Assembly: GCA_009380005.1 (NCBI GenBank)
Contig: WHSQ01000012.1
Coordinates: 1 to 59,275 of the forward strand
Direction of reading: 5' to 3'
DNA: 59,275 nucleotides
Source of the DNA: Actinomycetota bacterium
Lineage (GTDB): Bacteria > Actinomycetota > CADDZG01 > WHSQ01
Shown here: positions 1-59,275 of the stretch, piece by piece
How positions within the stretch are numbered: the first letter of the stretch is position 1
Layout of the letters: every line of letters begins with the position of its first letter
Program-made: the position numbers and the translations under genes
Notes under the pieces: generated by a model
Told to the model about the DNA's origin: nothing
The model's input: only the letters and a program-made list of their open reading frames with translations
The model's database searches: none

Positions 1-312
1 GAGCTCCGGATCGGCATCTCTCGCAACCAGGCGTTCAAGAACCTGTCGGAACGCACGGGCGTTCAGGAGCTGGACGAGTTCATCACCGCCATGAACCAGG
101 CAGATTCGTTCGGAGTCTCCATCGGGAAGGTGCTTCGGGTTCAGGCCGACCGTCTACGCAAACGGCGCAGCCAGAAGGCGGAGGAGAGAGCAGCGAAGAC
201 GCCGGTCAAATTGGTGTTTCCACTGGTTCTGTGCATATTCCCAGCGCTGTTCACCGTTCTCGTCGGCCCGGCGGCGATCATGATCATGGACCAGCTCTTC
301 AGCAAGATCTGA
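1..312 (+). CDS. TadC/GspF-type pilus assembly membrane protein, 3' end only
   Basis: The first frame is open from base 1 to a TGA at 310-312, so this is the C-terminal 103 residues of a gene that starts outside the window. The segment has the pattern of the second half of a type II secretion/Tad F-domain protein: a helical block with A-x-x-FGVSIGKVLRVQA, a basic stretch RLRKRRSQKAEERA that would face the cytoplasm, and a closing hydrophobic segment (VFPLVLCIFPALFTVLVGPA). Members are inner-membrane platform proteins of Tad/Flp pili. Subfamily (TadB or TadC) is inferred; the short tail after the last membrane segment fits TadC. Confidence 0.85.
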   Translation, partial: ELRIGISRNQAFKNLSERTGVQELDEFITAMNQADSFGVSIGKVLRVQADRLRKRRSQKAEERAAKTPVKLVFPLVLCIFPALFTVLVGPAAIMIMDQLFSKI

Positions 313-436
313 TGCCCTGACCTATTAGGTGCAACTGCGTATCCACATCTTTTCCACAACCTGGTTGGCTTGCCCCTGGGCAGCGCATTGAATCGGACGG
401 TGCCTCGGCGGCGAGGCATGGGGAGAGACGGCAGGT

Positions 437-1156
437 TTGGAAGTCGATCGGAGACGCGGTCAAACCGCGATCGGGCTCGAAGGGGCACCAGGCCCCCAGG
501 CCACGATCATGGTGGTGGACGACTACAGGATGTTCGCGGAGGCGTTGGACGTCCTCTTTGCCGATCTGCCGTTCGAGGTCGTGGGCATCGCGACGACGGG
601 ACGGGAAGCGCTCGATTCCATCGACGATCTCGCTCCCAGCCTGATCCTGCTGGATCTTCGACTGCCGGACATGGACGGGCTCGAGGTCGGGCGGCGGGTA
701 CTCGAGAAGAACCCAGAAGCGAAGATCATCCTGCTCACTGCCGACGAGGATCCACGGATCGGTCAAGAGGCGTTGCGCAATGGCTTCCGCGGCTATCTCA
801 CGAAACAGCTCACCGGCCGCCGGCTCATCGCGTCGATCGAGGCGGTGCTCGACGGTCAGGTCATAATCCCTCGCAAAGTGGCGGCCGCGATCACGGGTAC
901 CCGAGGCGAGGACCCACATCTCATGCTTGCCGCGTCGCTGACTCGACGTGAACGCGAGGTTCTGGGTCTCCTGGTGGAAGGTGCCACCGGTCGCGACATC
1001 GCCAGGCGCCTGGTCCTGCGACCCAATACCGTTCGCACGCACGTGCAGAACGTCCTGACGAAGCTCCAGGTCCATTCCCGTCTGGAGGCAGCGAGCGCCG
1101 CGGTTCGTTACGGCATCGTGAAGGTGCCCGATCACGAGCTCGTAGACGAGTCCTGA
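437..1156 (+). CDS. NarL/FixJ-family response regulator
   Basis: Two-domain response regulator of 239 residues. The receiver domain begins near residue 23 (TIMVVDDY gives the acidic pair), has the phosphoacceptor D73 in LILLDLRLPD, a Thr in IILLTADED and K123 in YLTKQL. The C-terminal LuxR-type helix-turn-helix (LTRREREVLGLL ... RPNTVRTHVQNVLTKL) binds DNA. The TTG at 437 is used because the receiver fold needs residues before the in-frame ATG at 509; the roughly 20 extra N-terminal residues may not all be translated. It sits 124 bp after the Tad pilus gene and just before a second regulator, with no histidine kinase nearby. Confidence 0.85.
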   Translation: MEVDRRRGQTAIGLEGAPGPQATIMVVDDYRMFAEALDVLFADLPFEVVGIATTGREALDSIDDLAPSLILLDLRLPDMDGLEVGRRVLEKNPEAKIILLTADEDPRIGQEALRNGFRGYLTKQLTGRRLIASIEAVLDGQVIIPRKVAAAITGTRGEDPHLMLAASLTRREREVLGLLVEGATGRDIARRLVLRPNTVRTHVQNVLTKLQVHSRLEAASAAVRYGIVKVPDHELVDES

Positions 1157-1208
1157 GGTTCCCACCGTTGCCGAGCTGCGAGACGCATTCCCGAACTGGA
1201 GGCGCGGG

Positions 1209-1874
1209 TTGGCTGAGATAACGATCGTCGTTGCGGACTCGCAGAAGCTCTTCTGCGCTGCCCTCGGACGCGCTCTGGACCGCGAAACCGATTTTCGACT
1301 GGTCGGGGAGGCGAGTAACGCAAGGGACGTGATCGCCACGACCGCAACGAAGAAGCCCGACGTGGTCTTGCTGGACCCCGGCCTCTCGGGTCCCGGCCTC
1401 ATGATCACGATCAGGTCGATCCTCGAACGGCATCCGGGGGCCCGAGTGGTCGTCCTTCCTCACGAGGACGACGCCGAGCTGTTGGTGAGTGCTCTCCAGG
1501 AGGGAGCGGCTGGGTACCTCCCCAAGGATCGTGGGATCTCCGAGCTGATCCGGGCCACCCGGGTGGTACACCGCGGCGAGACGCAGATCCCCCGTCACAT
1601 GATGGGTTCGCTGGTCTCGAGACTGATGCATGGGGCGCGCGACCGAGAGCGAGCCCTGCGACGGATCTTCGCGCTATCGCCGCAGGAACGGGTCGTCCTG
1701 CGAGCCCTGGCCGAGGGTCGTCCAAGCGCCGAGATCGCCCGGAAGCTCGTGCTGAGCCCGAACACCGTGAGGACGCATATCCAGAACATCCTCACGAAGC
1801 TGGGGGTCCATTCCCGCCTCGAAGCGGTCGCCTTCGTGACCATGAACGACCTGCTCGAGGACCTGCCCGCCTGA
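1209..1874 (+). CDS. NarL/FixJ-family response regulator with altered receiver
   Basis: A 221-residue paralogue of the preceding gene with a LuxR-type DNA-binding end (LSPQERVVLRALAEG ... SPNTVRTHIQNILTKLGVHSRLEA). The receiver keeps D10, the phosphoacceptor D56 (VVLLDPGLSG) and K106 (YLPKD). One member of the N-terminal acidic pair is Ala (VVADSQ) and the usual Thr/Ser switch position is Pro (VVVLPHEDD). Phosphorylation or its read-out may therefore be atypical. TTG start. It follows the first regulator by 52 bp and probably shares its transcript. Targets are unknown; the pilus gene upstream is the only contextual hint. Confidence 0.82.
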   Translation: MAEITIVVADSQKLFCAALGRALDRETDFRLVGEASNARDVIATTATKKPDVVLLDPGLSGPGLMITIRSILERHPGARVVVLPHEDDAELLVSALQEGAAGYLPKDRGISELIRATRVVHRGETQIPRHMMGSLVSRLMHGARDRERALRRIFALSPQERVVLRALAEGRPSAEIARKLVLSPNTVRTHIQNILTKLGVHSRLEAVAFVTMNDLLEDLPA

Positions 1875-1923
1875 TCGCACGGCCGGCATCCGGCCTGGGA
1901 CACCCCACGTCTAGGATGGCTGC

Positions 1924-3660
1924 GTGGCCTACGTCTCCCTCTACCGCAAGTACCGCTCCCAGGATTTCGAGGAGATCCTCGGTCAGGAGCACGTGTCCCG
2001 AACGCTCGCCAATGCCATCGACGACGGCCGGGTCCATCACGCCTACCTCTTCACCGGCCCCCGGGGGACGGGGAAGACGAGCACCGCCCGCATCCTGGCC
2101 AAGGCGCTCAACTGCGAGAAGGGCCCCACGTCCAAGCCGTGCGGGAAATGCAACTCCTGTGTTGCGATCGCCGAGGGCTCCTCGCTCGACGTGATCGAGC
2201 TCGATGCGGCCTCGCACTCCAGCGTCGATTCGACCCGCGAGATCCTGGCCGGCGTCCCCCTCGCGACGGCGGGCAGCAACAAGAAGGTGTACGTCATCGA
2301 CGAGGTCCACATGCTGACGCCTCAGTCGTTCAACGCCTTGCTCAAGACGCTCGAGGAACCGCCCCCGCATGTCGTATTCGTCCTGGCGACGACCGAGGCT
2401 CACAAGGTTCTTCCCACCATCGTGTCGCGGACGCAGCGCTTCGACTTCCGGCGCATCCCCGCAGACGTATTGCAGGATCACCTCGCCAAGATCGCCAAGC
2501 AAGAGAACATCGACGTCGCCCACGAAGCACTCGGGATCGTCGCGCGACATTCCGACGGCAGCGCCCGCGATGCCCTATCGGTCCTCGATCAGTTGTCCTC
2601 GATGGGTGGTCACATCGCCGAGGAGGATGTCGAGCGACTGCTGGGAGGTCGAACGGAGGATGCGTTCGCCGAGCTCTTCGATGCGATCTCGTCGCACGAT
2701 CTGAACGGCGTCTTCCGGGTCATCGAATCCCTCGTAGCTCGGGGCGCGGACATGAGGCAGACGGCGCTCGGCGTTCTGGAACATGCGCGCTCCCTGTTGC
2801 TGGTCAAGACCGCCCCCGAGGCCGAATCGCTGATCGACGCGTCTCCCGAGGACCGCCTCGAGCTCGTGGCGGCAGCCGGGAACGTCGGTGGGACGGCTCT
2901 GGTCAGGACGATGGACCTGGTCGCGCACGCCCTGACCGAGATGCGCAACGCGCCGGCCCACCGCCTCCTGCTCGAGATCGCGCTGATCCGGGCGACGTCG
3001 CCGGAGACGGATGCCAGCGCGTCGGGCTTGCTCGGTCGCATAGAACGCCTCGAGCGCCGGATAGGTATCGCAGGGGCCGTGGAGGACACCCCGGCGCCGT
3101 CGGTTCCGGCCCAGGCCGAGGCTCCCGCTCCGGCGCGGCCCTCGAAGGCGGTGCCCAAGCCGGCGCGCGGCAAGCCGGCGGCGAAGCCCGAGGTCGCGGA
3201 GCGTCCGGCGGCGGCGGAACCGAGCCCACCACGCGCCCCGGCCGAGTCGTCGCACGTGGGCTTGGGTCACATCAAGGATGCGTGGCCGGCCACCCTCAAG
3301 GAGGTCTCGAAGGCGAGCCGCCGTGTCGGCGCGTACCTGACGCCGTCCCGGCCCGTTGGATTCGAGGGTGACGTCCTGGCCGTCGAGGTCCAGTCCGCTT
3401 TCCACAGAGACGCGATGACGCAGCCCGCGAACCGAGATGCGCTCGCGAACGCCGTCTTCGCCAGCCTCGGGATCAAGCCGGAGATCGCTTTCGAAGCACG
3501 AGGCGAGGGCTCGGGAAGCTCTCCGTCCGGGACGGACCCGTCCCCGGCTAACCTCGTCGAAGGGGCGCCGGACGAGACACAGACCGTGGATCACGATCCG
3601 ATCGAGCTCGTGAAGAAGGGGCTGGGCGCAGAAATCGTCGAGGAGAGAGAAGACGGATGA
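1924..3660 (+). CDS. dnaX: DNA polymerase III subunit gamma/tau (clamp loader ATPase)
   Basis: Clamp-loader ATPase of the replicative polymerase, 578 residues. Visible features in order: an N-terminal LYRKYRSQDFEEILGQ signature, Walker A GPRGTGKT at 45-52, a zinc site with C64, C73, C76 and C79, Walker B VIDEVHML, and a sensor region (LATTEAHKVLPTIVSR). A Pro/Ala/Lys-rich linker of about 70 residues follows, then a C-terminal tau-like domain. GTG start at 1924, only 50 bp after the regulator gene. The stop overlaps the next start in ATGA, so dnaX, ybaB and recR form one operon, the conserved bacterial order. No A-rich slippery site was noticed. Confidence 0.97.
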   Translation: MAYVSLYRKYRSQDFEEILGQEHVSRTLANAIDDGRVHHAYLFTGPRGTGKTSTARILAKALNCEKGPTSKPCGKCNSCVAIAEGSSLDVIELDAASHSSVDSTREILAGVPLATAGSNKKVYVIDEVHMLTPQSFNALLKTLEEPPPHVVFVLATTEAHKVLPTIVSRTQRFDFRRIPADVLQDHLAKIAKQENIDVAHEALGIVARHSDGSARDALSVLDQLSSMGGHIAEEDVERLLGGRTEDAFAELFDAISSHDLNGVFRVIESLVARGADMRQTALGVLEHARSLLLVKTAPEAESLIDASPEDRLELVAAAGNVGGTALVRTMDLVAHALTEMRNAPAHRLLLEIALIRATSPETDASASGLLGRIERLERRIGIAGAVEDTPAPSVPAQAEAPAPARPSKAVPKPARGKPAAKPEVAERPAAAEPSPPRAPAESSHVGLGHIKDAWPATLKEVSKASRRVGAYLTPSRPVGFEGDVLAVEVQSAFHRDAMTQPANRDALANAVFASLGIKPEIAFEARGEGSGSSPSGTDPSPANLVEGAPDETQTVDHDPIELVKKGLGAEIVEEREDG

Positions 3661-3989
3661 GCAAAGACCTTCAGCGCATGATGAAGGAAGCCCAGAAGAT
3701 GGCCGCGCACATGCAGAAGGCGCAAGAAGAGCTCGCCGACCAGGAGGTCGAGGGCAGCGCGGGCGGGGGCGCGGTCAAGGCGCTCGTGACGGGGGACCAG
3801 CGGGTCGTCTCCATCACCATCGATCCCGGGTTCTTCGACGGTGAGCCCGACGCCGACGACGTCGAGATGCTGGGCGACACCGTTACCGCAGCGGTCAACG
3901 ACGCGCTGGACAAGGCGCGCGACGCGCAAGCCGAAGCACTCGGCCCCCTCGCGGGTGGTGCCGGGGGCCTGGGCCTGCCCGGCATGTAG
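3657..3989 (+). CDS. ybaB: YbaB/EbfC-family nucleoid-associated protein
   Basis: Small DNA-binding protein of 110 residues, usual for the family. It starts with a helical [19 protein letters not shown] segment, then a beta-rich core with [13 protein letters not shown], and ends in a Gly/Leu-rich tail ([11 protein letters not shown]). The family forms dimers that bind DNA and is nearly always encoded between dnaX and recR, as here. The start ATG overlaps the dnaX stop by 4 bp, implying translational coupling. Confidence 0.93.
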
Positions 3990-4000
3990 CCGGAGCACAC

Positions 4001-4612
4001 TTGTACGCCGAACCCATCCAGCGCCTGATCGATGAGCTGGCGCGCCTTCCGGGCATCGGCCCCAAGAGCGCCCAGCGCGTCGCCTTTCACCTCTTGAAGC
4101 TGTCTGAGGATGACGCCGGTCGGCTCGCCGACGCGATCGTCGACGTGAAGGCCCGCGTCCGCCTCTGCGACGTTTGTTTCAACGTTTCGGACCAGGAGCT
4201 CTGTGAGTACTGCCGCGACGACCGCCGGGACCGGACGATGATCTGCGTGGTGCAGGAGCCTCCCGACATCGTGGCACTCGAGCGCACCCGCGAGTACGAC
4301 GGGCTGTACCACGTCCTGCAGGGGCACATCTCGCCGATCGAAGGCATCGGCCCCGAGGACCTGCGCATCGCCGAGCTGCTCGAGCGACTCAAGGCTCCTC
4401 CGGGCTCCCCCGAGGCCATCCAGGAGGTCATCGTGGCCACGAACCCCAACATAGAGGGAGAGGCCACGGCCATGTATCTGGGGCGTCTGATCGGCCCCCT
4501 GGGGGTGAAGGTCACCCGCCTGGCGAGTGGCCTGCCGGTGGGGGGCGACCTGGAGTATGCGGACGAGGTGACGCTGGGGAGGGCCCTGTCCGGCCGACGG
4601 CGAATACAATGA
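4001..4612 (+). CDS. recR: recombination mediator RecR
   Basis: RecR acts with RecF/RecO to load RecA at gaps. The 203-residue protein has an N-terminal helix-hairpin-helix ([20 protein letters not shown]), a four-cysteine zinc finger ([16 protein letters not shown]) and a Toprim domain ([16 protein letters not shown] ... [16 protein letters not shown]). The start is TTG at 4001 with GGAG five bases upstream, 11 bp after the ybaB stop. Length and domain order are normal for the family. Confidence 0.96.
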
Positions 4613-4660
4613 GTGGTCCCGCGGCGACACAGGGTTCAGAGATGTGGAAAAACCAGGTAG

Positions 4661-4687
4661 AAGGTCTTCCCCGATCTGGGCCTTTTT
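4661..4687 (+). terminator. candidate rho-independent terminator after recR
   Basis: AAGGTC (4661-4666) can pair with GGCCTT (4679-4684) around a 12-base loop, and the 3' arm runs into a five-T tract (4683-4687). It lies about 50 bp after the recR stop and before the HD-GYP gene, so it could end the dnaX-ybaB-recR transcript. The stem is short with one G-T pair, so this is tentative. Confidence 0.45.
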
Positions 4688-4729
4688 GGGACACTGATGT
4701 CCGATTGAGGTACTAGGGAGAACCCTCCG

Positions 4730-6151
4730 ATGCGCCAGCGCATGCCCTACACGAGCGTGAAGCCCTTCCTTCCGCACGCCCTCGCCGCGACGCTGGTGGT
4801 CTACGGCGTCCCGATGATCGTGACCCTGGGCCTCCTCGGGGGCGGTTCGGCCGCCCCTCCTCTGCCGGTGGCCCTGGCCGCCGGCCTGATCTTGTCCCTC
4901 GCCGCCGGCGGGATCGGCTCCTGGGCTTGGTCCCGGCGGGTCGAGTCACGCGAGATCAGCTTCGGCGAGCTGATCCTCTGGAGCTGGTTCCGCAGGAGCC
5001 AGGCCGAGGACCGCATCGAGCGGGATGCAAAGGCTCTCGCGCTGGATCCACTGGGGGTCCCCACGGCTCCGCCCGCGGGCGAGCCGCGCGACCAGGGGGC
5101 AACGCTCAGGGACCTCTCGCTCGCGCTCGAGGTGAAGGACACGTACACGCACGGCCACTCCCGCCGGGTGGAGCGTCATGTGAAGCGCACGGGTGAAGGC
5201 CTTGGACTGACCGAATCGGATCTCGACGAACTTGCATTGGCTGCAGCTCTCCACGACGTCGGCAAGATCCGCGTTCCAGACCGAGTGCTCCGCAAACCCG
5301 GTGACCTGACGATCGAAGAGCGCGTTGCCGTGGAGGAGCACGCTCTCGTCGGGGCCGCGATGGTGGCTCCGATCGGTGACGAAGGTCTTATCCAGGCGGT
5401 CCGTCACCACCACGAACGCTGGGATGGACGTGGCTATCCCCAAGGTCTAGCGGGCGGGGACATCCCCTTGCATGCCCGGATCATCGCGGTGTGCGACGCG
5501 TACGACGCGATGACCTCCACGCGGCCTTACCGTCCGAGCCTCGGACACGGGCATGCGATCGAGGTACTGCGCGAGGAGACGGGAAGTCAGTTCGATCCCG
5601 ACGTGGTCGAGGCTTTCATCTCAACGCTACCTACGCGGATACCGGTCGCGGCGATGGCGCTGTTCGCGCTGCCGCTTCGCCTGTTGCGCGAGCTCGCGGT
5701 GCCGGCGCGCCGGGTCGGGCTACAGAGCCTTGCCCCCGCAGCGGGCGCGGTCGGAGCTGCAGCCGTGATGGGTGCCGCGGTCTTCTCGCCGATCCCCGCC
5801 CCGGCACCGGCGATCGCCGCCGAGGCCACGCAGGTCGAAGAAGGCAACCCGGAGCTCGGCATACAGGTACCCGACCAGGTGCTCGGCGAGAAGGCGGAAA
5901 GGACGCAACGCAAACCCGCCGCCGAACCCACCCCCGCGCCTGCGGTGGAGACGGCCACCGAAGAAGAGGCACCCGTCGAGGTGGCCGAAGCTCAGCCCGA
6001 GCCGCGCCCGGAGCCGAAGCCGAAACCGGTGACCGAGCCCGAACCCACACCCGAACCCGAGCCGGCGGTCGTGGACTGCCGTCCGGGACCGGCCCAAGGT
6101 AAGGGGAAGGGTCCTCCCGACTGCCCGCGCGGCCGGGGGAAGAAGGGCTGA
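4730..6151 (+). CDS. membrane HD-GYP domain protein with Pro/Glu-rich tail
   Basis: 473 residues. Two N-terminal membrane segments (about 15-38 and 45-66) precede an HD-GYP domain. That domain shows H139 or H141 in TYTHGH, the metal-binding H175-D176 (ALHDVGKI), HHHERWDGRGYPQG around 226-239 with the GYP at 235-237, and DAYDAMTSTRPYRPS. The family contains cyclic-di-GMP phosphodiesterases. After the domain come a hydrophobic segment around 330-350 and a long low-complexity Pro/Glu/Lys tail ending in a basic Gly/Lys stretch. ATG at 4730 with GGGAGAA seven bases upstream. The extracytoplasmic-looking repetitive tail is unusual for this family. Catalytic activity is inferred from the intact motifs. 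Confidence 0.88.
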   Translation: MRQRMPYTSVKPFLPHALAATLVVYGVPMIVTLGLLGGGSAAPPLPVALAAGLILSLAAGGIGSWAWSRRVESREISFGELILWSWFRRSQAEDRIERDAKALALDPLGVPTAPPAGEPRDQGATLRDLSLALEVKDTYTHGHSRRVERHVKRTGEGLGLTESDLDELALAAALHDVGKIRVPDRVLRKPGDLTIEERVAVEEHALVGAAMVAPIGDEGLIQAVRHHHERWDGRGYPQGLAGGDIPLHARIIAVCDAYDAMTSTRPYRPSLGHGHAIEVLREETGSQFDPDVVEAFISTLPTRIPVAAMALFALPLRLLRELAVPARRVGLQSLAPAAGAVGAAAVMGAAVFSPIPAPAPAIAAEATQVEEGNPELGIQVPDQVLGEKAERTQRKPAAEPTPAPAVETATEEEAPVEVAEAQPEPRPEPKPKPVTEPEPTPEPEPAVVDCRPGPAQGKGKGPPDCPRGRGKKG

Positions 6152-6213
6152 CTTCGGCGTCCAGTCCGGCGCATAGCTGGGGCGTTCGCTCCCGGTTCGA
6201 TTAGCGTGAGCCC

Positions 6214-7518
6214 ATGGCATTGCTGGTCCAGAAGTATGGCGGCACCTCCGTAGGGAGCGCCGAGCGCATCCAGGCGGTGGCCCGTCGCGTGGTCGCGGCG
6301 GCCGACCGTGGCCAGAAGGTCTGCGTGGTCGTCTCCGCGATGAGCCATTCCACCGATGAGCTCGTCGACCTCGCCGCCCAGATCTCTTCCGTTCCCCACC
6401 CGCGGGAGATGGACATGCTATTGACGTCGGGCGAGCGGATATCCATGGCCTTGCTCTCGATGGCGATCATGGAGCTCGGTCGAGAGGCGATCTCGATGAC
6501 CGGATCCCAGGCGGGCATCGTCACCGACACCTCCCACGGCAGGGCGAGGATCGTCGAGGTGCGGGCGAGGCGCGTGCTCGAAGCGCTCGACGAGGGCAAG
6601 ATCGTGATCGTCGCCGGGTTCCAAGGCGTCTCGACCGAATACAACATCACCACGCTTGGGCGAGGAGGTTCCGACATGACGGCGGTCGCGCTGGCGGCCG
6701 AGCTGGATGCCGACGTCTGCGAGATCTTCACCGACGTCGACGGTGTGTTCACGGCCGATCCGCGCATCGTTCCCGAGGCGCGCCAGCTTCACGCGGTTTC
6801 CTACGAAGAGATGCTGGAGCTGAGTGCGAGCGGCGCTCGCGTGCTGCAGTTGCGTTGCGTGGAATACGCTCGTAACCACGGCGTTCTTGTCCACGTGCGC
6901 TCCTCGTTCAACGCAGAAGAAGGCACGTGGGTCCGGGAGGAGGATGAACGGATGGAGCGAGCCATCATCTCTGGGATCGCTCACGACACGTCGGAAGCCA
7001 AGGTGACGATCGTGGGCGTACCCGATAAGCCCCACGTCGCGGCGCGCGTGTTCACGCCGTTGGCCCGCGAGGGCATAAACGTCGACATGATCGTCCAGAA
7101 CATCTCAACCGATGGCCGCACCGATATCTCGTTCACGCTTCCGAAGGACGACCTCGTTCGGGCGAAGCCGTTGCTGGACGAGGTCGCGACCGGCGTGGGG
7201 GCCAGGGAGATCCAGACCGACGACAGCATCGGGAAGGTTTCGCTCGTAGGCGCCGGGATGAAGAGCCATCCGGGCGTAGCGGCGGATATGTTCGAGGCCC
7301 TCGGAGACGCCGGGATAAACATCGAGGTGATCTCCACGTCGTCGATCCGCATCTCTTGCATCGTTCGTGCTACGGACGTGGAGCAGGCTGTGAAGGTCGT
7401 GCACAAGAAGTTCGAGCTTCCGGAGGAGGCGGTGGCGCGCGAGCAGCACCCAGCCACGGCGACCGATCAGATCAAGGCGCTCCGTCCGCCCCAGAGCGAT
7501 GGAGAGGCCGCGTCATGA
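6214..7518 (+). CDS. lysC: aspartate kinase
   Basis: First step of the aspartate pathway (Lys, Thr, Met), ATP-dependent phosphorylation of aspartate. The 434-residue protein starts with the substrate motif KYGGTSVG (7-14) and has [11 protein letters not shown] and [13 protein letters not shown] in the kinase domain. Two C-terminal ACT domains follow ([17 protein letters not shown] and [19 protein letters not shown]), as in feedback-inhibited enzymes. The stop overlaps the next gene's ATG, giving the lysC-asd operon typical of actinomycetes. The ATG lies in AGCCCATGG with little Shine-Dalgarno signal. Confidence 0.97.
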
Positions 7519-8540
7519 GGATCGCGATCGTCGGTGCGACGGGCGCGGTCGGGACCGAGATCCTGAAGATCCTCGAGCAGCGTGGCACCGAGGCCGACTT
7601 CGTCGCCGTCGCGTCGGAGCGTTCGGCCGGGCGCAGGCTCCCGTTCCGCGACGGACACCTCGAGGTGTCGGCGCTGGCCCCCGAGGTCTTCGATGGGGCT
7701 GACATCGCTCTCTTCGACGTTCCCGACGAAGTCTCGCTGGAGTGGGCCGAGACGGCCACGGCTCGGGGAGCCGTCGTGGTCGACAACTCGGCCGCCTACC
7801 GGATGCACCCTCAGGTACCCCTGGTCGTTCCGGAGATCAACCCCGAGGAGGCCGCGGACCCGCCCATGGGCATCATCGCCAGTGCGAACTGCACGACGCT
7901 CGCCATGGTCGTACCCCTCGCGGCGCTACACCGCGTGGCTGGGGTGAACCGCGTCATCGCCGCCTCGTACCAGGCGGCCTCCGGCGCGGGACAGGGCGGA
8001 ATCGACGAGCTCTGGGACCAGACGGAGCTAGCGGCCAAGCAGGGAGATCAGGTGCGCGCGGGCCTGGGCCGGGAGGTGCTCGAGGCGGGCGAGGTCTTCA
8101 CCCATCCGCTCGCTCTCAACGTCATCCCCCAGGCCGGTTCCTTCAAGGAGGACGGTTACACGAGCGAAGAGCTGAAGCTGTGTCACGAGACGCGCAAGAT
8201 CATGGGTTTGCCGGATCTGAGGGTGACGGCCACCTGCGTGCGGGTTCCCGTCATGGTGGGTCATGGCGTCGCGGTGCATGCCGAGTTCGACGAGGCGATC
8301 GACGTCGACGAAGCTCGTCGCATCCTGAGTGAAGCGCCGGGGGTGGAGCTCGTCGATGATCCCGACAACTTCTCGTTCCCCACGCCACTGCTCTCTGCCG
8401 GCAACGATCCTTGCTACGTCGGCCGCATCCGCCGGGACCACTTCGACGATCGGGCGCTCGTGATGTTCTGCGTCGCGGACAACCTGCGCAAGGGAGCGGC
8501 TCTCAACACGGTCCAGATAGCCGAGCTCCTGATCGGCTAG
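7515..8540 (+). CDS. asd: aspartate-semialdehyde dehydrogenase
   Basis: Reduces aspartyl phosphate to aspartate semialdehyde with NADPH. The 341-residue protein opens with a nucleotide-binding [13 protein letters not shown], has the catalytic cysteine C126 in IIASANCTT, and later the substrate-binding stretch [16 protein letters not shown]. The reading frame is open further upstream, but the ATG at 7515 overlapping the lysC stop is the true start because it begins exactly at the Rossmann motif. Its stop overlaps the stop of the convergent DUF763 gene in the palindrome CTAG. Confidence 0.97.
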
Positions 8541-9613
8541 TCGGTCTCAAGGTCGCCGAGTCTGGCGAGGCGACGCAGCGCTTTCTCCTTCTCGGTGCGA
8601 CCCAGTCTGGCTTCGCGCACGGCGCTCTCCACGGAACGGATCGTCGTGTCGTAGAGCTGGCGATCCACCGGGAAGGGCGTGCCGTCCTTCCCACCGTGTG
8701 CAAACGAGTAACTGACCGGATCGCGGATCGAGGCAGGTTCTCCGTAGGTGAGCTCCGCGACCATCGACAGGGCGCGCAATCCCTTGGCCCCCACGCCCGA
8801 CACGCCGAGGAGCTCGGTGAAATCCTTCGGTTGAGCCTCGTACGACTTCACCAGGATGCGGTCGAGGCGCCTGGGATCGAGATCACCGATGCGGATCCAG
8901 TGATGCCGTGGCATCGAGAGCTCGCGCATGCGCGCGATCTCGGCGGTCACCTTCGATGGGTGTTCGCGCGCCAGCTCCACCGAAACCGACCTGTTGCTTC
9001 CCCCTTCACCTGCAACGAGGTTGAGCACGCCCTGCTCCGCGACCCCCGCGACCCCGGCGTGCGGGTCCTCGTCGAACGCCCCCGAGTTCATCCAGTGGTA
9101 CCGACGGGCCATGCCGGTGCCGTCGTTCAACCCCTGTTGCACGACCGACCACGCGCCGTCCTTCGTGAGCAGGAAGCTGTGGTGATAGATCTGGTAGCCG
9201 TCCTGCACCGCGGCCGAGTCGACCTTCGCCGATAGCCTGCTGGCGCGCGCGAGGGGCTGGGGATCGAGCCCCCACCTCTCCGACGCCGATTCGATCTCGG
9301 CCGGCGTCCGACGCGACGTCTTGCCCTTCCCACCGGCGACGATGACTCCCACGTCGTCGGCGAGCCCGGTGAGGCCCTCCTTGAGAGCGCCGCAGGCCGT
9401 CGTGGTGACGCCGCTCGAATGCCAGTCGAAGCCCAGGACCGTTCCGAAGGCCTGGAACCACACGGGATCGGAGACGCGGCGAAGCAGGCCCGCCGGACCC
9501 TCGTTGTCCACGATCGCCAGGCTCATCTCCCGAGCCAGCCGGCGCATCCGGTCGAACAGCCACGCCGGGGCCCGGCCGGCGTGGAGCGGCAGATCGGCCC
9601 TTCCCGTCCTCAT
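8537..9613 (-). CDS. DUF763 family protein
   Basis: A 358-residue protein of a family best known from archaea and scattered bacteria, without an assigned reaction. Recognised from RTGRADLPLHAGRAPAWLF at the start, the DPVWFQAFGTVLGFDWHSSG block and the repeated helix-hairpin-like LLGVSGVGAKGLRALSMVAEL near the C-terminus, which resembles a DNA-binding HhH. The open frame reaches 9733, but the conserved family start is the ATG at 9613, so the upstream 40 residues are left out. It is convergent with asd (stops overlap) and divergent from the peptidase. A role in DNA metabolism is a guess from the HhH-like segment. Confidence 0.75.
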   Translation of the reverse strand: MRTGRADLPLHAGRAPAWLFDRMRRLAREMSLAIVDNEGPAGLLRRVSDPVWFQAFGTVLGFDWHSSGVTTTACGALKEGLTGLADDVGVIVAGGKGKTSRRTPAEIESASERWGLDPQPLARASRLSAKVDSAAVQDGYQIYHHSFLLTKDGAWSVVQQGLNDGTGMARRYHWMNSGAFDEDPHAGVAGVAEQGVLNLVAGEGGSNRSVSVELAREHPSKVTAEIARMRELSMPRHHWIRIGDLDPRRLDRILVKSYEAQPKDFTELLGVSGVGAKGLRALSMVAELTYGEPASIRDPVSYSFAHGGKDGTPFPVDRQLYDTTIRSVESAVREARLGRTEKEKALRRLARLGDLETD

Positions 9614-9771
9614 CGGGGCAGTATCGCGACCGCCTGAGACACGGAACCGCACCCGGTCGGGCCGGCCTGTGCGCTCTCGGCCTCGCAACTCCGCAGAGAG
9701 TACGTCTCGTGACCGGCCGGTGAGATGGGGCACAATCGCCCGAGGTTGGTGCCGGCCGAGTAGGAGGCTCA

Positions 9772-10809
9772 GTGGACGAGGAACTGTTCAGGAACCTGGT
9801 GACGACGCCGGGCATCTCGGGTCGTGAGGAGCGGATCCGGGCCGTGGTCGAGCGAGAGATCGAGCCGCTCGTGGACGAGGTACGGGTCGACCGGATGGGC
9901 AACATCATCGCCCTCCGCTCCGGATCCGGGCCGCGCGTGATGCTCTGCGCTCACATGGACGCGATCGGCTTCCTGGTGCGGCACATCGACGACGACGGGT
10001 TCCTTCGCATCTCGCGGGTCGGTGGGTTCGATCCCCGGGTCCTCGTGATGCAGCGCGTCCTGGTGCAGGGAAAAGAGGACCTGATCGGGATCATCTCGCC
10101 GATGGAGAAGCCGATCCACCTGCTGGACGAGGAAGACCGCAAGAAGAGCCCGAAGATCGAGAACCTCTTCATCGACCTGTTGCGCCCCGCGGACGAGGTC
10201 AAGGAACTCGTCTCCGTCGGCGATCCGGTGAGCCTCTACCGCGAGCCGCTGATCACGGAGAAGGTCGTCGTCGCTCCCTATCTCGACAACCGTCTGAGCT
10301 TGTACGTGTTGCTCGAAGCTCTGAAGCGGGCGACGAACACGAAGATCGAGATCCAGGCCGTCGTGAGCGTCCAGGAGGAAGTCGGGGTCCGAGGTGCCAT
10401 CACCAGCGCGTACGACGTGAACCCGGACATCGGGATCGCCCTGGACGTGACGATCGCTGCGGACGTACCGGGCGTGGATGCGTCCGATCGAGTGACGAGC
10501 ATGGGTAGAGGAACGGGACTCGGCGTCATGGATTCGATGGCCATCTCCGACCCGCGGTTGGTGAAGCATTTCCGTGACATCGCCGACGCCGAAGACATCG
10601 AGTACCAGCTCGACATCCTGCTCGGCGGCGGCACCGATGCGGCGGCGATGCAACTAGCACGTGCCGGGGTGCCGGTGATCACGATCGGCCCCCCCTGTCG
10701 TTACGTACACACGGTGAACGAGGCCGCTCACGTCGAGGACATCGAAGCCTCGGTTCGGCTCCTCGAGGAGTTCCTCGTGAACGCTCACGATCTGACCCTC
10801 GAGTGGTAG
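9772..10809 (+). CDS. M42-family metallo-aminopeptidase
   Basis: 345 residues, the usual size for M42 cytosolic aminopeptidases that form large dodecameric complexes and trim peptides. Metal and catalytic motifs are in order: CAHMDAIG (His ligand), APYLDNRLS (bridging Asp), VQEEVGVRGA (general-base and metal-binding Glu pair), GIALDVT (Asp ligand) and YVHTVNE (His ligand). GTG start at 9772 with AGGAGG four bases upstream, a strong site. Substrate preference cannot be read from sequence. It runs convergently toward the cyclase/STAND gene. Confidence 0.9.
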   Translation: MDEELFRNLVTTPGISGREERIRAVVEREIEPLVDEVRVDRMGNIIALRSGSGPRVMLCAHMDAIGFLVRHIDDDGFLRISRVGGFDPRVLVMQRVLVQGKEDLIGIISPMEKPIHLLDEEDRKKSPKIENLFIDLLRPADEVKELVSVGDPVSLYREPLITEKVVVAPYLDNRLSLYVLLEALKRATNTKIEIQAVVSVQEEVGVRGAITSAYDVNPDIGIALDVTIAADVPGVDASDRVTSMGRGTGLGVMDSMAISDPRLVKHFRDIADAEDIEYQLDILLGGGTDAAAMQLARAGVPVITIGPPCRYVHTVNEAAHVEDIEASVRLLEEFLVNAHDLTLEW

Positions 10810-10828
10810 GAGCCCGGTCTCCACTCGG

Positions 10829-13474
10829 CTAGCCGCGGCCCTGAGAGTGGCGTCCCAACGCATAGGCCACCGCTTGGTCGCGCGTCATCCGGGTACCCTC
10901 CCGCACCGCACCGTCGAAGGCCTCTTCACCGACGGCCCGCCGCATGCCGGCCATCCACCGCTCGACGCGCGGCCTGTCGGCGGGATGGAGCGGCATCGCC
11001 ACCTGGGTGCGTATCGCCCGCGCGGTGCCGATCAGCCGGCCGCCCCGGACCGGATCACCCTGGATCGACGAGAGGCCGGCCGCCGCCTCGAGGGCCTCGG
11101 CGAGACCCTCCCATTCCCCGAGCTCCGCGCATGCCGCGATCGCCTTCATGACCAGCTCACGGGCGCGGTCGACATTCCCGGCCTCGAGATGAGCGATGCC
11201 GAGGTTGTTCGTATTGACCGCGATCCCCCACTCGTCGTCGTTCTCCTCATCGAGCTGCATGGACTCCTCGAAGAGCGCCATCGCGCGCTCGATCTGGCCG
11301 CGGTCGAGCGCGACGAGGCCGAGGTTGCCCACCGATGACGAGGCCTGTTCGTCACCGATCTGTCTCCTGATCTCCGCGCTGCGCTCGAAGAGATCCTCGG
11401 CCGCGTCGAAGTCGACGCGCCCGCGCATCACGACCCCGAGACTGTTCAGACATGCCGCTTGGCCCGGCAGATCTCCGAGCTGGGTGTAGTCACCGAGCGC
11501 CTCGTAGAAGAGAGCGGCCGCTTCCTCCGTGTGACGCTGCTGTTCTTTCAGGACCCCGAGCAGGCGCATGGCCAAGGCCCTCGAGGGTTCCGGATCGGCC
11601 GGCACCATCGCGATCGCGCGCTCGAGCCAACCCGATCCTTCCGTCGCCATCCCGTGGGTGTACCAGTAGCGCCCGAGCAGGGCGCCGAGCCGTACGAGCG
11701 CCCAGGCGTCGTCCCGCGACCCGCCCTCGGCCCGTCCTGCGAACCACGCCAGAGCGGCCCGGAGGTTGTCGAGTTCGATCCCGACCAGCTCGGTGCGGCG
11801 ATCGGAGTTGTCCTCGCGCGCTCTGTCGAGCATGTCGAGGTAGTAAGCGGCGTGGCGTTCCCGAAGGGTCGGGAGCTCGGGATCCTTCTCGAGCAGCTCG
11901 AGCGCGTAGTCGCGGATCGTCTGCAGCATCGTGAAGCGGTGATCGCCGCCGGAGATCTCGACCCGGCGCACGAGGCTGTGGTTGACGAGCGAGGTCAGCG
12001 CGTCGATGGCGTCGGCCTCCGAACCGATGACGGCGACGATGGCTTCGAGCGTCGCGCCTCCGTCGAATACCGCGAGCGCCCGGAAGAAATCCCGCTCGCG
12101 CTCGTCGAGCAGCTCGTAGCTCCAGTCGATCGTCCCTCGCAGCGTGCGGTGACGCTCCGGTGAGTCGGTCGCGCCGCCGGTCAGGAGCTTGAGGCGGTCG
12201 CCGAGCCGATCGAGGAGCGCGTCGACCGAGAACAGCTTGAGGTGAGCCGCGGCGAGCTCGAGCGCGAGTGGCAGCCCGTCGAGAAGACCACAGATCTCGG
12301 CGACCGCGGGCGCATTGTCCTCGGTGAGCTCGAATCGGGGATCTGCGGCCGCGGCGCGACCGATGAATAGCCGGCCGGCCTCAGAGCGCGCCACCGAGGC
12401 GCGCATCGGATCCTCCGGCAGGTGCAGTGGCGATAGCGGGTACTCGTGCTCGCCGCCGATCGACAGCGCTATGCGGCTCGTGGTGAGGACCTTGAGCTCG
12501 CCGCAGGAACGCAGCAGGAAGGACACGACGGGCGCGGCCGAGACCGCGCGCTCGAAGTTGTCCAGGAACAGCAGCAAGCGCTTGCGGCCGATGTGTTCGC
12601 CGACGACCTCTTTCGCCGGGCGGTCTCCGGCCACGGGGACGTCGAGGGCCTCTGCGATAGCGGTGGCGAGAACGTCTTCGGACCGCACCTGGGTGACGTC
12701 GACGAAGAAGACGCCGTCGGCGAACGCGTCGAGAGCCTCGAGGGCGGCGTCGGCCGCGAGCCGGGTCTTACCGGTGCCCCCCGGTCCGGTGACCGTGACC
12801 AGGCGGACGGTGGGTGTGCGAAGGAGGGAACGGAGGTCGCCGATCTCCCTGCTGCGTCCGACGAGGCCCCCGACATGGTGGGGCACGTTGGTCGGCGGCT
12901 GCACCGAGCGCAGGGGAGGGAACTCTTCGGGAAGCTGCGGCACCACGAGCTGCAGGATGTGTTCGGGCTCCTCGAGGTCCTTCAGCCGGTGGGTTCCGAG
13001 GTCCTTGAACCCCACGCCCGGGGGAGATCCGAGCCGCGCGCGGGTGGCCTCGGAGATGACCACCTGGCCCCCATGGGCCGCATCGCAGATCCGCGCCGCT
13101 CGGTGGACGTCCATCCCGATGTAGTTGTCGTCGATCGGCACCGGCTCTCCGGTGTGAAGACCCATGCGGACGAGGACCGGTTCACCGTGGGGCCAGTCGT
13201 GGCCGAACAGCGCCCGCTGGGCCTCGACCGCTGCCGCCACCGCGCCGGCGGCGTCCGGGAACGCCACGAAGAATGCGTCGCCTCCGGTGCCGACCTCGTA
13301 CCCGCCGTGGCGGGCGAAGGCGTCCCGCAGCAAGTTGCGGTGAGCGGCGAGGACCTCGCCGAAGTCGTCGCCCAGGCGGTGGAGCAGCTTGGTCGAGCCC
13401 TCGATGTCGGTGAACAGCAGGGTCACGACACCCTGGGGAACCGCGGTCGTAACCGCTTCGCTGATCCGAGACAT
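10829..13474 (-). CDS. cyclase-homology / STAND ATPase / TPR signalling protein
   Basis: 881 residues. Residues about 14-180 are a class III nucleotide-cyclase homology domain (TLLFTDIEGSTKLL, then GGDAFFVAF with both metal-type Asp). The next block is an NB-ARC/STAND ATPase (Walker A TGPGGTGKTRLA, LLLFLDNFE, LTTSR and GLPLALELAAA). The C-terminal half is TPR-like repeats. The cyclase base-binding Lys is Gly in EVGTGGDAFF and the usual Asn of the VNxAAR motif is His (VHRAARI), so activity is uncertain. There is no DNA-binding domain. An alternative GTG start exists at 13519. The ATG at 13474 is preferred because a TACAGT hexamer lies six bases upstream, as in leaderless actinomycete genes. 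Confidence 0.82.
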   Translation of the reverse strand: MSRISEAVTTAVPQGVVTLLFTDIEGSTKLLHRLGDDFGEVLAAHRNLLRDAFARHGGYEVGTGGDAFFVAFPDAAGAVAAAVEAQRALFGHDWPHGEPVLVRMGLHTGEPVPIDDNYIGMDVHRAARICDAAHGGQVVISEATRARLGSPPGVGFKDLGTHRLKDLEEPEHILQLVVPQLPEEFPPLRSVQPPTNVPHHVGGLVGRSREIGDLRSLLRTPTVRLVTVTGPGGTGKTRLAADAALEALDAFADGVFFVDVTQVRSEDVLATAIAEALDVPVAGDRPAKEVVGEHIGRKRLLLFLDNFERAVSAAPVVSFLLRSCGELKVLTTSRIALSIGGEHEYPLSPLHLPEDPMRASVARSEAGRLFIGRAAAADPRFELTEDNAPAVAEICGLLDGLPLALELAAAHLKLFSVDALLDRLGDRLKLLTGGATDSPERHRTLRGTIDWSYELLDERERDFFRALAVFDGGATLEAIVAVIGSEADAIDALTSLVNHSLVRRVEISGGDHRFTMLQTIRDYALELLEKDPELPTLRERHAAYYLDMLDRAREDNSDRRTELVGIELDNLRAALAWFAGRAEGGSRDDAWALVRLGALLGRYWYTHGMATEGSGWLERAIAMVPADPEPSRALAMRLLGVLKEQQRHTEEAAALFYEALGDYTQLGDLPGQAACLNSLGVVMRGRVDFDAAEDLFERSAEIRRQIGDEQASSSVGNLGLVALDRGQIERAMALFEESMQLDEENDDEWGIAVNTNNLGIAHLEAGNVDRARELVMKAIAACAELGEWEGLAEALEAAAGLSSIQGDPVRGGRLIGTARAIRTQVAMPLHPADRPRVERWMAGMRRAVGEEAFDGAVREGTRMTRDQAVAYALGRHSQGRG

Positions 13475-13480
13475 CGAGTA

Positions 13481-13486
13481 ACTGTA
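13481..13486 (-). promoter_or_regulatory. -10 element of a leaderless promoter for the cyclase/STAND gene
   Basis: On the minus strand TACAGT is followed by six bases and then the ATG at 13474, with no Shine-Dalgarno sequence. This is the TANNNT-N6/7-start layout of leaderless transcripts, common in actinomycetes. No good -35 was seen. Confidence 0.45.
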
Positions 13487-13581
13487 GAGAACGGAGTCCG
13501 CCGCCGTAAGGGGGCTCACCTAGGACCGAGGGCCGGGCCCTCGAACGCATCATCCGTAAACGATGGCCTCGCGACATCGCA

Positions 13582-13596
13582 CAGTCGGGAAGGGGG
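13582..13596. repeat. displaced tRNA-Pro 3'-end copy (attachment-like direct repeat)
   Basis: Exact 15-base copy of the tRNA-Pro 3' end found at 15363-15377, in direct orientation 1,781 bp away. It would be the far attachment site of the islet. After base 13596 the sequences diverge (T here, G in the tRNA). Confidence 0.6.
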
Positions 13597-13637
13597 TGTG
13601 TGATTTCACGGATAGTGGACATGCCTTGGCAGGCGGC

Positions 13638-13805
13638 ATGTCGCGGGCCAAAGTGGACACCCCTGGCGCCGAAGGTGGCCCGTGGAGCTTCGCCGTCGAT
13701 GCCGTGGTCGTCGAGGGCCGCAGTTACCGGGAGGTGGCCTCGGCCCACCGGATCTCCGAGAACTGGGGCGCAAAGCTGGTCGCCCGATACGGGCGGTGGT
13801 CATGA
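13638..13805 (+). pseudogene. IS481-like transposase N-terminal remnant
   Basis: A short frame from ATG 13638 encodes a helix-turn-helix resembling the start of IS481-family transposases: AVDAVVVEGRSYREVASAHRIS followed by KLVARYGRW and then a stop. Full-length relatives continue for about 300 residues with a DDE integrase core, which is absent. Two AGTGGACA motifs at about 13613 and 13656 nearby may be leftover element ends. It lies inside the tRNA-Pro islet. It could also be a tiny independent HTH protein, but the abrupt stop favours a remnant. Confidence 0.55.
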
Positions 13806-13838
13806 GACATTAGGGCCAGAACCGATTCCTAGAAACGG

Positions 13839-14165
13839 CTATCGTCGCCGTCGGCCCAACATTCTTTCGAGCGCTCGGAGCCTGTCGTCCCATTCAGCAC
13901 CCACTTTGGCTATCCATCGCGTCGCCTCATTAAGGGGTTCGGGGGTTAGTCGATAACGCACCTGCCTACCCTCGCGTTCAGCAGAAACGAGGCCGACATC
14001 CGCGAGCGCAGCAAGATGCTTCACGATCGCTTGCCGACTGATCGGCATCTGCTCGGCGATTTCCGAGGCACTTGCATCCCCGAACTCGGAGATGAAGCTC
14101 ATCACGTCGCGCCGACTCCGATCGGACAGCGCCGCGAATATCGCATCTACTCGTTCTTCTTTCAC
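13839..14165 (-). CDS. ArsR/SdpR-type winged-helix repressor
   Basis: 108-residue ArsR-family regulator: IFAALSDRSRRDVMSFI, then the recognition region ASEIAEQMPISRQAIVKHLAALADVGLVSAEREGRQVRYRLT. No cysteine metal site is visible, so it is likely of the non-metal SdpR-like type that is commonly paired with SRPBCC proteins. GTG start at 14165 overlaps the stop of the upstream SRPBCC gene, so both are co-transcribed. The two inverted repeats upstream of the operon (14609-14626 and 14654-14671) are the likely operators, which would give autoregulation and control of clpP. Confidence 0.88.
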   Translation of the reverse strand: MKEERVDAIFAALSDRSRRDVMSFISEFGDASASEIAEQMPISRQAIVKHLAALADVGLVSAEREGRQVRYRLTPEPLNEATRWIAKVGAEWDDRLRALERMLGRRRR

Positions 14166-14596
14166 CGTCTGACCCGTGCATCAAGGTGAAACAGTCCTAA
14201 TCCGCGGTCTGAGTAGCCTCCGGCATCGGGTGCCGAACGCTCCCTCGAGGAGAGGGCTGGAAGAGATTCCTGAACAACCAGCAGCGTCCCGCCCTCGCTT
14301 AGTTTCAGTGAGAACCGCACGTTCGTGCTCGGACGGCCCTCAGTCTTCCCCTCGGCATCTTGCGCGAACGGCAACCATCGCAGCACGAACAGGCGCTCGG
14401 TTTCGAACGTCTCGATGACAGCCCCGCGCTCGCTTCCATCTGGGAAGCGGAAGCGGACCCTTCCTCCCCGGCGGGGTTCCATCTCGACCTCCGCTCCGAA
14501 CCACTCGGAGACTTGATCCCCGTCGGTTAGCGCCTTCCAGACCTCGGCCGGCGAAGCGGGCAGCAGAATCTGTCGCTCGATCGGCTCAGGCGCCAT
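14162..14596 (-). CDS. SRPBCC (AHSA1-like) domain protein
   Basis: 144 residues with the AHSA1/SRPBCC pattern: IERQILLPASPAEVWKALTD at the start, SEWFGAEVEMEPRRGGRVRFRF, then VIETFETERLFVLRWLPF. The fold binds hydrophobic ligands, and some members resemble the Hsp90 activator Aha1. The frame is open far upstream, antisense to clpP, but the ATG at 14596 begins the domain. The last 30 residues (SSRERSAPDAGG ...) do not follow the usual family ending, so a late frameshift or divergence is possible. It is translationally coupled to the ArsR gene. Confidence 0.75.
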   Translation of the reverse strand: MAPEPIERQILLPASPAEVWKALTDGDQVSEWFGAEVEMEPRRGGRVRFRFPDGSERGAVIETFETERLFVLRWLPFAQDAEGKTEGRPSTNVRFSLKLSEGGTLLVVQESLPALSSRERSAPDAGGYSDRGLGLFHLDARVRR

Positions 14597-14608
14597 CGAG
14601 ATCACTCG

Positions 14609-14626
14609 TGCAACCCACAGGTTGCA
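14609..14626. promoter_or_regulatory. operator 1: perfect inverted repeat TGCAACC-N4-GGTTGCA
   Basis: Perfect 7-bp arms (14609-14615 and 14620-14626) around CACA, in the divergent spacer between the SRPBCC-ArsR operon and clpP. Its right end supplies the TTGCAT used as -35 of the clpP promoter. Size and symmetry fit an ArsR-family dimer site. The assignment to the neighbouring ArsR is inferred from position. Confidence 0.65.
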
Positions 14627-14650
14627 TATTCTCGCAAGGCCTCCTAGAAT
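14622..14650 (+). promoter_or_regulatory. clpP promoter, TTGCAT-N17-TAGAAT
   Basis: TTGCAT at 14622-14627 and TAGAAT at 14645-14650 are spaced by exactly 17 bp and match the housekeeping sigma pattern well. Transcription would start near 14657, about 36 bp before the clpP ATG, which has GGAGG within the leader. Operator 1 overlaps the -35 and operator 2 covers the start site. Confidence 0.6.
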
Positions 14651-14653
14651 CGG

Positions 14654-14671
14654 TGCAACTAGCGGGTTGCA
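14654..14671. promoter_or_regulatory. operator 2: inverted repeat TGCAACT-N4-GGTTGCA
   Basis: Same architecture as operator 1 with one arm mismatch (T for C), centred 45 bp downstream of it. It overlaps the predicted clpP transcription start, so a bound repressor would block clpP. Two such sites in one spacer strengthen the case for a specific regulator. Confidence 0.62.
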
Positions 14672-14692
14672 GTTTACACGTGGAGGAAAGAC

Positions 14693-15346
14693 ATGCACGG
14701 CAACCTGATCCCGGTCGTCGTCGAGCAGAGCAGCCGCGGGGAGCGGTCCTTTGACATCTACTCCAAGCTGCTCAAGGAACGGATCGTCATGCTTGGGACG
14801 CCTGTAGACGATCACGTCGCGAATCTCATCGTCGCCCAGCTGTTGCACCTCGAGTCCGAGGATCCGGACAAGGACATCAATCTGTACGTGAACTCGCCTG
14901 GAGGCAGTGCGTATGCAGGACTCGCGATCTACGACACGATGCAATACGTCAAGCCCAAGGTGTCGACGATTTGTGTCGGGATGGCGATGTCGATGGCCGC
15001 CATCCTGTTGTGTGGAGGGGCAAAGGGAAAGCGCTTCGGTCTCCCGAACGCCAAGATAATGATTCACCAGGGCTCGTCGGGCTTCGAGGGCACTCCTGCA
15101 GACATCGAGATTCACGCCCAGGAGATTCTCTCTGTTCGTCGCCGAATGATTGAGATAGTGGCCGACCACACCGGGCATTCCCTAGAGAAGATCGAGAAGG
15201 ATATCGACCGGGATCGATTCATGACCTCGGCTGAGGCCAAGGAGTATGGACTGATCGACGAGGTGGTCGCGCCTCGAGGGCTCCGGCCTCTCGAGTCGTA
15301 CGTACCCTCGCTCGATGAAGATTCCGGCAACGGCCAATCGCCATAA
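14693..15346 (+). CDS. clpP: ClpP-type protease subunit (stand-alone)
   Basis: 217 residues, ClpP fold with an apparently complete catalytic triad: S100 in [13 protein letters not shown]125 in [10 protein letters not shown] and D174 in [19 protein letters not shown]. The region before Ser differs from the usual GQAASMGA. There is no second clpP, clpX or tig beside it, which is where the core gene normally sits, so this is likely an additional paralogue. GGAGGAAAG lies five bases before the ATG. It is the cargo nearest the tRNA-Pro in the islet, and its 3' end is only 20 bp from the tRNA 3' end. It is divergent from SRPBCC-ArsR across the two operators. Confidence 0.92.
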
Positions 15347-15362
15347 GGCACGAGCGATTCTC

Positions 15363-15377
15363 CAGTCGGGAAGGGGG
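15363..15377. repeat. tRNA-Pro 3'-end copy (attachment-like direct repeat)
   Basis: Copy of the 15-base repeat that lies within the intact tRNA-Pro gene plus three flanking bases. It is the partner of 13582-13596. Confidence 0.6.
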
Positions 15378-15439
15378 GACTTGAACCCCCGACCTCTGCG
15401 TCCCGAACGCAGCGCGCTGCCAAACTGCGCCACTTCCCG
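15366..15439 (-). tRNA. tRNA-Pro (anticodon CGG)
   Basis: Cloverleaf on the minus strand: acceptor CGGGAAG/CTTCCCG with discriminator A, anticodon arm CTGCG-TTCGGGA-CGCAG giving anticodon CGG, and T arm GGGGG-TTCAAGT-CCCCC. CCA is not encoded. Its 3' end is duplicated at 13582-13596, marking it as an integration site. Confidence 0.96.
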
Positions 15440-15453
15440 TCGGGGACAGGTTA

Positions 15454-16317
15454 CTAGGCCGGAGCCAGCTCCAAGAGGGTCGCCTCGGGCGGGCAGTTGA
15501 AGCGGATCCTCGCGTAGGGACCGGTGCCCAGGCCCGGAGTCACGTGCAGCCAGGCATCCCCGATCCGGAACGGCCCGCACGCGAGCCGGTTCGGGAGCGA
15601 GCTATTCGTCGTGAGCGCCCCCACCAACGGGATCCGTACCTGGCCCCCGTGGGTGTGTCCGCCCAGGATCAGATCGAACCCTTCGAGCGCCCACTGCGAG
15701 GTCAAATCGGGGGAATGCATCACGCCGATAGCGAGGTCCTCGGCGCCGCGCCGGACGTGGCCGAGGCGGTGGCGCTTCAGATAGGGATCGTCGACCCCGC
15801 TCAGCCTGATCCGCCGCTCACCGTCGGCGACGACGTGGTCCCGGTTGGTGAGATCGATCCAGCCGGCTGCCTCGAGACCGGCCCGCAGGCGATCGGTGTC
15901 GACGTGGCGCGGCCGGATCCGCTCCTTGTTGCCGGTGAAGTACTTCAGGTAGCTCTCGAACTTCGGCGCCCAGTAGTCGTGCGATCCGAGCACGAAGAAG
16001 CGGCCCAGTCGGGCCGGGACCTGGTTAAGGGCTTCCACCGCGGGTTCGATCCCCCGGTTCCCGTCGATCAGGTCGCCCGTGAACACGGTCACGTCTGGCT
16101 CCCGGCCAAGCAGTTCCGGCAGCGAGCGCAGGAAGCCCAGGACGGGCATCTCCCGCCCTCGGACATGGGCGTCCCCCAGGTGGAGGATCCGCAGCTTGGG
16201 AAGCTCGGGACGGACCTCCAGGCGGTGCTGCTGGAGCCGGAACGACCGGGGCTCGATCAGCGTGGAATAGGCCGCCAGGGCTCCCCCCACGGTCAGGAGG
16301 GTCTTAAGCGGTCGCAT
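15454..16317 (-). CDS. membrane-anchored calcineurin-like metallophosphoesterase
   Basis: 287 residues with the five metallophosphoesterase motifs in order: LHLGDAHV, VFTGDLIDG, VLGSHDYW, IGVMHSPD and LILGGHTHGGQ, which bind two metal ions. A short N-terminal hydrophobic segment (LLTVGGALAAYSTLI) suggests membrane attachment or export. Relatives of this YkuE-like type act on nucleotides or lipid phosphates; the substrate here is unknown. The frame is open further upstream, but ATG 16317 is chosen because the extra sequence is antisense to the SpoIIE gene and lacks family similarity. Its start is 21 bp from the divergent phosphatase start. Confidence 0.88.
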   Translation of the reverse strand: MRPLKTLLTVGGALAAYSTLIEPRSFRLQQHRLEVRPELPKLRILHLGDAHVRGREMPVLGFLRSLPELLGREPDVTVFTGDLIDGNRGIEPAVEALNQVPARLGRFFVLGSHDYWAPKFESYLKYFTGNKERIRPRHVDTDRLRAGLEAAGWIDLTNRDHVVADGERRIRLSGVDDPYLKRHRLGHVRRGAEDLAIGVMHSPDLTSQWALEGFDLILGGHTHGGQVRIPLVGALTTNSSLPNRLACGPFRIGDAWLHVTPGLGTGPYARIRFNCPPEATLLELAPA

Positions 16318-16324
16318 CGGGTCG

Positions 16325-16334
16325 AGGATACTTT
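16325..16334. promoter_or_regulatory. shared bidirectional -10 region for two leaderless divergent genes
   Basis: On the plus strand GATACT (16327-16332) sits six bases before the GTG at 16339. On the minus strand TATCCT (16330-16325) sits seven bases before the ATG at 16317. Neither gene has a Shine-Dalgarno sequence, and both -10 hexamers overlap the same bases. The reading is one symmetric AT-rich core serving two leaderless transcripts. No convincing -35 was found on either side. Confidence 0.4.
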
Positions 16335-16338
16335 CACG

Positions 16339-17922
16339 GTGAAACTCTCCCTGCGGCGGAAGATAACGGGCGGGTTCGCCCTCCTCCTCATCCTGGTGAT
16401 CCTGCTGGGCTGGGTAACGCTGTCGTTGTTCGGATCGCTCCGGACGATCCAGCGCAGTATCTTCGACGAAGCCGTGCCCGGCGTCGTCGCGGTCGACGAG
16501 ATCGTTCGGAGTTACACCGCCCAATCCGCGGCCGTGCGCGGGTTCCTGATCGTCAATCAGGAACGGCTGCTCGAGCAGTATCGCGACGAAGTCCGCCAGG
16601 CGGAGCGGTGGCAGGACGCCGCCGAGCGACTCTTCACCGGCGAGCGCGAGCGCGATCTCCTCGCGCAACTCATCGAGGCCGGAGACTCCTATCAGGGCCT
16701 CGTGGACGACAGGGTGATCCCCCTCGCATCCGAGGGACGCCGGGCCAGCGCCTTCCAGGTTCTCGGCAGTGAGGGAGCGTCCCTCATCTCGGAGATCGAG
16801 TTCTTGGGAAGCGAGCTACGCGCGGCCCAGGACGAGATCGTGGCCCAGACGCGGAGCGACCTCGTGGCCCGGAGCAACCAGGCCCTGGCGATCCTGTTGC
16901 TGGTCATCCTGGGCGCGCTGTTCCTCGGTTCGACCGTGGCAGTGGCCCTGCCGCGCCGTCTCGTGGCAAACCTGCAACGCCTGGTGGACGCGGCTCGCGC
17001 TATCGGGCGGGGCGACTTCAACCAGAAGCTCGAGATCAGATCTGGTGACGAGGTTGAAGAGCTTGCCCGGCGTTTCGGAGAGATGCAATCGGGCCTCAAG
17101 CGTCTTCAGCAGCTGGCCCTGCAGGATCGCGAGCTAGAGATCGCCGCGTCGATCCAGCGCAACCTGCTCCAGCGCACGCTGCCGACGACGCCCGGGATCA
17201 CGATCGTACCGACCCAGCGCCAGGCGAACCTGGTCGGCGGGGACTGGTACGACGTCGACGTCGCCCACGACGCGCTGACCGTGGTCGTCGGGGACGCTTC
17301 GGGAAAAGGCATCGGCGCGGCCCTGATGGCCACGGTGGTCCTGTCGGTCTTGCGCGCCGAAAGAGGTCTCGGCAGCAACCCGCGTCGGGTGGTCGAGCGC
17401 GCCAACGATGCCCTTCGCGAAGCGACCGACCACGACTCTTTCACCACGTTGGTCTATGCCGAGGTCCAACCGGACGGTACTGCGCGGTGGCTCAACATGG
17501 GCCATCCGCCTCCCTTCGTCATCCGCGGCGCGATCGACGTCGATGACCGGCGCCGGGGTTACTTCGCGGAAGGCCCGCGCAACCGCGCGCTGGGGTGGTT
17601 CGAGGATCCGGGCCTCGCGGAGGTCGAGGTCAAGCTGCAGCCGGGGGATCGACTGGTCCTGTTCACGGACGGGTTCCTGGAGGCCAAGTCGCCCGAGGGA
17701 GAGACCTTCGGCGAGCCTCGTTTCGCGGACGCCATGATCGAGCTCGCTCAGCTGGACGCCGCCTCGCTGGGGGACGAGCTGACGGCGGTGGTGGAGCGGT
17801 ACGCCGCGGGTAAGCTGGACGACGATCTCACGATGATCGTCGTGGAATATCTCGGCGCACCGGCCGAAGTTGCCGCCGAGGGGCGCCTATCCGGAGAGGA
17901 ACAGTGGCACAGCAGAAGGTAG
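16339..17922 (+). CDS. membrane HAMP-SpoIIE (PP2C-type) phosphatase
   Basis: 527 residues: membrane segment 12-32, an extracytoplasmic helical sensor of about 145 residues, a second membrane segment 181-203, HAMP at about 205-258, a coiled link, then a SpoIIE/RsbU-type PP2C phosphatase. Phosphatase motifs are GGDWYD at 300-305, GDASGKG at 318-324, LFTDGFLEAKSPEGE and DDLTMIVV. Such proteins dephosphorylate STAS-domain anti-anti-sigma factors. The next gene is exactly such a STAS protein and overlaps by 19 bp. The frame is open 265 codons further upstream, but that part is antisense to the phosphoesterase and is discarded. Confidence 0.9.
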   Translation: MKLSLRRKITGGFALLLILVILLGWVTLSLFGSLRTIQRSIFDEAVPGVVAVDEIVRSYTAQSAAVRGFLIVNQERLLEQYRDEVRQAERWQDAAERLFTGERERDLLAQLIEAGDSYQGLVDDRVIPLASEGRRASAFQVLGSEGASLISEIEFLGSELRAAQDEIVAQTRSDLVARSNQALAILLLVILGALFLGSTVAVALPRRLVANLQRLVDAARAIGRGDFNQKLEIRSGDEVEELARRFGEMQSGLKRLQQLALQDRELEIAASIQRNLLQRTLPTTPGITIVPTQRQANLVGGDWYDVDVAHDALTVVVGDASGKGIGAALMATVVLSVLRAERGLGSNPRRVVERANDALREATDHDSFTTLVYAEVQPDGTARWLNMGHPPPFVIRGAIDVDDRRRGYFAEGPRNRALGWFEDPGLAEVEVKLQPGDRLVLFTDGFLEAKSPEGETFGEPRFADAMIELAQLDAASLGDELTAVVERYAAGKLDDDLTMIVVEYLGAPAEVAAEGRLSGEEQWHSRR

Positions 17923-18257
17923 ACATAGCCATCGAAGACGCGCAGGGCTACAAGGTCTTGCGCCCCAGCGGGGACCTGGACGTCTACACCGTGGGCTCGC
18001 TGCGCGACGCGATCGGCTCCATGATCGACCAGAAGACCACCAAGGTCGTGGTGGATCTCGACGGGGTCCCGTTCATGGATTCCTCCGGGCTCGGTGCCCT
18101 GATGGGAGGCGTGCGTCGCCTGCGCGAGGCGGGGGGCGACCTCGCGATCGCCTGCACCCGGGAGCAGCACCTCAAGCTCTTCACGATCACCGGTTTCGGC
18201 GAGGGCGTCTCGATCGCCCCGACCGTCGAAGAGGCCGCCAAGGGCTTCAAGGGCTAG
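17904..18257 (+). CDS. STAS-domain anti-sigma factor antagonist
   Basis: 117 residues. The phosphorylatable serine motif is MDSSGLGALMGG at 58-69, with S60/S61 as the candidate acceptor. GTG start with GGAGAGGAA just upstream, inside the end of the SpoIIE phosphatase gene, so the two are translationally coupled. The pair forms the phosphatase and switch protein of a partner-switching module; the anti-sigma kinase and sigma factor are not in this neighbourhood. Confidence 0.9.
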   Translation: MAQQKVDIAIEDAQGYKVLRPSGDLDVYTVGSLRDAIGSMIDQKTTKVVVDLDGVPFMDSSGLGALMGGVRRLREAGGDLAIACTREQHLKLFTITGFGEGVSIAPTVEEAAKGFKG

Positions 18258-18517
18258 CCCGGTCTGCCCACGCCCTGGGGGCGCAATGGGTCACAAGTAA
18301 TAGACCGGCAACTACGTAAAGCGTGCAGGGGTACCCGTCCATCCGGCCCATGGCCCGGTAGCCCTGCAGGGTTAGCGGCCGGCGGGCTCTGGACTACGAA
18401 GCACATCCCTAATCGCCACGCAAGAGGCTTCGATAAATCGTCCCGAGGTGCTATCGGAATCCCGGAGGCCTTTCCCTAGGGTGAGCCATCATCAGACGGC
18501 AGATCAGGGGGAGTCTC
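18258..18517. other. intergenic region with a cluster of palindromes
   Basis: 260 bp between the STAS gene and whiB. Three palindromic blocks fall within 45 bp: GGGTACCC (18329-18336), CCGGCCCATGGCCCGG with two mismatched positions (18343-18358), and CCCTGCAGGG (18362-18371). GCAGGG (18325-18330) can also pair with CCCTGC (18362-18367), folding the segment into one larger hairpin. Near the left end, CGCCC-TGG-GGGCG could be a small hairpin after the STAS stop. It could be the whiB leader or a regulator site; no known riboswitch matched. Confidence 0.4.
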
Positions 18518-18790
18518 TTGCCCGCACTGGAAGCTCTTGCGAAGGATCAGAACTGGCGCGCGTTCGCTCGCTGCGCCGACACCGATCCCGAGCTGTGGTT
18601 CTCCGTGGGAGCCGTCGAGCACAAGACCGCCAAGCGGATGTGCCGGTCGTGTCCCGTCCGGCGGGATTGCCTCAACTATGCGATGGATTCGCCCGTGGAC
18701 CACGGCATCTGGGGGGGCCTGACCGAGCGCGAACGTCGCCGTATCCGCCGTCAAGCGGGCGGCGGCGACTGGCGCCGCCTCGTCGCCTAG
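18518..18790 (+). CDS. WhiB-family iron-sulfur regulator
   Basis: 90 residues with the four iron-sulfur cysteines C19, C42, C45 and C51 (MCRSCPVRRDC), the GIWGG turn and a basic C-terminus (ERERRRIRRQ) that contacts DNA. WhiB proteins bind a [4Fe-4S] cluster, usually partner the primary sigma factor, and are restricted to actinomycetes and their phages. TTG start at 18518 with GGGGGAG four bases upstream. Paralogue assignment (WhiB1-7) is not attempted. Confidence 0.95.
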   Translation: MPALEALAKDQNWRAFARCADTDPELWFSVGAVEHKTAKRMCRSCPVRRDCLNYAMDSPVDHGIWGGLTERERRRIRRQAGGGDWRRLVA

Positions 18791-18793
18791 TCG

Positions 18794-19672
18794 CTAGGAC
18801 CTGAGACTCAGTTCCAGAAGCACGCACTCGTCGCGCCATCTCTTGGCCGTCTCCTCGGGGAGCCCCGGGATGTTCAGTCGCTTCTCCGCAACCTTCTCGG
18901 CGATCTCGTCCCACTCCGGGCCGGGCTCGATCACCCGAACGCCGGCCGGGATCTCCGCCACCTGCGCGTTCTTCCCCTTCCACCTCAGGATGACGGTGGC
19001 TTGCCGCAGCTTCTCGGCTCCGGGGATCATCTGCTGTCGTTCACCCGAGAGTACGAAGATGCGCTCCGCCTTGCTGTCGTAGACGAACCACACCGGCATG
19101 GTGCCCTCGGAGCCGTCTTCGTCCTTCCACCTGAGCCAGATGATCGTGGATTTCTTGAGGGACTCCTGCACGGCCGACGTCAGAGCGCTGGAACCGAGCG
19201 CCTGCTCGTACGGCGTCCATCCGATCGCAGGATCGACCTCGTAGACGACGTCCTTCCACGTGGTGCCGGTCGCGGTGAGAACGTACCAGCCGGCGAGGTC
19301 GAAGAACCTGCGCAGGATCCGCCTCCAGTCGTCGTCGTGCTCGTAGTAAGCCAGTTGGATGTCCCCATCGGGGCGCTCGTGGAACGAGAAGAACCAGTTG
19401 GTGTGGTCGGGAGAGATGTAGCCCTCCGCCCAGTGCACCCTCGGCTCTCCGACCTCGAGGTGTAAGCCGATGCACTCGTCCGGGATATCCGCCTGGAACG
19501 GCGTCCAGTAAACCTGGACCACCCGTCGTACGAAGGGCTCGCGAACGATGCGCAGGATGGCCTTGGCGCCGTCGGGGGAACCCGCGTCCAGGCCCCTCGA
19601 TCCGAGCGCGCGGGCTACCTCCTCGACCATCCGATCGAGTCGATCCTTCCGTGACGCTTGTGTCAGAGCCAT
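18794..19672 (-). CDS. uncharacterised protein with PNPOx-like C-terminal half
   Basis: 292 residues not recognised as a named family overall. The second half (about 180-275) has the feel of a pyridoxamine-phosphate-oxidase-like split barrel: GTMPVWFVYDSKAERIFVLSGE, then LRQATVILRWKGKNAQVAEIPAGVRVI. The first half contains alternating hydrophobic and charged strands and several Trp. It starts 8 bp after the SdhC-like gene, so it is the last gene of the minus-strand run led by the Get3-like ATPases. It is convergent with whiB, three bases apart. FMN or heme binding is possible but unproven. Confidence 0.6.
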   Translation of the reverse strand: MALTQASRKDRLDRMVEEVARALGSRGLDAGSPDGAKAILRIVREPFVRRVVQVYWTPFQADIPDECIGLHLEVGEPRVHWAEGYISPDHTNWFFSFHERPDGDIQLAYYEHDDDWRRILRRFFDLAGWYVLTATGTTWKDVVYEVDPAIGWTPYEQALGSSALTSAVQESLKKSTIIWLRWKDEDGSEGTMPVWFVYDSKAERIFVLSGERQQMIPGAEKLRQATVILRWKGKNAQVAEIPAGVRVIEPGPEWDEIAEKVAEKRLNIPGLPEETAKRWRDECVLLELSLRS

Positions 19673-19679
19673 ATGACCT

Positions 19680-20162
19680 CTAGAAGAACGGCGACTTCTC
19701 GATCGCGGGACGCAGCATGAAGACGGCAGCCGGGATGAAGCCCACCATGAACAACACGACTTCGGCGACGGCGAACTGTTTCTGCTTCTGAGCCAGTCCG
19801 GGCCAGAAGTCGAACAGGATGATCCGTAATCCGTTCAGAGCGTGGAACAGGACGGCTCCCACGAGCAGGACTTCGAACGGGGTGAACCACCACTGCTTGT
19901 AGAGGGAGATCGTCTCGTCATAGAGCTCGGGACCGAAACCCACCGCGAACGTGTCCACGATATGAGCGAAGAGGAAAGCCACTACGCCGACCCCGGTGAT
20001 CCGGTGCGCGACCCACGACCATTGACCGACGCCGCCCCGGTAAACGGGTCCCTTGGCGCTCTTGCGCAGCCGCAACAGATCGACGGTTATGTAGAGAGCG
20101 AAGAGCCCCGCTGCGATGGTCATCACCGCTACAAGGGTCTCGATGGCTTTTGCTGCGATCAC
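19680..20162 (-). CDS. SdhC-like cytochrome b556 membrane anchor
   Basis: 160 residues with about four membrane segments. The stretch WVAHRITGVGVVAFLFAHIVDTF matches the SdhC signature region, with His candidates for heme b ligation, and FHALNGLRIILFDF is a second typical helix. SdhC anchors succinate dehydrogenase or fumarate reductase. No sdhA, sdhB or sdhD gene follows. Instead it sits between Get3-like ATPases and an unknown protein, so it may be separated from its complex or serve a different partner. Starts 48 bp after the last ATPase gene. Confidence 0.75.
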   Translation of the reverse strand: MIAAKAIETLVAVMTIAAGLFALYITVDLLRLRKSAKGPVYRGGVGQWSWVAHRITGVGVVAFLFAHIVDTFAVGFGPELYDETISLYKQWWFTPFEVLLVGAVLFHALNGLRIILFDFWPGLAQKQKQFAVAEVVLFMVGFIPAAVFMLRPAIEKSPFF

Positions 20163-20209
20163 GCGGCCATCCTAATGGGCGACCCGGACGGTTCGGCGTC
20201 CCTGCCGGA

Positions 20210-21358
20210 TCAGCGTCGGACGGCGGGGGCCGTAGTCGCGAATAGCTGGTCGGCGATCGCGGCGAGGCCCGGGAAGTCGACCGCTTCCTGCTCCAGATAG
20301 GGAACCCGCACCCACCGGTGTCGAGGGATCTTGCGGGCGAGTCCCTCGAGGTTCCTCTCCTCGAGCTCCACCACCCGCATGAACGCCTCCTCGTTCTCGA
20401 GGAGTTTCGCCAGCAGGCGCGCCTCCGCGCTTCCCTGCTCGAGCTTGGAGATCTGCCGCGGGCGCGCTTCGATCCGGTCTCCGAAGCGAGGGTGGACCCG
20501 GTTCACGACGAGCGCCCCGAAGGGAAGGCCGGCCTCGTCGAGACGAGAGGCGAAGAAGGTGGCCTCGGCCACCGATTGCTCGGCCGGGGACGTGATGACG
20601 ACGAAGGACGTCACCTGGGAGTGGAGAAGAGCGGCCACCTCGCGAGCGCGTTGTTTGAACCCGTCGTACATCCCCTCGAGGCTGCCGAAGAACTCGGCAG
20701 TGTCGTCCAGGACTTCGGCCCCCACGATGCGCTTCACGATCCGGAGGAACGTTCCCGCCGCCACGTTGGCAACGCGCATGAAGCCGCCACCGGCCTTCAT
20801 GTAGGGGATCAAGAACCAGCGGAGGACGCGACTCTCGAAGAAGTCGGTTAAGCGACGCGGTGCGTCAAGGAAGTCCAGCGCGTTACGCGTTGGAGGCGTG
20901 TCGATGACGATCAGGTCGTATCCGCCTTCTGCATGTAGTTCGTAGAGGCGCTCCATCGCCATGTACTCCTGCGTTCCGGACAGCGTGCTGGAGATGTTCC
21001 GATAGAAACGGTTGCCGATGATCTTCTCGGCCTGTTCCCGGGAAGGCGCGTACTTCATGACGACCTGGTCGAAGGTGGTCTTGGTGTCGAGCATCATCGC
21101 GTAAAGCTCGCCCTTCGCTTCGAGACCGGCGGCCGAGAACTTGCGTGCACTCACCCTGTGAGGTTCGTTCGATAGCTCTTTCAACCCGAGTGATGAGGCC
21201 AAGCGGCGGGCCGGATCGATCGTCAACACGGCGACCTTCTTGCCGCGCGTCGCTGCGTGCATGCCGATCGCGGCGGCGGCGGTGGTCTTACCAACCCCAC
21301 CCGACCCGGCGCATACGATGATCTCCTTCCTGTCGACCAGATCGGAGACGACACTCAC
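20210..21358 (-). CDS. Get3/ArsA-like ATPase, form A (GSGGVGKT)
   Basis: 382 residues, SIMIBI-class ATPase. Walker A is GSGGVGKTT, so the second lysine of the deviant KGGVGKT motif is Ser. Other motifs are VLTIDPARRLASSLG and VIDTPPTRNALDFLDAP. It contains extra hydrophobic helices (RWFLIPYMKAGGGFM, VANVAAGTFLRIV) that could form a client groove. In mycobacteria a similar pair (Rv3679/Rv3680) lies beside whiB4. The GTG start overlaps the upstream ATPase stop by 4 bp. No arsenic-binding cysteine cluster or arsenic gene is nearby, so an arsenite pump role is not supported. Confidence 0.85.
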   Translation of the reverse strand: MSVVSDLVDRKEIIVCAGSGGVGKTTAAAAIGMHAATRGKKVAVLTIDPARRLASSLGLKELSNEPHRVSARKFSAAGLEAKGELYAMMLDTKTTFDQVVMKYAPSREQAEKIIGNRFYRNISSTLSGTQEYMAMERLYELHAEGGYDLIVIDTPPTRNALDFLDAPRRLTDFFESRVLRWFLIPYMKAGGGFMRVANVAAGTFLRIVKRIVGAEVLDDTAEFFGSLEGMYDGFKQRAREVAALLHSQVTSFVVITSPAEQSVAEATFFASRLDEAGLPFGALVVNRVHPRFGDRIEARPRQISKLEQGSAEARLLAKLLENEEAFMRVVELEERNLEGLARKIPRHRWVRVPYLEQEAVDFPGLAAIADQLFATTAPAVRR

Positions 21359-22332
21359 AGCTTCTCCACCTTCTCTTCGATCACGTCGGCGAGATTCTCG
21401 ACATCCGGCAACGCCAGACCCGCAGAGAAGAGGAAGGGCAACTCGATCACCGGTTCACCCGTCCCCGCGCGAAGGTTCCTCAGGTGCGTCTCCTGTATAG
21501 AACGACGGGACCTCAGGAACCGCGCGTAGGAGAACAGAGCATCGAAGTCCTCGTCGTCGAGGGCCAGCCCTACCGCTTCCCCTTGTGTTCGCAGGGCGGC
21601 CCGGTCGATGGTTCCCTTCAGCTTCTTCTCTTCTTGAGGAGTGAACAGCTCCGAGTACACCGCGTTGGCGAATAGAGGTCCCTGCGCGATCTCCAGCCTT
21701 TCCTCCAGCGCGCGCGTGGTCTCGAGGGTCTCCGACACCGGCATCTCCTCTGGGAGCGTCACGAGGTGCACGCGGGCGCGTTTGGGATCGCGCAGCATCT
21801 GGACCAACCAGTCGGCTTGCCGCCGGACCGGGCCCACGCGCAACGCATCGGAGAGCCCGCTGGGAGCGGAGAGGAACGTCAACATGTGGCCCGCCGCCGG
21901 CGCGTCGACGACGATCGTGTCGAAGCGCTCCTTCGTGGTTCGTTCCTGCTCGAGGTACCAGATCTTCCCCAGGATCAGGATGTCCTTCAGACCGGGAGCC
22001 GCGGTAGTGATGTAGTCCACGAAATGAGTGCTGGTGAACGCCTTGGAGATCCGTTTCATGTGGTACTGAACCCGGAGATACTCGGCCAGCGACTCCTCGG
22101 GGATGATGCGCAGGCCCCAGATGCCGGGACACATCTTGCTGGGCTCGTACCCGAGACCTTCGGAACCGAAGATCGCGGGCAGGGTGCCCTTCTCGTCGAC
22201 CTCGGCGATGCATACGCGATGACCGGCCTTCGCGGCCATGATCGCGAGCGCGGCCGACACCGTGGTCTTGCCCACACCGCCCTTGCCGGAGACGATCAGG
22301 ATCTTCGGATCGAAGAACTCGTCCAGGAGCAT
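21355..22332 (-). CDS. Get3/ArsA-like ATPase, form B copy 2
   Basis: 325 residues with a complete deviant Walker A (SGKGGVGKTTVSAALA), the DEKGTLPAIFG loop, and IVVDAPAAGHMLTFLSAP as the switch II/Walker B region. It is a close paralogue of the next gene upstream (22367-23350), with matching motifs along the whole length, including GIWGL, HFVDYI and LPFLFSAGL. It probably heterodimerises with form A, as suggested for the mycobacterial pair. It lies 34 bp after the paralogue. Confidence 0.85.
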   Translation of the reverse strand: MLLDEFFDPKILIVSGKGGVGKTTVSAALAIMAAKAGHRVCIAEVDEKGTLPAIFGSEGLGYEPSKMCPGIWGLRIIPEESLAEYLRVQYHMKRISKAFTSTHFVDYITTAAPGLKDILILGKIWYLEQERTTKERFDTIVVDAPAAGHMLTFLSAPSGLSDALRVGPVRRQADWLVQMLRDPKRARVHLVTLPEEMPVSETLETTRALEERLEIAQGPLFANAVYSELFTPQEEKKLKGTIDRAALRTQGEAVGLALDDEDFDALFSYARFLRSRRSIQETHLRNLRAGTGEPVIELPFLFSAGLALPDVENLADVIEEKVEKL

Positions 22333-22366
22333 CGGCCCTTTCTATCGCAGACGAGATCGGCATCCG

Positions 22367-23350
22367 TCAGAGCGCCGCCAGCCGGGCCTCGATCACGTCT
22401 GCAAGCGTGATGATGTCGGGCGCTCCCAAACCTGCCGAAAAGAGGAAGGGGAGCTGAACGATGGGCTCATCCACACCCGCCCGGAGCACCCGCAGGTGGC
22501 GGCGCTGTATGGCGCGCCTCGCCTCGAGGAAGCGGGCGTAGGACACCGCGGACGAGATGTCGTCCTTATCGAGGTCCAGGCCGGTCGCCCGGGCTAGAGC
22601 GATCATGTCCTGGGGATCGACATCGTTCAGCGCCGACAGCTCTTTCTGCTTGAAGAGCCCATCGTAGAGACCGTTGGCGAACATCGGTCCGGTGCCTACC
22701 CCGAGTCTCCCGTGCAGGGCTTCGACCGTCTCGATCGTTTCGGCGACGGGCATCTCCTCCGCGGTGGTCACGAGCGATACGCGCGTCCGCGCGGGATCCT
22801 CGATCATGTCGAGTACCCACTGCACCTGATGTCGGATCGGCCCCACGGGGATCGCGTCGTAGAAGCCTTGCGGGGCGCCGACGAAGGTGAGCATGTGGCC
22901 GGCTGCAGGAGCGTCCACGATGATCGTGTCGTAGGTCTGATTGGTCCCGCCCTTGGCGGGCCCTTGTTCCAAGTACCAGATCTTGCGGATCACCAACAGA
23001 TCGTTGATGCCGGGGGCCGACGTCGCCAGATAGTCGACGAAATGGGTGCCGGTGAACACGTGCGACAGGCGCCGCATGTGGTACTGCAGATGGAGGTACT
23101 CACGAAGGGCGTTCTCCGCGGTGATGTTGAGTCCCCAGATGCCGGGCGACAGCTCGGTCGGCTCGTAGGAGAGATCGCCGTGTCCGAAGAGACGTGGGAG
23201 GGAGCCCTTCTCGTCCACCTCGGCCACGCACACCTTCCGACCGGTCCGAGCCGCGATCACGGCGAGGGCGGCGCTCACCGTCGTCTTTCCGACGCCGCCC
23301 TTGCCCGAGACCACCAGGATCCGGGGAGCGAGTAGCTCGTCGACCTTCAT
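22367..23350 (-). CDS. Get3/ArsA-like ATPase, form B copy 1
   Basis: 327 residues and the first gene of the minus-strand operon. Motifs are SGKGGVGKTTVSAALA, VDEKGSLPRLFG, IIVDAPAAGHMLTF and the C-terminal LPFLFSAGLGAPDI. It shares nearly all motifs with the following gene, indicating tandem duplication of form B. The ATG lies at 23350. Family members use ATP to cycle between open and closed dimers that hold hydrophobic clients. The third copy is unusual compared with the two-gene arrangement known in mycobacteria. Confidence 0.85.
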   Translation of the reverse strand: MKVDELLAPRILVVSGKGGVGKTTVSAALAVIAARTGRKVCVAEVDEKGSLPRLFGHGDLSYEPTELSPGIWGLNITAENALREYLHLQYHMRRLSHVFTGTHFVDYLATSAPGINDLLVIRKIWYLEQGPAKGGTNQTYDTIIVDAPAAGHMLTFVGAPQGFYDAIPVGPIRHQVQWVLDMIEDPARTRVSLVTTAEEMPVAETIETVEALHGRLGVGTGPMFANGLYDGLFKQKELSALNDVDPQDMIALARATGLDLDKDDISSAVSYARFLEARRAIQRRHLRVLRAGVDEPIVQLPFLFSAGLGAPDIITLADVIEARLAAL

Positions 23351-23482
23351 GAACCTGACTAGTCCCTTTTCGTTACGACTTTTCGGACATCGCCCACCTA
23401 ATCGGGCTGGCCTGGCTCAATCTTCCAGCCCCACCGGCCGATACGTAAGCGATAGGTGTCGAACCGATCCGAGGAGCCAACC

Positions 23483-24202
23483 ATGATCCGCCAGCTCAAG
23501 CCCATCCTCATGGGCGCGATCTTCACCCTCGTGGCGATGGGCTTCGCCTATGCGCTTCCCCATGCGGTCCAACTCCAACCCCTGAGCGACGACGGGACCG
23601 AGGAGACGCTGGCGCTCGAGCCCGAATGCCCGGTCGACGAGGAGACCCCCGAGGATGGGTCCACCGGCGAGGAACCCGTCGAGGGCGAGGAACCAGTCGA
23701 GGAAGAGGCACCGCTCGAGGACGAGGAACCAGTCGAGGACCAAGCACCGCTCGAGGGCGAGGAACCAGTCGAGGACCAAGCACCGCTCGAGGACGAAGAC
23801 ACCGAAGATTGCGACGTGGCCGAGGAAGAGGAGCTCGTCGAAGCCGAGGGTGAGCACGACGGCGAGGCCACCAACCACGGCCGGGTCGTCCGGGTCGCAG
23901 CCCACTGCGACGTCAGGGGCAAGGCCCACGGCGAGCTGGTGCGATCGATCGCCCAGGACAAGGATGCGACCGTCGCGGACGCCGAGGCCGCCTGCTCCGA
24001 AGCCATGGCCGCGGCCGAGCACTCCGGAGGCGGCGAGAGGGGCGGGAAGCCCGATAAGGCGGAGAAGGCCGGCAAGCCCGATCACGCCGGGAAGGGCGAA
24101 CCCTCCGGCGGCGAGCCCGATGGCGATTCGGATCAGGCTTCGAGCTCCGATCCCGCCGCCGGTTCCCACGGCAAGGGCAACGACGAGGGCAAGGCCAAAT
24201 AG
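23483..24202 (+). CDS. secreted acidic repeat protein
   Basis: 239 residues, no recognised family. A signal-like hydrophobic start (PILMGAIFTLVAMGFAYALP) is followed by a very acidic Glu/Pro region with three exact-register 12-residue repeats of the pattern xEEPVExxAPLE. A short conserved-looking block comes next (VVRVAAHCDVRGKAHGELVRSIAQD), then a Gly/Lys/Asp/Ser-rich tail. Two Cys before and one within the middle block may pair outside the cell. The ATG at 23483 is chosen over the upstream start at 23456 because GAGGAG sits six bases before it and the signal peptide begins there. Divergent from the Get3-like operon. Function unknown. Confidence 0.7.
   Translation: MIRQLKPILMGAIFTLVAMGFAYALPHAVQLQPLSDDGTEETLALEPECPVDEETPEDGSTGEEPVEGEEPVEEEAPLEDEEPVEDQAPLEGEEPVEDQAPLEDEDTEDCDVAEEEELVEAEGEHDGEATNHGRVVRVAAHCDVRGKAHGELVRSIAQDKDATVADAEAACSEAMAAAEHSGGGERGGKPDKAEKAGKPDHAGKGEPSGGEPDGDSDQASSSDPAAGSHGKGNDEGKAK
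23684..23791 (+). repeat. three in-frame 36-bp tandem repeats
   Basis: Units at 23684-23719, 23720-23755 and 23756-23791, each coding for a 12-residue xEEPVE-x-x-APLE block. Units two and three differ almost only in the first codon. The 36-bp length keeps the frame, so copy-number change would alter only the length of the acidic region. Confidence 0.85.
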
Positions 24203-24259
24203 GGCAACGCACGTCCGCTCGGCTGCGCGCCGGGCTCCGGGGTCTGGGACGATTGACCC

Positions 24260-25603
24260 GTGGGCATCGTGCGACGTGGATCGCGAGCGTTCCTCCTGGC
24301 CGGCTTGATGCTGGGTCTGATCGCCGGTGTGGCGGGTTCTCAGCCGAACCGAGAAGTCGACCTGGTCGAGGTGCGTGGGGTGATAGACCCGCCGACGGCC
24401 GATTACCTGCGCGCTCAGCTCCGTTCGGCCGAGGAGCGAGACGCGCACGCCCTCATCGTCCAGCTCGACACACCGGGGGGACTCGACTCCTCGATGCGGG
24501 ACATCATCCGCGACGTCGCGGCGTCGAGCGTTCCGGTGGTGGTCTGGGTCGCGCCGAGGGGAGCGAGAGCCGCCTCCGCGGGGACGTTCATCGCGATGGC
24601 CGCACATCTCGTCTTCATGGCCGAGGCCACCGAGATCGGAGCTGCGAGCCCGGTCAATCTCGCAGGCGGTTCCGATGACACCCTGGACAAGAAGGTGACG
24701 AACGACGCGGCCGCCTTCATCGAGGAGTTGGCGCGGACGCGAGGTCGCAACGAGGAGTGGGCAAGGTCCGCCGTGACCGAGGCTGCCGCCATCGGCGCGA
24801 CCGAAGCCGAAGAGATCGGGGTGATAGACGGCAAGGCTTCATCTTTGAGAGCGCTTCTCGAAGCGCTCGACGGAAGAACGGTTGCTCTCGCCGATGCCGA
24901 GGCCGAGCTCGACACCTGGGATCCGGCTCAGCCTGGACCGAACGTGGCCGTGAACTTCAAAGACATGGGCCCCTTGCAGCAGCTCCTGCACATCGTCACC
25001 GATCCCGAGATCGCCTTCCTGCTCCTTCTCATCGGGTTCTTCGGCCTGATCTTCGAGCTCTACAACCCCGGGATAGGTCTGGCTGGGATCCTCGGAGGGA
25101 TCGCGTTGATCCTGGCCTTCTACTCCCTTTCGGTCCTGCCCACGAACTGGGCCGGCGTCCTGCTGATCGCACTGGCCGTCATCTTCTTCTTGGTAGATCT
25201 TCACGTTGCGGGGCTGGGAGTGTTCACCGTGGGTGGGCTCGTTGCGTTGGTCGTCGGCGGCCTGATCCTGTTCTCCGGCGCGCCCGATGCCTTGCGATTG
25301 AGCCCGTGGGGCATCGCCCTCGGTGTTGCCGTTTCGCTGCTGTTCTTCATCTCGGTGATGACTGCAGCCTTGCGGGTGCGTCTGCGCCGTCCGATCACCG
25401 GTGAGGAAGGCATCGTGGGCGAGGTGGGGGATGCGCAGACCGATATCGCTCCCGAGGGGACGGTCATAACGAAAGGCACGCTGTGGCGCGCCCGGACCAT
25501 GGAGACGGGGATCGCAGCGGGATCCAAGGTCAAGATCATGGCGAGCGAGGGCCTGGTCCTGCTGGTGGAGCCCCTGCACGAGAAGGAGGATCGGCCCGCA
25601 TAG
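24260..25603 (+). CDS. NfeD-family membrane serine protease, full-length form
   Basis: 447 residues: signal sequence 1-27, a ClpP-class serine protease domain with the catalytic pair S107 ([10 protein letters not shown]) and K144/K145 (LDKKVTND), four or more membrane helices (about 235-370), and a C-terminal soluble OB-fold NfeD domain ([22 protein letters not shown]). This long form typically cleaves the C-terminal region of its partner slipin, which is the next gene. GTG start at 24260. It is co-oriented with, and 37 bp before, the slipin ATG, the classic NfeD-slipin operon. Confidence 0.93.
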
Positions 25604-25640
25604 GCGTAGGCTCCAAGCGACAACGAGCGGGGAGGCTTTG

Positions 25641-26465
25641 ATGGGTTTCGCGATCGTAGGTGTGCTCGTCTTCTTCGGATTCATCCTGTTGGTCAGCGCC
25701 ATCCGGATCGTGCAGGAATACGAACGAGGCGTCATCTTCAGGCTGGGTCGCGTCGTCGGGGCCAAAGGGCCGGGCCTGTTCTTCATCATCCCGTTAATCG
25801 ATCGGATGACGAAGGTCAATCTCCAGATCGTGACGCTGGATGTGCCGCCACAGGATGTGATCACCCGTGACAACGTCACCGTCCGCGTGAACGCGGTCTG
25901 TTACTTCCAGGTGTTCCATCCCGTGAAGGCCGTCGTGGAGATCCAGAACTATCTGTTCGCGACGTCGCAGATCGCGCAGACGACCCTGCGGGCGGTGCTG
26001 TCGAAGGTGGAGCTGGATCAGATCCTTGGTGAGAGGGATCGCCTGAACCAGGACCTTCAAAGGATCATCGACGATCTGACGGATCCGTGGGGCGTGAAGG
26101 TTGCGCTGGTCGAGATCAAGGACGTCGATCTGCCAGTCGAGATGCAGCGCGCGATGGCGAAGGGCGCCGAAGCCGAGCGTGAGCGGCGGGCCAAGATCAT
26201 CAACGCCGAAGGTGAGTTCCAGGCGGCCGAGCGCTTGGCGCAAGCGGCCGAAGTCATCGCCCGTCACCCGATCGCTTACCAACTGAGATACCTGCAGACG
26301 GTCACCGACGTGTCGTCGGAGAAGAATTCGACGTTGGTCATCCCGATCCCGATCGAGTTGCTCGCGCCCTTCCAGGCCGCGTTCGGTAAGGACCTGTCGA
26401 CGTTCTCTCCGGGAGACGGGAAGGCTCAACCGAAGAACGGAGGGGGCTCGTCCCCATCGAGCTGA
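25641..26465 (+). CDS. slipin / stomatin-like SPFH protein
   Basis: 274 residues with an N-terminal membrane hairpin ([19 protein letters not shown]), then the SPFH core ([39 protein letters not shown]). A coiled segment follows ([22 protein letters not shown]), with the hydrophobic C-terminal element [12 protein letters not shown] that NfeD proteases recognise. ATG 25641 has GGGGAGG five bases upstream; the TTG one codon earlier is too close to it. Slipins organise membrane microdomains. The Ser/Gly/Pro tail is not conserved. Confidence 0.94.
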
Positions 26466-26512
26466 CCACCACTGCGCCCGGTGCGCAGCCCGACCCGCGG
26501 TAGGGCTCGCGG

Positions 26513-27766
26513 TTGCGTGCTCCATCTGGAGGCCGGCGTCGATCGTTGCGTCTCGCTCGCATCGTCGGCCAAAGGTTGCGGGTCGACGCTCCGACGCCCG
26601 GATTCGCACGACTGCTCGCGTTCCAGGCGACCGGAGCCGCCGGCGACGCTCTGATCGCGCTCGCCCTGGCGGGCTCGCTGTTCTTCTCCGTTCCCGAGGC
26701 CGATGCTCGAGACAGGGTCGCGCTGTACCTGCTGCTGACCGTAGCGCCCTTCGCCGTCGTCGCCCCACTGCTTTCTCGAACGCTGGATCGCCACCGCGGG
26801 AGTCTGCGCATCGCGGCGGTGCTGACCGCGCTCGGTAGAGGGACCTTCGCTTGGTGGCTGACGACGCGGCTGGACAGCCTGCTCTTGTTCCCGATCGCCT
26901 TCGGGTTGCTGGTCCTGTCGCGAGCGGTCCTGGTCATCCGGGGCGCGGCACTCCCGGACCTGGTACCGCCACAGATGTCCCTCGTCCAGGCGAACGCGTC
27001 ACTCTCCAAGATGAACGCCTTGGCGGGGATGGCCGCGGTGGGGCCGGGTCTGCTGCTGATGCGATCCGTGGGCCCGGGCTCGGAAGCGATGTTCGCAGTG
27101 CTCGTCTTCTTCGCCGGGGCTCTTCCGGCGGCGCTGATCCCCTCGCAGCGGGGTAGGCGCTCCAGGGAGCAACGCAGGGAAGCCCGCGGCGTCGCGTACG
27201 GGGTGGAGCTCCGTCAGGCACTGGTTGCTATCGGCGGGATGCGACTGCTCGTTGGGTTCCTGGTGTTCCACCTCGCGTTCGCCGTCCGGCGCGAGGACCT
27301 GGGCTCCATCGGCCTCGGACTGTTGGTGGGTGCCGCGGCCTTCGGCTCGCTGGTTGGAGCCCTCGTCGCACCGCGTCTCCGCCGGGTCCTGCGCGAGGAG
27401 GGGATCCTGGCCGCCTCTCTCGGTATCGCCGGGCTCGTCGGGATCGTGGCGGGTCGATGGTTCTCACTCCCGACGGCCGTTCTGTTGGTCTTCAGTTTCG
27501 GCGTCGCCGCCGGCGCGGCGAAGGTCGCGTTCGACTCGATCGTGCAGCGAGAGACGCCGGAGGGAGCGAGAGGGTGGGCATTCGCCCGGTTCGAGGCGCG
27601 CCTGCAACTGGCGTGGGTGGTCGGGGCGGCCATCCCCCTGATCGTGCCGATCCCGTCCGGCCCCGGGGCGGCAGCGGCGGGTGTGATCGCCAACCTGGTC
27701 GGTCTCCTCTACATCCTTGCTCGGCGGCGCGTGCATCAGCGCAGGGCGCTGCGAGACCAGTCCTGA
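26513..27766 (+). CDS. MFS-type transporter
   Basis: 417 residues with about twelve predicted membrane helices in two six-helix halves and a basic loop in the middle (SQRGRRSREQRREARG). The motif LLSRTLDRHRG between helices 2 and 3 resembles MFS motif A. The first 25 residues are basic and may be partly untranslated; the TTG at 26513 has only a weak upstream site. The substrate cannot be deduced. It is 47 bp after slipin in the same orientation. Confidence 0.82.
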   Translation: MRAPSGGRRRSLRLARIVGQRLRVDAPTPGFARLLAFQATGAAGDALIALALAGSLFFSVPEADARDRVALYLLLTVAPFAVVAPLLSRTLDRHRGSLRIAAVLTALGRGTFAWWLTTRLDSLLLFPIAFGLLVLSRAVLVIRGAALPDLVPPQMSLVQANASLSKMNALAGMAAVGPGLLLMRSVGPGSEAMFAVLVFFAGALPAALIPSQRGRRSREQRREARGVAYGVELRQALVAIGGMRLLVGFLVFHLAFAVRREDLGSIGLGLLVGAAAFGSLVGALVAPRLRRVLREEGILAASLGIAGLVGIVAGRWFSLPTAVLLVFSFGVAAGAAKVAFDSIVQRETPEGARGWAFARFEARLQLAWVVGAAIPLIVPIPSGPGAAAAGVIANLVGLLYILARRRVHQRRALRDQS

Positions 27767-27800
27767 CGTAGCATCGCCGCACGGCGAGTAGGGAGTGTCG

Positions 27801-28997
27801 ATGAATATCGTCTTCAACGGTTCGCAGCGACCCACTCTGGGAGCCGAGATCGAGGTACAGGTCGTCGACGAGTCCGGCGCGTTGGCAACCGATACGGCCG
27901 CGACGAAGATCCTCGCCGAGCTGGACGAACCCACCGGTTTCAAGCACGAGCTACTCGAGTGCACGATAGAGGTCATCACCGACGTCTGCGACACCGTGGA
28001 CGACGTGCGCAAGGACATGGGCACCAAGGTCGAGCGCCTGATCGACGTCGCTGAAGGTCAGGGCTACCGCATCATGTGCACCGGGACACACCCGTTCTCT
28101 CCCTGGGCCGACCAGACGGTCTCTCCCGACCCGCGGTATCACCAACTGATCGAGCGCTGCCAGTGGGCCGCTCGACGACTCCTCATCTTCGGTGTTCACA
28201 CGCATGTAGGTGTGGGGTCGGGCGAAGAGGCGATAGCGATCTCCAACAGCCTCGCGACGTTCATCCCGCACTTCCTGGCTATCTCATCGTCGAGTCCGTT
28301 CTGGCAAGGGCGCGATACCGGGCTCGCCTCGGTGCGGTCCAAGGTGTTCGAATCCCTGCCGACCGCGGGGTTGCCGTACCAGCTCGAGAACTGGGGTCAG
28401 TTCCAGCGTTTCATGCGAACGCTGATAGGGGCCGGCAGCATCCGTTCGATCCGCGAGGTGTGGTGGGACATACGCCCGCATCCCAGCTTCGGCACGCTGG
28501 AGCTGCGTATCTGTGATGGCACCCCAACGATGCAGGAGCTGTGCGCGTTGGTCGCGCTATCGCAGTCGATGGTCGTGTGGTTGGGCGATCGTTACAACGC
28601 CGGCCACGAGCTCCCGCGCCATCAGGCGTGGACGATCCGTGAGAACAAGTGGCGCGCAGGCCGGTACGGGCTGGAAGCGGAGATCATCCGCAACGAGGAG
28701 GGCGACTTGATCTCGCTCCGAAGATCGATCGGCGATCTGCTCGAAGACCTCCATCCGATCGCCGATCGCCTTGGTTGCGCGGGCGATCTCGAAAACATCC
28801 ACAGGATCCTCGAACGCGGCACGTCGGCCACACGCCAGCGGGAGGTCCATCAACGGACGGGACGGCTGAGTGCAGTGGTTGAGGCCCTGGTCGAAGAGAT
28901 GAAGAACGGTGAACCGGGCCCGTTGCCGAGCGACGACCTAGTGGGAGGCGCCGTAGGCCGAGGTGAACCGCTGACGGGCGAGATGCGCGCGCCTTAG
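27801..28997 (+). CDS. glutamate-cysteine-ligase-like (GCS2/YbdK) carboxylate-amine ligase
   Basis: 398 residues of the GCS2 family. Recognisable parts are RPTLGAEIEVQVVD (ATP/metal Glu residues), HELLECTIEVIT, GTHPFSPW, HTHVGVGSGEEAI and RICDGTPTMQEL. The family makes gamma-glutamyl or similar amide bonds; members include EgtA- and YbdK-type enzymes. The closer subtype here is not settled. ATG 27801 with GGGAG five bases upstream is preferred to the GTG six bases earlier. Its stop overlaps the stop of the convergent selB. Confidence 0.85.
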   Translation: MNIVFNGSQRPTLGAEIEVQVVDESGALATDTAATKILAELDEPTGFKHELLECTIEVITDVCDTVDDVRKDMGTKVERLIDVAEGQGYRIMCTGTHPFSPWADQTVSPDPRYHQLIERCQWAARRLLIFGVHTHVGVGSGEEAIAISNSLATFIPHFLAISSSSPFWQGRDTGLASVRSKVFESLPTAGLPYQLENWGQFQRFMRTLIGAGSIRSIREVWWDIRPHPSFGTLELRICDGTPTMQELCALVALSQSMVVWLGDRYNAGHELPRHQAWTIRENKWRAGRYGLEAEIIRNEEGDLISLRRSIGDLLEDLHPIADRLGCAGDLENIHRILERGTSATRQREVHQRTGRLSAVVEALVEEMKNGEPGPLPSDDLVGGAVGRGEPLTGEMRAP

Positions 28998-30826
28998 TCC
29001 GGCGCGTGGGGGCCGAGGATCCTCACGTCCCCCCGGCGGTGCGTTACGCCGATCGCGTCGAGCCACTCACACAACGGCACCGCGTACTTGCGACTGGTCC
29101 CGAGCCGATCGCGGATCTGGGCGACGGTCGCGGGTCCTACGCTACGGATCAGGCCGGCGACCAGCTTCTTCGCCGCGTCCGCGACGTCGGCTGCCAGGTA
29201 GAAATCGCCGATGCGGACTATCGCGCCCTCATCGCTCAAGGCTCGGAGCAGGGCCGCATCGGTCCCGAGTTCCCTCGTCGGCGGAGGCTCGAAGCGCGCA
29301 CGGCGAAGTATCCCGATGATCTCGTCCCGCTGGGCTCGCTCCTCATCGCTGAGCCCCACCCGATGAGAGCTCAGACGCACGTAGCCGTCATCCTGCTCGA
29401 CGTCGTCGGCGCGTTCCAGGAGGCCCTCCAGCACCTCGGGTTCGATCGCCAGTCGAGCTCGAAGCGCTTCACGAGCCATGCCCCGTTCCAGTCGATGCGT
29501 CTCGTGGTACGCGCTCAGTTCGTGTCGCATCCCTTCGAGGAGCTCATCGAGTCGTTCGTGGGTGACGAGCCACGGCCCTATGCGCGGGATGTCGAAGCCC
29601 GTGGGGTCGAGGTTGAGCTGTGCTTCCACTCCGTCGCTGCGTAGGAGGCCTATCGTGGCCACGTATGCATCGAGGGCAGCCGCGTCGTCCGAGGCGAGGG
29701 CGGCCAAGAGGTCCAACCTCAGCGGATCTCTCTTGGAGGTCGGGGTGGCCATCGGGTCGAGTACGCGTCCTCCTCCGATCGTCAGCACGCGGCCGGCGTC
29801 GCGCAACACGAAGCGATCGTCGCGCGTGAGCGGGAGTGGGTCCTGCAACCGCAGTTGGGCGAAGGCGCTCTCTCCCGAGCGAACGCGATCGGCCCCGAGC
29901 AGCTTGAGCTTCATCGGCATCTCTGCCGAACCCGCGTACAACAACGGCGAACCCTTGTCTCCGATGATGAGGTCTTCTCCGGTTCGAAGGTGTGGGATGA
30001 CATGGAGTTCCACGTCGATCAGACGAGCGGGCACCCACGAACCGGGCCGCACGACGGCGTCACCGCGCTTTGCTCCTCGTCGCTCGAGTCCCGCGAGGTT
30101 CAACGCGACACGGTTGCCCGGCCCGATCGAATCAACCTGCTTCTTGTGACTCTGGATCGCACGGATGCGCGCGCTGCGTCCTTCGGGCGCCAGCTCAACG
30201 GCGTCGCCGACGGCGAAGGTTCCTCCCGTTGAGGTTCCGGTGACCACCGTTCCGGCCCCCGAGATCGTGAACACCCGATCCACCCACAGCCGGGGCCTAT
30301 CGCTATCGACCGGGGCTGGTGTCGTGTTCACGATGGAGTCGAGGGTCTCGACGAGTTCCGGGATGCCTGCGCCCGTCGCTGCCGAGCAGGCGACGATCGG
30401 CGCGTTCGCCAGTAACGACTCCGATAGGCGCGCCCGCACGTCGACCTCGACGTGGGCGAGCGTTGGGTGGTCGACCAGATCCGACTTCGTCAGAACCACG
30501 ACTCCCGACGAGACGCCGAGGACGTCGATGATGGCGAGGTGCTCGGTGGATTGAGGCTTCCATCCTTCGTTGGCCGCTACGACGAAGAGACACACGGTGA
30601 CGCCCCCAGCCCCCGCGAGCATGTTCCGGACGAAACGCTCATGACCCGGTACGTCGACGACCCCCACCTCGTTGCCCGAGGGGAGCGCGAACCACGCGAA
30701 GCCAAGATCGATCGTGAGGCCCCGCCGCTTCTCTTCGGCGAAGCGGTCGGGATCCATGCCCGTCAGGCGCTGGACGAGGGTGGATTTCCCGTGGTCGACG
30801 TGACCGGCGGTCCCGATGACCTGCAT
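28994..30826 (-). CDS. selB: selenocysteine-specific elongation factor SelB
   Basis: 610 residues. GTPase motifs are GHVDHGKST (G1), DVPGHERFV (G3) and TKSD (G4), followed by EF-Tu-like beta-barrels and, in the C-terminal third, winged-helix repeats (ARFEPPPTRELGTDAALLRAL ... YAVPLCEWLDAIGVTHRRGDVR). These bind the SECIS hairpin of selenoprotein mRNAs. SelB delivers Sec-tRNA to recoded UGA codons. ATG 30826. It lies downstream of selA on the same strand but separated by a PucR gene and a structured spacer. No selC, selD or selenoprotein gene was found in the window. Confidence 0.95.
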   Translation of the reverse strand: MQVIGTAGHVDHGKSTLVQRLTGMDPDRFAEEKRRGLTIDLGFAWFALPSGNEVGVVDVPGHERFVRNMLAGAGGVTVCLFVVAANEGWKPQSTEHLAIIDVLGVSSGVVVLTKSDLVDHPTLAHVEVDVRARLSESLLANAPIVACSAATGAGIPELVETLDSIVNTTPAPVDSDRPRLWVDRVFTISGAGTVVTGTSTGGTFAVGDAVELAPEGRSARIRAIQSHKKQVDSIGPGNRVALNLAGLERRGAKRGDAVVRPGSWVPARLIDVELHVIPHLRTGEDLIIGDKGSPLLYAGSAEMPMKLKLLGADRVRSGESAFAQLRLQDPLPLTRDDRFVLRDAGRVLTIGGGRVLDPMATPTSKRDPLRLDLLAALASDDAAALDAYVATIGLLRSDGVEAQLNLDPTGFDIPRIGPWLVTHERLDELLEGMRHELSAYHETHRLERGMAREALRARLAIEPEVLEGLLERADDVEQDDGYVRLSSHRVGLSDEERAQRDEIIGILRRARFEPPPTRELGTDAALLRALSDEGAIVRIGDFYLAADVADAAKKLVAGLIRSVGPATVAQIRDRLGTSRKYAVPLCEWLDAIGVTHRRGDVRILGPHAPD

Positions 30827-30956
30827 GAGAGCACGATAGCCACCACGGAGCTCACCCGGGCCCGGGAGCGCTGCAGCTCCCCTCTTTTCAGGTGCGTGAT
30901 GGTAACCAGGTAGTCCTAAAGAACTAGTCCCGGCACGCCGATAACCGACCTACCAG

Positions 30957-31053
30957 AGCGGACACCGCTCGGGACAGAGCCACGAGGCTTCGCCGGGACC
31001 TCCCCCCGGCCGAGCCGAGGGAAGAAGCGACCCCCGCCCCCGGTCGCTTCTTT
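30957..31053 (+). ncRNA. structured intergenic RNA candidate with C-rich hairpin loops (6C-like)
   Basis: Within the 314-bp spacer between selB and pucR four hairpins follow each other. GAGCGG/CCGCTC with loop ACA spans 30957-30971. AGCC/GGCT with loop ACGA spans 30979-30990. GCCGGG/CCCGGC with a C-rich loop spans 30993-31011. An 11-bp stem AAGAAGCGACC/GGTCGCTTCTT with loop CCCGCCCCC spans 31023-31053. Two adjacent hairpins with C-rich loops, the last terminator-like, recall the actinomycete 6C RNA. Strand and identity are inferred; read on the minus strand the same region would be a selB leader. No tRNA-Sec fold could be drawn from it. Confidence 0.4.
31023..31053 (-). terminator. terminator downstream of pucR (possibly bidirectional)
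   Basis: Perfect 11-bp stem (31023-31033 with 31043-31053) and a nine-base loop, both arms ending in AAGAAG/CTTCTT so each strand has a pyrimidine-rich end. It lies 88 bp after the pucR stop on the minus strand and separates it from selB. The T tract is interrupted, so strength is uncertain. Confidence 0.55.
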
Positions 31054-31140
31054 CCATTCGGGGGCTCGGAGAGGTCCTTGGAAGTCTCCCAGCGACGGGC
31101 GTGGCTCCGATCCTCCCGGTCGATGGGCAAGGCTCTCCGG

Positions 31141-32400
31141 TCAGAGTTCTGCCTTGACGTCGGAGGGCACGAGACCGCGTACCCTGGCCAGACGTAACTG
31201 GATCTCCAGTACGAGGCGGGACTCCGCATCCTGGACGTCCAAGCCCGTGAGCTTGCGGATCGAGTCCAGGCGATAGCGCAGGGTATTGCGATGCACGTAC
31301 AGACGGTCTGCGGCCTCGTTGAAGCGGCGAGCGTCCAGATAGGTCTGCAAGGTCTCCAGGAGTCGCGTGCCGTGCTGCACGTCGTGCTCGATGATCCTCT
31401 GTATCTCGGTGACGGCTTGGCCTCTCTGATCGAAATCGATGGGCTCGAGCCACGCGTACACACCGAGGTCCGAGAAGTCGATCACGCGGTTCGGTCCGTG
31501 CTGTCCGTATCCAACTAGAGCAGCCCATCGCGCTTCGCGGTAGGAACGGAAGATGCCGTCGGTGCCCGTCAGGATGCGACCGGCACCGACCATCACATCG
31601 CCAAGGCTTAACAGGCTGCGAGCCCGGAGGAGCAGGCTTGACGCGAGCCGGTCCTTGTCGAGATCGATGCTGGCGATCGACTCGATCGCGACCACCACGT
31701 CGTCGAAGCTGACCACGGTGCCCAGGGGGTCATGACTCATGAGGTCGGCCGCGACGAGTTCCTCGAGCTTGCGCGCGATCTCGCGGGACGGAGGGGCCAG
31801 CGGACCGACAACCAGAACACGGAACGAACCAGAGAGATCCAACCCGGTGTCGGTCGTCTCGTTGGTGTCGATCTCGGTGCGTCCACCACGGTCGAGGATC
31901 GCTCTCATCAGCCGGCGCCGGCGCCGTTCAGGATCGCCCGAGCGACCGCGCAGCCTCGGGTCCACGCGGAGCAATGGTCGCAGGATGTCCGGCCACTCGA
32001 GGTCGCCGGGAACGATCAGCACGGGGAACGGACCCTCGCCCTCGGGCAGCTTGTCGGGCGGATCCTTCAAGGTCCGTTCGTGGAGCAGCACGCCGGCAGC
32101 TCCGAGGGTTTCCAGCTTCTTGGCAAGCCGCGTGACCGCCGTGAAGGAACGCCCCGCGGTCCCTCCGAAAGCGACGACGAGATCACCGGCGGACACGCGC
32201 TCGAGATCCTGCCGGTCCTCCACGAAGACAAAGCGTTTGAGTCCGTCGAGGAACAGATCCACCGGGATGCTCCGGGCCGAGAGGAATAGCTTGTCGCCCT
32301 TGAGTCGCAGTCCCCAGGCCGTCGATGCCACCGCTACGCCCCCGTCCTTCGCCCGAGTCGTCGCCGCGTGGTGGTGCCTAGTTCGAAGGTTCTCCGTCAC
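31141..32400 (-). CDS. PucR-family transcriptional regulator
   Basis: 419 residues from the chosen start. The N-terminal half is an effector-type domain (DRVSAGDLVVAFGG-like stretches, LLHERTLKDPPDKLPEGEGPFPVLIV). The C-terminus is the PucR helix-turn-helix: LLETLQTYLDARRFNEAADRLYVHRNTLRYRLDSIRKLTGLD. The frame continues into the selA end, but GTG 32400 has AAGGAG eight bases upstream; ATG 32439 is an alternative. PucR regulators usually sense metabolites such as purine intermediates or proline. Placement between selA and selB suggests a link to selenium use, for example control of a selenoprotein pathway, but this is inference. Confidence 0.85.
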   Translation of the reverse strand: MTENLRTRHHHAATTRAKDGGVAVASTAWGLRLKGDKLFLSARSIPVDLFLDGLKRFVFVEDRQDLERVSAGDLVVAFGGTAGRSFTAVTRLAKKLETLGAAGVLLHERTLKDPPDKLPEGEGPFPVLIVPGDLEWPDILRPLLRVDPRLRGRSGDPERRRRRLMRAILDRGGRTEIDTNETTDTGLDLSGSFRVLVVGPLAPPSREIARKLEELVAADLMSHDPLGTVVSFDDVVVAIESIASIDLDKDRLASSLLLRARSLLSLGDVMVGAGRILTGTDGIFRSYREARWAALVGYGQHGPNRVIDFSDLGVYAWLEPIDFDQRGQAVTEIQRIIEHDVQHGTRLLETLQTYLDARRFNEAADRLYVHRNTLRYRLDSIRKLTGLDVQDAESRLVLEIQLRLARVRGLVPSDVKAEL

Positions 32401-32473
32401 CCACGGGGCTCCTTCGCCAGGATCGGACTTTTGGTGCATTTCCCCGAAGGGTCTCCCCTCCGAGCCCCCGGAT

Positions 32474-33847
32474 CTAGGAGGTGATCGCCCGTCGGATCCG
32501 ATCGGCGACGAGATCGTCATCGCGCGGATCGATCGAACGCAGATCCAGCACCAGCCTGTCATCGGATATCCGAGCGACGATCGGCGGCGAGCCGTGCCGT
32601 AGCCGGCGGTCCAGATCGCTTACGGCGAGATCGGGGGCCTGGATCGAAAGGGCCCAGGAGCTCAGGCGCTGTCCCGGCAGGGAGCCTCCCCCCGTGACCG
32701 CGTCCGAGGCGATCGCCTCGACCTTGGCCCCGCGCTCGAACAGGTCGGCCAGGCTCCGACGAAGGGCTTCGGCCCGCGTGGCCAGATCCTCGGATGAAGC
32801 CAGCGCCATCGTCCAGAACGGGAGCTTCCGGTAGGTGTCCGTGAGGTAAGACGCCATGGTGGACTCCAGGGCCGCCAGAGTCATCTTGTCCACGCGTATG
32901 GCCCTCATCAGCGGGTGCCGCTTGATCCGATCAACGAGCTCGCGGCGACCGACGATGATCCCGGCCTGGGGCCCACCCAGCAGCTTGTCTCCCGAGAAAG
33001 TCACCAGATCGGCTCCGTCTGCGAGCGCGACCTGGACCGGAACCTCCCCGGATAGCCAGGCCTCCTGCTCGTCGGTCGCCAGCAGTCCCGAGCCGAGATC
33101 GTGGATCAGGGGCAGGCCATGACCGTGCGCCAGGGTGGCGAGCTCACGCGACGAGACGGTCGCGGTGAAACCCACGACTCGATAGTTGGAGGGATGGACC
33201 TTCAGGACGGCCCCGGTATCGGACGAGACCGCTTTCTGATAGTCCGCGAGGTGTGTCCTATTTGTCGTGCCCACCTCGACGAGCCGCGCCCCCGACGCGT
33301 TCATCACGTCGGGGATGCGAAACTCACCCCCGATCTCGATCAGCTCGCCGCGGCTGATCACGACGTCGCGTCCGGCGGAGAGCGCCGCCAGGCTGACCAA
33401 GACCGCCGCCGCGTTGTTGTTGACGACGAGCGCTGCCTCGGCTCCCGTGACTTCACACAGGATCTCCGCCGCGTTCTCGTAGCGATCTCCTCGTCTCCCC
33501 CGCTCGATGTCGTACTCGAGGTTGGAGAAGTTGGAGGCGACGGCGGCAACGGCGTCCAACTGATCGTCCGACAGAGGAACGCGGCCCAGGTTCGTGTGTA
33601 TCAGTACGCCGGTGGCGTTGATAACGGGGTGAAGACGCGCCCGTTCAGACAGCGACAGGAGCTCCCCGGCCTGGGCGACGATCGTGTTCTCGTCGACGTC
33701 GTTCCCGTCCAGGATGAGTCCTCGCGTCTTATCTATGGCGCGTCTGGCTGCGCGCACCATGGATCGGTGCGGAGCACGGGGGCCGAGCAACTGCACGACA
33801 CGCTCGACCGAAGGAAGACTTCGGAGCTTGTCGCGGTCGGGACTCAT
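32474..33847 (-). CDS. selA: L-seryl-tRNA(Sec) selenium transferase SelA
   Basis: 457 residues. SelA converts seryl-tRNA(Sec) to selenocysteinyl-tRNA using selenophosphate, with a PLP lysine at K288 in LVTFSGDKLLGGPQAG. Other family marks are LPSVERVVQLL at the N-terminus, INATGVLIHTNLGR, and NNNAAAVLVSLAAL. ATG 33847 with AAGGGG six bases upstream is preferred to the TTG at 33853. It starts 25 bp after the response regulator stop, so these may be co-transcribed. Confidence 0.96.
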   Translation of the reverse strand: MSPDRDKLRSLPSVERVVQLLGPRAPHRSMVRAARRAIDKTRGLILDGNDVDENTIVAQAGELLSLSERARLHPVINATGVLIHTNLGRVPLSDDQLDAVAAVASNFSNLEYDIERGRRGDRYENAAEILCEVTGAEAALVVNNNAAAVLVSLAALSAGRDVVISRGELIEIGGEFRIPDVMNASGARLVEVGTTNRTHLADYQKAVSSDTGAVLKVHPSNYRVVGFTATVSSRELATLAHGHGLPLIHDLGSGLLATDEQEAWLSGEVPVQVALADGADLVTFSGDKLLGGPQAGIIVGRRELVDRIKRHPLMRAIRVDKMTLAALESTMASYLTDTYRKLPFWTMALASSEDLATRAEALRRSLADLFERGAKVEAIASDAVTGGGSLPGQRLSSWALSIQAPDLAVSDLDRRLRHGSPPIVARISDDRLVLDLRSIDPRDDDLVADRIRRAITS

Positions 33848-33871
33848 GTTCAACCCCTTCCGGGGCCGGCT

Positions 33872-34546
33872 TCAGGGTTGGGATGGATTGAAGCTGAGGA
33901 TCCGTCTGCGCATCGCCTCCTGGATGGCGGACACGCGGTTATTCACATGCAGTTTGGAATAGATGTTGGCGACATGTGTCGTGACGGTTCGCTCCGAGAT
34001 CTGTAGTCGACTGGCGATCGTCTTGTTGGGCAACCCTTCGCTCATCAGTTTGAGGATCTCCCGTTCCCGGGGAGTCAGCGGCTGGTAGACATCGGAAACG
34101 TCCTGGCTCTGGTAGCTCTGGAACTCCGATAGGACCTGGAAGGCCAACGACGGATCGAGCTTGCCTTCGCCTTGCGCCACTGCCTTAACCGTGGTGACGA
34201 CCTCGTCCAGTTCGGCCGACTTCAGCAGGTAGCCAGAAGCGCCGGCCTTCAACGCATCGAATACGAACTGTTGCTCGTCGTGGCCGGAGAGCACGACCAC
34301 GCCCACCTTTGGGAACGCGTCCTTGATCTCGCGGGTAGCCTCGATGCCATCCTTGTTGGGCATCACCACATCGATGATCACTACATCCGGAACCGTTTCT
34401 TCAACCAAAGCAAGCGCTCGGGTCCCATCGTCGGCCTCGCCGACGACCTCGATGTCGCTCTCGGATTCCAGCATGGTCTTGATGCCGCGGCGCAGGAGAT
34501 CGTGGTCGTCGATGAGTACGACCCGCACGTTGTGGTCTTCAGCCAT
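33872..34546 (-). CDS. NarL/FixJ-family response regulator
   Basis: 224 residues with a complete receiver (LIDDHDLL, D59 in VVIIDVVMPN, VVVLSGHD, K109 in YLLKSAEL) and a LuxR-type HTH (LTPREREILKLMSEGLPNKTIASRLQISERTVTTHVANIYSKL). Unlike the two regulators at the left edge, its receiver is canonical. There is no histidine kinase nearby. ATG 34546. It is the first gene of a run that continues into selA. Confidence 0.92.
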   Translation of the reverse strand: MAEDHNVRVVLIDDHDLLRRGIKTMLESESDIEVVGEADDGTRALALVEETVPDVVIIDVVMPNKDGIEATREIKDAFPKVGVVVLSGHDEQQFVFDALKAGASGYLLKSAELDEVVTTVKAVAQGEGKLDPSLAFQVLSEFQSYQSQDVSDVYQPLTPREREILKLMSEGLPNKTIASRLQISERTVTTHVANIYSKLHVNNRVSAIQEAMRRRILSFNPSQP

Positions 34547-34599
34547 ACAGGGATGATAGATGGGAAGTGGCCGGATGACTATTCGAGGGGGGCAAGTTC

Positions 34600-34881
34600 G
34601 TGACGGTCGAGCCTGAAGACCCTCTGAAGAGGCCCGAGGTTCGCTTCGGCGTGGGCTGCCTCGTCGCCCTTGCCGCGATAGCGGGCTCGCTCATCCTCGT
34701 CTTCCTCGTCGCGTTCGCCCTTCAGCCGCCCGCCTGGGTCCAGGTCCTGCTGGGGGTCGCCTTGATCGCAGGAGGTGCCGTCCTGGGCCTGCTCGTGGCG
34801 AAGGCGCTCGGAGGTCCCGAAGGAGGGCCCGCGGGGCCCAGGAAGCTGCCCCAGGACGGGTCCGACGCCCCGCGGGGGTAG
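34600..34881 (+). CDS. small two-helix membrane protein
   Basis: 93 residues. Two hydrophobic helices (about 18-41 and 45-68, the second VQVLLGVALIAGGAVLGLLVA) lie between an acidic N-terminus and a Gly/Pro-rich polar tail. No family recognised. GTG start at 34600, divergent from the response regulator. Codon use matches its neighbours, so it is probably real. Confidence 0.6.
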   Translation: MTVEPEDPLKRPEVRFGVGCLVALAAIAGSLILVFLVAFALQPPAWVQVLLGVALIAGGAVLGLLVAKALGGPEGGPAGPRKLPQDGSDAPRG

Positions 34882-35027
34882 GGGGGCCGGACGCACGAAC
34901 CGCCCGAACGAGCGGTACGAGCCGGGTTTGTCGCTTGACACGCCGGGTATTTTCGGGGGGCTCGGCGCCACGGCGGAGCCGGGCGCTCAGAGGAATAGAC
35001 GGCCCCGTGGCCCCGTTCGTGCCTTGG

Positions 35028-35057
35028 GGAACCGTTGAGACCGAGCAGTTCCTTTTT
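35028..35057 (+). terminator. weak terminator candidate before whiB
   Basis: GGAAC (35028-35032) and GTTCC (35048-35052) can pair and are followed directly by five T. The stem is short and the loop long, so this could instead be a leader hairpin of the whiB transcript that starts at 35105. The rest of the 223-bp spacer shows no other clear element. Confidence 0.3.
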
Positions 35058-35104
35058 ACCGCTTCGACTTCCCGAAGCATCTGGAGGAGGGATCGACCCT
35101 GTCT

Positions 35105-35383
35105 GTGGCCGAATCCATCGAAGAGATGGACTGGCAGGAGCAAGCGGCCTGCCGCGATCACGAGAATGTCATCTTCTTCGGGCCGGAACAAGGTGAGTCC
35201 GAGCTCGAGAGACAACCGCGCGAGGCGCATGCCAAATCGATATGCCAGCGGTGTCCCGTCGCCGAGCCCTGCTTGGAGTTCGCCATGGAGTCCAACCAGA
35301 AGTACGGCATCTGGGGCGGCCTCAACGAGAAGGAGCGGGCCTCCCTGAAGCGGAGACGTGCACGTGCCCGCCGGGCCTCATGA
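35105..35383 (+). CDS. WhiB-family iron-sulfur regulator
   Basis: 92 residues with cysteines C16, C47, C50 and C56 (CQRCPVAEPC), a YGIWGGLNEKER turn and a strongly basic C-terminus (KRRRARARRAS). This is the second WhiB in the window and differs from the first in spacing and in the acidic loop PEQGESELER. GTG start, with GGAGGAGGG 13 bases upstream, a longer distance than usual. Convergent with the MTHFR-like gene, four bases apart. Confidence 0.95.
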   Translation: MAESIEEMDWQEQAACRDHENVIFFGPEQGESELERQPREAHAKSICQRCPVAEPCLEFAMESNQKYGIWGGLNEKERASLKRRRARARRAS

Positions 35384-35387
35384 CGCC

Positions 35388-36227
35388 CTAGCGGTGGCCG
35401 CCGCTCGCCAGACGCTCCGATATCTCGCGGAACTTGCTGACCGGGATCAGATGCACTCCATCGAACGCGCCTGACTCCCGCAGGGTCTGGATCTGATCCA
35501 TCGCGAGGTCTATCCCGATCTGGGGGTCGTCGTCCAGCTTGTCGATGATGCTCTGGGGGATCCTTACGTCCGGCAGTGCCGCGTTTATCCGCTGGGCCAT
35601 CCGCTTGTTCGTGAGGACCAAGACACCCGCGTACATCTTCCCGTCGTAGTCGACCTGATCGCGCCAGCGGATCAGCCTTTCAGTAACGAAACTTATCTGG
35701 ACGAAGATGAATTCAGCGTGGGTTCGCCACGCGAGCGGGCGGCCGGGTCGGGCGACGGTGCCGATCCTGAAATCTGGGAACCCCGAGAAGAGGGGGCCGC
35801 TCCCGAAGCTCTGGACCTGCTGCAGCATGCCGCGTACCGTCAGATCCTCCGTCCGGCGGCCTTCCTTGGGGGGGTCCCCGTAGACGAACAGGAAGTGGTT
35901 GACGCCGTAGGCCGCAGCGGTGAGAAGGTCGCGTCGGAACCCGAGCACGTTGCGATCCCGGGCGTTTATGCAGGCGATCGACAAACCGCCCATGTACGAG
36001 ACCTCATGTGCGACGGCCACGCTCGAGACGGTTGCTCGCCCGAGGTGGTTGTCCGGGATGAGGAACGCGTCGACGACGGGGTTGAGCACCTCGATCTGGT
36101 TGCGCACGTGCTCGATGTCCGGACGGCGCGGCGGCTCTATCTCGCACAGGACGTGGAAGCCCTCCCGATCGAGGAATGAAGGTGGTGCCTCCGGGGGCGG
36201 TGGAACCATGCTGCTGGACAGATCCAT
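35388..36227 (-). CDS. methylenetetrahydrofolate-reductase-like protein
   Basis: 279 residues with the MTHFR TIM-barrel pattern: HVLCEIEPPRRPD (substrate/flavin Glu), VDAFLIPDNHLGRA, SIACINARDRNVLGFRRDLLTAAAYGVNHFLFVYGDPP, and a later FIFVQISFVTERLIRW. The enzyme reduces methylene-THF to methyl-THF. Small actinomycete versions like this may use non-FAD partners, and the exact reaction is not certain. Start ATG 36227. Confidence 0.8.
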   Translation of the reverse strand: MDLSSSMVPPPPEAPPSFLDREGFHVLCEIEPPRRPDIEHVRNQIEVLNPVVDAFLIPDNHLGRATVSSVAVAHEVSYMGGLSIACINARDRNVLGFRRDLLTAAAYGVNHFLFVYGDPPKEGRRTEDLTVRGMLQQVQSFGSGPLFSGFPDFRIGTVARPGRPLAWRTHAEFIFVQISFVTERLIRWRDQVDYDGKMYAGVLVLTNKRMAQRINAALPDVRIPQSIIDKLDDDPQIGIDLAMDQIQTLRESGAFDGVHLIPVSKFREISERLASGGHR

Positions 36228-36297
36228 CGCATGGATATACCAGGGCTCGGCCTAGTGGGCGTGCGTCGGGCAGACGGAGACGAGTCGTGCCCCGGAT

Positions 36298-36600
36298 CTA
36301 GGTGGGCGACCCCGCAGGGGTCTCGAAGCTCTCGCTACCTGCGACGTTCACGTCGTGACCGGCCGAATAGGAGTACTCGTCCGACTGAGCCTTGCCTCGC
36401 AGCTGGTCGATGACGCCGTTGAACAGGCCGTTCTTATACGCGTAGAAGGCCCCCGCACCGGCCCCGACGATCACAGCGGTCTTGCCCAGCCGGGCCCAGA
36501 GCGATGGTTTCTGTGGCTGGCGCCATTCCTGGATCTTCTCGATGCCTTCCTTCACGGCCACGGCCGCAAGAAGCTTCTTCAGGGTCGGATTCATCGGCAC
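36298..36600 (-). CDS. small hypothetical membrane-associated protein
   Basis: 100 residues: a helical N-terminus (TLKKLLAAVAVKEGIEKIQEW), one hydrophobic segment (KTAVIVGAGAGAFYAYKNGL), then a polar tail with no recognised motif (GHDVNVAGSESFETPAGSPT). The single helix may anchor it. No family assigned. It starts at 36600 in ATG with GAGGTGCC upstream. Confidence 0.6.
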   Translation of the reverse strand: MPMNPTLKKLLAAVAVKEGIEKIQEWRQPQKPSLWARLGKTAVIVGAGAGAFYAYKNGLFNGVIDQLRGKAQSDEYSYSAGHDVNVAGSESFETPAGSPT

Positions 36601-36723
36601 CTCCGAGGTCGGTTCATCACGTCGTCACAACCTACCCGTGCCGGCCGGGTCGCACACCCTTGAACGGCTGTTCAAAGCCCTCTAACGCTCAGCCAGTTCC
36701 ACAACGCTCATGCCTGGGGAAGA

Positions 36724-37176
36724 ATGGGCGCCGTGATCCTCTATCGCGAATTCGAGACGAAGACGGGGGGCCGCCTCGACGCGCTCGATATCACCCGAGA
36801 AGTTAGCGAGGTAGTCCAGGAGGCCGGTATCTCGCATGGGAACGCCTTGGTCTTCTCACCTCACACGACGTGTTGCATCCTCGTCGCGAGCCGGGGCAAT
36901 GGAACGACCCATTCGCTGGCGGCCGCCATGGAGAGGCTCGCGCCGGAAGGGGCCTATTACGCTCACGACGATCTCGACATCCGGACCGAGAACCTCGTGG
37001 ATGACGAACCGGCGAACGCTCCCGCACACATCATCCACATCTTCATAGGCAAACCGTCCGAATGTCTTCCCGTGATCGACGGGCGGGTGCAGTTGGGCGA
37101 CGGGCAGCGGATCTTCTTCGTCGAGCTCGATTCGTCACGCTCCCGTCGCTACACGATCCAAGTTGTTGGCCAGTGA
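36724..37176 (+). CDS. YjbQ/UPF0047 family protein
   Basis: 150 residues of the YjbQ family: VFSPHTTCCILVASRGNGTTHSLAAAMERLAP, YYAHDDLDIRTENLVDDEPANAPAHI, and GQRIFFVELDSSRSRRY. The conserved His/Cys/Asp positions cluster in a trimer active site. Some relatives have a secondary thiamin-phosphate synthase activity, but the main role is unclear. The stop overlaps the GTG of the prenyl synthase gene. Confidence 0.9.
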   Translation: MGAVILYREFETKTGGRLDALDITREVSEVVQEAGISHGNALVFSPHTTCCILVASRGNGTTHSLAAAMERLAPEGAYYAHDDLDIRTENLVDDEPANAPAHIIHIFIGKPSECLPVIDGRVQLGDGQRIFFVELDSSRSRRYTIQVVGQ

Positions 37177-38126
37177 TCGGCCCCTCCTGGCTGATAGACG
37201 ACGTTCTTCGGGTTGAGGATCTCATCCGGTCCGTCGCCGGCTCCTCGTTGCATCCTCTCGTCGCCGAGCCGGCCCTCCACCTGATCAAGGCTGGGGGCAA
37301 GCGTCTTCGCCCTGCTCTGGTGCTGTTGTCATCGCGGGCCGGCGAGGCGGGTAGGCGCGAGACCGATCTGGCGGCCGCCGCGGTGGAGATGGTCCACCTG
37401 GCGACCCTGTATCACGACGACGTCATCGACGAGACCGAGACCCGCCGCGGGGTGCCTACGACCCATGAGAAGTGGGGGATCGAGGTGGCGGTGCTCGCCG
37501 GCGACTATCTGTTCGCATGCGGATGCGCGTTAGGAGCGGACGCGGGAGGCGAGGTTCCGGGCGTACTCGCTCGAGCGATCGCCCGGGTCTGCGAGGGGCA
37601 GATAATCGAGACGGCGAACCTGAACGACCCGCGCCGTCCGGTCGGTCATTACGTGGACACGATCCGGGCCAAGACGGCGGAGCTCTTCCGCGCTTCCTGC
37701 GAGCTCGGTGCGGCAACATCCGATGCTGCACGCCACCATCGGACCACCCTGGTTCGCTACGGGGAGAACCTCGGGTTGGCGTTCCAGATCATCGACGACC
37801 TGCTGGACCTGGTGGGCGACCCCGAGGTGACCGGAAAGATTCCCGGGACCGACCTACGCGAGGGCGTGTTCACGGCTCCGGTGCTACTCGCCTGCGAGCG
37901 CGATGCTTCGCTGGTAGCCAAGCTGGAGGGTGGCGTCCGGGATCTCGACGAGCTCCTCCCCGCGGTCCGAGCTTCGGGCGGGGTCGAAGCGGCCCTGGAG
38001 CTGGCAGGGGGGTACGCGGAGCAAGCTCGCGCCGCCCTCGACGGCCTGCCGGAGACGGAATGGACCGCGGCCATGCGGATGATGATCGACGGCGTCCTCG
38101 CCCAGGTCGAAGAGAAGGCCGCCTGA
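37173..38126 (+). CDS. polyprenyl diphosphate synthase (heptaprenyl/GGPP type)
   Basis: 317 residues. The first aspartate-rich motif is DDVID at 82-86 with RRG just after it; the second is DDLLD at 208-212. GGKRLRPALV (41-50) binds the diphosphate. Such enzymes chain isopentenyl units for quinone side chains or carotenoids; product length is not clear from sequence. The open frame extends upstream inside YjbQ. GTG 37173, overlapping the YjbQ stop, starts the family domain. Coupling with YjbQ suggests one transcript. Confidence 0.9.
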   Translation: MIGPSWLIDDVLRVEDLIRSVAGSSLHPLVAEPALHLIKAGGKRLRPALVLLSSRAGEAGRRETDLAAAAVEMVHLATLYHDDVIDETETRRGVPTTHEKWGIEVAVLAGDYLFACGCALGADAGGEVPGVLARAIARVCEGQIIETANLNDPRRPVGHYVDTIRAKTAELFRASCELGAATSDAARHHRTTLVRYGENLGLAFQIIDDLLDLVGDPEVTGKIPGTDLREGVFTAPVLLACERDASLVAKLEGGVRDLDELLPAVRASGGVEAALELAGGYAEQARAALDGLPETEWTAAMRMMIDGVLAQVEEKAA

Positions 38127-38146
38127 CCACAGGCTAGGCTCGCGCC

Positions 38147-38452
38147 GTGACCGATGATCTGGAGGAAGTGCGCCGCCGGGCCCGAGACGACCGCAAGCTG
38201 TTCGAACGAGCGGCCCAGGTCCTGGCCGAGATCGATCGCTCCCATGGGCTGACGGATGACCAGGCGGACGTGCTCGCCGCGCTCCGGATCCGGGTGGAAG
38301 GTAAGGAACGCACGTCACTCGAAGATCTGCTATCCGTCACCGGGGACATCGGCGCGAAGAGGGATCTGGGCGAGGTGCTGTCGGGGCCCGAGCAGACGGG
38401 GCCGGACTGGCCCGACATAGAAGAGAAGAAGAGAGAATGGCCCGGCCTCTAG
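38147..38452 (+). CDS. small hypothetical protein
   Basis: 101 residues, mostly charged and helical (LEEVRRRARDDRKLFERAAQVLAEIDRSH), with no motif recognised. GTG start, 21 bp after the prenyl synthase, in the same orientation. It is likely soluble and possibly a translational follower of that operon. Convergent with the PAC2 gene, one base apart. Confidence 0.55.
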   Translation: MTDDLEEVRRRARDDRKLFERAAQVLAEIDRSHGLTDDQADVLAALRIRVEGKERTSLEDLLSVTGDIGAKRDLGEVLSGPEQTGPDWPDIEEKKREWPGL

Positions 38453-38453
38453 C

Positions 38454-39341
38454 TCATTCGTCAGGATCGCGATCCTGGAGATAACGCTCGAGCTCCGCTG
38501 CGATCGCGTCGCCCGAAGGCAAGCGAGCATCGCCGACGTTCTCTTCCAAGATGATCTGGTCCGTGCGATCTTCCAGGAGTTGCACGTATGCCTTCACGTC
38601 TTCGTCCGATGCCACCATCTCGCCGACCTGATCCTCGTAGGCCGCGGTTGCTGCCTCCAGTTCTCCCAGGTCCAGGGAGGTGCCCACGAGCCGAGTGGCC
38701 TGGTCGACGAGCGCCAGAGCAGCCTTCGGGTTGGGCGTGACTGCCAGGTAGTGAGGGACGGCGGCCCACAGGCTCGCCGACGGGATGCCGGCGCGGGCAC
38801 AGGCGTCGTGGAGCACGCCGACGATCCCGGTCGGGCCCTCGTACCGAGAGCGTTGAAGCCCGAGACGCGCGACCAGGTCACGGTCGACGGCGGTGCCGGT
38901 TATCTGTACCGGTCGCGAGTGCGGGACATCTGCCAGTAACGCGCCGAGCGTCAACACGAGACCCACTTCGTAACGCTTGATGACATCGACGATGTACGAA
39001 GAGAACATCTTCCATCGCAGGTTCGGTTCCGTGCCCAGGAGGATGATCACGTCGCGGTGGCTGTTGCCCGGAACGGCCATCGAGAACTCGTTGCCCGGCC
39101 ACGTTATCTCCCGGCTCTCGCCGTCGACGAGGCGCACCTGTGGCCGGACGACCTGGAAGTCGTAGAACTCTTCCGGATCGATGCTCGCGAAGCGCCGGGC
39201 GCTCCATCGCTCAGCCATGTGACTCGCGGCGAAAGAGGCCGCTTCGCCGGCATCGTTCCATCCCCGGAAAGCTGCGACGAGTATCGGGTCGCGAAGAGTC
39301 TCCGGCGGTTCCTCCCACGAGATCCGTGCTGCGTCGGTCAT
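38454..39341 (-). CDS. PAC2 (proteasome assembly chaperone) family protein
   Basis: 295 residues with the PAC2 pattern: DPILVAAFRGWNDAGEAASFAASHM, VIILLGTEPNLRWKMFSSYIVDVIKRYEV, LGALLADVPHSRP, and IPSASLWAAVPHYLAVTPNPKA. Eukaryotic relatives help assemble the proteasome. Actinomycete versions exist near proteasome genes, but no proteasome gene is in this window. Start GTG or ATG near 39341. Function in bacteria is largely unknown. Confidence 0.85.
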   Translation of the reverse strand: MTDAARISWEEPPETLRDPILVAAFRGWNDAGEAASFAASHMAERWSARRFASIDPEEFYDFQVVRPQVRLVDGESREITWPGNEFSMAVPGNSHRDVIILLGTEPNLRWKMFSSYIVDVIKRYEVGLVLTLGALLADVPHSRPVQITGTAVDRDLVARLGLQRSRYEGPTGIVGVLHDACARAGIPSASLWAAVPHYLAVTPNPKAALALVDQATRLVGTSLDLGELEAATAAYEDQVGEMVASDEDVKAYVQLLEDRTDQIILEENVGDARLPSGDAIAAELERYLQDRDPDE

Positions 39342-39360
39342 CGCGCTCTAGGCTACTCGC

Positions 39361-39897
39361 ATGCGTGACGTTACCTATTGTCTGGCCGGCACTGCCCTCG
39401 GGGATCTGTTCGTCGCATCTACCGAGCAGGGCGTGTGCACCGTTGACTTCGAGCCGAACTCGCTCAACTGGATCGATCACCTGGCAGGATCGACCATCCG
39501 CAAGAACCAGCAGGCGGTCAAGCCCATCGTCGACGAGATCCAGTCCTATCTCGCGGGCGAGTTGCAGACGTTCACCTGCGATGTCGATCTCACCTTCGCG
39601 ACCGCATATGCACAGCGCGTGCTGCACGAGTTGCGCAAGGTTCCGTTCGGAGAGGTTACGAGCTACGGCCAGCTTGCAAGGCGCATCGGTAGCTCTCCTC
39701 GCGCCGTCGGAGGAGCCGTGGGCCGTAACCCGATCCCGATCATCGTTCCGTGTCACCGAGTCTTGGCCGGGGATGGCTCGCTCGGTGGTTTCTCAGGCGG
39801 ACTCGATCGCAAGCGCGCATTGCTCGCGATCGAAGGACGCGTGGATCTACCGGGTGGATGGTTCAGCGCCCGCGCCCCCGAGGTGGCGCAGGTCTAA
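39361..39897 (+). CDS. ogt: methylated-DNA--protein-cysteine methyltransferase
   Basis: 178 residues. The alkyl-accepting cysteine C131 lies in IPIIVPCHRVLAGDGSLGGFSGGLDRKRALLAIEG, preceded by the DNA-binding PFGEVTSYGQLARRIGSSPRAVG helix-turn-helix. The enzyme repairs O6-alkylguanine in a suicide reaction. No Ada regulatory domain is fused. It is divergent from PAC2 (20 bp apart), and its stop overlaps the stop of the convergent sigma factor. Confidence 0.95.
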   Translation: MRDVTYCLAGTALGDLFVASTEQGVCTVDFEPNSLNWIDHLAGSTIRKNQQAVKPIVDEIQSYLAGELQTFTCDVDLTFATAYAQRVLHELRKVPFGEVTSYGQLARRIGSSPRAVGGAVGRNPIPIIVPCHRVLAGDGSLGGFSGGLDRKRALLAIEGRVDLPGGWFSARAPEVAQV

Positions 39898-40562
39898 CCG
39901 GTGCCCGCCAGCGACTCGCGTTTGGCGATGTGTCGTTGCAGCTTGCGCTTGATGCGTTGTAGCGCGTTGTCGATCGACTTCACGTGGTTGCCCAACGCAC
40001 CGGCGATCTCCTCGTAGGACTTGCCGTCCATGTAGAGACGCAGGACGTCGCCTTCCAGTTCGGTCAGGTTCTCACGCATCGAGTCGCGGATGGCTTCGAT
40101 CTCTTGGGCCGAGATCACGAGCTCGACCGGGTCGGCGACGCTTGGCGGCATCATCAGACCGTCACCCAGCGAGCGCTGCTCGCCGTCTCCTCCGTCGTAC
40201 AAGGGCGCATCCAGAGAAACCGAAGAATTGAGGGGTCGGTGCTTGTTGCGGTTGGCGGTCTTGATGGCCGTCAGGATCTGGCGGGAGATGCAGAGTTCGG
40301 CAAAAGCCCGGAACGGAGTCTCTTGTTGGAGATCGAAGTCACGTACGGCCTTGTAGAGGCCGATCATGCCCTCCTGCACGACATCGTCCCGGTCTGAGCC
40401 TGCCAGGAAATAGGAGCGTGCCTTGGAGCGGGCGAAGTTGCGGTAGCGGTTGAGGAGCTCGTCGATGGCGCGATCGTTGCCTTCGCGCGCCCGCGTCACC
40501 AGCTCGTTGTCCTCGAGCTGGTCGAGCTCGACCTGGTCCGTGGACCCCTTTTCGCCCGTCAT
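39894..40562 (-). CDS. Spo0H/SigH-like sigma-70 factor
   Basis: 222 residues. Region 2 shows ARSYFLAGSDRDDVVQEGMIGLYKAVRDFD with AFRAFAELCISRQILTAIKTANRNKHRPLN; region 4 is LTELEGDVLRLYMDGKSYEEIAGALGNHVKSIDNALQRIKRKL. This matches the sigma-H (Spo0H) subfamily, more than the extracytoplasmic-function type. The frame is open to 40718; ATG 40562 is chosen because GGGAG lies eight bases upstream and only the following sequence is family-like. No anti-sigma gene is adjacent. Confidence 0.88.
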   Translation of the reverse strand: MTGEKGSTDQVELDQLEDNELVTRAREGNDRAIDELLNRYRNFARSKARSYFLAGSDRDDVVQEGMIGLYKAVRDFDLQQETPFRAFAELCISRQILTAIKTANRNKHRPLNSSVSLDAPLYDGGDGEQRSLGDGLMMPPSVADPVELVISAQEIEAIRDSMRENLTELEGDVLRLYMDGKSYEEIAGALGNHVKSIDNALQRIKRKLQRHIAKRESLAGTG

Positions 40563-40632
40563 AAGCAAAGCTCCCATGCAGGCCGACCGCCTAGTTGCCT
40601 GCCGACCATGCGCCACGCTTGAGCACAACCCC

Positions 40633-40651
40633 CGACTCATTGTACGAGTCG
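40633..40651. promoter_or_regulatory. dyad over a -10 element upstream of the sigma factor
   Basis: CGACTC (40633-40638) and GAGTCG (40646-40651) form perfect 6-bp arms around seven bases that contain, on the minus strand, TACAAT (40639-40644), a good -10. It lies about 75 bp before the sigma factor ATG. The dyad overlapping the -10 suggests repressor control. No clear -35 was seen. Confidence 0.4.
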
Positions 40652-40768
40652 TCTCGTCTGACACTCTCCCGGGGTGGCGCTGTCTACGAACATGCCCAGC
40701 CGGGGCGTCCCGATGCACAAGGGAACATGGAAGAACCTACCACCCGCGTCGGGGTCCTCCCGAGGCGC

Positions 40769-41230
40769 TCAGAGGGTCGGCTTCGTCACCATGAAGAGGA
40801 TGATGACCACGACGATCACGCCGAGGATCCCGCCGCTGATCCCACCGCGCCTCGCCGCCTGGCGGTACTCGTGGCTATCAACGCGCCCGGCTTCGGCGAG
40901 CGAAACCTGCCGGCGCAGCGCCGGCGAATACCCCGCGACGGCCACGATGACGAGGACGGCGTAAAGGACGAGCGATGCAGCGATCCAGAACGTGCTGAAC
41001 GGGATGCCCGCCTCCCACACCATCGCCAGCCCCAGCAGCAGGAGAAGCCCGTAGGCGGGGTTTGCGATGCGATCGTCCAAGAACTTGATCCCGCGCAGGA
41101 CATGGGGCGCGTGCTCCGGTTCCTTGGCCACGCGTGCGAGCCAGATCCCGTAGGAGGCGTTGAAGCCCACTGCCACCACTGCGAGGAGCACGTGCAAGAA
41201 CTTGAGGAACGAGTAGAGGGTCAGTTTCAC
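40769..41230 (-). CDS. DUF2269-like membrane protein
   Basis: 153 residues with four membrane helices; the first contains FLKFLHVLLAVVAVGFNASYGIWL, which resembles DUF2269 proteins, with conserved His and Asn in helix 1. The GTG start at 41230 has GGAGCG four bases upstream. Role unknown. It lies between the sigma factor and the copper locus, and a second protein of similar type is found at 46561-47070 on the other side of that locus. Confidence 0.72.
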   Translation of the reverse strand: MKLTLYSFLKFLHVLLAVVAVGFNASYGIWLARVAKEPEHAPHVLRGIKFLDDRIANPAYGLLLLLGLAMVWEAGIPFSTFWIAASLVLYAVLVIVAVAGYSPALRRQVSLAEAGRVDSHEYRQAARRGGISGGILGVIVVVIILFMVTKPTL

Positions 41231-41405
41231 CGGCGCGCTCCTTCCTTGGGCAGTTCGGCCGTTGCTTCCAAGCCGCTTCCCCTCGTCGGGTCCTGATGAC
41301 CAACGTCCCGAACTCTCAGCCCAGCTGCCGAACTGTTCGTCTGTGGGCCGTACATCAGCTTGCCGATTCCTGTGGCGAACTCGAGTAGGGCAGACGGGAC
41401 CTCCC

Positions 41406-41678
41406 CTATGACTTAACTAACCGCTCGATCGCCGCGGTCGCCTCACGAACCATGTCCTTCTCCCCTTCGATGCCTTCGGCGACACAGTGGCGGATGTGGT
41501 CGTCGAGCAACCCCACCGCGACTTTCTTGAGGGCGTTGGAGGCCGCGGTTATCTGGGTGAGGATGTCGATGCAGTAGTCATCGTTCTCGACCATCCTCTG
41601 CAGCCCACGCACCTGACCCTCGATCCGGCGCAGCCGCCCGAGGACGTTCTCTTTGTGCGGGTAATAGCCACGTTCCAT
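41406..41678 (-). CDS. csoR: CsoR-family copper-sensing repressor
   Basis: 90 residues. The copper ligands C36 (DDYCIDILTQ), H61 and C65 (LDDHIRHCV) are all present, along with the N-terminal RLRRIEGQVRGLQRMVE motif of the all-helical family. Copper binding releases it from DNA. It is the last gene of the copA-copZ-csoR run, and the two 20-bp boxes at 44145-44164 and 44264-44283 are its likely operators. Confidence 0.95.
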   Translation of the reverse strand: MERGYYPHKENVLGRLRRIEGQVRGLQRMVENDDYCIDILTQITAASNALKKVAVGLLDDHIRHCVAEGIEGEKDMVREATAAIERLVKS

Positions 41679-41696
41679 GTTGCTCCTCCTCTGCGG

Positions 41697-41897
41697 TCAG
41701 GCCGCTTGATAACCGGCGCCCGCGATCGCGGCACGCACGGCCTGATCGTCGAACTGATCGCCACGAACGGCGACCGCTTCGCGTTCGAGATCGACCTCCA
41801 CCGAAGACACCCCGGTCACCTCATTGACACTCTCGCTGATGTTCATCACGCACGACTGGCAGTGGATACCCTTCACCGTGTAGATGGTCTCGCTCAT
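41697..41897 (-). CDS. copZ: CopZ-like copper chaperone (HMA domain)
   Basis: 66 residues, a single heavy-metal-associated domain with the metal-binding GIHCQSC loop near residues 10-16. It carries copper to the ATPase. The ATG at 41897 overlaps the copA stop by 4 bp, so the two are coupled; csoR follows 18 bp later. Confidence 0.93.
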
Positions 41898-44137
41898 GTC
41901 TCCTCCCTCCTCGGTCTTCGATTCGTTCCTGATCGTCCGAAGCGCCGCAGGCGCAATGAGTTGGTCACTACGCTGACACTCGAGAAAGCCATCGCCGCGC
42001 CCGCCACGATCGGGTTGAGCAGGCCAAAGGCGGCTGCAGGGATCGCGGCGACGTTGTAGCCAAACGCCCAGAACAGGTTCTGCACTATCGTTCTGTAGGT
42101 ACGGCGCGAGAGGCGGATCGCGGTCGTGACCTTGCGCGGATCACCGCTCATCAGAGTCAGATCGCTCGCCTCGATCGCGACATCGGTGCCCGTGCCCATC
42201 GCGACACCGAGGTCGGCTTGGACGAGCGCGGGTGCATCGTTGACGCCGTCACCGACCATCGCAACGGTCTCTCCAGCTTCTTGCAGACGCCGCACCTCGT
42301 TCACCTTGTCCTGGGGAAGAACCTCGGACAACACTCGGTCAAGTCCGAGGCTGTGCGCGATCGCATCGGCTGTGCGGGAGTTGTCGCCTGTGATCATCAC
42401 AACCGACAGCCCCATGGATCGAAGCTCCGAGACCGCCTCGCGAGATCCGTCCTTGATCGTGTCGGCGACCGCCACGACGCCCTTTGCCTCGCCTCCCCAA
42501 CCAACGAACACCGCGGTCTTGCCCTCGCTCTCCAAGCGCTCGGCCGATTCCTCCAGGGTTTCGGCGATCACGAGTCCTGCTTCGGCCATCAGCTTGCGCC
42601 GGCCGACCCAGACCGTTGTCGCGCTGTCGGTCGCGACGACGTCCCCGCGCACGCCGTAACCGGCGAAGGCCTCGAACGATGCAACCTTTGCGACCTGTCC
42701 GCGCCTCCGAGCGGCTTCTCGTATCGCCGCTCCGATCGGGTGCTCACTGTGGGCCTCGACAGCACCCGCGAAACCAAGAACGTCATCTTCGTCGACCGGC
42801 TCCACATCGGTCACGGACATCTCACCCCGAGTCAGGGTCCCCGTCTTGTCGAAGACGATCGTCGTGATGTCACGCGTGCGTTCGAGCACATCGGTGCTCT
42901 TGATGAGAACGCCGAGGTCGGCCCCTCGTCCGGTCCCCACCATGATCGCGGTCGGGGTTGCCAGTCCGAGGGCGCAGGGGCACGCGATGATGAGCACCGC
43001 CACTGCCGCGAGCAGGCCCTCGCTAGGTGTGCCTCCCACCAGGGTCCATCCGACGACCGTCGCGAACGCGATCCCGAACACGACGGGCACGAAGATCCCT
43101 GAGATGCGATCGGCAAGACGCTGGATCTTGGCCTTGCCCATCTGGGCTTCCTCCACGAGCCTGACTATCTGCGCGAGCACCGAGTCGGCGCCCACGGCGG
43201 ACGCGCGGATCGTGAGCACGCCGGACGCGTTGACGGTCGCGCCCGTCACTTTCGTGCCTGGGCCCTTGTCTATCGGAACGCTCTCACCAGTCAGCATCGA
43301 TTCGTCGACCGCGCTCGAGCCGCTGAGAACGTCACCGTCTACCGGGACCTTCTCGCCCGGCCGGACGCGCACCACGTCTCCGACCATCACCTCGTCTATG
43401 GGCACCATCACCTCAGCGCCGTCACGAACTACCCGTGCCTCCTTGGCGCCGAGTTCCAGTAGTGCGCGTATCGCCTTGCCCGCGCGTCCTTTGGCTCGTG
43501 CCTCGAGGTAGCGGCCCAGCGAGAGAAAGGCGATGATCATCACGGCAGTTTCGAAGTAGAGATCCATCTCGCCAGTGGCTAGCTGATAGACGCTGAATCC
43601 AAAGGCGGCCAGTGTTCCGACCGATATCAATGTGTCCATGTTGGCCGTCAACCGGCGAGCGCGCCGGGCGGCCTCTCGGAGGAACGGCCACCCGACCCAG
43701 AACTGGACCGGGATCGCGACCGCAAGCATCGCGCCGCGCAGGGTGTCGTTGGCCATTGCGTCGTGACCCATCAACATGGTGATCGCCATGAACGCCGCCG
43801 CCGGAGCGACCGCAAGCACGCGGATCAACCATGTCCGCTGATCGCGCTCGTATGGATCGACGGCGATCTCTTCGGCGTCTCGTCGCCCGCCATCGATCAA
43901 CGAGAGGTCGTAGCCGATCGCGTTAACAGCCGCGATCAGTTCCGCGGCGTCAACATCGGGCTCGGCCGTGACCTCCGCTCGGTTCGTCGCGAAGTTGACG
44001 GCTGCGCCCGTAACACCCGGCCGGCCACGGAGGGTGCGTTGCACGCGAGCCGCGCACGATCCGCACGTCATCCCTTCGACATCGAAATCGAGGGTGCGGT
44101 TGTCGCCTTGCACCGTATGGAGCTCGCCGCTATCCAT
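41894..44137 (-). CDS. copA: copper-exporting P1B-type ATPase CopA
   Basis: 747 residues. One N-terminal HMA domain ([12 protein letters not shown]25 and C28) precedes eight membrane helices. The ion site is [15 protein letters not shown], the phosphorylation motif FDKTGTLT, the nucleotide-domain HP is EHPIGAAI, and the hinge [10 protein letters not shown]. The CPC motif specifies Cu(I) export. There is no Shine-Dalgarno: on the minus strand TATGGT lies eight bases before the ATG and TTGTGC 17 bp further up, so the transcript is probably leaderless and controlled by the CsoR box overlapping the -10. Confidence 0.97.
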
Positions 44138-44144
44138 CGTCGTT

Positions 44145-44164
44145 TACCATACCCCCCCAGGGTA
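44145..44164. promoter_or_regulatory. CsoR-type operator in front of copA
   Basis: TACCATACCCCCCCAGGGTA. The central C/G run flanked by TA-rich arms is the usual form of CsoR-family sites. It overlaps the -10 and the spacer of the copA promoter (TTGTGC-N17-TATGGT on the minus strand). The exact reverse complement occurs at 44264-44283. Confidence 0.8.
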
Positions 44165-44251
44165 ACAGGCACAACCGGTTGAGATCCGCCGGAGACCCCG
44201 AGCGTTCCCCTGTCGAGCGCCTGTGGCGGCTTTGCTCTGGGCCAACCCGAG

Positions 44252-44282
44252 TTGACAAAGGGATACCCTGGGGGGGTATGGT
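44252..44282 (+). promoter_or_regulatory. copB promoter, TTGACA-N19-TATGGT
   Basis: A consensus -35 (44252-44257) and -10 (44277-44282) are separated by 19 bp, two more than optimal and than the 17 bp of the copA promoter. The CsoR box fills the spacer and -10. Transcription would start near 44290. Confidence 0.6.
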
Positions 44283-44283
44283 A
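44264..44283. promoter_or_regulatory. CsoR-type operator in front of copB
   Basis: Exact reverse complement of the 20-bp box at 44145-44164. Two identical sites in mirror orientation, 99 bp apart, put both ATPases under the same repressor. Confidence 0.8.
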
Positions 44284-44330
44284 CGTTGAGCAGCCCAGCT
44301 TGGAGGATGCGAGTGAAGGAGATCGCCCGG

Positions 44331-46418
44331 ATGGACCACCAGGAGTCCCGCGGCGCAACCCACGGCCACGATGCTCTGGCAGCCCAGACGGATCACCCGG
44401 CCCCGGAGGATCACCGCCATCACGAGCGCGGCCACCACGGTGACCACGGCGATCACGGTCACCACGATCCGGCGCAGTTCCGCGATCGCTTCTGGGTCAC
44501 GCTGGCGCTGACCGTTCCGGTCGTCTTCTTCAGCGAGATGTTCCAGGAGCTTCTTGGCTATAGCGCCCCCCGGTTCCCCGGCGGCACGTGGATCTCGCCG
44601 GTCCTCGGCACCGTCATCTTCATCTATGGCGGGTGGCCGTTCTTGACCGGCGCTGTTCAGGAAGCTCGCTCTCGCGAGCCCGGGATGATGCTGTTGATCG
44701 GCCTCGCGATCACCGTGGCCTTCGCCGCCAGCCTCGCGACCGAGTTCGGAGCCTTCGACCTCGACTTCTGGTGGGAGCTCGCCGCGCTGATCGCGATCAT
44801 GCTGCTCGGTCACTGGCAGGAGATGAAAGCGATCGGCCAGGCCAGCAACGCGCTTGCCGCGCTGGCTGAGCTGCTCCCCGACGATGCCGAACGAGTCACC
44901 GATGAAGGCGTGGAAACCGTTTCTATCTCCGAACTAGGAGAGGGCGACGTCGTCCTCGTCCGCTCGGGCGCAAGGATCCCAGCAGACGGCCACGTCATCG
45001 ACGGATCTGCCGACGTGGACGAATCCATGCTTACGGGAGAGTCCCGCCCCGTCGGCAAGAGCGAAGGCGATAGCGTCACCGCGGGCACAGTCGCGACCGA
45101 TTCCGCCATCCGAGTCGAGGTCGACGCGGTTGGCGAGAACACCGCGCTGGCCGGTATCCAGCGTCTGGTCGAGCAAGCGCAAAGTTCCAAATCGCGGGCC
45201 CAGGCTCTTGCGGATCGCGCCGCCGCCTTCCTCTTCTTCGTCGCGACCGCCGCCGGGTTCATCACGTTCATCTCGTGGACGATCTTCGGCGAGCCGCGTG
45301 GTGCGGTCGAGCGGACCGTTACCGTGCTCGTGATCGCCTGCCCCCATGCCCTGGGTCTGGCGATACCGCTCGTGATCTCGATATCGACAGCGTTGTCGGC
45401 TCGCAATGGGATCTTGGTCAAGGACCGCCTCGCGCTCGAGCGGATGCGCGATATCGATGTCGTCCTGTTCGACAAGACGGGAACACTGACCGCAGCGCAG
45501 CATGCCGTCACGGGTGTCGCCTCGACGCATGGCGATGACGATGAGGTTCTCGCGCTGGCGGGCGCGGTTGAAGCGGACAGTGAACACCCACTGGCACGAG
45601 CGATCGTGCGAGCCGCCAAGGACAAAGGAGACCTTCCGAAGGCGACGGACTTCCGCTCGATGACGGCTCGGGGAGTCGAAGCGTCGATCGACGGTCGATC
45701 GCTAGCGGTGGGCGGACCGAAGTTGATGCAGGAGCGCGGAGCAGACGTGCCCGGAGATCTGCAGGACGAGATCGACGGCTGGAAGAAGCGCGGCGCCGCG
45801 GTGCTGTTCCTATTGGAGGAAGAAAAGGTGCTCGGTGCGTTCGCGCTGGAGGATCAAGTGCGCGAAGCGTCACGTGAAGCCGTGGACACGCTGCACGCTC
45901 TCGGCGTCAAGGTCGCCATGATCACGGGCGACGCGCAGCAGGTCGCGGCGGCGGTTGCCGACGAACTGGGGATCGACGAGTACTTCGCCGAGGTCCTGCC
46001 GGAGGACAAGGACTCGAAGGTTGCGGAACTGCAGGAACGGCGTCACCGGATCGCGATGGTCGGGGACGGCGTCAACGATGCTCCCGCTCTTGCTCGCGCC
46101 GATGTCGGGATCGCGATCGGTGCCGGCACCGACGTGGCGATCGAATCGGCAGGTGTCATTCTCGCCTCTGACGATCCAAGGGCGGTAGTTGGTGTCATCA
46201 AGCTGTCGAAGGCTTCTTATCGAAAGATGGTCCAGAACCTAGTGTGGGCGACGGGGTACAACGCGTTCGCGATCCCGCTGGCGGCGGGCGTGATGGCATG
46301 GGCGGGCGTGACGTTATCGCCGGCAGTGGGTGCCATCCTGATGTCGTTGTCGACGATCATCGTGGCTGCGAATGCGCAGCTGTTGCGACGGGTGGATCTG
46401 CGGCCGCGGGCCGCCTAG
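44331..46418 (+). CDS. copB: CopB-type heavy-metal P1B ATPase with His-rich N-terminus
   Basis: 695 residues. Instead of an HMA domain it begins with a His-rich stretch (HRHHERGHHGDHGDHGHH) typical of CopB. The ion site is IACPHALGLAIPLVIS, so CPH replaces CPC; the phosphorylation site is FDKTGTLT, with EHPLARAI and [13 protein letters not shown] ATPases of this class export copper, probably Cu(II) or Cu(I). ATG 44331 has AAGGAG nine bases upstream; a GTG at 44313 with GGAGG six bases upstream is an equally good alternative. Divergent from copA. Confidence 0.94.
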   Translation: MDHQESRGATHGHDALAAQTDHPAPEDHRHHERGHHGDHGDHGHHDPAQFRDRFWVTLALTVPVVFFSEMFQELLGYSAPRFPGGTWISPVLGTVIFIYGGWPFLTGAVQEARSREPGMMLLIGLAITVAFAASLATEFGAFDLDFWWELAALIAIMLLGHWQEMKAIGQASNALAALAELLPDDAERVTDEGVETVSISELGEGDVVLVRSGARIPADGHVIDGSADVDESMLTGESRPVGKSEGDSVTAGTVATDSAIRVEVDAVGENTALAGIQRLVEQAQSSKSRAQALADRAAAFLFFVATAAGFITFISWTIFGEPRGAVERTVTVLVIACPHALGLAIPLVISISTALSARNGILVKDRLALERMRDIDVVLFDKTGTLTAAQHAVTGVASTHGDDDEVLALAGAVEADSEHPLARAIVRAAKDKGDLPKATDFRSMTARGVEASIDGRSLAVGGPKLMQERGADVPGDLQDEIDGWKKRGAAVLFLLEEEKVLGAFALEDQVREASREAVDTLHALGVKVAMITGDAQQVAAAVADELGIDEYFAEVLPEDKDSKVAELQERRHRIAMVGDGVNDAPALARADVGIAIGAGTDVAIESAGVILASDDPRAVVGVIKLSKASYRKMVQNLVWATGYNAFAIPLAAGVMAWAGVTLSPAVGAILMSLSTIIVAANAQLLRRVDLRPRAA

Positions 46419-46560
46419 CAAGAAGCGAGCTGAAGCCGGTGGCGTGGCAGTGTCTGCCGTTGGGCGGAAGACCTGCGTCGGCTGCGCCTAGACGCTAAGA
46501 GGGTCGCGAGGTCGATCGCGTCGGGGGGGGGCGATCCGACGACCGGATCCGAGCCAGGCT

Positions 46561-47070
46561 TCACGACAGGCGGGCCGCGCGTTGCTGCTGCTTGCGCCAC
46601 CCGTAGCGGGTCAGCCCCGTCGGTTTGTAGATGTTCAGCACCTGGATCACGAGCAAGATGACCAGCCCGATCCCCGGATGGCTCAGGTCGCCCCCAAGTG
46701 CCTCGAGGGTGGCACCTTCAGCTTGCCGCGCGATGTCGGCCGTCGAGCTAACGGTCGGCATGTGCAAAAGCAGGACCGTGGTGGCGAACAGCGTGAGTAC
46801 GAAAGAGATCAGGACCCAGTAGTGCCGGAACAAGCCCCATTTGGTACCGAGTGCCATGACAAGCCCGCTGACCAGGGACGCGAGGGCGAGCGGAACGATG
46901 ACGTACCAGCCGATGATCTCCATCGTGGTCCAGGCCGCGCGGATCGTCTGGTCTTCGTCGGTCGTTATCGCGGTAAGTCCGAGGGCGAGGTACGCGACAA
47001 CCGTTCCGATCCAGCCCACCGAGAACGTGAGATGGATGGCGAGCACGAACTTGCGAAGCCCCGGCTTCAT
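46561..47070 (-). CDS. four-helix membrane protein (DUF2269-like)
   Basis: 169 residues with four membrane helices: LAIHLTFSVGWIGTVVAYLALGL, VIVPLALASLVSGLVMAL, VLISFVLTLFATTVLLLHM and GLVILLVIQVLNIY. The helix-1 His and the general plan resemble the DUF2269-like protein at 40769-41230. A GTG two codons earlier (47076) is possible. It follows the small gene at 47092 by 21 bp and would share its promoter and TetR operator. Function unknown. Confidence 0.7.
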   Translation of the reverse strand: MKPGLRKFVLAIHLTFSVGWIGTVVAYLALGLTAITTDEDQTIRAAWTTMEIIGWYVIVPLALASLVSGLVMALGTKWGLFRHYWVLISFVLTLFATTVLLLHMPTVSSTADIARQAEGATLEALGGDLSHPGIGLVILLVIQVLNIYKPTGLTRYGWRKQQQRAARLS

Positions 47071-47091
47071 TCTCACCGTCGATGACGCGTC

Positions 47092-47292
47092 CTAGAGACG
47101 GGGTTGGACGGGAGAGGTGTGTCCTCCCTGCTCGGGGCCTCCCAGCGAATGACGTCTGGGACCGTGCTCGCCCCCGGCGATCGCCATGACGAGAACTACG
47201 GCGACGATCACGATCGCCACGATGAGGGACACCTTCACCCACTTCGGCCTAGGGGGAGGCGTGGGATCGGACGAGCCTGGTTGATCGACCAT
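47092..47292 (-). CDS. small single-helix membrane protein
   Basis: 66 residues: a Pro-rich N-terminus (SSDPTPPPRPKW), one membrane helix (VSLIVAIVIVAVVLVMAIAGG), then a His/Gly-rich tail (GEHGPRRHSLGGPEQGGH). ATG 47292 with GAGGAGGATAT just upstream. It is the first gene of a two-gene run divergent from the TetR gene. Not assigned to a family. Confidence 0.65.
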   Translation of the reverse strand: MVDQPGSSDPTPPPRPKWVKVSLIVAIVIVAVVLVMAIAGGEHGPRRHSLGGPEQGGHTSPVQPRL

Positions 47293-47318
47293 TCATATCC
47301 TCCTCGCCAGTCTTCCCG

Positions 47319-47332
47319 ACGTACTTTTACGT
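47319..47332. promoter_or_regulatory. inverted repeat ACGTA-N4-TACGT in the tetR divergent spacer
   Basis: Perfect 5-bp arms at 47319-47323 and 47328-47332 lie downstream of a TTGACA (minus strand, about 47347-47352) that could serve the small membrane-protein operon. It is a candidate TetR site; it shares the TACGT core with the repeat nearer tetR. Confidence 0.4.
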
Positions 47333-47372
47333 TACACTATGTCTTTGTCAAATCAGTGTGTTCCTTAAAGGA

Positions 47373-47390
47373 CGCTACGTATACTTAGCG
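47373..47390. promoter_or_regulatory. dyad CGCTA-N8-TAGCG over the tetR -10
   Basis: CGCTA (47373-47377) and TAGCG (47386-47390) flank TATACT (47380-47385), which is a good -10 placed six bases before the tetR ATG at 47392. There is no Shine-Dalgarno, so tetR is probably leaderless. The dyad over the -10 fits autorepression. Confidence 0.5.
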
Positions 47391-47391
47391 G

Positions 47392-47967
47392 ATGCCGAGA
47401 TTATGGAGCGAGACGATCGACGCCCATCGGCGGGAGGTTCGCGACGCGATCCTCGACGCGACAGTCGCCCTCGTCGAAGAGCACGGGCTCTTGTCGGTGA
47501 CGATGTCCCAGATCGCCGAGGCATCGGGGATCGGGCGCGCAACCCTGTACAAGTACTTTCCCGATGTGGAGACCATCGTGCACGAGTGGCACGAGCGGCA
47601 GATCGGCCGGCATCTCCAGGAGCTCGCCGCAGCACGAGACCGGGTGGTCGGCGCTCCCGAACGTTTGTTTGCGGTCCTCGAGACGTACGCGCTGATCGCC
47701 CAGGGTTCGCGTGGCCATCATGATTCTGAACTCGCTGCCGTCATGCACCGCGCCCATCGGGTCGCTCACGCCGAGAACGAGGTGCGCCGGATGATGAAAG
47801 AACTTCTGAAGGACGCGGTCGACGCGGGCATGGTCCGTGGCGACGTCCCCCTCGACGAACTAGCCACGTACTGCCTCCACGCGCTCAGCGCCTCGAACAG
47901 ACTTCCGTCGAAGACGGCGGTCCGCAGGCTGGTCGAGGTCACGCTGAGGGGCTTACGTCCTGAGTAG
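47392..47967 (+). CDS. TetR-family transcriptional regulator
   Basis: 191 residues. The HTH spans about residues 34-55 (LSVTMSQIAEASGIGRATLYKYFPDVETIVHEW). The ligand-binding part is helical with several His (QGSRGHHDSELAAVMHRAHRVAHAE). It likely represses its own gene and the divergent small membrane-protein operon through the inverted repeats between them. The ligand is unknown. Confidence 0.92.
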   Translation: MPRLWSETIDAHRREVRDAILDATVALVEEHGLLSVTMSQIAEASGIGRATLYKYFPDVETIVHEWHERQIGRHLQELAAARDRVVGAPERLFAVLETYALIAQGSRGHHDSELAAVMHRAHRVAHAENEVRRMMKELLKDAVDAGMVRGDVPLDELATYCLHALSASNRLPSKTAVRRLVEVTLRGLRPE

Positions 47968-47974
47968 AGGCCGA

Positions 47975-48082
47975 CGCATCAAGACCGCCGATCGCCACAT
48001 CCAAAACGCGTATCGGAAGGTCGGCGTGTCGACGCGAGCACCAGTGACGCTGATCGCCATGGAGCATGGTCTCGTGTCATAA
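47975..48082 (+). pseudogene. LuxR-type HTH C-terminal fragment
   Basis: The frame from 47975 reads RIKTADRHIQNAYRKVGVSTR and, a little further on, LIAMEHGLVS before the TAA at 48080-48082. This is the end of a LuxR helix-turn-helix of the kind that closes with an AMEHGL motif. No start codon or upstream domain is present. It begins eight bases after the tetR stop. It is a decayed fragment, not a gene. Confidence 0.75.
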
Positions 48083-48189
48083 GGAGAACCTCGGGGCCCG
48101 ATCCGAAGCCCACTCCCAGTGGACCAGGGGTGAGGGTTGGGGAGAATTCCCGATTTCCCGAGCGCGGCGACGACCGTAACTTCCATTGC

Positions 48190-48684
48190 ATGTCGAGAGC
48201 TCACCGGTCGGGAACGGGGAGTCCTACCAGGGGCGAAGCCACACGCCGGGTTTGGCTCCTCTGCGCCGTCGTCGCCAGCCTGGCGCTCTCGGCGCTCGTG
48301 GTGACTACGGCATGGGGGGCCGACGCTCGGTTCCGCGCCGCGACCCACTGGCCATGGCTGCTTACCTGCCTCCAGGTTCTCGCCCTCTGGTCTGCCGGCA
48401 CCCGACGCAGGTGGGGGTGGCTACTAGGCGCCGCCGTACAGCCACCTTGGATCGCCTATGCGGTCGTCACGGCCCAGCTGGGCTTCATCCCGGGGTGTGC
48501 CGTCTCGGCTGCCGTACAGACCCACAGCTTCCTGGCGAGAACGTCACCTGGAGGAGGGCAAAAGCTAGGCTTACATGCATGGCCGCCGTGGCGAGTTCGT
48601 GGCCGGCAACTGGGACTGGGCCGACTGAAGGTGCTCGCGAGGCCGCCACGGACTTCCGTTGGCTGGACGCCTACGAGGCGCTGA
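48190..48684 (+). CDS. hypothetical membrane protein
   Basis: 164 residues from ATG 48190: membrane helices at VWLLCAVVASLALSALVVTTAW, PWLLTCLQVLALWS and WGWLLGAAVQPPWIAYAVVTAQLGFIPGCAVSAAVQ. The last resembles small actinomycete/phage membrane proteins that normally stop shortly after this helix. The 40-50 residues after TSPGGG are basic, low in character, and overlap the next fragment in another frame, so the true end may be lost. Probably an intact core with a frameshifted tail. Confidence 0.5.
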   Translation: MSRAHRSGTGSPTRGEATRRVWLLCAVVASLALSALVVTTAWGADARFRAATHWPWLLTCLQVLALWSAGTRRRWGWLLGAAVQPPWIAYAVVTAQLGFIPGCAVSAAVQTHSFLARTSPGGGQKLGLHAWPPWRVRGRQLGLGRLKVLARPPRTSVGWTPTRR

Positions 48685-48791
48685 GCCAGATCGATCGGGA
48701 ATCCGCGCTGGCGGCGGAAGATCTGGAACTCTTGGCGACTGCAGCCTTCCTCCTCGATCGCGGCGAGGAGTGCCGGCATGCGCGACTGGCG
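48579..48791 (+). pseudogene. N-terminal fragment of a TPR-LuxR regulator
   Basis: From ATG 48579 the frame reads REAATDFRWLDAYEALSQID and then ALAAEDLELLATAAFLL, matching the TPR-like start of large actinomycete LuxR-type regulators. It loses similarity after about residue 70 (CRHARLARRQVR), and no ATPase/TPR middle or HTH follows. The HTH end of such a protein lies 500 bp upstream at 47975, in reversed order, so this is a rearranged remnant. Confidence 0.65.
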
Positions 48792-48807
48792 CGCAGGCAG
48801 GTGCGGA

Positions 48808-49227
48808 TCACCGGCCGGTGTCGTCGCCGCCTGCGAACCTGTAGCTCGCCTGGACGATCTGCGCCACAACCTCAAGCTCATCTTCATCGCGCGGTCCGAA
48901 GACCATCACTGCCGCTCCAGATATGAGGCCCTCGCGCGCGGCGGGATGAAGCTCGCCCCATCCCTTAGCGATCACTTCGGCGGCGTCGCCTTCGGAAAGC
49001 ATCAGGTGAAGGCTCCCATCCGTGGGTGGGTGCAGGTGGGCGAACTCGCCTTGGACCAAAAAGGCTTCCGGGCGGTCCGGAGGATCTTCGAGAACGAAGG
49101 CGCGCGCGCCGGGGACCGAGATCCGGCTGGGAGCAACGGTGACGCCGGACAACCGCGTGATCCGCTCGAAGAGCAACTCCTGGAGCTCCACCGGAGCATT
49201 CTGATCGAGCTGCGTGTGCGGCATCAT
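48808..49227 (-). CDS. luciferase-like DUF5519 protein
   Basis: 139 residues. The core RAFVLEDPPDRPEAFLVQGEFAHLHPPTDGSLHLMLSEGDAAEVIAKGWGELHP follows the DUF5519 (luciferase-domain) pattern, in which E-x-x-HLH and a later G-E-x-HP are conserved. ATG 49227 or 49224 starts the domain; the frame extends to 49413 without similarity. These proteins are linked to light or ligand binding by name only; no reaction is assigned. Embedded in decayed DNA but itself open. Confidence 0.65.
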   Translation of the reverse strand: MMPHTQLDQNAPVELQELLFERITRLSGVTVAPSRISVPGARAFVLEDPPDRPEAFLVQGEFAHLHPPTDGSLHLMLSEGDAAEVIAKGWGELHPAAREGLISGAAVMVFGPRDEDELEVVAQIVQASYRFAGGDDTGR

Positions 49228-49449
49228 CGACCCGGTCCGTGGCTTGTCTCCCCGCCGCTCAGGTAGTTCTGCCAAGGGTCGATCCGCTCTTTGCACCTGC
49301 TGCTCACCCCGGCTCTCTGCGACGGTGGTTCCCTTGAGTTGGTCCGCACGCCTGGTTTCCCGGCGCCAGAGCTCATAGTAGTGGCGAGGAGTTGGTCCGT
49401 TCCTAGTCCCCAATAGATCACGGTCCCAAGACCGCGGCGGGAATCACAG

Positions 49450-50092
49450 CAACGCCATCGTTCATCCGCATCGATCAGAGCCGGCCACCCACCGATGACG
49501 ACTTCGGTCGCGTAGTCGGGCACCCCAAGCTCACACGACGCGGGTTCAAGCGGTTCGCCATCGAGAAGGCTCGCCAGCGACACCGTGCCGGAGGAGCGCC
49601 CTCGTTCCAGCATCGTCATCGTCGCAGGCGCACGATCGAGAATCGGCCGGCCCCACTGTGGCGGCGCGCGGCGTCTGCGGGGCGGGCGGAACCGGTCAGC
49701 AAGAACTGCCCCGGCTGGCCACGGTCGTCCACCATGCGTCGGGCTGCGTTCCACAGCGTCGGTACCACCTGCCATTCATCGATAAGGCGGGGGGTCGGGC
49801 CCTCCGGCACCAGTCGGGGGTCGATTTGGGCGGCCACGACGGCCTCCTGATCAAGGTCGAGAAGTACCTCGCTGGCGGCGTGCTGGCGCGCCGTCGCGGT
49901 TTTCCCGCACGCCTTGGGGCCTTCGATCGCGATGGCGCCCATGGCCACGAGATCGGCAGCGACCTCTTCGTCCACCACCCGTGGTACGTAGCGCCCCGTA
50001 CCCCCGCTCCCGAGACTCCTGAGCCCCCGCTCCCGAGACTCCTGAGCCCCCGCTCCCGAGACTCCTGAGCCCCCGTTCCCGATCATTAGCAT
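49450..50092 (-). pseudogene. frameshifted AAA ATPase/DUF4143 protein
   Basis: On the minus strand the first part (from ATG 50092) contains VPRVVDEEVAADLVAMGAI, IEGPKACGKTATARQ (Walker A) and FLLTGSARPADAARRHSGAGRF, matching DUF4143-type AAA proteins. That frame stops at 49616. The protein continues in another frame from about 49634 (TMTMLERGRSSGTVSLASLLDGE ... VVIGGWPALI) and then loses similarity near 49450. One frameshift and loss of the DUF4143 half make it non-functional. A 23-bp tandem repeat lies between its start and the ATPase. Confidence 0.75.
50001..50082. repeat. 23-bp tandem repeat, three full copies plus a partial
   Basis: Units at 50001-50023, 50024-50046 and 50047-50069 are identical; 50070-50082 is a partial fourth with one change. 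The unit starts CCCCCGCTCCCGAGAC and ends TCCTGAG. As 23 is not a multiple of three, gain or loss of a unit shifts the reading frame of the DUF4143 remnant. Confidence 0.9.
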
Positions 50093-50171
50093 GTGCTTGT
50101 TCCGACATGGTCCGCCATCCGGTTTACGATCCTGCATAGTGGAACGGGATCTCTCGCGGGAGGTGGTGGCC

Positions 50172-51191
50172 GTGAACAGGTTCCTCGCATTGTTCGTCAC
50201 GCTGGGACTTCTGCTGACGGCATGTGGAGGCGACGGCGGCACGGGTGGTGGAAATGGAGCAGAAGAAGAGGAGGGGGGATCCATCAGGGTCGCCCTTGGC
50301 GACATCGAGTCCATCGAGACCCTGGCGCTCTTCATCGCCCTGGAGCGAGTTCGGGAACGTGGCGTCGACGTGCAGCTCAACGAGCTGGCCGACGAGGACA
50401 TCGCCAACCAGGCCGTCGTCGGCGGGCAGGCGGACGTCGGGCTGGGAGCCCCCTACAGCCTCATCGAGGGCTCCGGAGCGCCCATAAGGATCATCTGTCA
50501 GTTGCAGAAGGCCCTCTTCTTCCCGGTCGCCGATGAAGCGGATTACCCGAACTGGCAAGCGATGGATGGCGAGACGCTCACCGTTCATTCGCGGGGATCG
50601 ACAACGGAGGCGATGGCAAAGCTCATCGAGCAAACCGAGGGCATCGAGTTCGGAGAGATCAGCTTCGTGGCCGGTTCCGAGGTGCGTGCTACGGCGCTCC
50701 TGCGCGGGAACGTCAAGGCCACGATCCTCGACATCCCCAACAAGAACTACGTCCTGGGCCAAGAGCCCGGCCGGTTCCACGTCCTTCCGGTCCCCGAGAT
50801 GAGAGCCAGCGACGAGACGATGTTCGGCAACGTCGAGTGGCTGCAGCAGAACGAAGAAACCGTCCAGATCCTGCTCGAGGAGATCCTCACGGTGTGGCGC
50901 TCTATCAATGAGGACCCGTCGTTCGTGGCCGAGGAGCGCGAGCGGCTGGGACTTCTGCCCGACATCCCCGCCGATCTCGAGGAAGAGCTCCTGCCCTACT
51001 ACGAGCAGGCCGGTGAGGAGGGGCTCCTCACGGAGGATTGCGGGGGCACCGAAGCGGCGGAGGAGGACTTCGAGTTCTACAGCCTCGCCGGTCAGCTTGA
51101 AGACGACCCCGAGAGCCTCCAGGTCGAAGACTTCTGGCACCTCGACCCGCTCGAGCAGGCCCTGGAGACCATGGAGGAGGGCACCGGCTAG
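50172..51191 (+). CDS. ABC transporter substrate-binding lipoprotein (NMT1/THI5-like)
   Basis: 339 residues. A lipoprotein signal peptide ends in LLLTACGG with C18 as the lipid-bearing residue. The mature part has SIRVALGDIESIETLALFIALERVRERGVDVQL, then VVGGQADVGLGAPYSLIEGSGAPIRII, the pattern of aromatic, sulfonate or pyrimidine-type NMT1 binding proteins. The C-terminal third is unusually acidic. GTG 50172 with GGGAGG eight bases upstream; the longer frame is rejected. It leads the transporter operon. Confidence 0.9.
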   Translation: MNRFLALFVTLGLLLTACGGDGGTGGGNGAEEEEGGSIRVALGDIESIETLALFIALERVRERGVDVQLNELADEDIANQAVVGGQADVGLGAPYSLIEGSGAPIRIICQLQKALFFPVADEADYPNWQAMDGETLTVHSRGSTTEAMAKLIEQTEGIEFGEISFVAGSEVRATALLRGNVKATILDIPNKNYVLGQEPGRFHVLPVPEMRASDETMFGNVEWLQQNEETVQILLEEILTVWRSINEDPSFVAEERERLGLLPDIPADLEEELLPYYEQAGEEGLLTEDCGGTEAAEEDFEFYSLAGQLEDDPESLQVEDFWHLDPLEQALETMEEGTG

Positions 51192-51194
51192 GAC

Positions 51195-52046
51195 GTGGGG
51201 ACCAGCACCGAGGGCACGACCGGCCACGCCGGGCCCAAAGCTCGGGGTCGGCGCGGCGGATCCCCAACGAAGGCAGGCACCATGAGCGCCCGGCCGCGGT
51301 TGCTCTCGTGGACCCTGAGGATCGCTTCGATCGTGTTCGTGTTCGCCCTGTGGGAGTGGGCGGGTCGGATACCCGTGAGCATCGCCTTCCCCACGTTCAC
51401 GGCAGCCATGTCCGCCTTCAGGGAAATGATCCTCGACGGCACGTTCGCCTCCGCTTACGCCGAGACGATCGGTCCGCTGCTCGTGGGCGTTCTCCTCACA
51501 GCGCTCGGCGGCATGCTGGCCGGGCTCGTCATGGGACTGTCCCCCAAGGCCGAGTGGCTGGGCCTTCCCTTGTTCATAGTCCTCCAGGCGTCGCCATCCG
51601 CAGCGATCATTCCCCTCATCACGTTCATCTACGGGATCGGGTTCGCCGCCAAGGTGTTCGCCGTGGTCCTGCTGAGCGCGCCGGTCATCGTCCTCAACTC
51701 CTATCGGGGGATCCACAACACCCCGAGATCGTTGCTGGAGATGAGCGAGGCGTTCCTCGCCAACCGTCGTCAGCGGATATGGAAGATCGTTCTCCCGGCG
51801 GCGAGCGGGTTGATCTTCGCCGGCCTCCGCCTCGGTATCGCCCAGGGCTTCACCGGGGCGGTGCTGGCCGAGTTGATCATCACGCCCACCGGGGTCGGTG
51901 ACCTCATCACCTTCTATCGGTCGGGAGCCGACTACGACTACATGTTCGCTTCGATCTTCTCCATCGTCCTCTTCGCAAGCGTCAGTCTGAGCCTCCTGCA
52001 GAAGCTGGAGCAGCGCATCTTCCGTCCCGAGATGAGGCCGACATGA
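51195..52046 (+). CDS. ABC transporter permease (SsuC/TauC-type), first
   Basis: 283 residues with six membrane helices and the cytoplasmic EAA loop (SLLEMSEAFLANRRQRIWKIVLPAASGLIFAGLRLG). ATG 51282 is an alternative start that would remove 29 basic residues. It directly follows the binding protein and overlaps the ATPase gene by 4 bp. Usually this family uses a single permease as a homodimer, but a second permease is encoded downstream. Confidence 0.92.
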   Translation: MGTSTEGTTGHAGPKARGRRGGSPTKAGTMSARPRLLSWTLRIASIVFVFALWEWAGRIPVSIAFPTFTAAMSAFREMILDGTFASAYAETIGPLLVGVLLTALGGMLAGLVMGLSPKAEWLGLPLFIVLQASPSAAIIPLITFIYGIGFAAKVFAVVLLSAPVIVLNSYRGIHNTPRSLLEMSEAFLANRRQRIWKIVLPAASGLIFAGLRLGIAQGFTGAVLAELIITPTGVGDLITFYRSGADYDYMFASIFSIVLFASVSLSLLQKLEQRIFRPEMRPT

Positions 52047-52855
52047 ACCACCCTCACACCGATACCGGCCCCCGAAGCACTGCCGAGCTCGCCCCTGAGC
52101 CCGCCGTTCGGGTTCAAGACCTGACCAAGGAGTACCCCGGAGGCATCCAGGCTCTCGACAAGGTCACCTTCGACATGCCCAAGGGCGAGCTCACCAGCAT
52201 CATCGGGCCGAGCGGCTGCGGTAAGACGACGACCCTGAAGATCATCGCCGGCCTCATCGAGCCGAGCGCGGGCGAGGTGATGGTCTACGGGAAAGCGGTG
52301 AGGGGGCCGGGTCCCGAGCGAGCGTTCGTCTTCCAGGAGTTCGCGCTCCTGCCGTGGGCCACGGTGCTTCGCAACGTGGCATTCGGGCTCGAGTTGCGCG
52401 GCGTCGGTAAGAAGGAGCGAGAGGACATGGCGCGCGAGTACATCGTCAAGATGAACCTCGCCGGCTTCGAGGACGCCTACCCGCACCAGCTGTCCGGAGG
52501 GATGCGGCAGCGGGTCGGCCTGGCTCGAGCGATGGCCGTGGACGCAGACATACTCCTGATGGACGAACCCTTCGCGTCGGTGGACGAGCAGATCCGCCGA
52601 AAGTTCCAGGAGGACCTCCTTCATCTGCTCAGCGTCGAGAAGAAGAGCGTGGTCTTCGTCACTCATTCGATCGAGGAAGCGGTCTACGTGTCCGACCAGA
52701 TCGTCATCCTCACCCGGGGCCCGGCGCACGTTTCGAAGGTCGTGCGGCCCGGGATCGATCGCTCGGGCGACTCCCAAGAGATCAGACGTAGCCCCGGATA
52801 CCTCGACTCCGTTGAGAACATCTGGGATGAGCTCCGCGAGTACCTGGAGGAGTAG
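52043..52855 (+). CDS. ABC transporter ATPase (SsuB/TauB-type)
   Basis: 270 residues. Walker A is GPSGCGKTTT, the Q loop FVFQEFALLPWATV, the signature LSGGMRQRVGLARAMA, Walker B ILLMDEPFASVD and the H loop FVTHSIEEAVYVSD. It powers the importer together with the two permeases. ATG 52043 overlaps the first permease stop. The C-terminal tail GYLDSVENIWDELREYLEE is typical of this subfamily. Confidence 0.95.
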   Translation: MNHPHTDTGPRSTAELAPEPAVRVQDLTKEYPGGIQALDKVTFDMPKGELTSIIGPSGCGKTTTLKIIAGLIEPSAGEVMVYGKAVRGPGPERAFVFQEFALLPWATVLRNVAFGLELRGVGKKEREDMAREYIVKMNLAGFEDAYPHQLSGGMRQRVGLARAMAVDADILLMDEPFASVDEQIRRKFQEDLLHLLSVEKKSVVFVTHSIEEAVYVSDQIVILTRGPAHVSKVVRPGIDRSGDSQEIRRSPGYLDSVENIWDELREYLEE

Positions 52856-52858
52856 GCG

Positions 52859-53611
52859 ATGACCCTGTTAGGCCGCCGCATCCCGATGGCCTTCTCGCTG
52901 GCGATCTGGTGCCTCGTCTGGGAGGTCATCGGCCGCATGGAGGTGATCTCCCTCATCCCTCCCTTCACCGAGGTCTTACGAGCTCTGTTCGTGGTCACGC
53001 CATCACAGGACTTCAAGACTGCGGCCACGATCACCTTCCAAGCCTTCGCCATCGGGATGGGTCTAGGGCTGGTCGTGGGCATCGTGATGGGCATCCTTAT
53101 GGGCCGGATCAGGGCCTTCGGTGAGCTCATGGGGATGTGGGTGAACATCTTCGAGAGCTCACCGCTGACCGCCATCGTGCCGGCCCTGATGGCGATCCTA
53201 GGGTTCGGTTTGCCGACCATGATCGTCACCGTCTTCCTGTTCTCTGTATGGGTCATCGCGCTGGACACTCAGGTCGGCGTGGAGCGCGTCAACCCTTCTT
53301 TGATAGAGATGGGCCGCTCCTTCGGAGCGAACAACCGGATCCTCTTCACCAGGATCGTCTTCTTCGCCGCTCTCCCAGAGTTGCTGGCCGGCATACGCCT
53401 CGGTCTGATCCGAGGGTTGAAAGGTGTCATCATCGGCCAGCTGCTGATCGCGGTCGTTGGGGTTGGCTACCTGTTCGAGCTCTACTCCCGGAACTTCCTG
53501 ATGCCGGAGTTCTGGGCCCTGCTGATAGTCATCTTCGGATTCGCGTTCATCGCGTCGGAGATCGTCGGGTACTTCGAGCGGAAGGTGTCCTTCTATGCAA
53601 AGAGCCGTTGA
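52859..53611 (+). CDS. ABC transporter permease (SsuC/TauC-type), second
   Basis: 250 residues, six helices, EAA-type loop at SLIEMGRSFGANNRILFTRIVFFAALPELLAGIRLGLIRGLKG. It differs clearly from the first permease and so likely forms a heterodimer with it. ATG 52859 is three bases after the ATPase stop. The 3' end overlaps the hydrolase start by 17 bp. Confidence 0.92.
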   Translation: MTLLGRRIPMAFSLAIWCLVWEVIGRMEVISLIPPFTEVLRALFVVTPSQDFKTAATITFQAFAIGMGLGLVVGIVMGILMGRIRAFGELMGMWVNIFESSPLTAIVPALMAILGFGLPTMIVTVFLFSVWVIALDTQVGVERVNPSLIEMGRSFGANNRILFTRIVFFAALPELLAGIRLGLIRGLKGVIIGQLLIAVVGVGYLFELYSRNFLMPEFWALLIVIFGFAFIASEIVGYFERKVSFYAKSR

Positions 53612-54308
53612 AACCGTTGCCGGATACGTCATCCCTCCGCCGGCCGCGGCGACGGTGCCGGTCGAGGATACCGACGAGGTCTTCCCCGTATGCCGGATCT
53701 TCTGCGTCGGCCGCAACTACGCGGAGCACGCCATGGAGATGGGTCACGATCCCGACCGAGAGCCGCCGTTCTTCTTCACCAAGCCGGCCGGAGCCGTCGT
53801 ACCCGACGGAAGCACTCTCCCCTTCCCTCCTGCGACCGAGGAGCTGCACCACGAGATCGAGCTTGTCGTCGCGCTGGAACGAGGGGGTGCCGACATCTCC
53901 CCTCAAGATGCCCTCGACCACGTCTACGGGTACACCATCGGGCTGGACATGACGAGACGGGATCTTCAGGCACAAGCCAAGAAGATGGGACGCCCGTGGG
54001 ACATGGCGAAGGGCTTCGATCGCTCCGCTCCTATGAGCGCCATCCGTCCGGCCGCAGCGATCGGCCATCCCGAGAGGGGAGCGATCTGGCTGCGCATCAA
54101 CGGGGAGACTCGCCAGGAGGGTGACCTCGCCCAGCAGATCTGGAAGGTCTCGGAGACGATCGCCTATCTGAGCACCCTGGTCGAGCTCCAGCCGGGGGAC
54201 CTCATCATGACCGGCACCCCTGCGGGCGTCGGCTCGGTCCAGCGCGGCGACGGCCTCGAAGGCCACATCGACGGCGTCGGAGACCTCACCGTCACCTACC
54301 GGGCCTGA
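53595..54308 (+). CDS. fumarylacetoacetate-hydrolase-family (fumarylpyruvate-type) hydrolase
   Basis: 237 residues. The FAH fold is shown by RIFCVGRNYAEHAMEMG, PFFFTKPAGAVVPDGSTLPFPP, the metal-binding ELHHEIELVVAL, GYTIGLDMTRRDLQAQAKK (metal Asp) and GDLIMTGTPAGVGSVQRGD. Such enzymes cleave C-C bonds of acylpyruvates in aromatic-ring catabolism, or decarboxylate oxaloacetate. Overlap with the second permease makes it part of the transport operon, so the imported compound may be its substrate or precursor. Confidence 0.9.
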   Translation: MQRAVETVAGYVIPPPAAATVPVEDTDEVFPVCRIFCVGRNYAEHAMEMGHDPDREPPFFFTKPAGAVVPDGSTLPFPPATEELHHEIELVVALERGGADISPQDALDHVYGYTIGLDMTRRDLQAQAKKMGRPWDMAKGFDRSAPMSAIRPAAAIGHPERGAIWLRINGETRQEGDLAQQIWKVSETIAYLSTLVELQPGDLIMTGTPAGVGSVQRGDGLEGHIDGVGDLTVTYRA

Positions 54309-54467
54309 TCGCCGGTTCCCCCCGGGGGAGCCCCATGGAGCCCCACAGCGGCTTCGTAGACGGTGTCGAAGAGCGTGTGGCCGGCTCGAGATGCGCGCGG
54401 AGTCGTGTCCCTCGCGCGCCGCGAACGCCGGCGACTATCTGTTGGTCAAGCGGAAGAGGTCATTCTC

Positions 54468-55613
54468 CTAAGCACGTGGCATCGCGTCCCGTTCCTTCGA
54501 TGGATCGTCTATGGATCGATCGGCGCCGCGTAGCCCACGCCTGGCGGCGATCTTCCCGGCGATGAAGTCGGCGTCGCGGCCGACGCCGTGGATCTGCTCG
54601 GAGGAAACGGAATACAGGAACTTGAGCCCGATGAAGTAGAGGCCCGGCTCGGATTCGACTATCCCTCGCTTGTGAAGAGGCTCCTGAGGGCCGAGCACGG
54701 GGAGATCGATCCACGAGAAGCCGGGGTGGAATCCCGTGCACCACACGACGTTGGCGACATCCACGGTGCGCCCGTCTTCGAGTTGCGGCGATCCGGCCTG
54801 CACGCCGGTCACCCGGGGCACACGTTCGACGCCCATAGTCTTAAGGTCTTTGGGCTTAACTCGGATCAGAGGTTCGCCGGTGGAGATCATCTTGGGACGG
54901 GCTCTCTTACCGATCGGAGTCCTGATCGTTAGCACTCGGTGAAAGAGGATCCGGCCGACGATCGGCATCAGGACGCGGGCAACAACACTTTCGGGCCGGA
55001 AGGGGATCGCGCCCGTGCTTGGACCCGACAGGAATACCTTGCGGGTCCGCGCTACCTCGATGGCGATCTCGGCCCCAGAGTTACCGGCTCCGACGACGAG
55101 GACATCTCCCGCTTGAAGCTGGTCCGGGTTCTTGTATTCGGCAACGTGCAACTGGACGATCTCCGGATCGAGTTCGGACGCGAAATCGGGAACCCGCGGG
55201 CGCTGCCAACTCGACATCGCGATCACGACGTTGTCGGCCTCGAATCGCCTGTCGCCCGAGGTGGCCATGAAGCGATCCCCTTCCCGAGTCAGTCTCTCCA
55301 CCCTGATTCCCGTCTCGACCTGAAGGTCGAACTTCCGAGCGTAGGATTCGAGGTAGTCGGCCCACTCGTTCTTGCTCGCGAACCCCCAGTGATAGCCGGG
55401 GAAGCGCATGCCCGGGAGCCGGTTGAGACGGTTGGGAGTGAACAGCCTGAAGGAATCCCACCGGTTGCGCCACACGTCGCCGACACGTGGGTTCGCATCG
55501 ACGATCTTGTAGGAGAGATCCCGCCGCGACAGCTGGTACCCGATGGCCAGCCCCGCCTGCCCGCCTCCGATCACCAGCGTCTCGACGTACTCACGTCCGC
55601 GTGCGGCGCCCAT
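54468..55613 (-). CDS. flavin-containing monooxygenase-like NAD(P)-binding protein
   Basis: 381 residues. The FAD motif is LVIGGGQAGLAIGYQLSRRD near residue 13, the central part YHWGFASKNEWADYLESYARKF fits CzcO/FMO-type enzymes, and the NAD(P) motif is VLVVGAGNSGAEIAIEVART. The third typical region is VVWCTGFHPGFSW. ATG 55613 has GGAGG seven bases upstream; the 24-residue upstream extension is rejected. Divergent from the PadR gene, across a nested dyad, which suggests that PadR controls it. Confidence 0.88.
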   Translation of the reverse strand: MGAARGREYVETLVIGGGQAGLAIGYQLSRRDLSYKIVDANPRVGDVWRNRWDSFRLFTPNRLNRLPGMRFPGYHWGFASKNEWADYLESYARKFDLQVETGIRVERLTREGDRFMATSGDRRFEADNVVIAMSSWQRPRVPDFASELDPEIVQLHVAEYKNPDQLQAGDVLVVGAGNSGAEIAIEVARTRKVFLSGPSTGAIPFRPESVVARVLMPIVGRILFHRVLTIRTPIGKRARPKMISTGEPLIRVKPKDLKTMGVERVPRVTGVQAGSPQLEDGRTVDVANVVWCTGFHPGFSWIDLPVLGPQEPLHKRGIVESEPGLYFIGLKFLYSVSSEQIHGVGRDADFIAGKIAARRGLRGADRSIDDPSKERDAMPRA

Positions 55614-55676
55614 ATCGCTACCTCCTCGACCCACCGAGCGTCTCCCGGATCGACGTTCGCCTCGCGTCCCGGGGCT

Positions 55677-55717
55677 ATACTCCAATTTAGAGCAAAATAT
55701 GCTCGCGTTTGGAGTAT
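55677..55717. promoter_or_regulatory. nested dyad between monooxygenase and padR genes
   Basis: Outer arms ATACTCCAA (55677-55685) and TTGGAGTAT (55709-55717) and inner arms GAGCA (55690-55694) and TGCTC (55700-55704) share the exact centre 55697. The total span is 41 bp with an AT-rich middle. Size and position fit a PadR operator that controls both divergent genes. Confidence 0.65.
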
Positions 55718-55730
55718 GTCAAGAGGAGAA

Positions 55731-56417
55731 ATGACCGAACGACTGACCACCACCTCATACGCGGTGCTGGCTCAGGTGGCCGTGCATCCCTGGTCCACAT
55801 ACGAGCTGGCGCAACAGCGGGTTCGCTACTTCAGGTACGTGTGGCCGCGAGCCGAAAGCGCCATCTATCGGGAGGTGAAGCGCCTCTCTTCGATGGGCCT
55901 GTTGGAGGGAAAGAAGGAACATGTCGGGAAACGAGCGCGCACCGTCTACTCGATCACCGACAAGGGACGGGAGGCGCTACGAAAATGGCTCGCCACGCCG
56001 GTGTCCCCTTTCGCCATGGACTTCGAGGCCATGATCCGTCTTTTCGTAGCCCCTCTGGGAACCAAGGATCAGATCATCGCCACCCTCCAACAGGTCCGCG
56101 GCGATGCGCGGGAGATGCTTCGTTTCAGTGGACAGATCAAACAAGAGTTCCTCGAAGGCAGGGCGGTCACTCAGGATCAGGTCTACATCCGTGCCCTCGC
56201 AGTGGACTTCTTCATCAGCCTCCTCAATATGGTTGAGGCGTGGGCGGAACGAACGCTCGCAGAGATCGAATCGTGGGACGACCTCAGCCCCGACGGAAAG
56301 AACGAGCGGGCACTCGAGAAGATCCGGGGGCTGCCGGTCACGCCGGAATCAGTAGAGACAACACCGGTACCTCCCCGTGCTCAGCTCCGGCCACGCCGAG
56401 GAGAGCGACGCGCCTGA
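55731..56417 (+). CDS. PadR-family transcriptional regulator
   Basis: 228 residues. The N-terminal winged helix is TSYAVLAQVAVHPWSTYELAQQ ... ESAIYREVKRLSSMGLLEGKKEHVGKRARTVYSITDKGREAL; the C-terminal helical domain spans about 100-190. The tail is Pro/Arg-rich. ATG 55731 follows GAGGAG closely; ATG 55716 lies in the dyad and is the alternative. PadR proteins often respond to phenolic compounds, fitting the neighbouring FAH hydrolase and monooxygenase. Confidence 0.92.
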   Translation: MTERLTTTSYAVLAQVAVHPWSTYELAQQRVRYFRYVWPRAESAIYREVKRLSSMGLLEGKKEHVGKRARTVYSITDKGREALRKWLATPVSPFAMDFEAMIRLFVAPLGTKDQIIATLQQVRGDAREMLRFSGQIKQEFLEGRAVTQDQVYIRALAVDFFISLLNMVEAWAERTLAEIESWDDLSPDGKNERALEKIRGLPVTPESVETTPVPPRAQLRPRRGERRA

Positions 56418-56482
56418 TCGGGAGTGCGTCGGATGCCCGTGGGCAGCCCCATTTCAGTGCGCGGCCAACTGAGCGGAGGCGG

Positions 56483-56510
56483 TGGCGGAGGTGGACGGAA
56501 TCGAACCCCG
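56483..56510 (-). tRNA. tRNA 3'-end fragment (Ser-like), attachment-site candidate
   Basis: On the minus strand the segment has a T-loop TTCGATT, T-stem 3' strand CCGTC, acceptor strand CACCTCC, discriminator G and CCA. The T-stem 5' strand (CGGGG) does not pair, and no D or anticodon arm precedes it, so it is not a working tRNA. The end resembles tRNA-Ser or tRNA-Sec 3' halves. Such remnants mark the far end of elements integrated at tRNA genes. The roughly 290 bp from the padR stop to the next gene remnant holds nothing else clear. Confidence 0.5.
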
Positions 56511-56707
56511 CCCCGAGCGGCGGAGCCGCGGCGGGTGAGATGTGGCCCGGGCGAGGCGGACCGGACACAATACGCACCCTCTACTTCTCCCCGCGCCGGG
56601 TTTTACTGTGGCGACCCGAGGATGGTCATTCATATAGGGGTGATCACCTCGGAGTTCTTTCGGGGATTCGTCGGAGATTTCTCGGAGTTCTCGGGGACCG
56701 ACCCCGA

Positions 56708-56893
56708 CTCGCCAACAACCGGGCCTACGCGGTCGCAGTTGAACTACTGCGAAAGATCAAAGCCCTCATGGAGCGCGCCGGCCACGCCACCGAGTTCCCG
56801 ACCTACTTGGAATCGGTGCGAACGGCTCACAAGCCCAAGCGCAACCTCATGAAACTGATCCAGCAGTCTGGGCTTGAATCGCCCGAGAGCTGA
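56708..56893 (+). pseudogene. C-terminal fragment of a SWIM-zinc-finger-associated protein
   Basis: The frame reads LANNRAYAVAVELLRKIKAL, then FPTYLESVRTAHKPKRNLMK before a TGA. The closing helical repeat with HKPKRNLM resembles the end of large SWIM zinc-finger proteins. Upstream sequence in this frame is not protein-like. It begins about 200 bp after the tRNA fragment, consistent with truncation by rearrangement. Confidence 0.5.
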
Positions 56894-56992
56894 TACGCGA
56901 GGTATCGCCATTCCTGAACAGCGCGTCATCACCGAAATCGTGAGAGGTCGAGTTGTTGCCTGAATCTGGTGCCTCGTGGGAACATTGGAATC

Positions 56993-57214
56993 ATGAGCGC
57001 GATGCCGCAAGATGAGATCGCCAGGTTGCCGGTAGAGCAGCGTCTCCGCCTAGTGGAAGACATCTGGGAAAGCATCCGCGCTAATCCGGACGAGCTCCCA
57101 ATGACCGAGGCCCAGCGCGCCGAGTTAGACCGTCGTTTGGCGGCTCATGCAGCGGATCCGGAAGCTGCCGAGGACCTCGACAGCGTGCTTGCCCGAATAC
57201 GAAACAGGAAGTGA
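56993..57214 (+). CDS. addiction-module antitoxin
   Basis: 73 residues of the small addiction-module protein family: DEIARLPVEQRLRLVEDIWESIRANPDELPMTEAQRAELDRRLAAH. These are helical antitoxins paired with RelE/ParE toxins. ATG 56993 has only a weak GGAA site. Its TGA overlaps the toxin's GTG start. Confidence 0.88.
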   Translation: MSAMPQDEIARLPVEQRLRLVEDIWESIRANPDELPMTEAQRAELDRRLAAHAADPEAAEDLDSVLARIRNRK

Positions 57215-57525
57215 GCGCACGTGTCCGCATCACGCCGGAAGCGGAGGCGGACATCCAAGAGGCATACGTGTGGTATCAGCAGGCGAGGCGAGGCTTGGGC
57301 AGCCAGTTCCTAGACGTCGTACAAGGCACGCTGTCGCAAGTCGCTGGACACCCCCAGGCATTCGCCGTCGTTCATGGTGGGATACGGCGGGCGCTCCTCC
57401 TGCGGTTCCCGTACGGCATCTTCTACGTCCTCGATGGAGAAGACGTCGCCGTCCTTGGGTGCTTCCACGCCCGGCGCGATCCGACCGTCTGGAAGGTACG
57501 CGGGCAGCGGTACACGGAGACATAA
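57211..57525 (+). CDS. RelE/ParE-family toxin
   Basis: 104 residues: RITPEAEADIQEAYVWYQQARRGLGSQFLDVV, then the strand region GGIRRALLLRFPYGIFYVLDGEDVAVLGCFHARRDPTVW typical of ParE-like toxins. The mode of action (gyrase inhibition or mRNA cleavage) is not evident from sequence. Translationally coupled to the antitoxin. Confidence 0.9.
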   Translation: MSARVRITPEAEADIQEAYVWYQQARRGLGSQFLDVVQGTLSQVAGHPQAFAVVHGGIRRALLLRFPYGIFYVLDGEDVAVLGCFHARRDPTVWKVRGQRYTET

Positions 57526-57629
57526 CTCGGGACCGCAGCGACCGCTCCGTCTCGCGGCACGGGACGCTCTCCCGCGCGCTGTTGACCCGGCCCCACCATC
57601 GAGGCATCGGTCGGTTGAGAGGAGGCGCG

Positions 57630-57773
57630 ATGTATGGGGAGATCAAATGGAAGGAGGTCCGCGAGTTCTTCGATTCGGGGATGTCGAAGGCGGGGATCGC
57701 GCGTCGGCTTGGGATGAGCCGAACAACGGTCGCCCGGCTGCTGGGGGTTAGAAGCGTCCCTCGCCATCGATAG
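57630..57773 (+). pseudogene. IS21-family transposase N-terminal fragment
   Basis: 47 codons from ATG 57630 with GGAGG three bases before it: MYGEIKWKEVREFFDSGMSK and AGIARRLGMSRTTVARLL. This matches the HTH start of IS21 IstA. It then stops; the DDE core and istB are absent. The following 187 bp to the methyltransferase hold nothing recognised. Confidence 0.7.
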
Positions 57774-57960
57774 GCGCCACTGCCCCGGCGCGCACCAATC
57801 TAGGTGCGAGGATGATTGCGCGGAAGTTGCTGCGCCCTGATTGGCCTATCAGGCATCGCGGACTGGGAGCATGCGCCGTTGCGCCGATCGGACACCCTTG
57901 TTGTCGTTGGTGTTCCAAGCAAGCTCAGAAGTCGCCGCGTCCAGCCGTTCCGTCGGGAGG

Positions 57961-58815
57961 TCAGCGACGGGCGGTCACCAGCCAGACGCCGTTGTTGTGC
58001 GTGACCACACCATCGGGACCTGCATACGGTGCGAGCGCCGTTCGCACGGCGTCGACCGCGGCGTTCTGTTTGGGGGCTGGCGCGGCAGCGAGGAGGTCGC
58101 GGACGAACGGTATGGAGCGTATGAAGGACAGGGCGTCCTCGACGTTGTCCCCGATGCGCATCGGTAGGGTCAGGTCCTCGAGGGTGACCTCGGTGAAACC
58201 GGCGCCTTCGAGGATGTGGGTTGTCCGGTCGGGGTCGGCGAGCCCGAGAGGACCGGGCGCGCCGGGGGAGATACCTTGGGGCATGCCGATGTGCGGGGCT
58301 GCGGCTGCGCCCGCCGCCATGATCCATTCGTTGCGGTTGAGGCCCTGCGGGGCGGTGAACGCGAGGCGGCCACCCGAGCGCAGCGCGCGGGCCAGATTCG
58401 CGAAGCCGGCGTCCGGATCGTCGAAGTACATGAGGCCGTGGCGGCTGATCACCACGTCGAAGCGACCGTCCCCGAACGGATGCACCTGGGCGTCCGCCTC
58501 GATGAACTCAGCGGCGCCTGCCCCGGCGGCCGCGGCTCGCTCGCGAGCCAGGGCCAGCAACGGTGGTGAGACGTCGACGCCGACCGCCGCGCCGCGAGGT
58601 TGAACACGCCTAGCCGCCTCGATAGTAGTGGCGCCGCTGCCGCAGCCGACGTCGAGCACCCGCTCGCCTGACTGGAGGTCGGCGACGTCGAGCATCGCGT
58701 TGCCACCCGGGCCGTTCAGGTTGTCGTAGCGGTCGGCCTCATCCACGTAGTGACGGCCGTCGTCGGTCGCCCAACGCTTGATCCAGTCCGCATTTCGAGT
58801 CGTCGCGGATGCCAT
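57961..58815 (-). CDS. class I SAM-dependent methyltransferase
   Basis: 284 residues. Motif I is GERVLDVGCGSGATTIEAARRV, followed by GVDVSPPLLALARERA, the FDVVISRHGLMYFDDPDAGFANLARALRSGG region (motif II/III) and a C-terminal variable domain. ATG 58815 with GGAGG seven bases upstream. The substrate is unknown; the type is common among secondary-metabolism and lipid methyltransferases. Divergent from the toxin-antitoxin side. Confidence 0.9.
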   Translation of the reverse strand: MASATTRNADWIKRWATDDGRHYVDEADRYDNLNGPGGNAMLDVADLQSGERVLDVGCGSGATTIEAARRVQPRGAAVGVDVSPPLLALARERAAAAGAGAAEFIEADAQVHPFGDGRFDVVISRHGLMYFDDPDAGFANLARALRSGGRLAFTAPQGLNRNEWIMAAGAAAAPHIGMPQGISPGAPGPLGLADPDRTTHILEGAGFTEVTLEDLTLPMRIGDNVEDALSFIRSIPFVRDLLAAAPAPKQNAAVDAVRTALAPYAGPDGVVTHNNGVWLVTARR

Positions 58816-58951
58816 CGCTCCACCTCCTCGTCGCTTGGGGTCCTCTTGATGCCTGCGTGCGACGTTACGAACAACGGGCGACGCCGCCATCGCCCGTGCG
58901 TACCAAATCCGCCTGCACGTCGACGTGGTCTTTTCGTACCACCGTGGCGGA

Positions 58952-59275
58952 TCAGACCAGGTGGTGTCGGAACGCGTACGCGGTTGCTGCAGCGCGTGAG
59001 GACACGCCGAGCTTGGCGAAGATGTTCTGGAGGTGTCGGCGGACGGTGTGATTGCTGATGACGAGCGCCGAGGCGATCTCCTCGTTCGTCTTGCCCGTTG
59101 CCACCAGAACGAGCACCTCCACCTCGCGGCCGGTCAGGCCGCCCGGGGCCTCAACCGTTGCCCTCGACGACAGCGTCTCTACACGCGCGAGATAGGGAGC
59201 GGCGCCCAGCTGCTGGAACACGCGGCGTGCGGAATCCAGCTCGATCTCCGCAGTGTCGGCGTCGCCGAGTTGGCG
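58952..59275 (-). CDS. LuxR-type regulator, C-terminal part
   Basis: The frame is open to the window edge, so only about the last 107 residues are visible. It begins inside a TPR-like stretch ([21 protein letters not shown]) and ends in a LuxR HTH ([43 protein letters not shown]). It is intact as far as seen. Similar regulator fragments lie at 47975 and 48579. Confidence 0.88.

What the first reader, a model, noticed from the sequence alone, without database searches (positions are those of the whole stretch)
14609..14671. Two matched inverted repeats bracket the clpP promoter and the divergent repressor operon
TGCAACC-N4-GGTTGCA and TGCAACT-N4-GGTTGCA are 45 bp apart. The first overlaps the -35 and the second the predicted start of a well-spaced promoter (TTGCAT-N17-TAGAAT) reading into clpP. 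The divergent gene pair encodes an ArsR protein. One regulator would thus tie a protease to its own level.
Basis: partly seen in the sequence, partly recalled or inferred. Interest (0 to 1): 0.62.

Follow-up and report, generated by a model that had tools for sequence, protein, structure and literature searches.

The report
ArsR operator controlling a spare clpP
Two matching DNA palindromes sit between a protease gene (an extra clpP) and a small repressor operon (SRPBCC plus ArsR); the same palindromes and gene layout recur in dozens of distantly related actinobacteria, so this is very probably a real, apparently undescribed switch in which an ArsR-family repressor controls both itself and a spare protease.

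Summary

Comparative evidence supports the reading. ArsR protein similarity alone found 34 loci where a clpP is divergent from srpbcc-arsR; all carry the palindrome between the genes and 32 carry a pair. A DNA-only search for the pair in 396 phylum genomes gave 29 genomes with exactly one pair each (reversed control 0); 27 flank srpbcc-arsR and 22 flank clpP. More distant ArsR genes lack it, and so do housekeeping clpP genes. The clpP -35/-10 around the sites recurs (23/46 against 0.9 by chance). A second -10, reading into srpbcc-arsR, abuts site 2 (26/48 against 2.2). In one relative where clpP has moved 7 kb away, it kept its own pair.

Module ClpPs are not one clade (AU p = 5e-6): clpP was recruited into this slot, or replaced there, several times.

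Best explanation: an autorepressing ArsR, without metal-site cysteines, also represses an extra clpP. Binding, the signal and the purpose are untested. No paper found describes it.

The parts
13839..14165 (-). arsR: 108-aa winged-helix ArsR/SmtB-family regulator, no cysteines; second gene of the operon
   Evidence: Pfam HTH_5 and HTH_20 over cut-off; NCBIfam HTH_metalloreg 70.3 bits against cut-off 55; SRQAIVKHL recognition region invariant or nearly so in relatives
14162..14596 (-). srpbcc: 144-aa AHSA1/SRPBCC (START-like hydrophobic cavity) protein; first gene of the operon, overlaps arsR start by 4 bp
   Evidence: Pfam AHSA1 51.8 bits against cut-off 22.1
14609..14626 (.). operator site 1, TGCAACC-N4-GGTTGCA; overlaps the clpP -35 and lies in the predicted 5' UTR of srpbcc
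   Evidence: conserved in relatives
14622..14627 (+). clpP promoter -35 (TTGCAT), half-site of operator 1
   Evidence: TTGC-N17/18-TANNNT recurs in 23 of 46 module loci, shuffled mean 0.9 and maximum 5
14645..14650 (+). clpP promoter -10 (TAGAAT), just before site 2
14654..14671 (.). operator site 2, TGCAACT-N4-GGTTGCA; contains the predicted starts of both divergent transcripts
14671..14676 (-). srpbcc-arsR promoter -10 (TAAACT on the minus strand), overlapping the clpP-side edge of site 2 by one base
   Evidence: TANNNT at this place in 26 of 48 module loci, shuffled mean 2.2 and maximum 8
14693..15346 (+). clpP: extra ClpP peptidase, 217 aa, Ser-His-Asp triad kept; about 72-78% identical to the tig-clpP-clpX copy elsewhere in the genome
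   Evidence: Pfam CLP_protease 275.5 bits; TIGR00493 clpP 308.7 against 308.6; triad; second clpP on C155 in tig-clpP-clpX

Best explanation
The two palindromes are operators for the adjacent ArsR protein, probably one dimer per palindrome. ArsR without its signal binds both. At site 1 it covers the clpP -35. At site 2 it covers the point where the clpP and srpbcc-arsR transcripts are both predicted to start. It therefore represses its own operon and an extra clpP together. When its signal arrives, ArsR leaves, and the SRPBCC protein, more ArsR and the extra ClpP are made at once; rising ArsR then shuts the system off. Shown by sequence: the sites, their conservation, their unique place in the genome, the conserved promoter elements, and that this clpP is an additional, catalytically intact copy. 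Inferred: binding by this ArsR, repression as the sign of control, and an inducing signal that is not a thiol-bound metal. A guess: a hydrophobic ligand or protein-damage cue that may involve the SRPBCC cavity.
For: (1) The 10 best ArsR homologues in relatives (45-56% over the alignment) all lie in genomes with clpP beside them (9) or 8 kb away (1), with the palindrome upstream of srpbcc; the more distant homologues L018-L036 lack any site resembling the pair. (2) In 80 named loci found by ArsR protein alone, nearly all srpbcc-arsR operons carry the palindromes, with clpP (Acidimicrobiia, Thermoleophilia, unnamed Actinomycetota) or without it (Streptomyces, Nonomuraea, Amycolatopsis and others; pair spacing 33/34 bp in 41 of 46). 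(3) A DNA-only search for the pair: 29 of 396 genomes, one pair each, control 0; 27 flank srpbcc-arsR and 22 flank clpP. (4) clpP -35/-10 in register with the sites: 23/46 against 0.9; second -10 on the other side of site 2: 26/48 against 2.2. (5) G012: clpP 7 kb from srpbcc-arsR, with PPK2, GroEL, GroES, TsaD and UDG genes between, keeps its own pair, and srpbcc-arsR keeps a palindrome. (6) 46 housekeeping and other clpP loci (120 kb) have only three 2-mismatch sites and none better. (7) Recognition region R-Q-A-x-x-K-H-L invariant, matching the nearly invariant site core GCAAC-N6-GTTGC. (8) A related arrangement, Rv2034-Rv2035 of Mycobacterium, is experimentally autorepressing through a palindrome with the same 4-bp spacer (PMC3338718).
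Against: No binding or expression data. Half of the clpP loci (mainly Thermoleophilia) have their TANNNT only 2-8 bp after the site 1 hexamer, so the exact promoter geometry is not universal. The generic promoter scan does not call either promoter in the window. Some actinomycetes keep the operator without clpP, so clpP is a frequent but not obligatory target. The sign of control (repression rather than activation) is inferred from position and family.
Confidence: 0.85

Rival explanations
1. The palindromes serve only autoregulation of srpbcc-arsR; clpP is a passive divergent neighbour.
For: Streptomyces-type loci keep the paired sites upstream of srpbcc-arsR with no clpP, so autoregulation is the common denominator.
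Against: clpP -35/-10 conserved in register with the sites; clpP keeps a pair when separated from arsR in G012; unrelated clpP lineages occupy the slot; site spacing differs from the 33/34 bp of the clpP-less type.
Confidence: 0.08
2. A different regulator (for example a ClgR-, HspR- or CtsR-type Clp regulator) binds the palindromes and controls clpP.
For: Clp genes are commonly controlled by such regulators (PMC9765437).
Against: The site follows the srpbcc-arsR operon even without clpP and is absent from housekeeping clpP; the strict pair occurs once per genome, beside arsR.
Confidence: 0.04
3. The inverted repeats are RNA hairpins (attenuator or riboswitch-like) in the two 5' UTRs rather than DNA operators.
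For: Each palindrome can form a 7-bp hairpin and site 1 lies in the predicted srpbcc leader.
Against: No Rfam match besides tRNA-Pro; the strictly kept letters are the core GCAAC/GTTGC, with no compensatory variation in the core across 92 sites, which fits protein recognition of sequence; no terminator-like site.
Confidence: 0.03

Closest known systems
Rv2034-Rv2035 ArsR operon of Mycobacterium tuberculosis (PMC3338718)
   Same: ArsR regulator in one operon with a polyketide_cyc2/SRPBCC gene; autorepression through a palindrome with a 4-bp spacer; two half-sites bind more strongly than one
   Different: Operator CCGTAAGT-N4-ACTTACGG against TGCAACY-N4-RGTTGCA; arsR first in the operon rather than second; one palindrome rather than two; targets reported are phoP and dosR, not clpP
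PopR-clpP3clpP4 (and ClgR) of Streptomyces (PMC9765437)
   Same: A dedicated regulator controls an extra clpP set held in reserve beside the housekeeping clpP
   Different: PopR/ClgR are activators degraded by ClpP1P2; here an adjacent ArsR, presumably a repressor, with a different operator and an SRPBCC partner
clpP-ADEP self-resistance gene of Streptomyces hawaiiensis (PMC12607617)
   Same: An accessory ClpP close to a housekeeping ClpP, additional to the core set
   Different: Lies by an antibiotic cluster; expressed in parallel with clpP1; no ArsR/SRPBCC control was described in the passages read
ArsR/SmtB metalloregulators (for example CmtR, Rv1994c)
   Same: Fold, autoregulatory divergent-operator logic
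   Different: No cysteines in this ArsR; far below the CmtR cut-off

Membership tests
ArsR/SmtB family | winged-helix ArsR DNA-binding domain | tested here: met
   Pfam HTH_5 30.3 against cut-off 22; NCBIfam NF033788 70.3 against 55
ArsR/SmtB family | autoregulatory palindromic operator at its own promoter | tested here: met
   sequence level only: palindromes upstream of nearly every member of the subfamily; binding not tested
Metal-sensing ArsR (CmtR, SmtB and others) | cysteine metal site and equivalog score | tested here: not met
   no Cys in the 108-aa protein; CmtR model 45.2 against cut-off 150
SdpR autorepressor family (NF033789) | curated score | tested here: not met
   59.1 against cut-off 100
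ClpP peptidase | Clp protease domain with Ser-His-Asp triad | tested here: met
   PF00574 275.5 bits; TIGR00493 308.7 against 308.6; triad
ClpP peptidase | partner AAA+ unfoldase encoded with it (usual, not obligatory) | tested here: not met
   no clpX, clpA or clpC beside it; clpX lies with the housekeeping clpP on C155
ClpP peptidase | hydrophobic pocket for docking the unfoldase | tested here: met
   window ClpP keeps V44 L48 Y62 I90 V92 F112 L114 V189, E. coli mature numbering; docking itself untested
SRPBCC/AHSA1 | AHSA1 domain | tested here: met
   PF08327 51.8 against 22.1; ligand unknown
PopR/ClgR, CtsR or HspR regulons | regulator of that family at the clpP operator | tested here: not met
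   the adjacent regulator is ArsR; operator letters track arsR

The most novel reading that the evidence does not exclude
A widespread, undescribed actinobacterial stress module: ArsR with an SRPBCC partner senses a non-metal (perhaps hydrophobic or ClpP-directed) insult and releases a spare ClpP that mixes into or replaces the housekeeping ClpP core. The slot has been refilled several times with a copy of the lineage's own clpP. In many lineages the spare's docking pocket is altered while its active site is kept, as would suit resistance to ClpP-targeting compounds or a change in Clp substrate choice.
Probability: 0.2. Interest if true: 0.82.

Novelty: new variant of a known kind. Interest (0 to 1): 0.62.

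Why it matters
It links ArsR regulators, best known as metal sensors, to the Clp protease through a recognisable 16-18-bp code that can be scanned for in any actinobacterial genome. It gives a testable role to the orphan srpbcc-arsR pairs common in actinobacteria. It also shows that an extra clpP was repeatedly placed under one fixed operator, so conditional expression of a second ClpP appears to have been favoured more than once. ClpP is an antibiotic target, so reserve copies and how they are switched on are of practical interest.

Tried and rejected
Random-repeat explanation: rejected by genome-wide and phylum-wide counts. RNA structure: no Rfam family beyond the tRNA. Mirror-image srpbcc promoter with its -35 in site 2 and -10 between the sites: rejected, 1 of 46 loci against 0.7 by chance; the -10 on the clpP side of site 2 was found instead. 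Single origin of module ClpP: rejected. ArsR tree: the clpP-linked label changes 7 times, but the supported branches force only one change, so a single old link with later loss is not excluded on that tree. Docking-pocket change in module ClpP (position 112 small or polar in 11 of 34 against 1 of 48): Fisher p = 1.7e-4, but only 4 independent supported pairs, so kept as a lead. Literature searches for ArsR with clpP, SRPBCC or the motif found no description. One family search failed on a wrong frame and was repeated.

Full report
What is there. The window (contig C33 of a 3.8-Mb actinobacterial genome in 639 contigs) carries srpbcc (14162-14596) and arsR (13839-14165) on the minus strand and clpP (14693-15346) on the plus strand. 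In the 96 bp between srpbcc and clpP lie TGCAACCCACAGGTTGCA (14609-14626) and TGCAACTAGCGGGTTGCA (14654-14671). The pattern TGCAAC-N6-GTTGCA occurs exactly twice in the genome, here; of the one-mismatch copies, the two that were checked lie inside coding sequence.

Is it more than chance? The window search gave 4 matches at up to two mismatches against 0.14 expected. The stronger test is comparative. Searching 60 relatives with the ArsR protein alone gave ten close homologues. Nine have clpP as divergent neighbour, and in the tenth (G012) clpP lies on the same contig about 8 kb off. All ten have the palindrome upstream of srpbcc, and the next, more distant ArsR homologues have neither. A scan of named genomes gave 80 loci. 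Together these make 34 non-redundant clpP loci found through the protein only; all have at least one palindrome and 32 have a pair. As a test free of any protein, the pair GCAACYNNNNRGTTGC-N12..36-GCAACYNNNNRGTTGC was sought in 396 genomes of the phylum: 29 genomes have it, exactly one pair each, with none in the reversed control. Twenty-seven of these lie beside srpbcc-arsR and 22 beside clpP. The two without srpbcc-arsR alongside are G012 and a pair at a contig end, where it stands upstream of an epimerase-like gene followed by clpP.

Who binds it? The palindrome is also present, paired at 33 or 34 bp in 41 of 46 measured loci, upstream of srpbcc-arsR operons that have no clpP, in Streptomyces, Nonomuraea, Amycolatopsis and others. 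It therefore belongs to this ArsR subfamily. Across 92 sites the core GCAAC-N6-GTTGC is almost invariant and the ArsR recognition region (T/S)RQAxxKHL hardly changes. Housekeeping and other clpP genes (46 loci, 120 kb) have no such site beyond three two-mismatch chance hits. The protein has no cysteine, so a classical thiolate metal site is excluded. It is below the cut-offs of the CmtR and SdpR models.

Does it govern clpP or only arsR? Three observations favour clpP as a real target. First, TTGC of site 1, 17 or 18 bp, then TANNNT, reading into clpP, is present in 23 of 46 loci against a shuffled mean of 0.9 and maximum of 5. Second, a TANNNT on the opposite strand touches the clpP-side edge of site 2 in 26 of 48 loci against 2.2 by chance; in the window it is TAAACT at 14676-14671. 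The two divergent transcripts are thus both predicted to begin inside site 2, and one bound dimer there would block both, while site 1 covers the clpP -35. Third, in G012 clpP is separated from srpbcc-arsR by 7 kb holding PPK2, GroEL, GroES, TsaD and a uracil-DNA glycosylase. clpP has kept the full pair there and srpbcc-arsR has kept a palindrome.

What is this clpP? It is an extra copy. The genome's other clpP sits in the ordinary tig-clpP-clpX order on C155 and is about 72-78% identical depending on the alignment. The catalytic triad is intact in all module ClpPs where it could be read. A tree of 82 ClpPs shows that module ClpPs are not one group: 9 label changes, at least 4 forced by well-supported branches; a single clade is rejected, p-AU 5e-6. 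They tend to group with the housekeeping ClpP of their own lineage; the window's copy falls with its own family's ClpP. The slot was therefore filled, or refilled, several times. On the ArsR tree the subfamily is separated from other ArsR proteins (97/93), while the link to clpP may be old with losses or gained more than once; the 108 columns cannot decide. One locus has two clpP genes in tandem behind the operator (L185). Two Chloroflexota loci have a DUF899 gene in the clpP slot.

How it most likely works. ArsR represses srpbcc-arsR and the extra clpP through the two palindromes, and a signal lifts both. The site anatomy, its conservation and the additional clpP are shown by sequence. ArsR binding, repression, and the existence and nature of the signal are inferred. 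SRPBCC/AHSA1 proteins have a hydrophobic cavity (general knowledge), so a hydrophobic ligand is a reasonable guess. The experimentally studied Rv2034-Rv2035 pair shows autorepression through a palindrome with a 4-bp spacer and is reported to be induced by palmitate (PMC3338718). What the extra ClpP is for is open. Reserve ClpPs under a dedicated regulator (PopR-clpP3clpP4, PMC9765437) and a ClpP that protects against acyldepsipeptides (PMC12607617) are the nearest functional precedents. In 11 of 34 module ClpPs, not in the window's, position 112 of the docking pocket is small or polar, against 1 of 48 others. This would suit an altered Clp partner or drug interaction, but shared ancestry leaves too few independent cases to call it proven.

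Novelty and score. ArsR autoregulation with a divergent target is a known kind of circuit. An ArsR-SRPBCC operator in command of an extra clpP, repeatedly recruited, was not found in the held literature; subscription journals are mostly missing from that library, so absence there is not proof. It is filed as a new variant of a known kind.

Noticed in passing
15365-15439 (-): tRNA-Pro (CGG) directly downstream of and opposed to clpP.
   Followed up: no
L162 (G012) 1758-10493: clpP and srpbcc-arsR separated by 7 kb with groEL, groES, ppk2, tsaD and a UDG gene between; both halves keep palindromes.
   Followed up: yes
L185 226-1430: Two clpP genes in tandem, overlapping, behind one operator pair.
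   Followed up: partly
L193 1-1567: Operator pair upstream of an epimerase-like gene with a clpP further down the same strand; contig ends just beyond the operator.
   Followed up: partly
L052 1978-2709 and L068 2760-3467: In two Chloroflexota loci a DUF899 gene occupies the divergent slot that clpP holds elsewhere, with the same palindromes.
   Followed up: partly
module ClpP set: Unfoldase-docking pocket position 112 (E. coli mature numbering) is small or polar in 11 of 34 module ClpPs against 1 of 48 others, active site kept.
   Followed up: partly
10829-13519 (-): Adjacent 896-aa protein combining a nucleotide-cyclase domain, an NB-ARC/AAA ATPase domain and TPR repeats.
   Followed up: no
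L175-L180: Family f27 (one genus of 5-6 Mb genomes) carries the paired operator with a fast-evolving srpbcc-arsR and no clpP.
   Followed up: no
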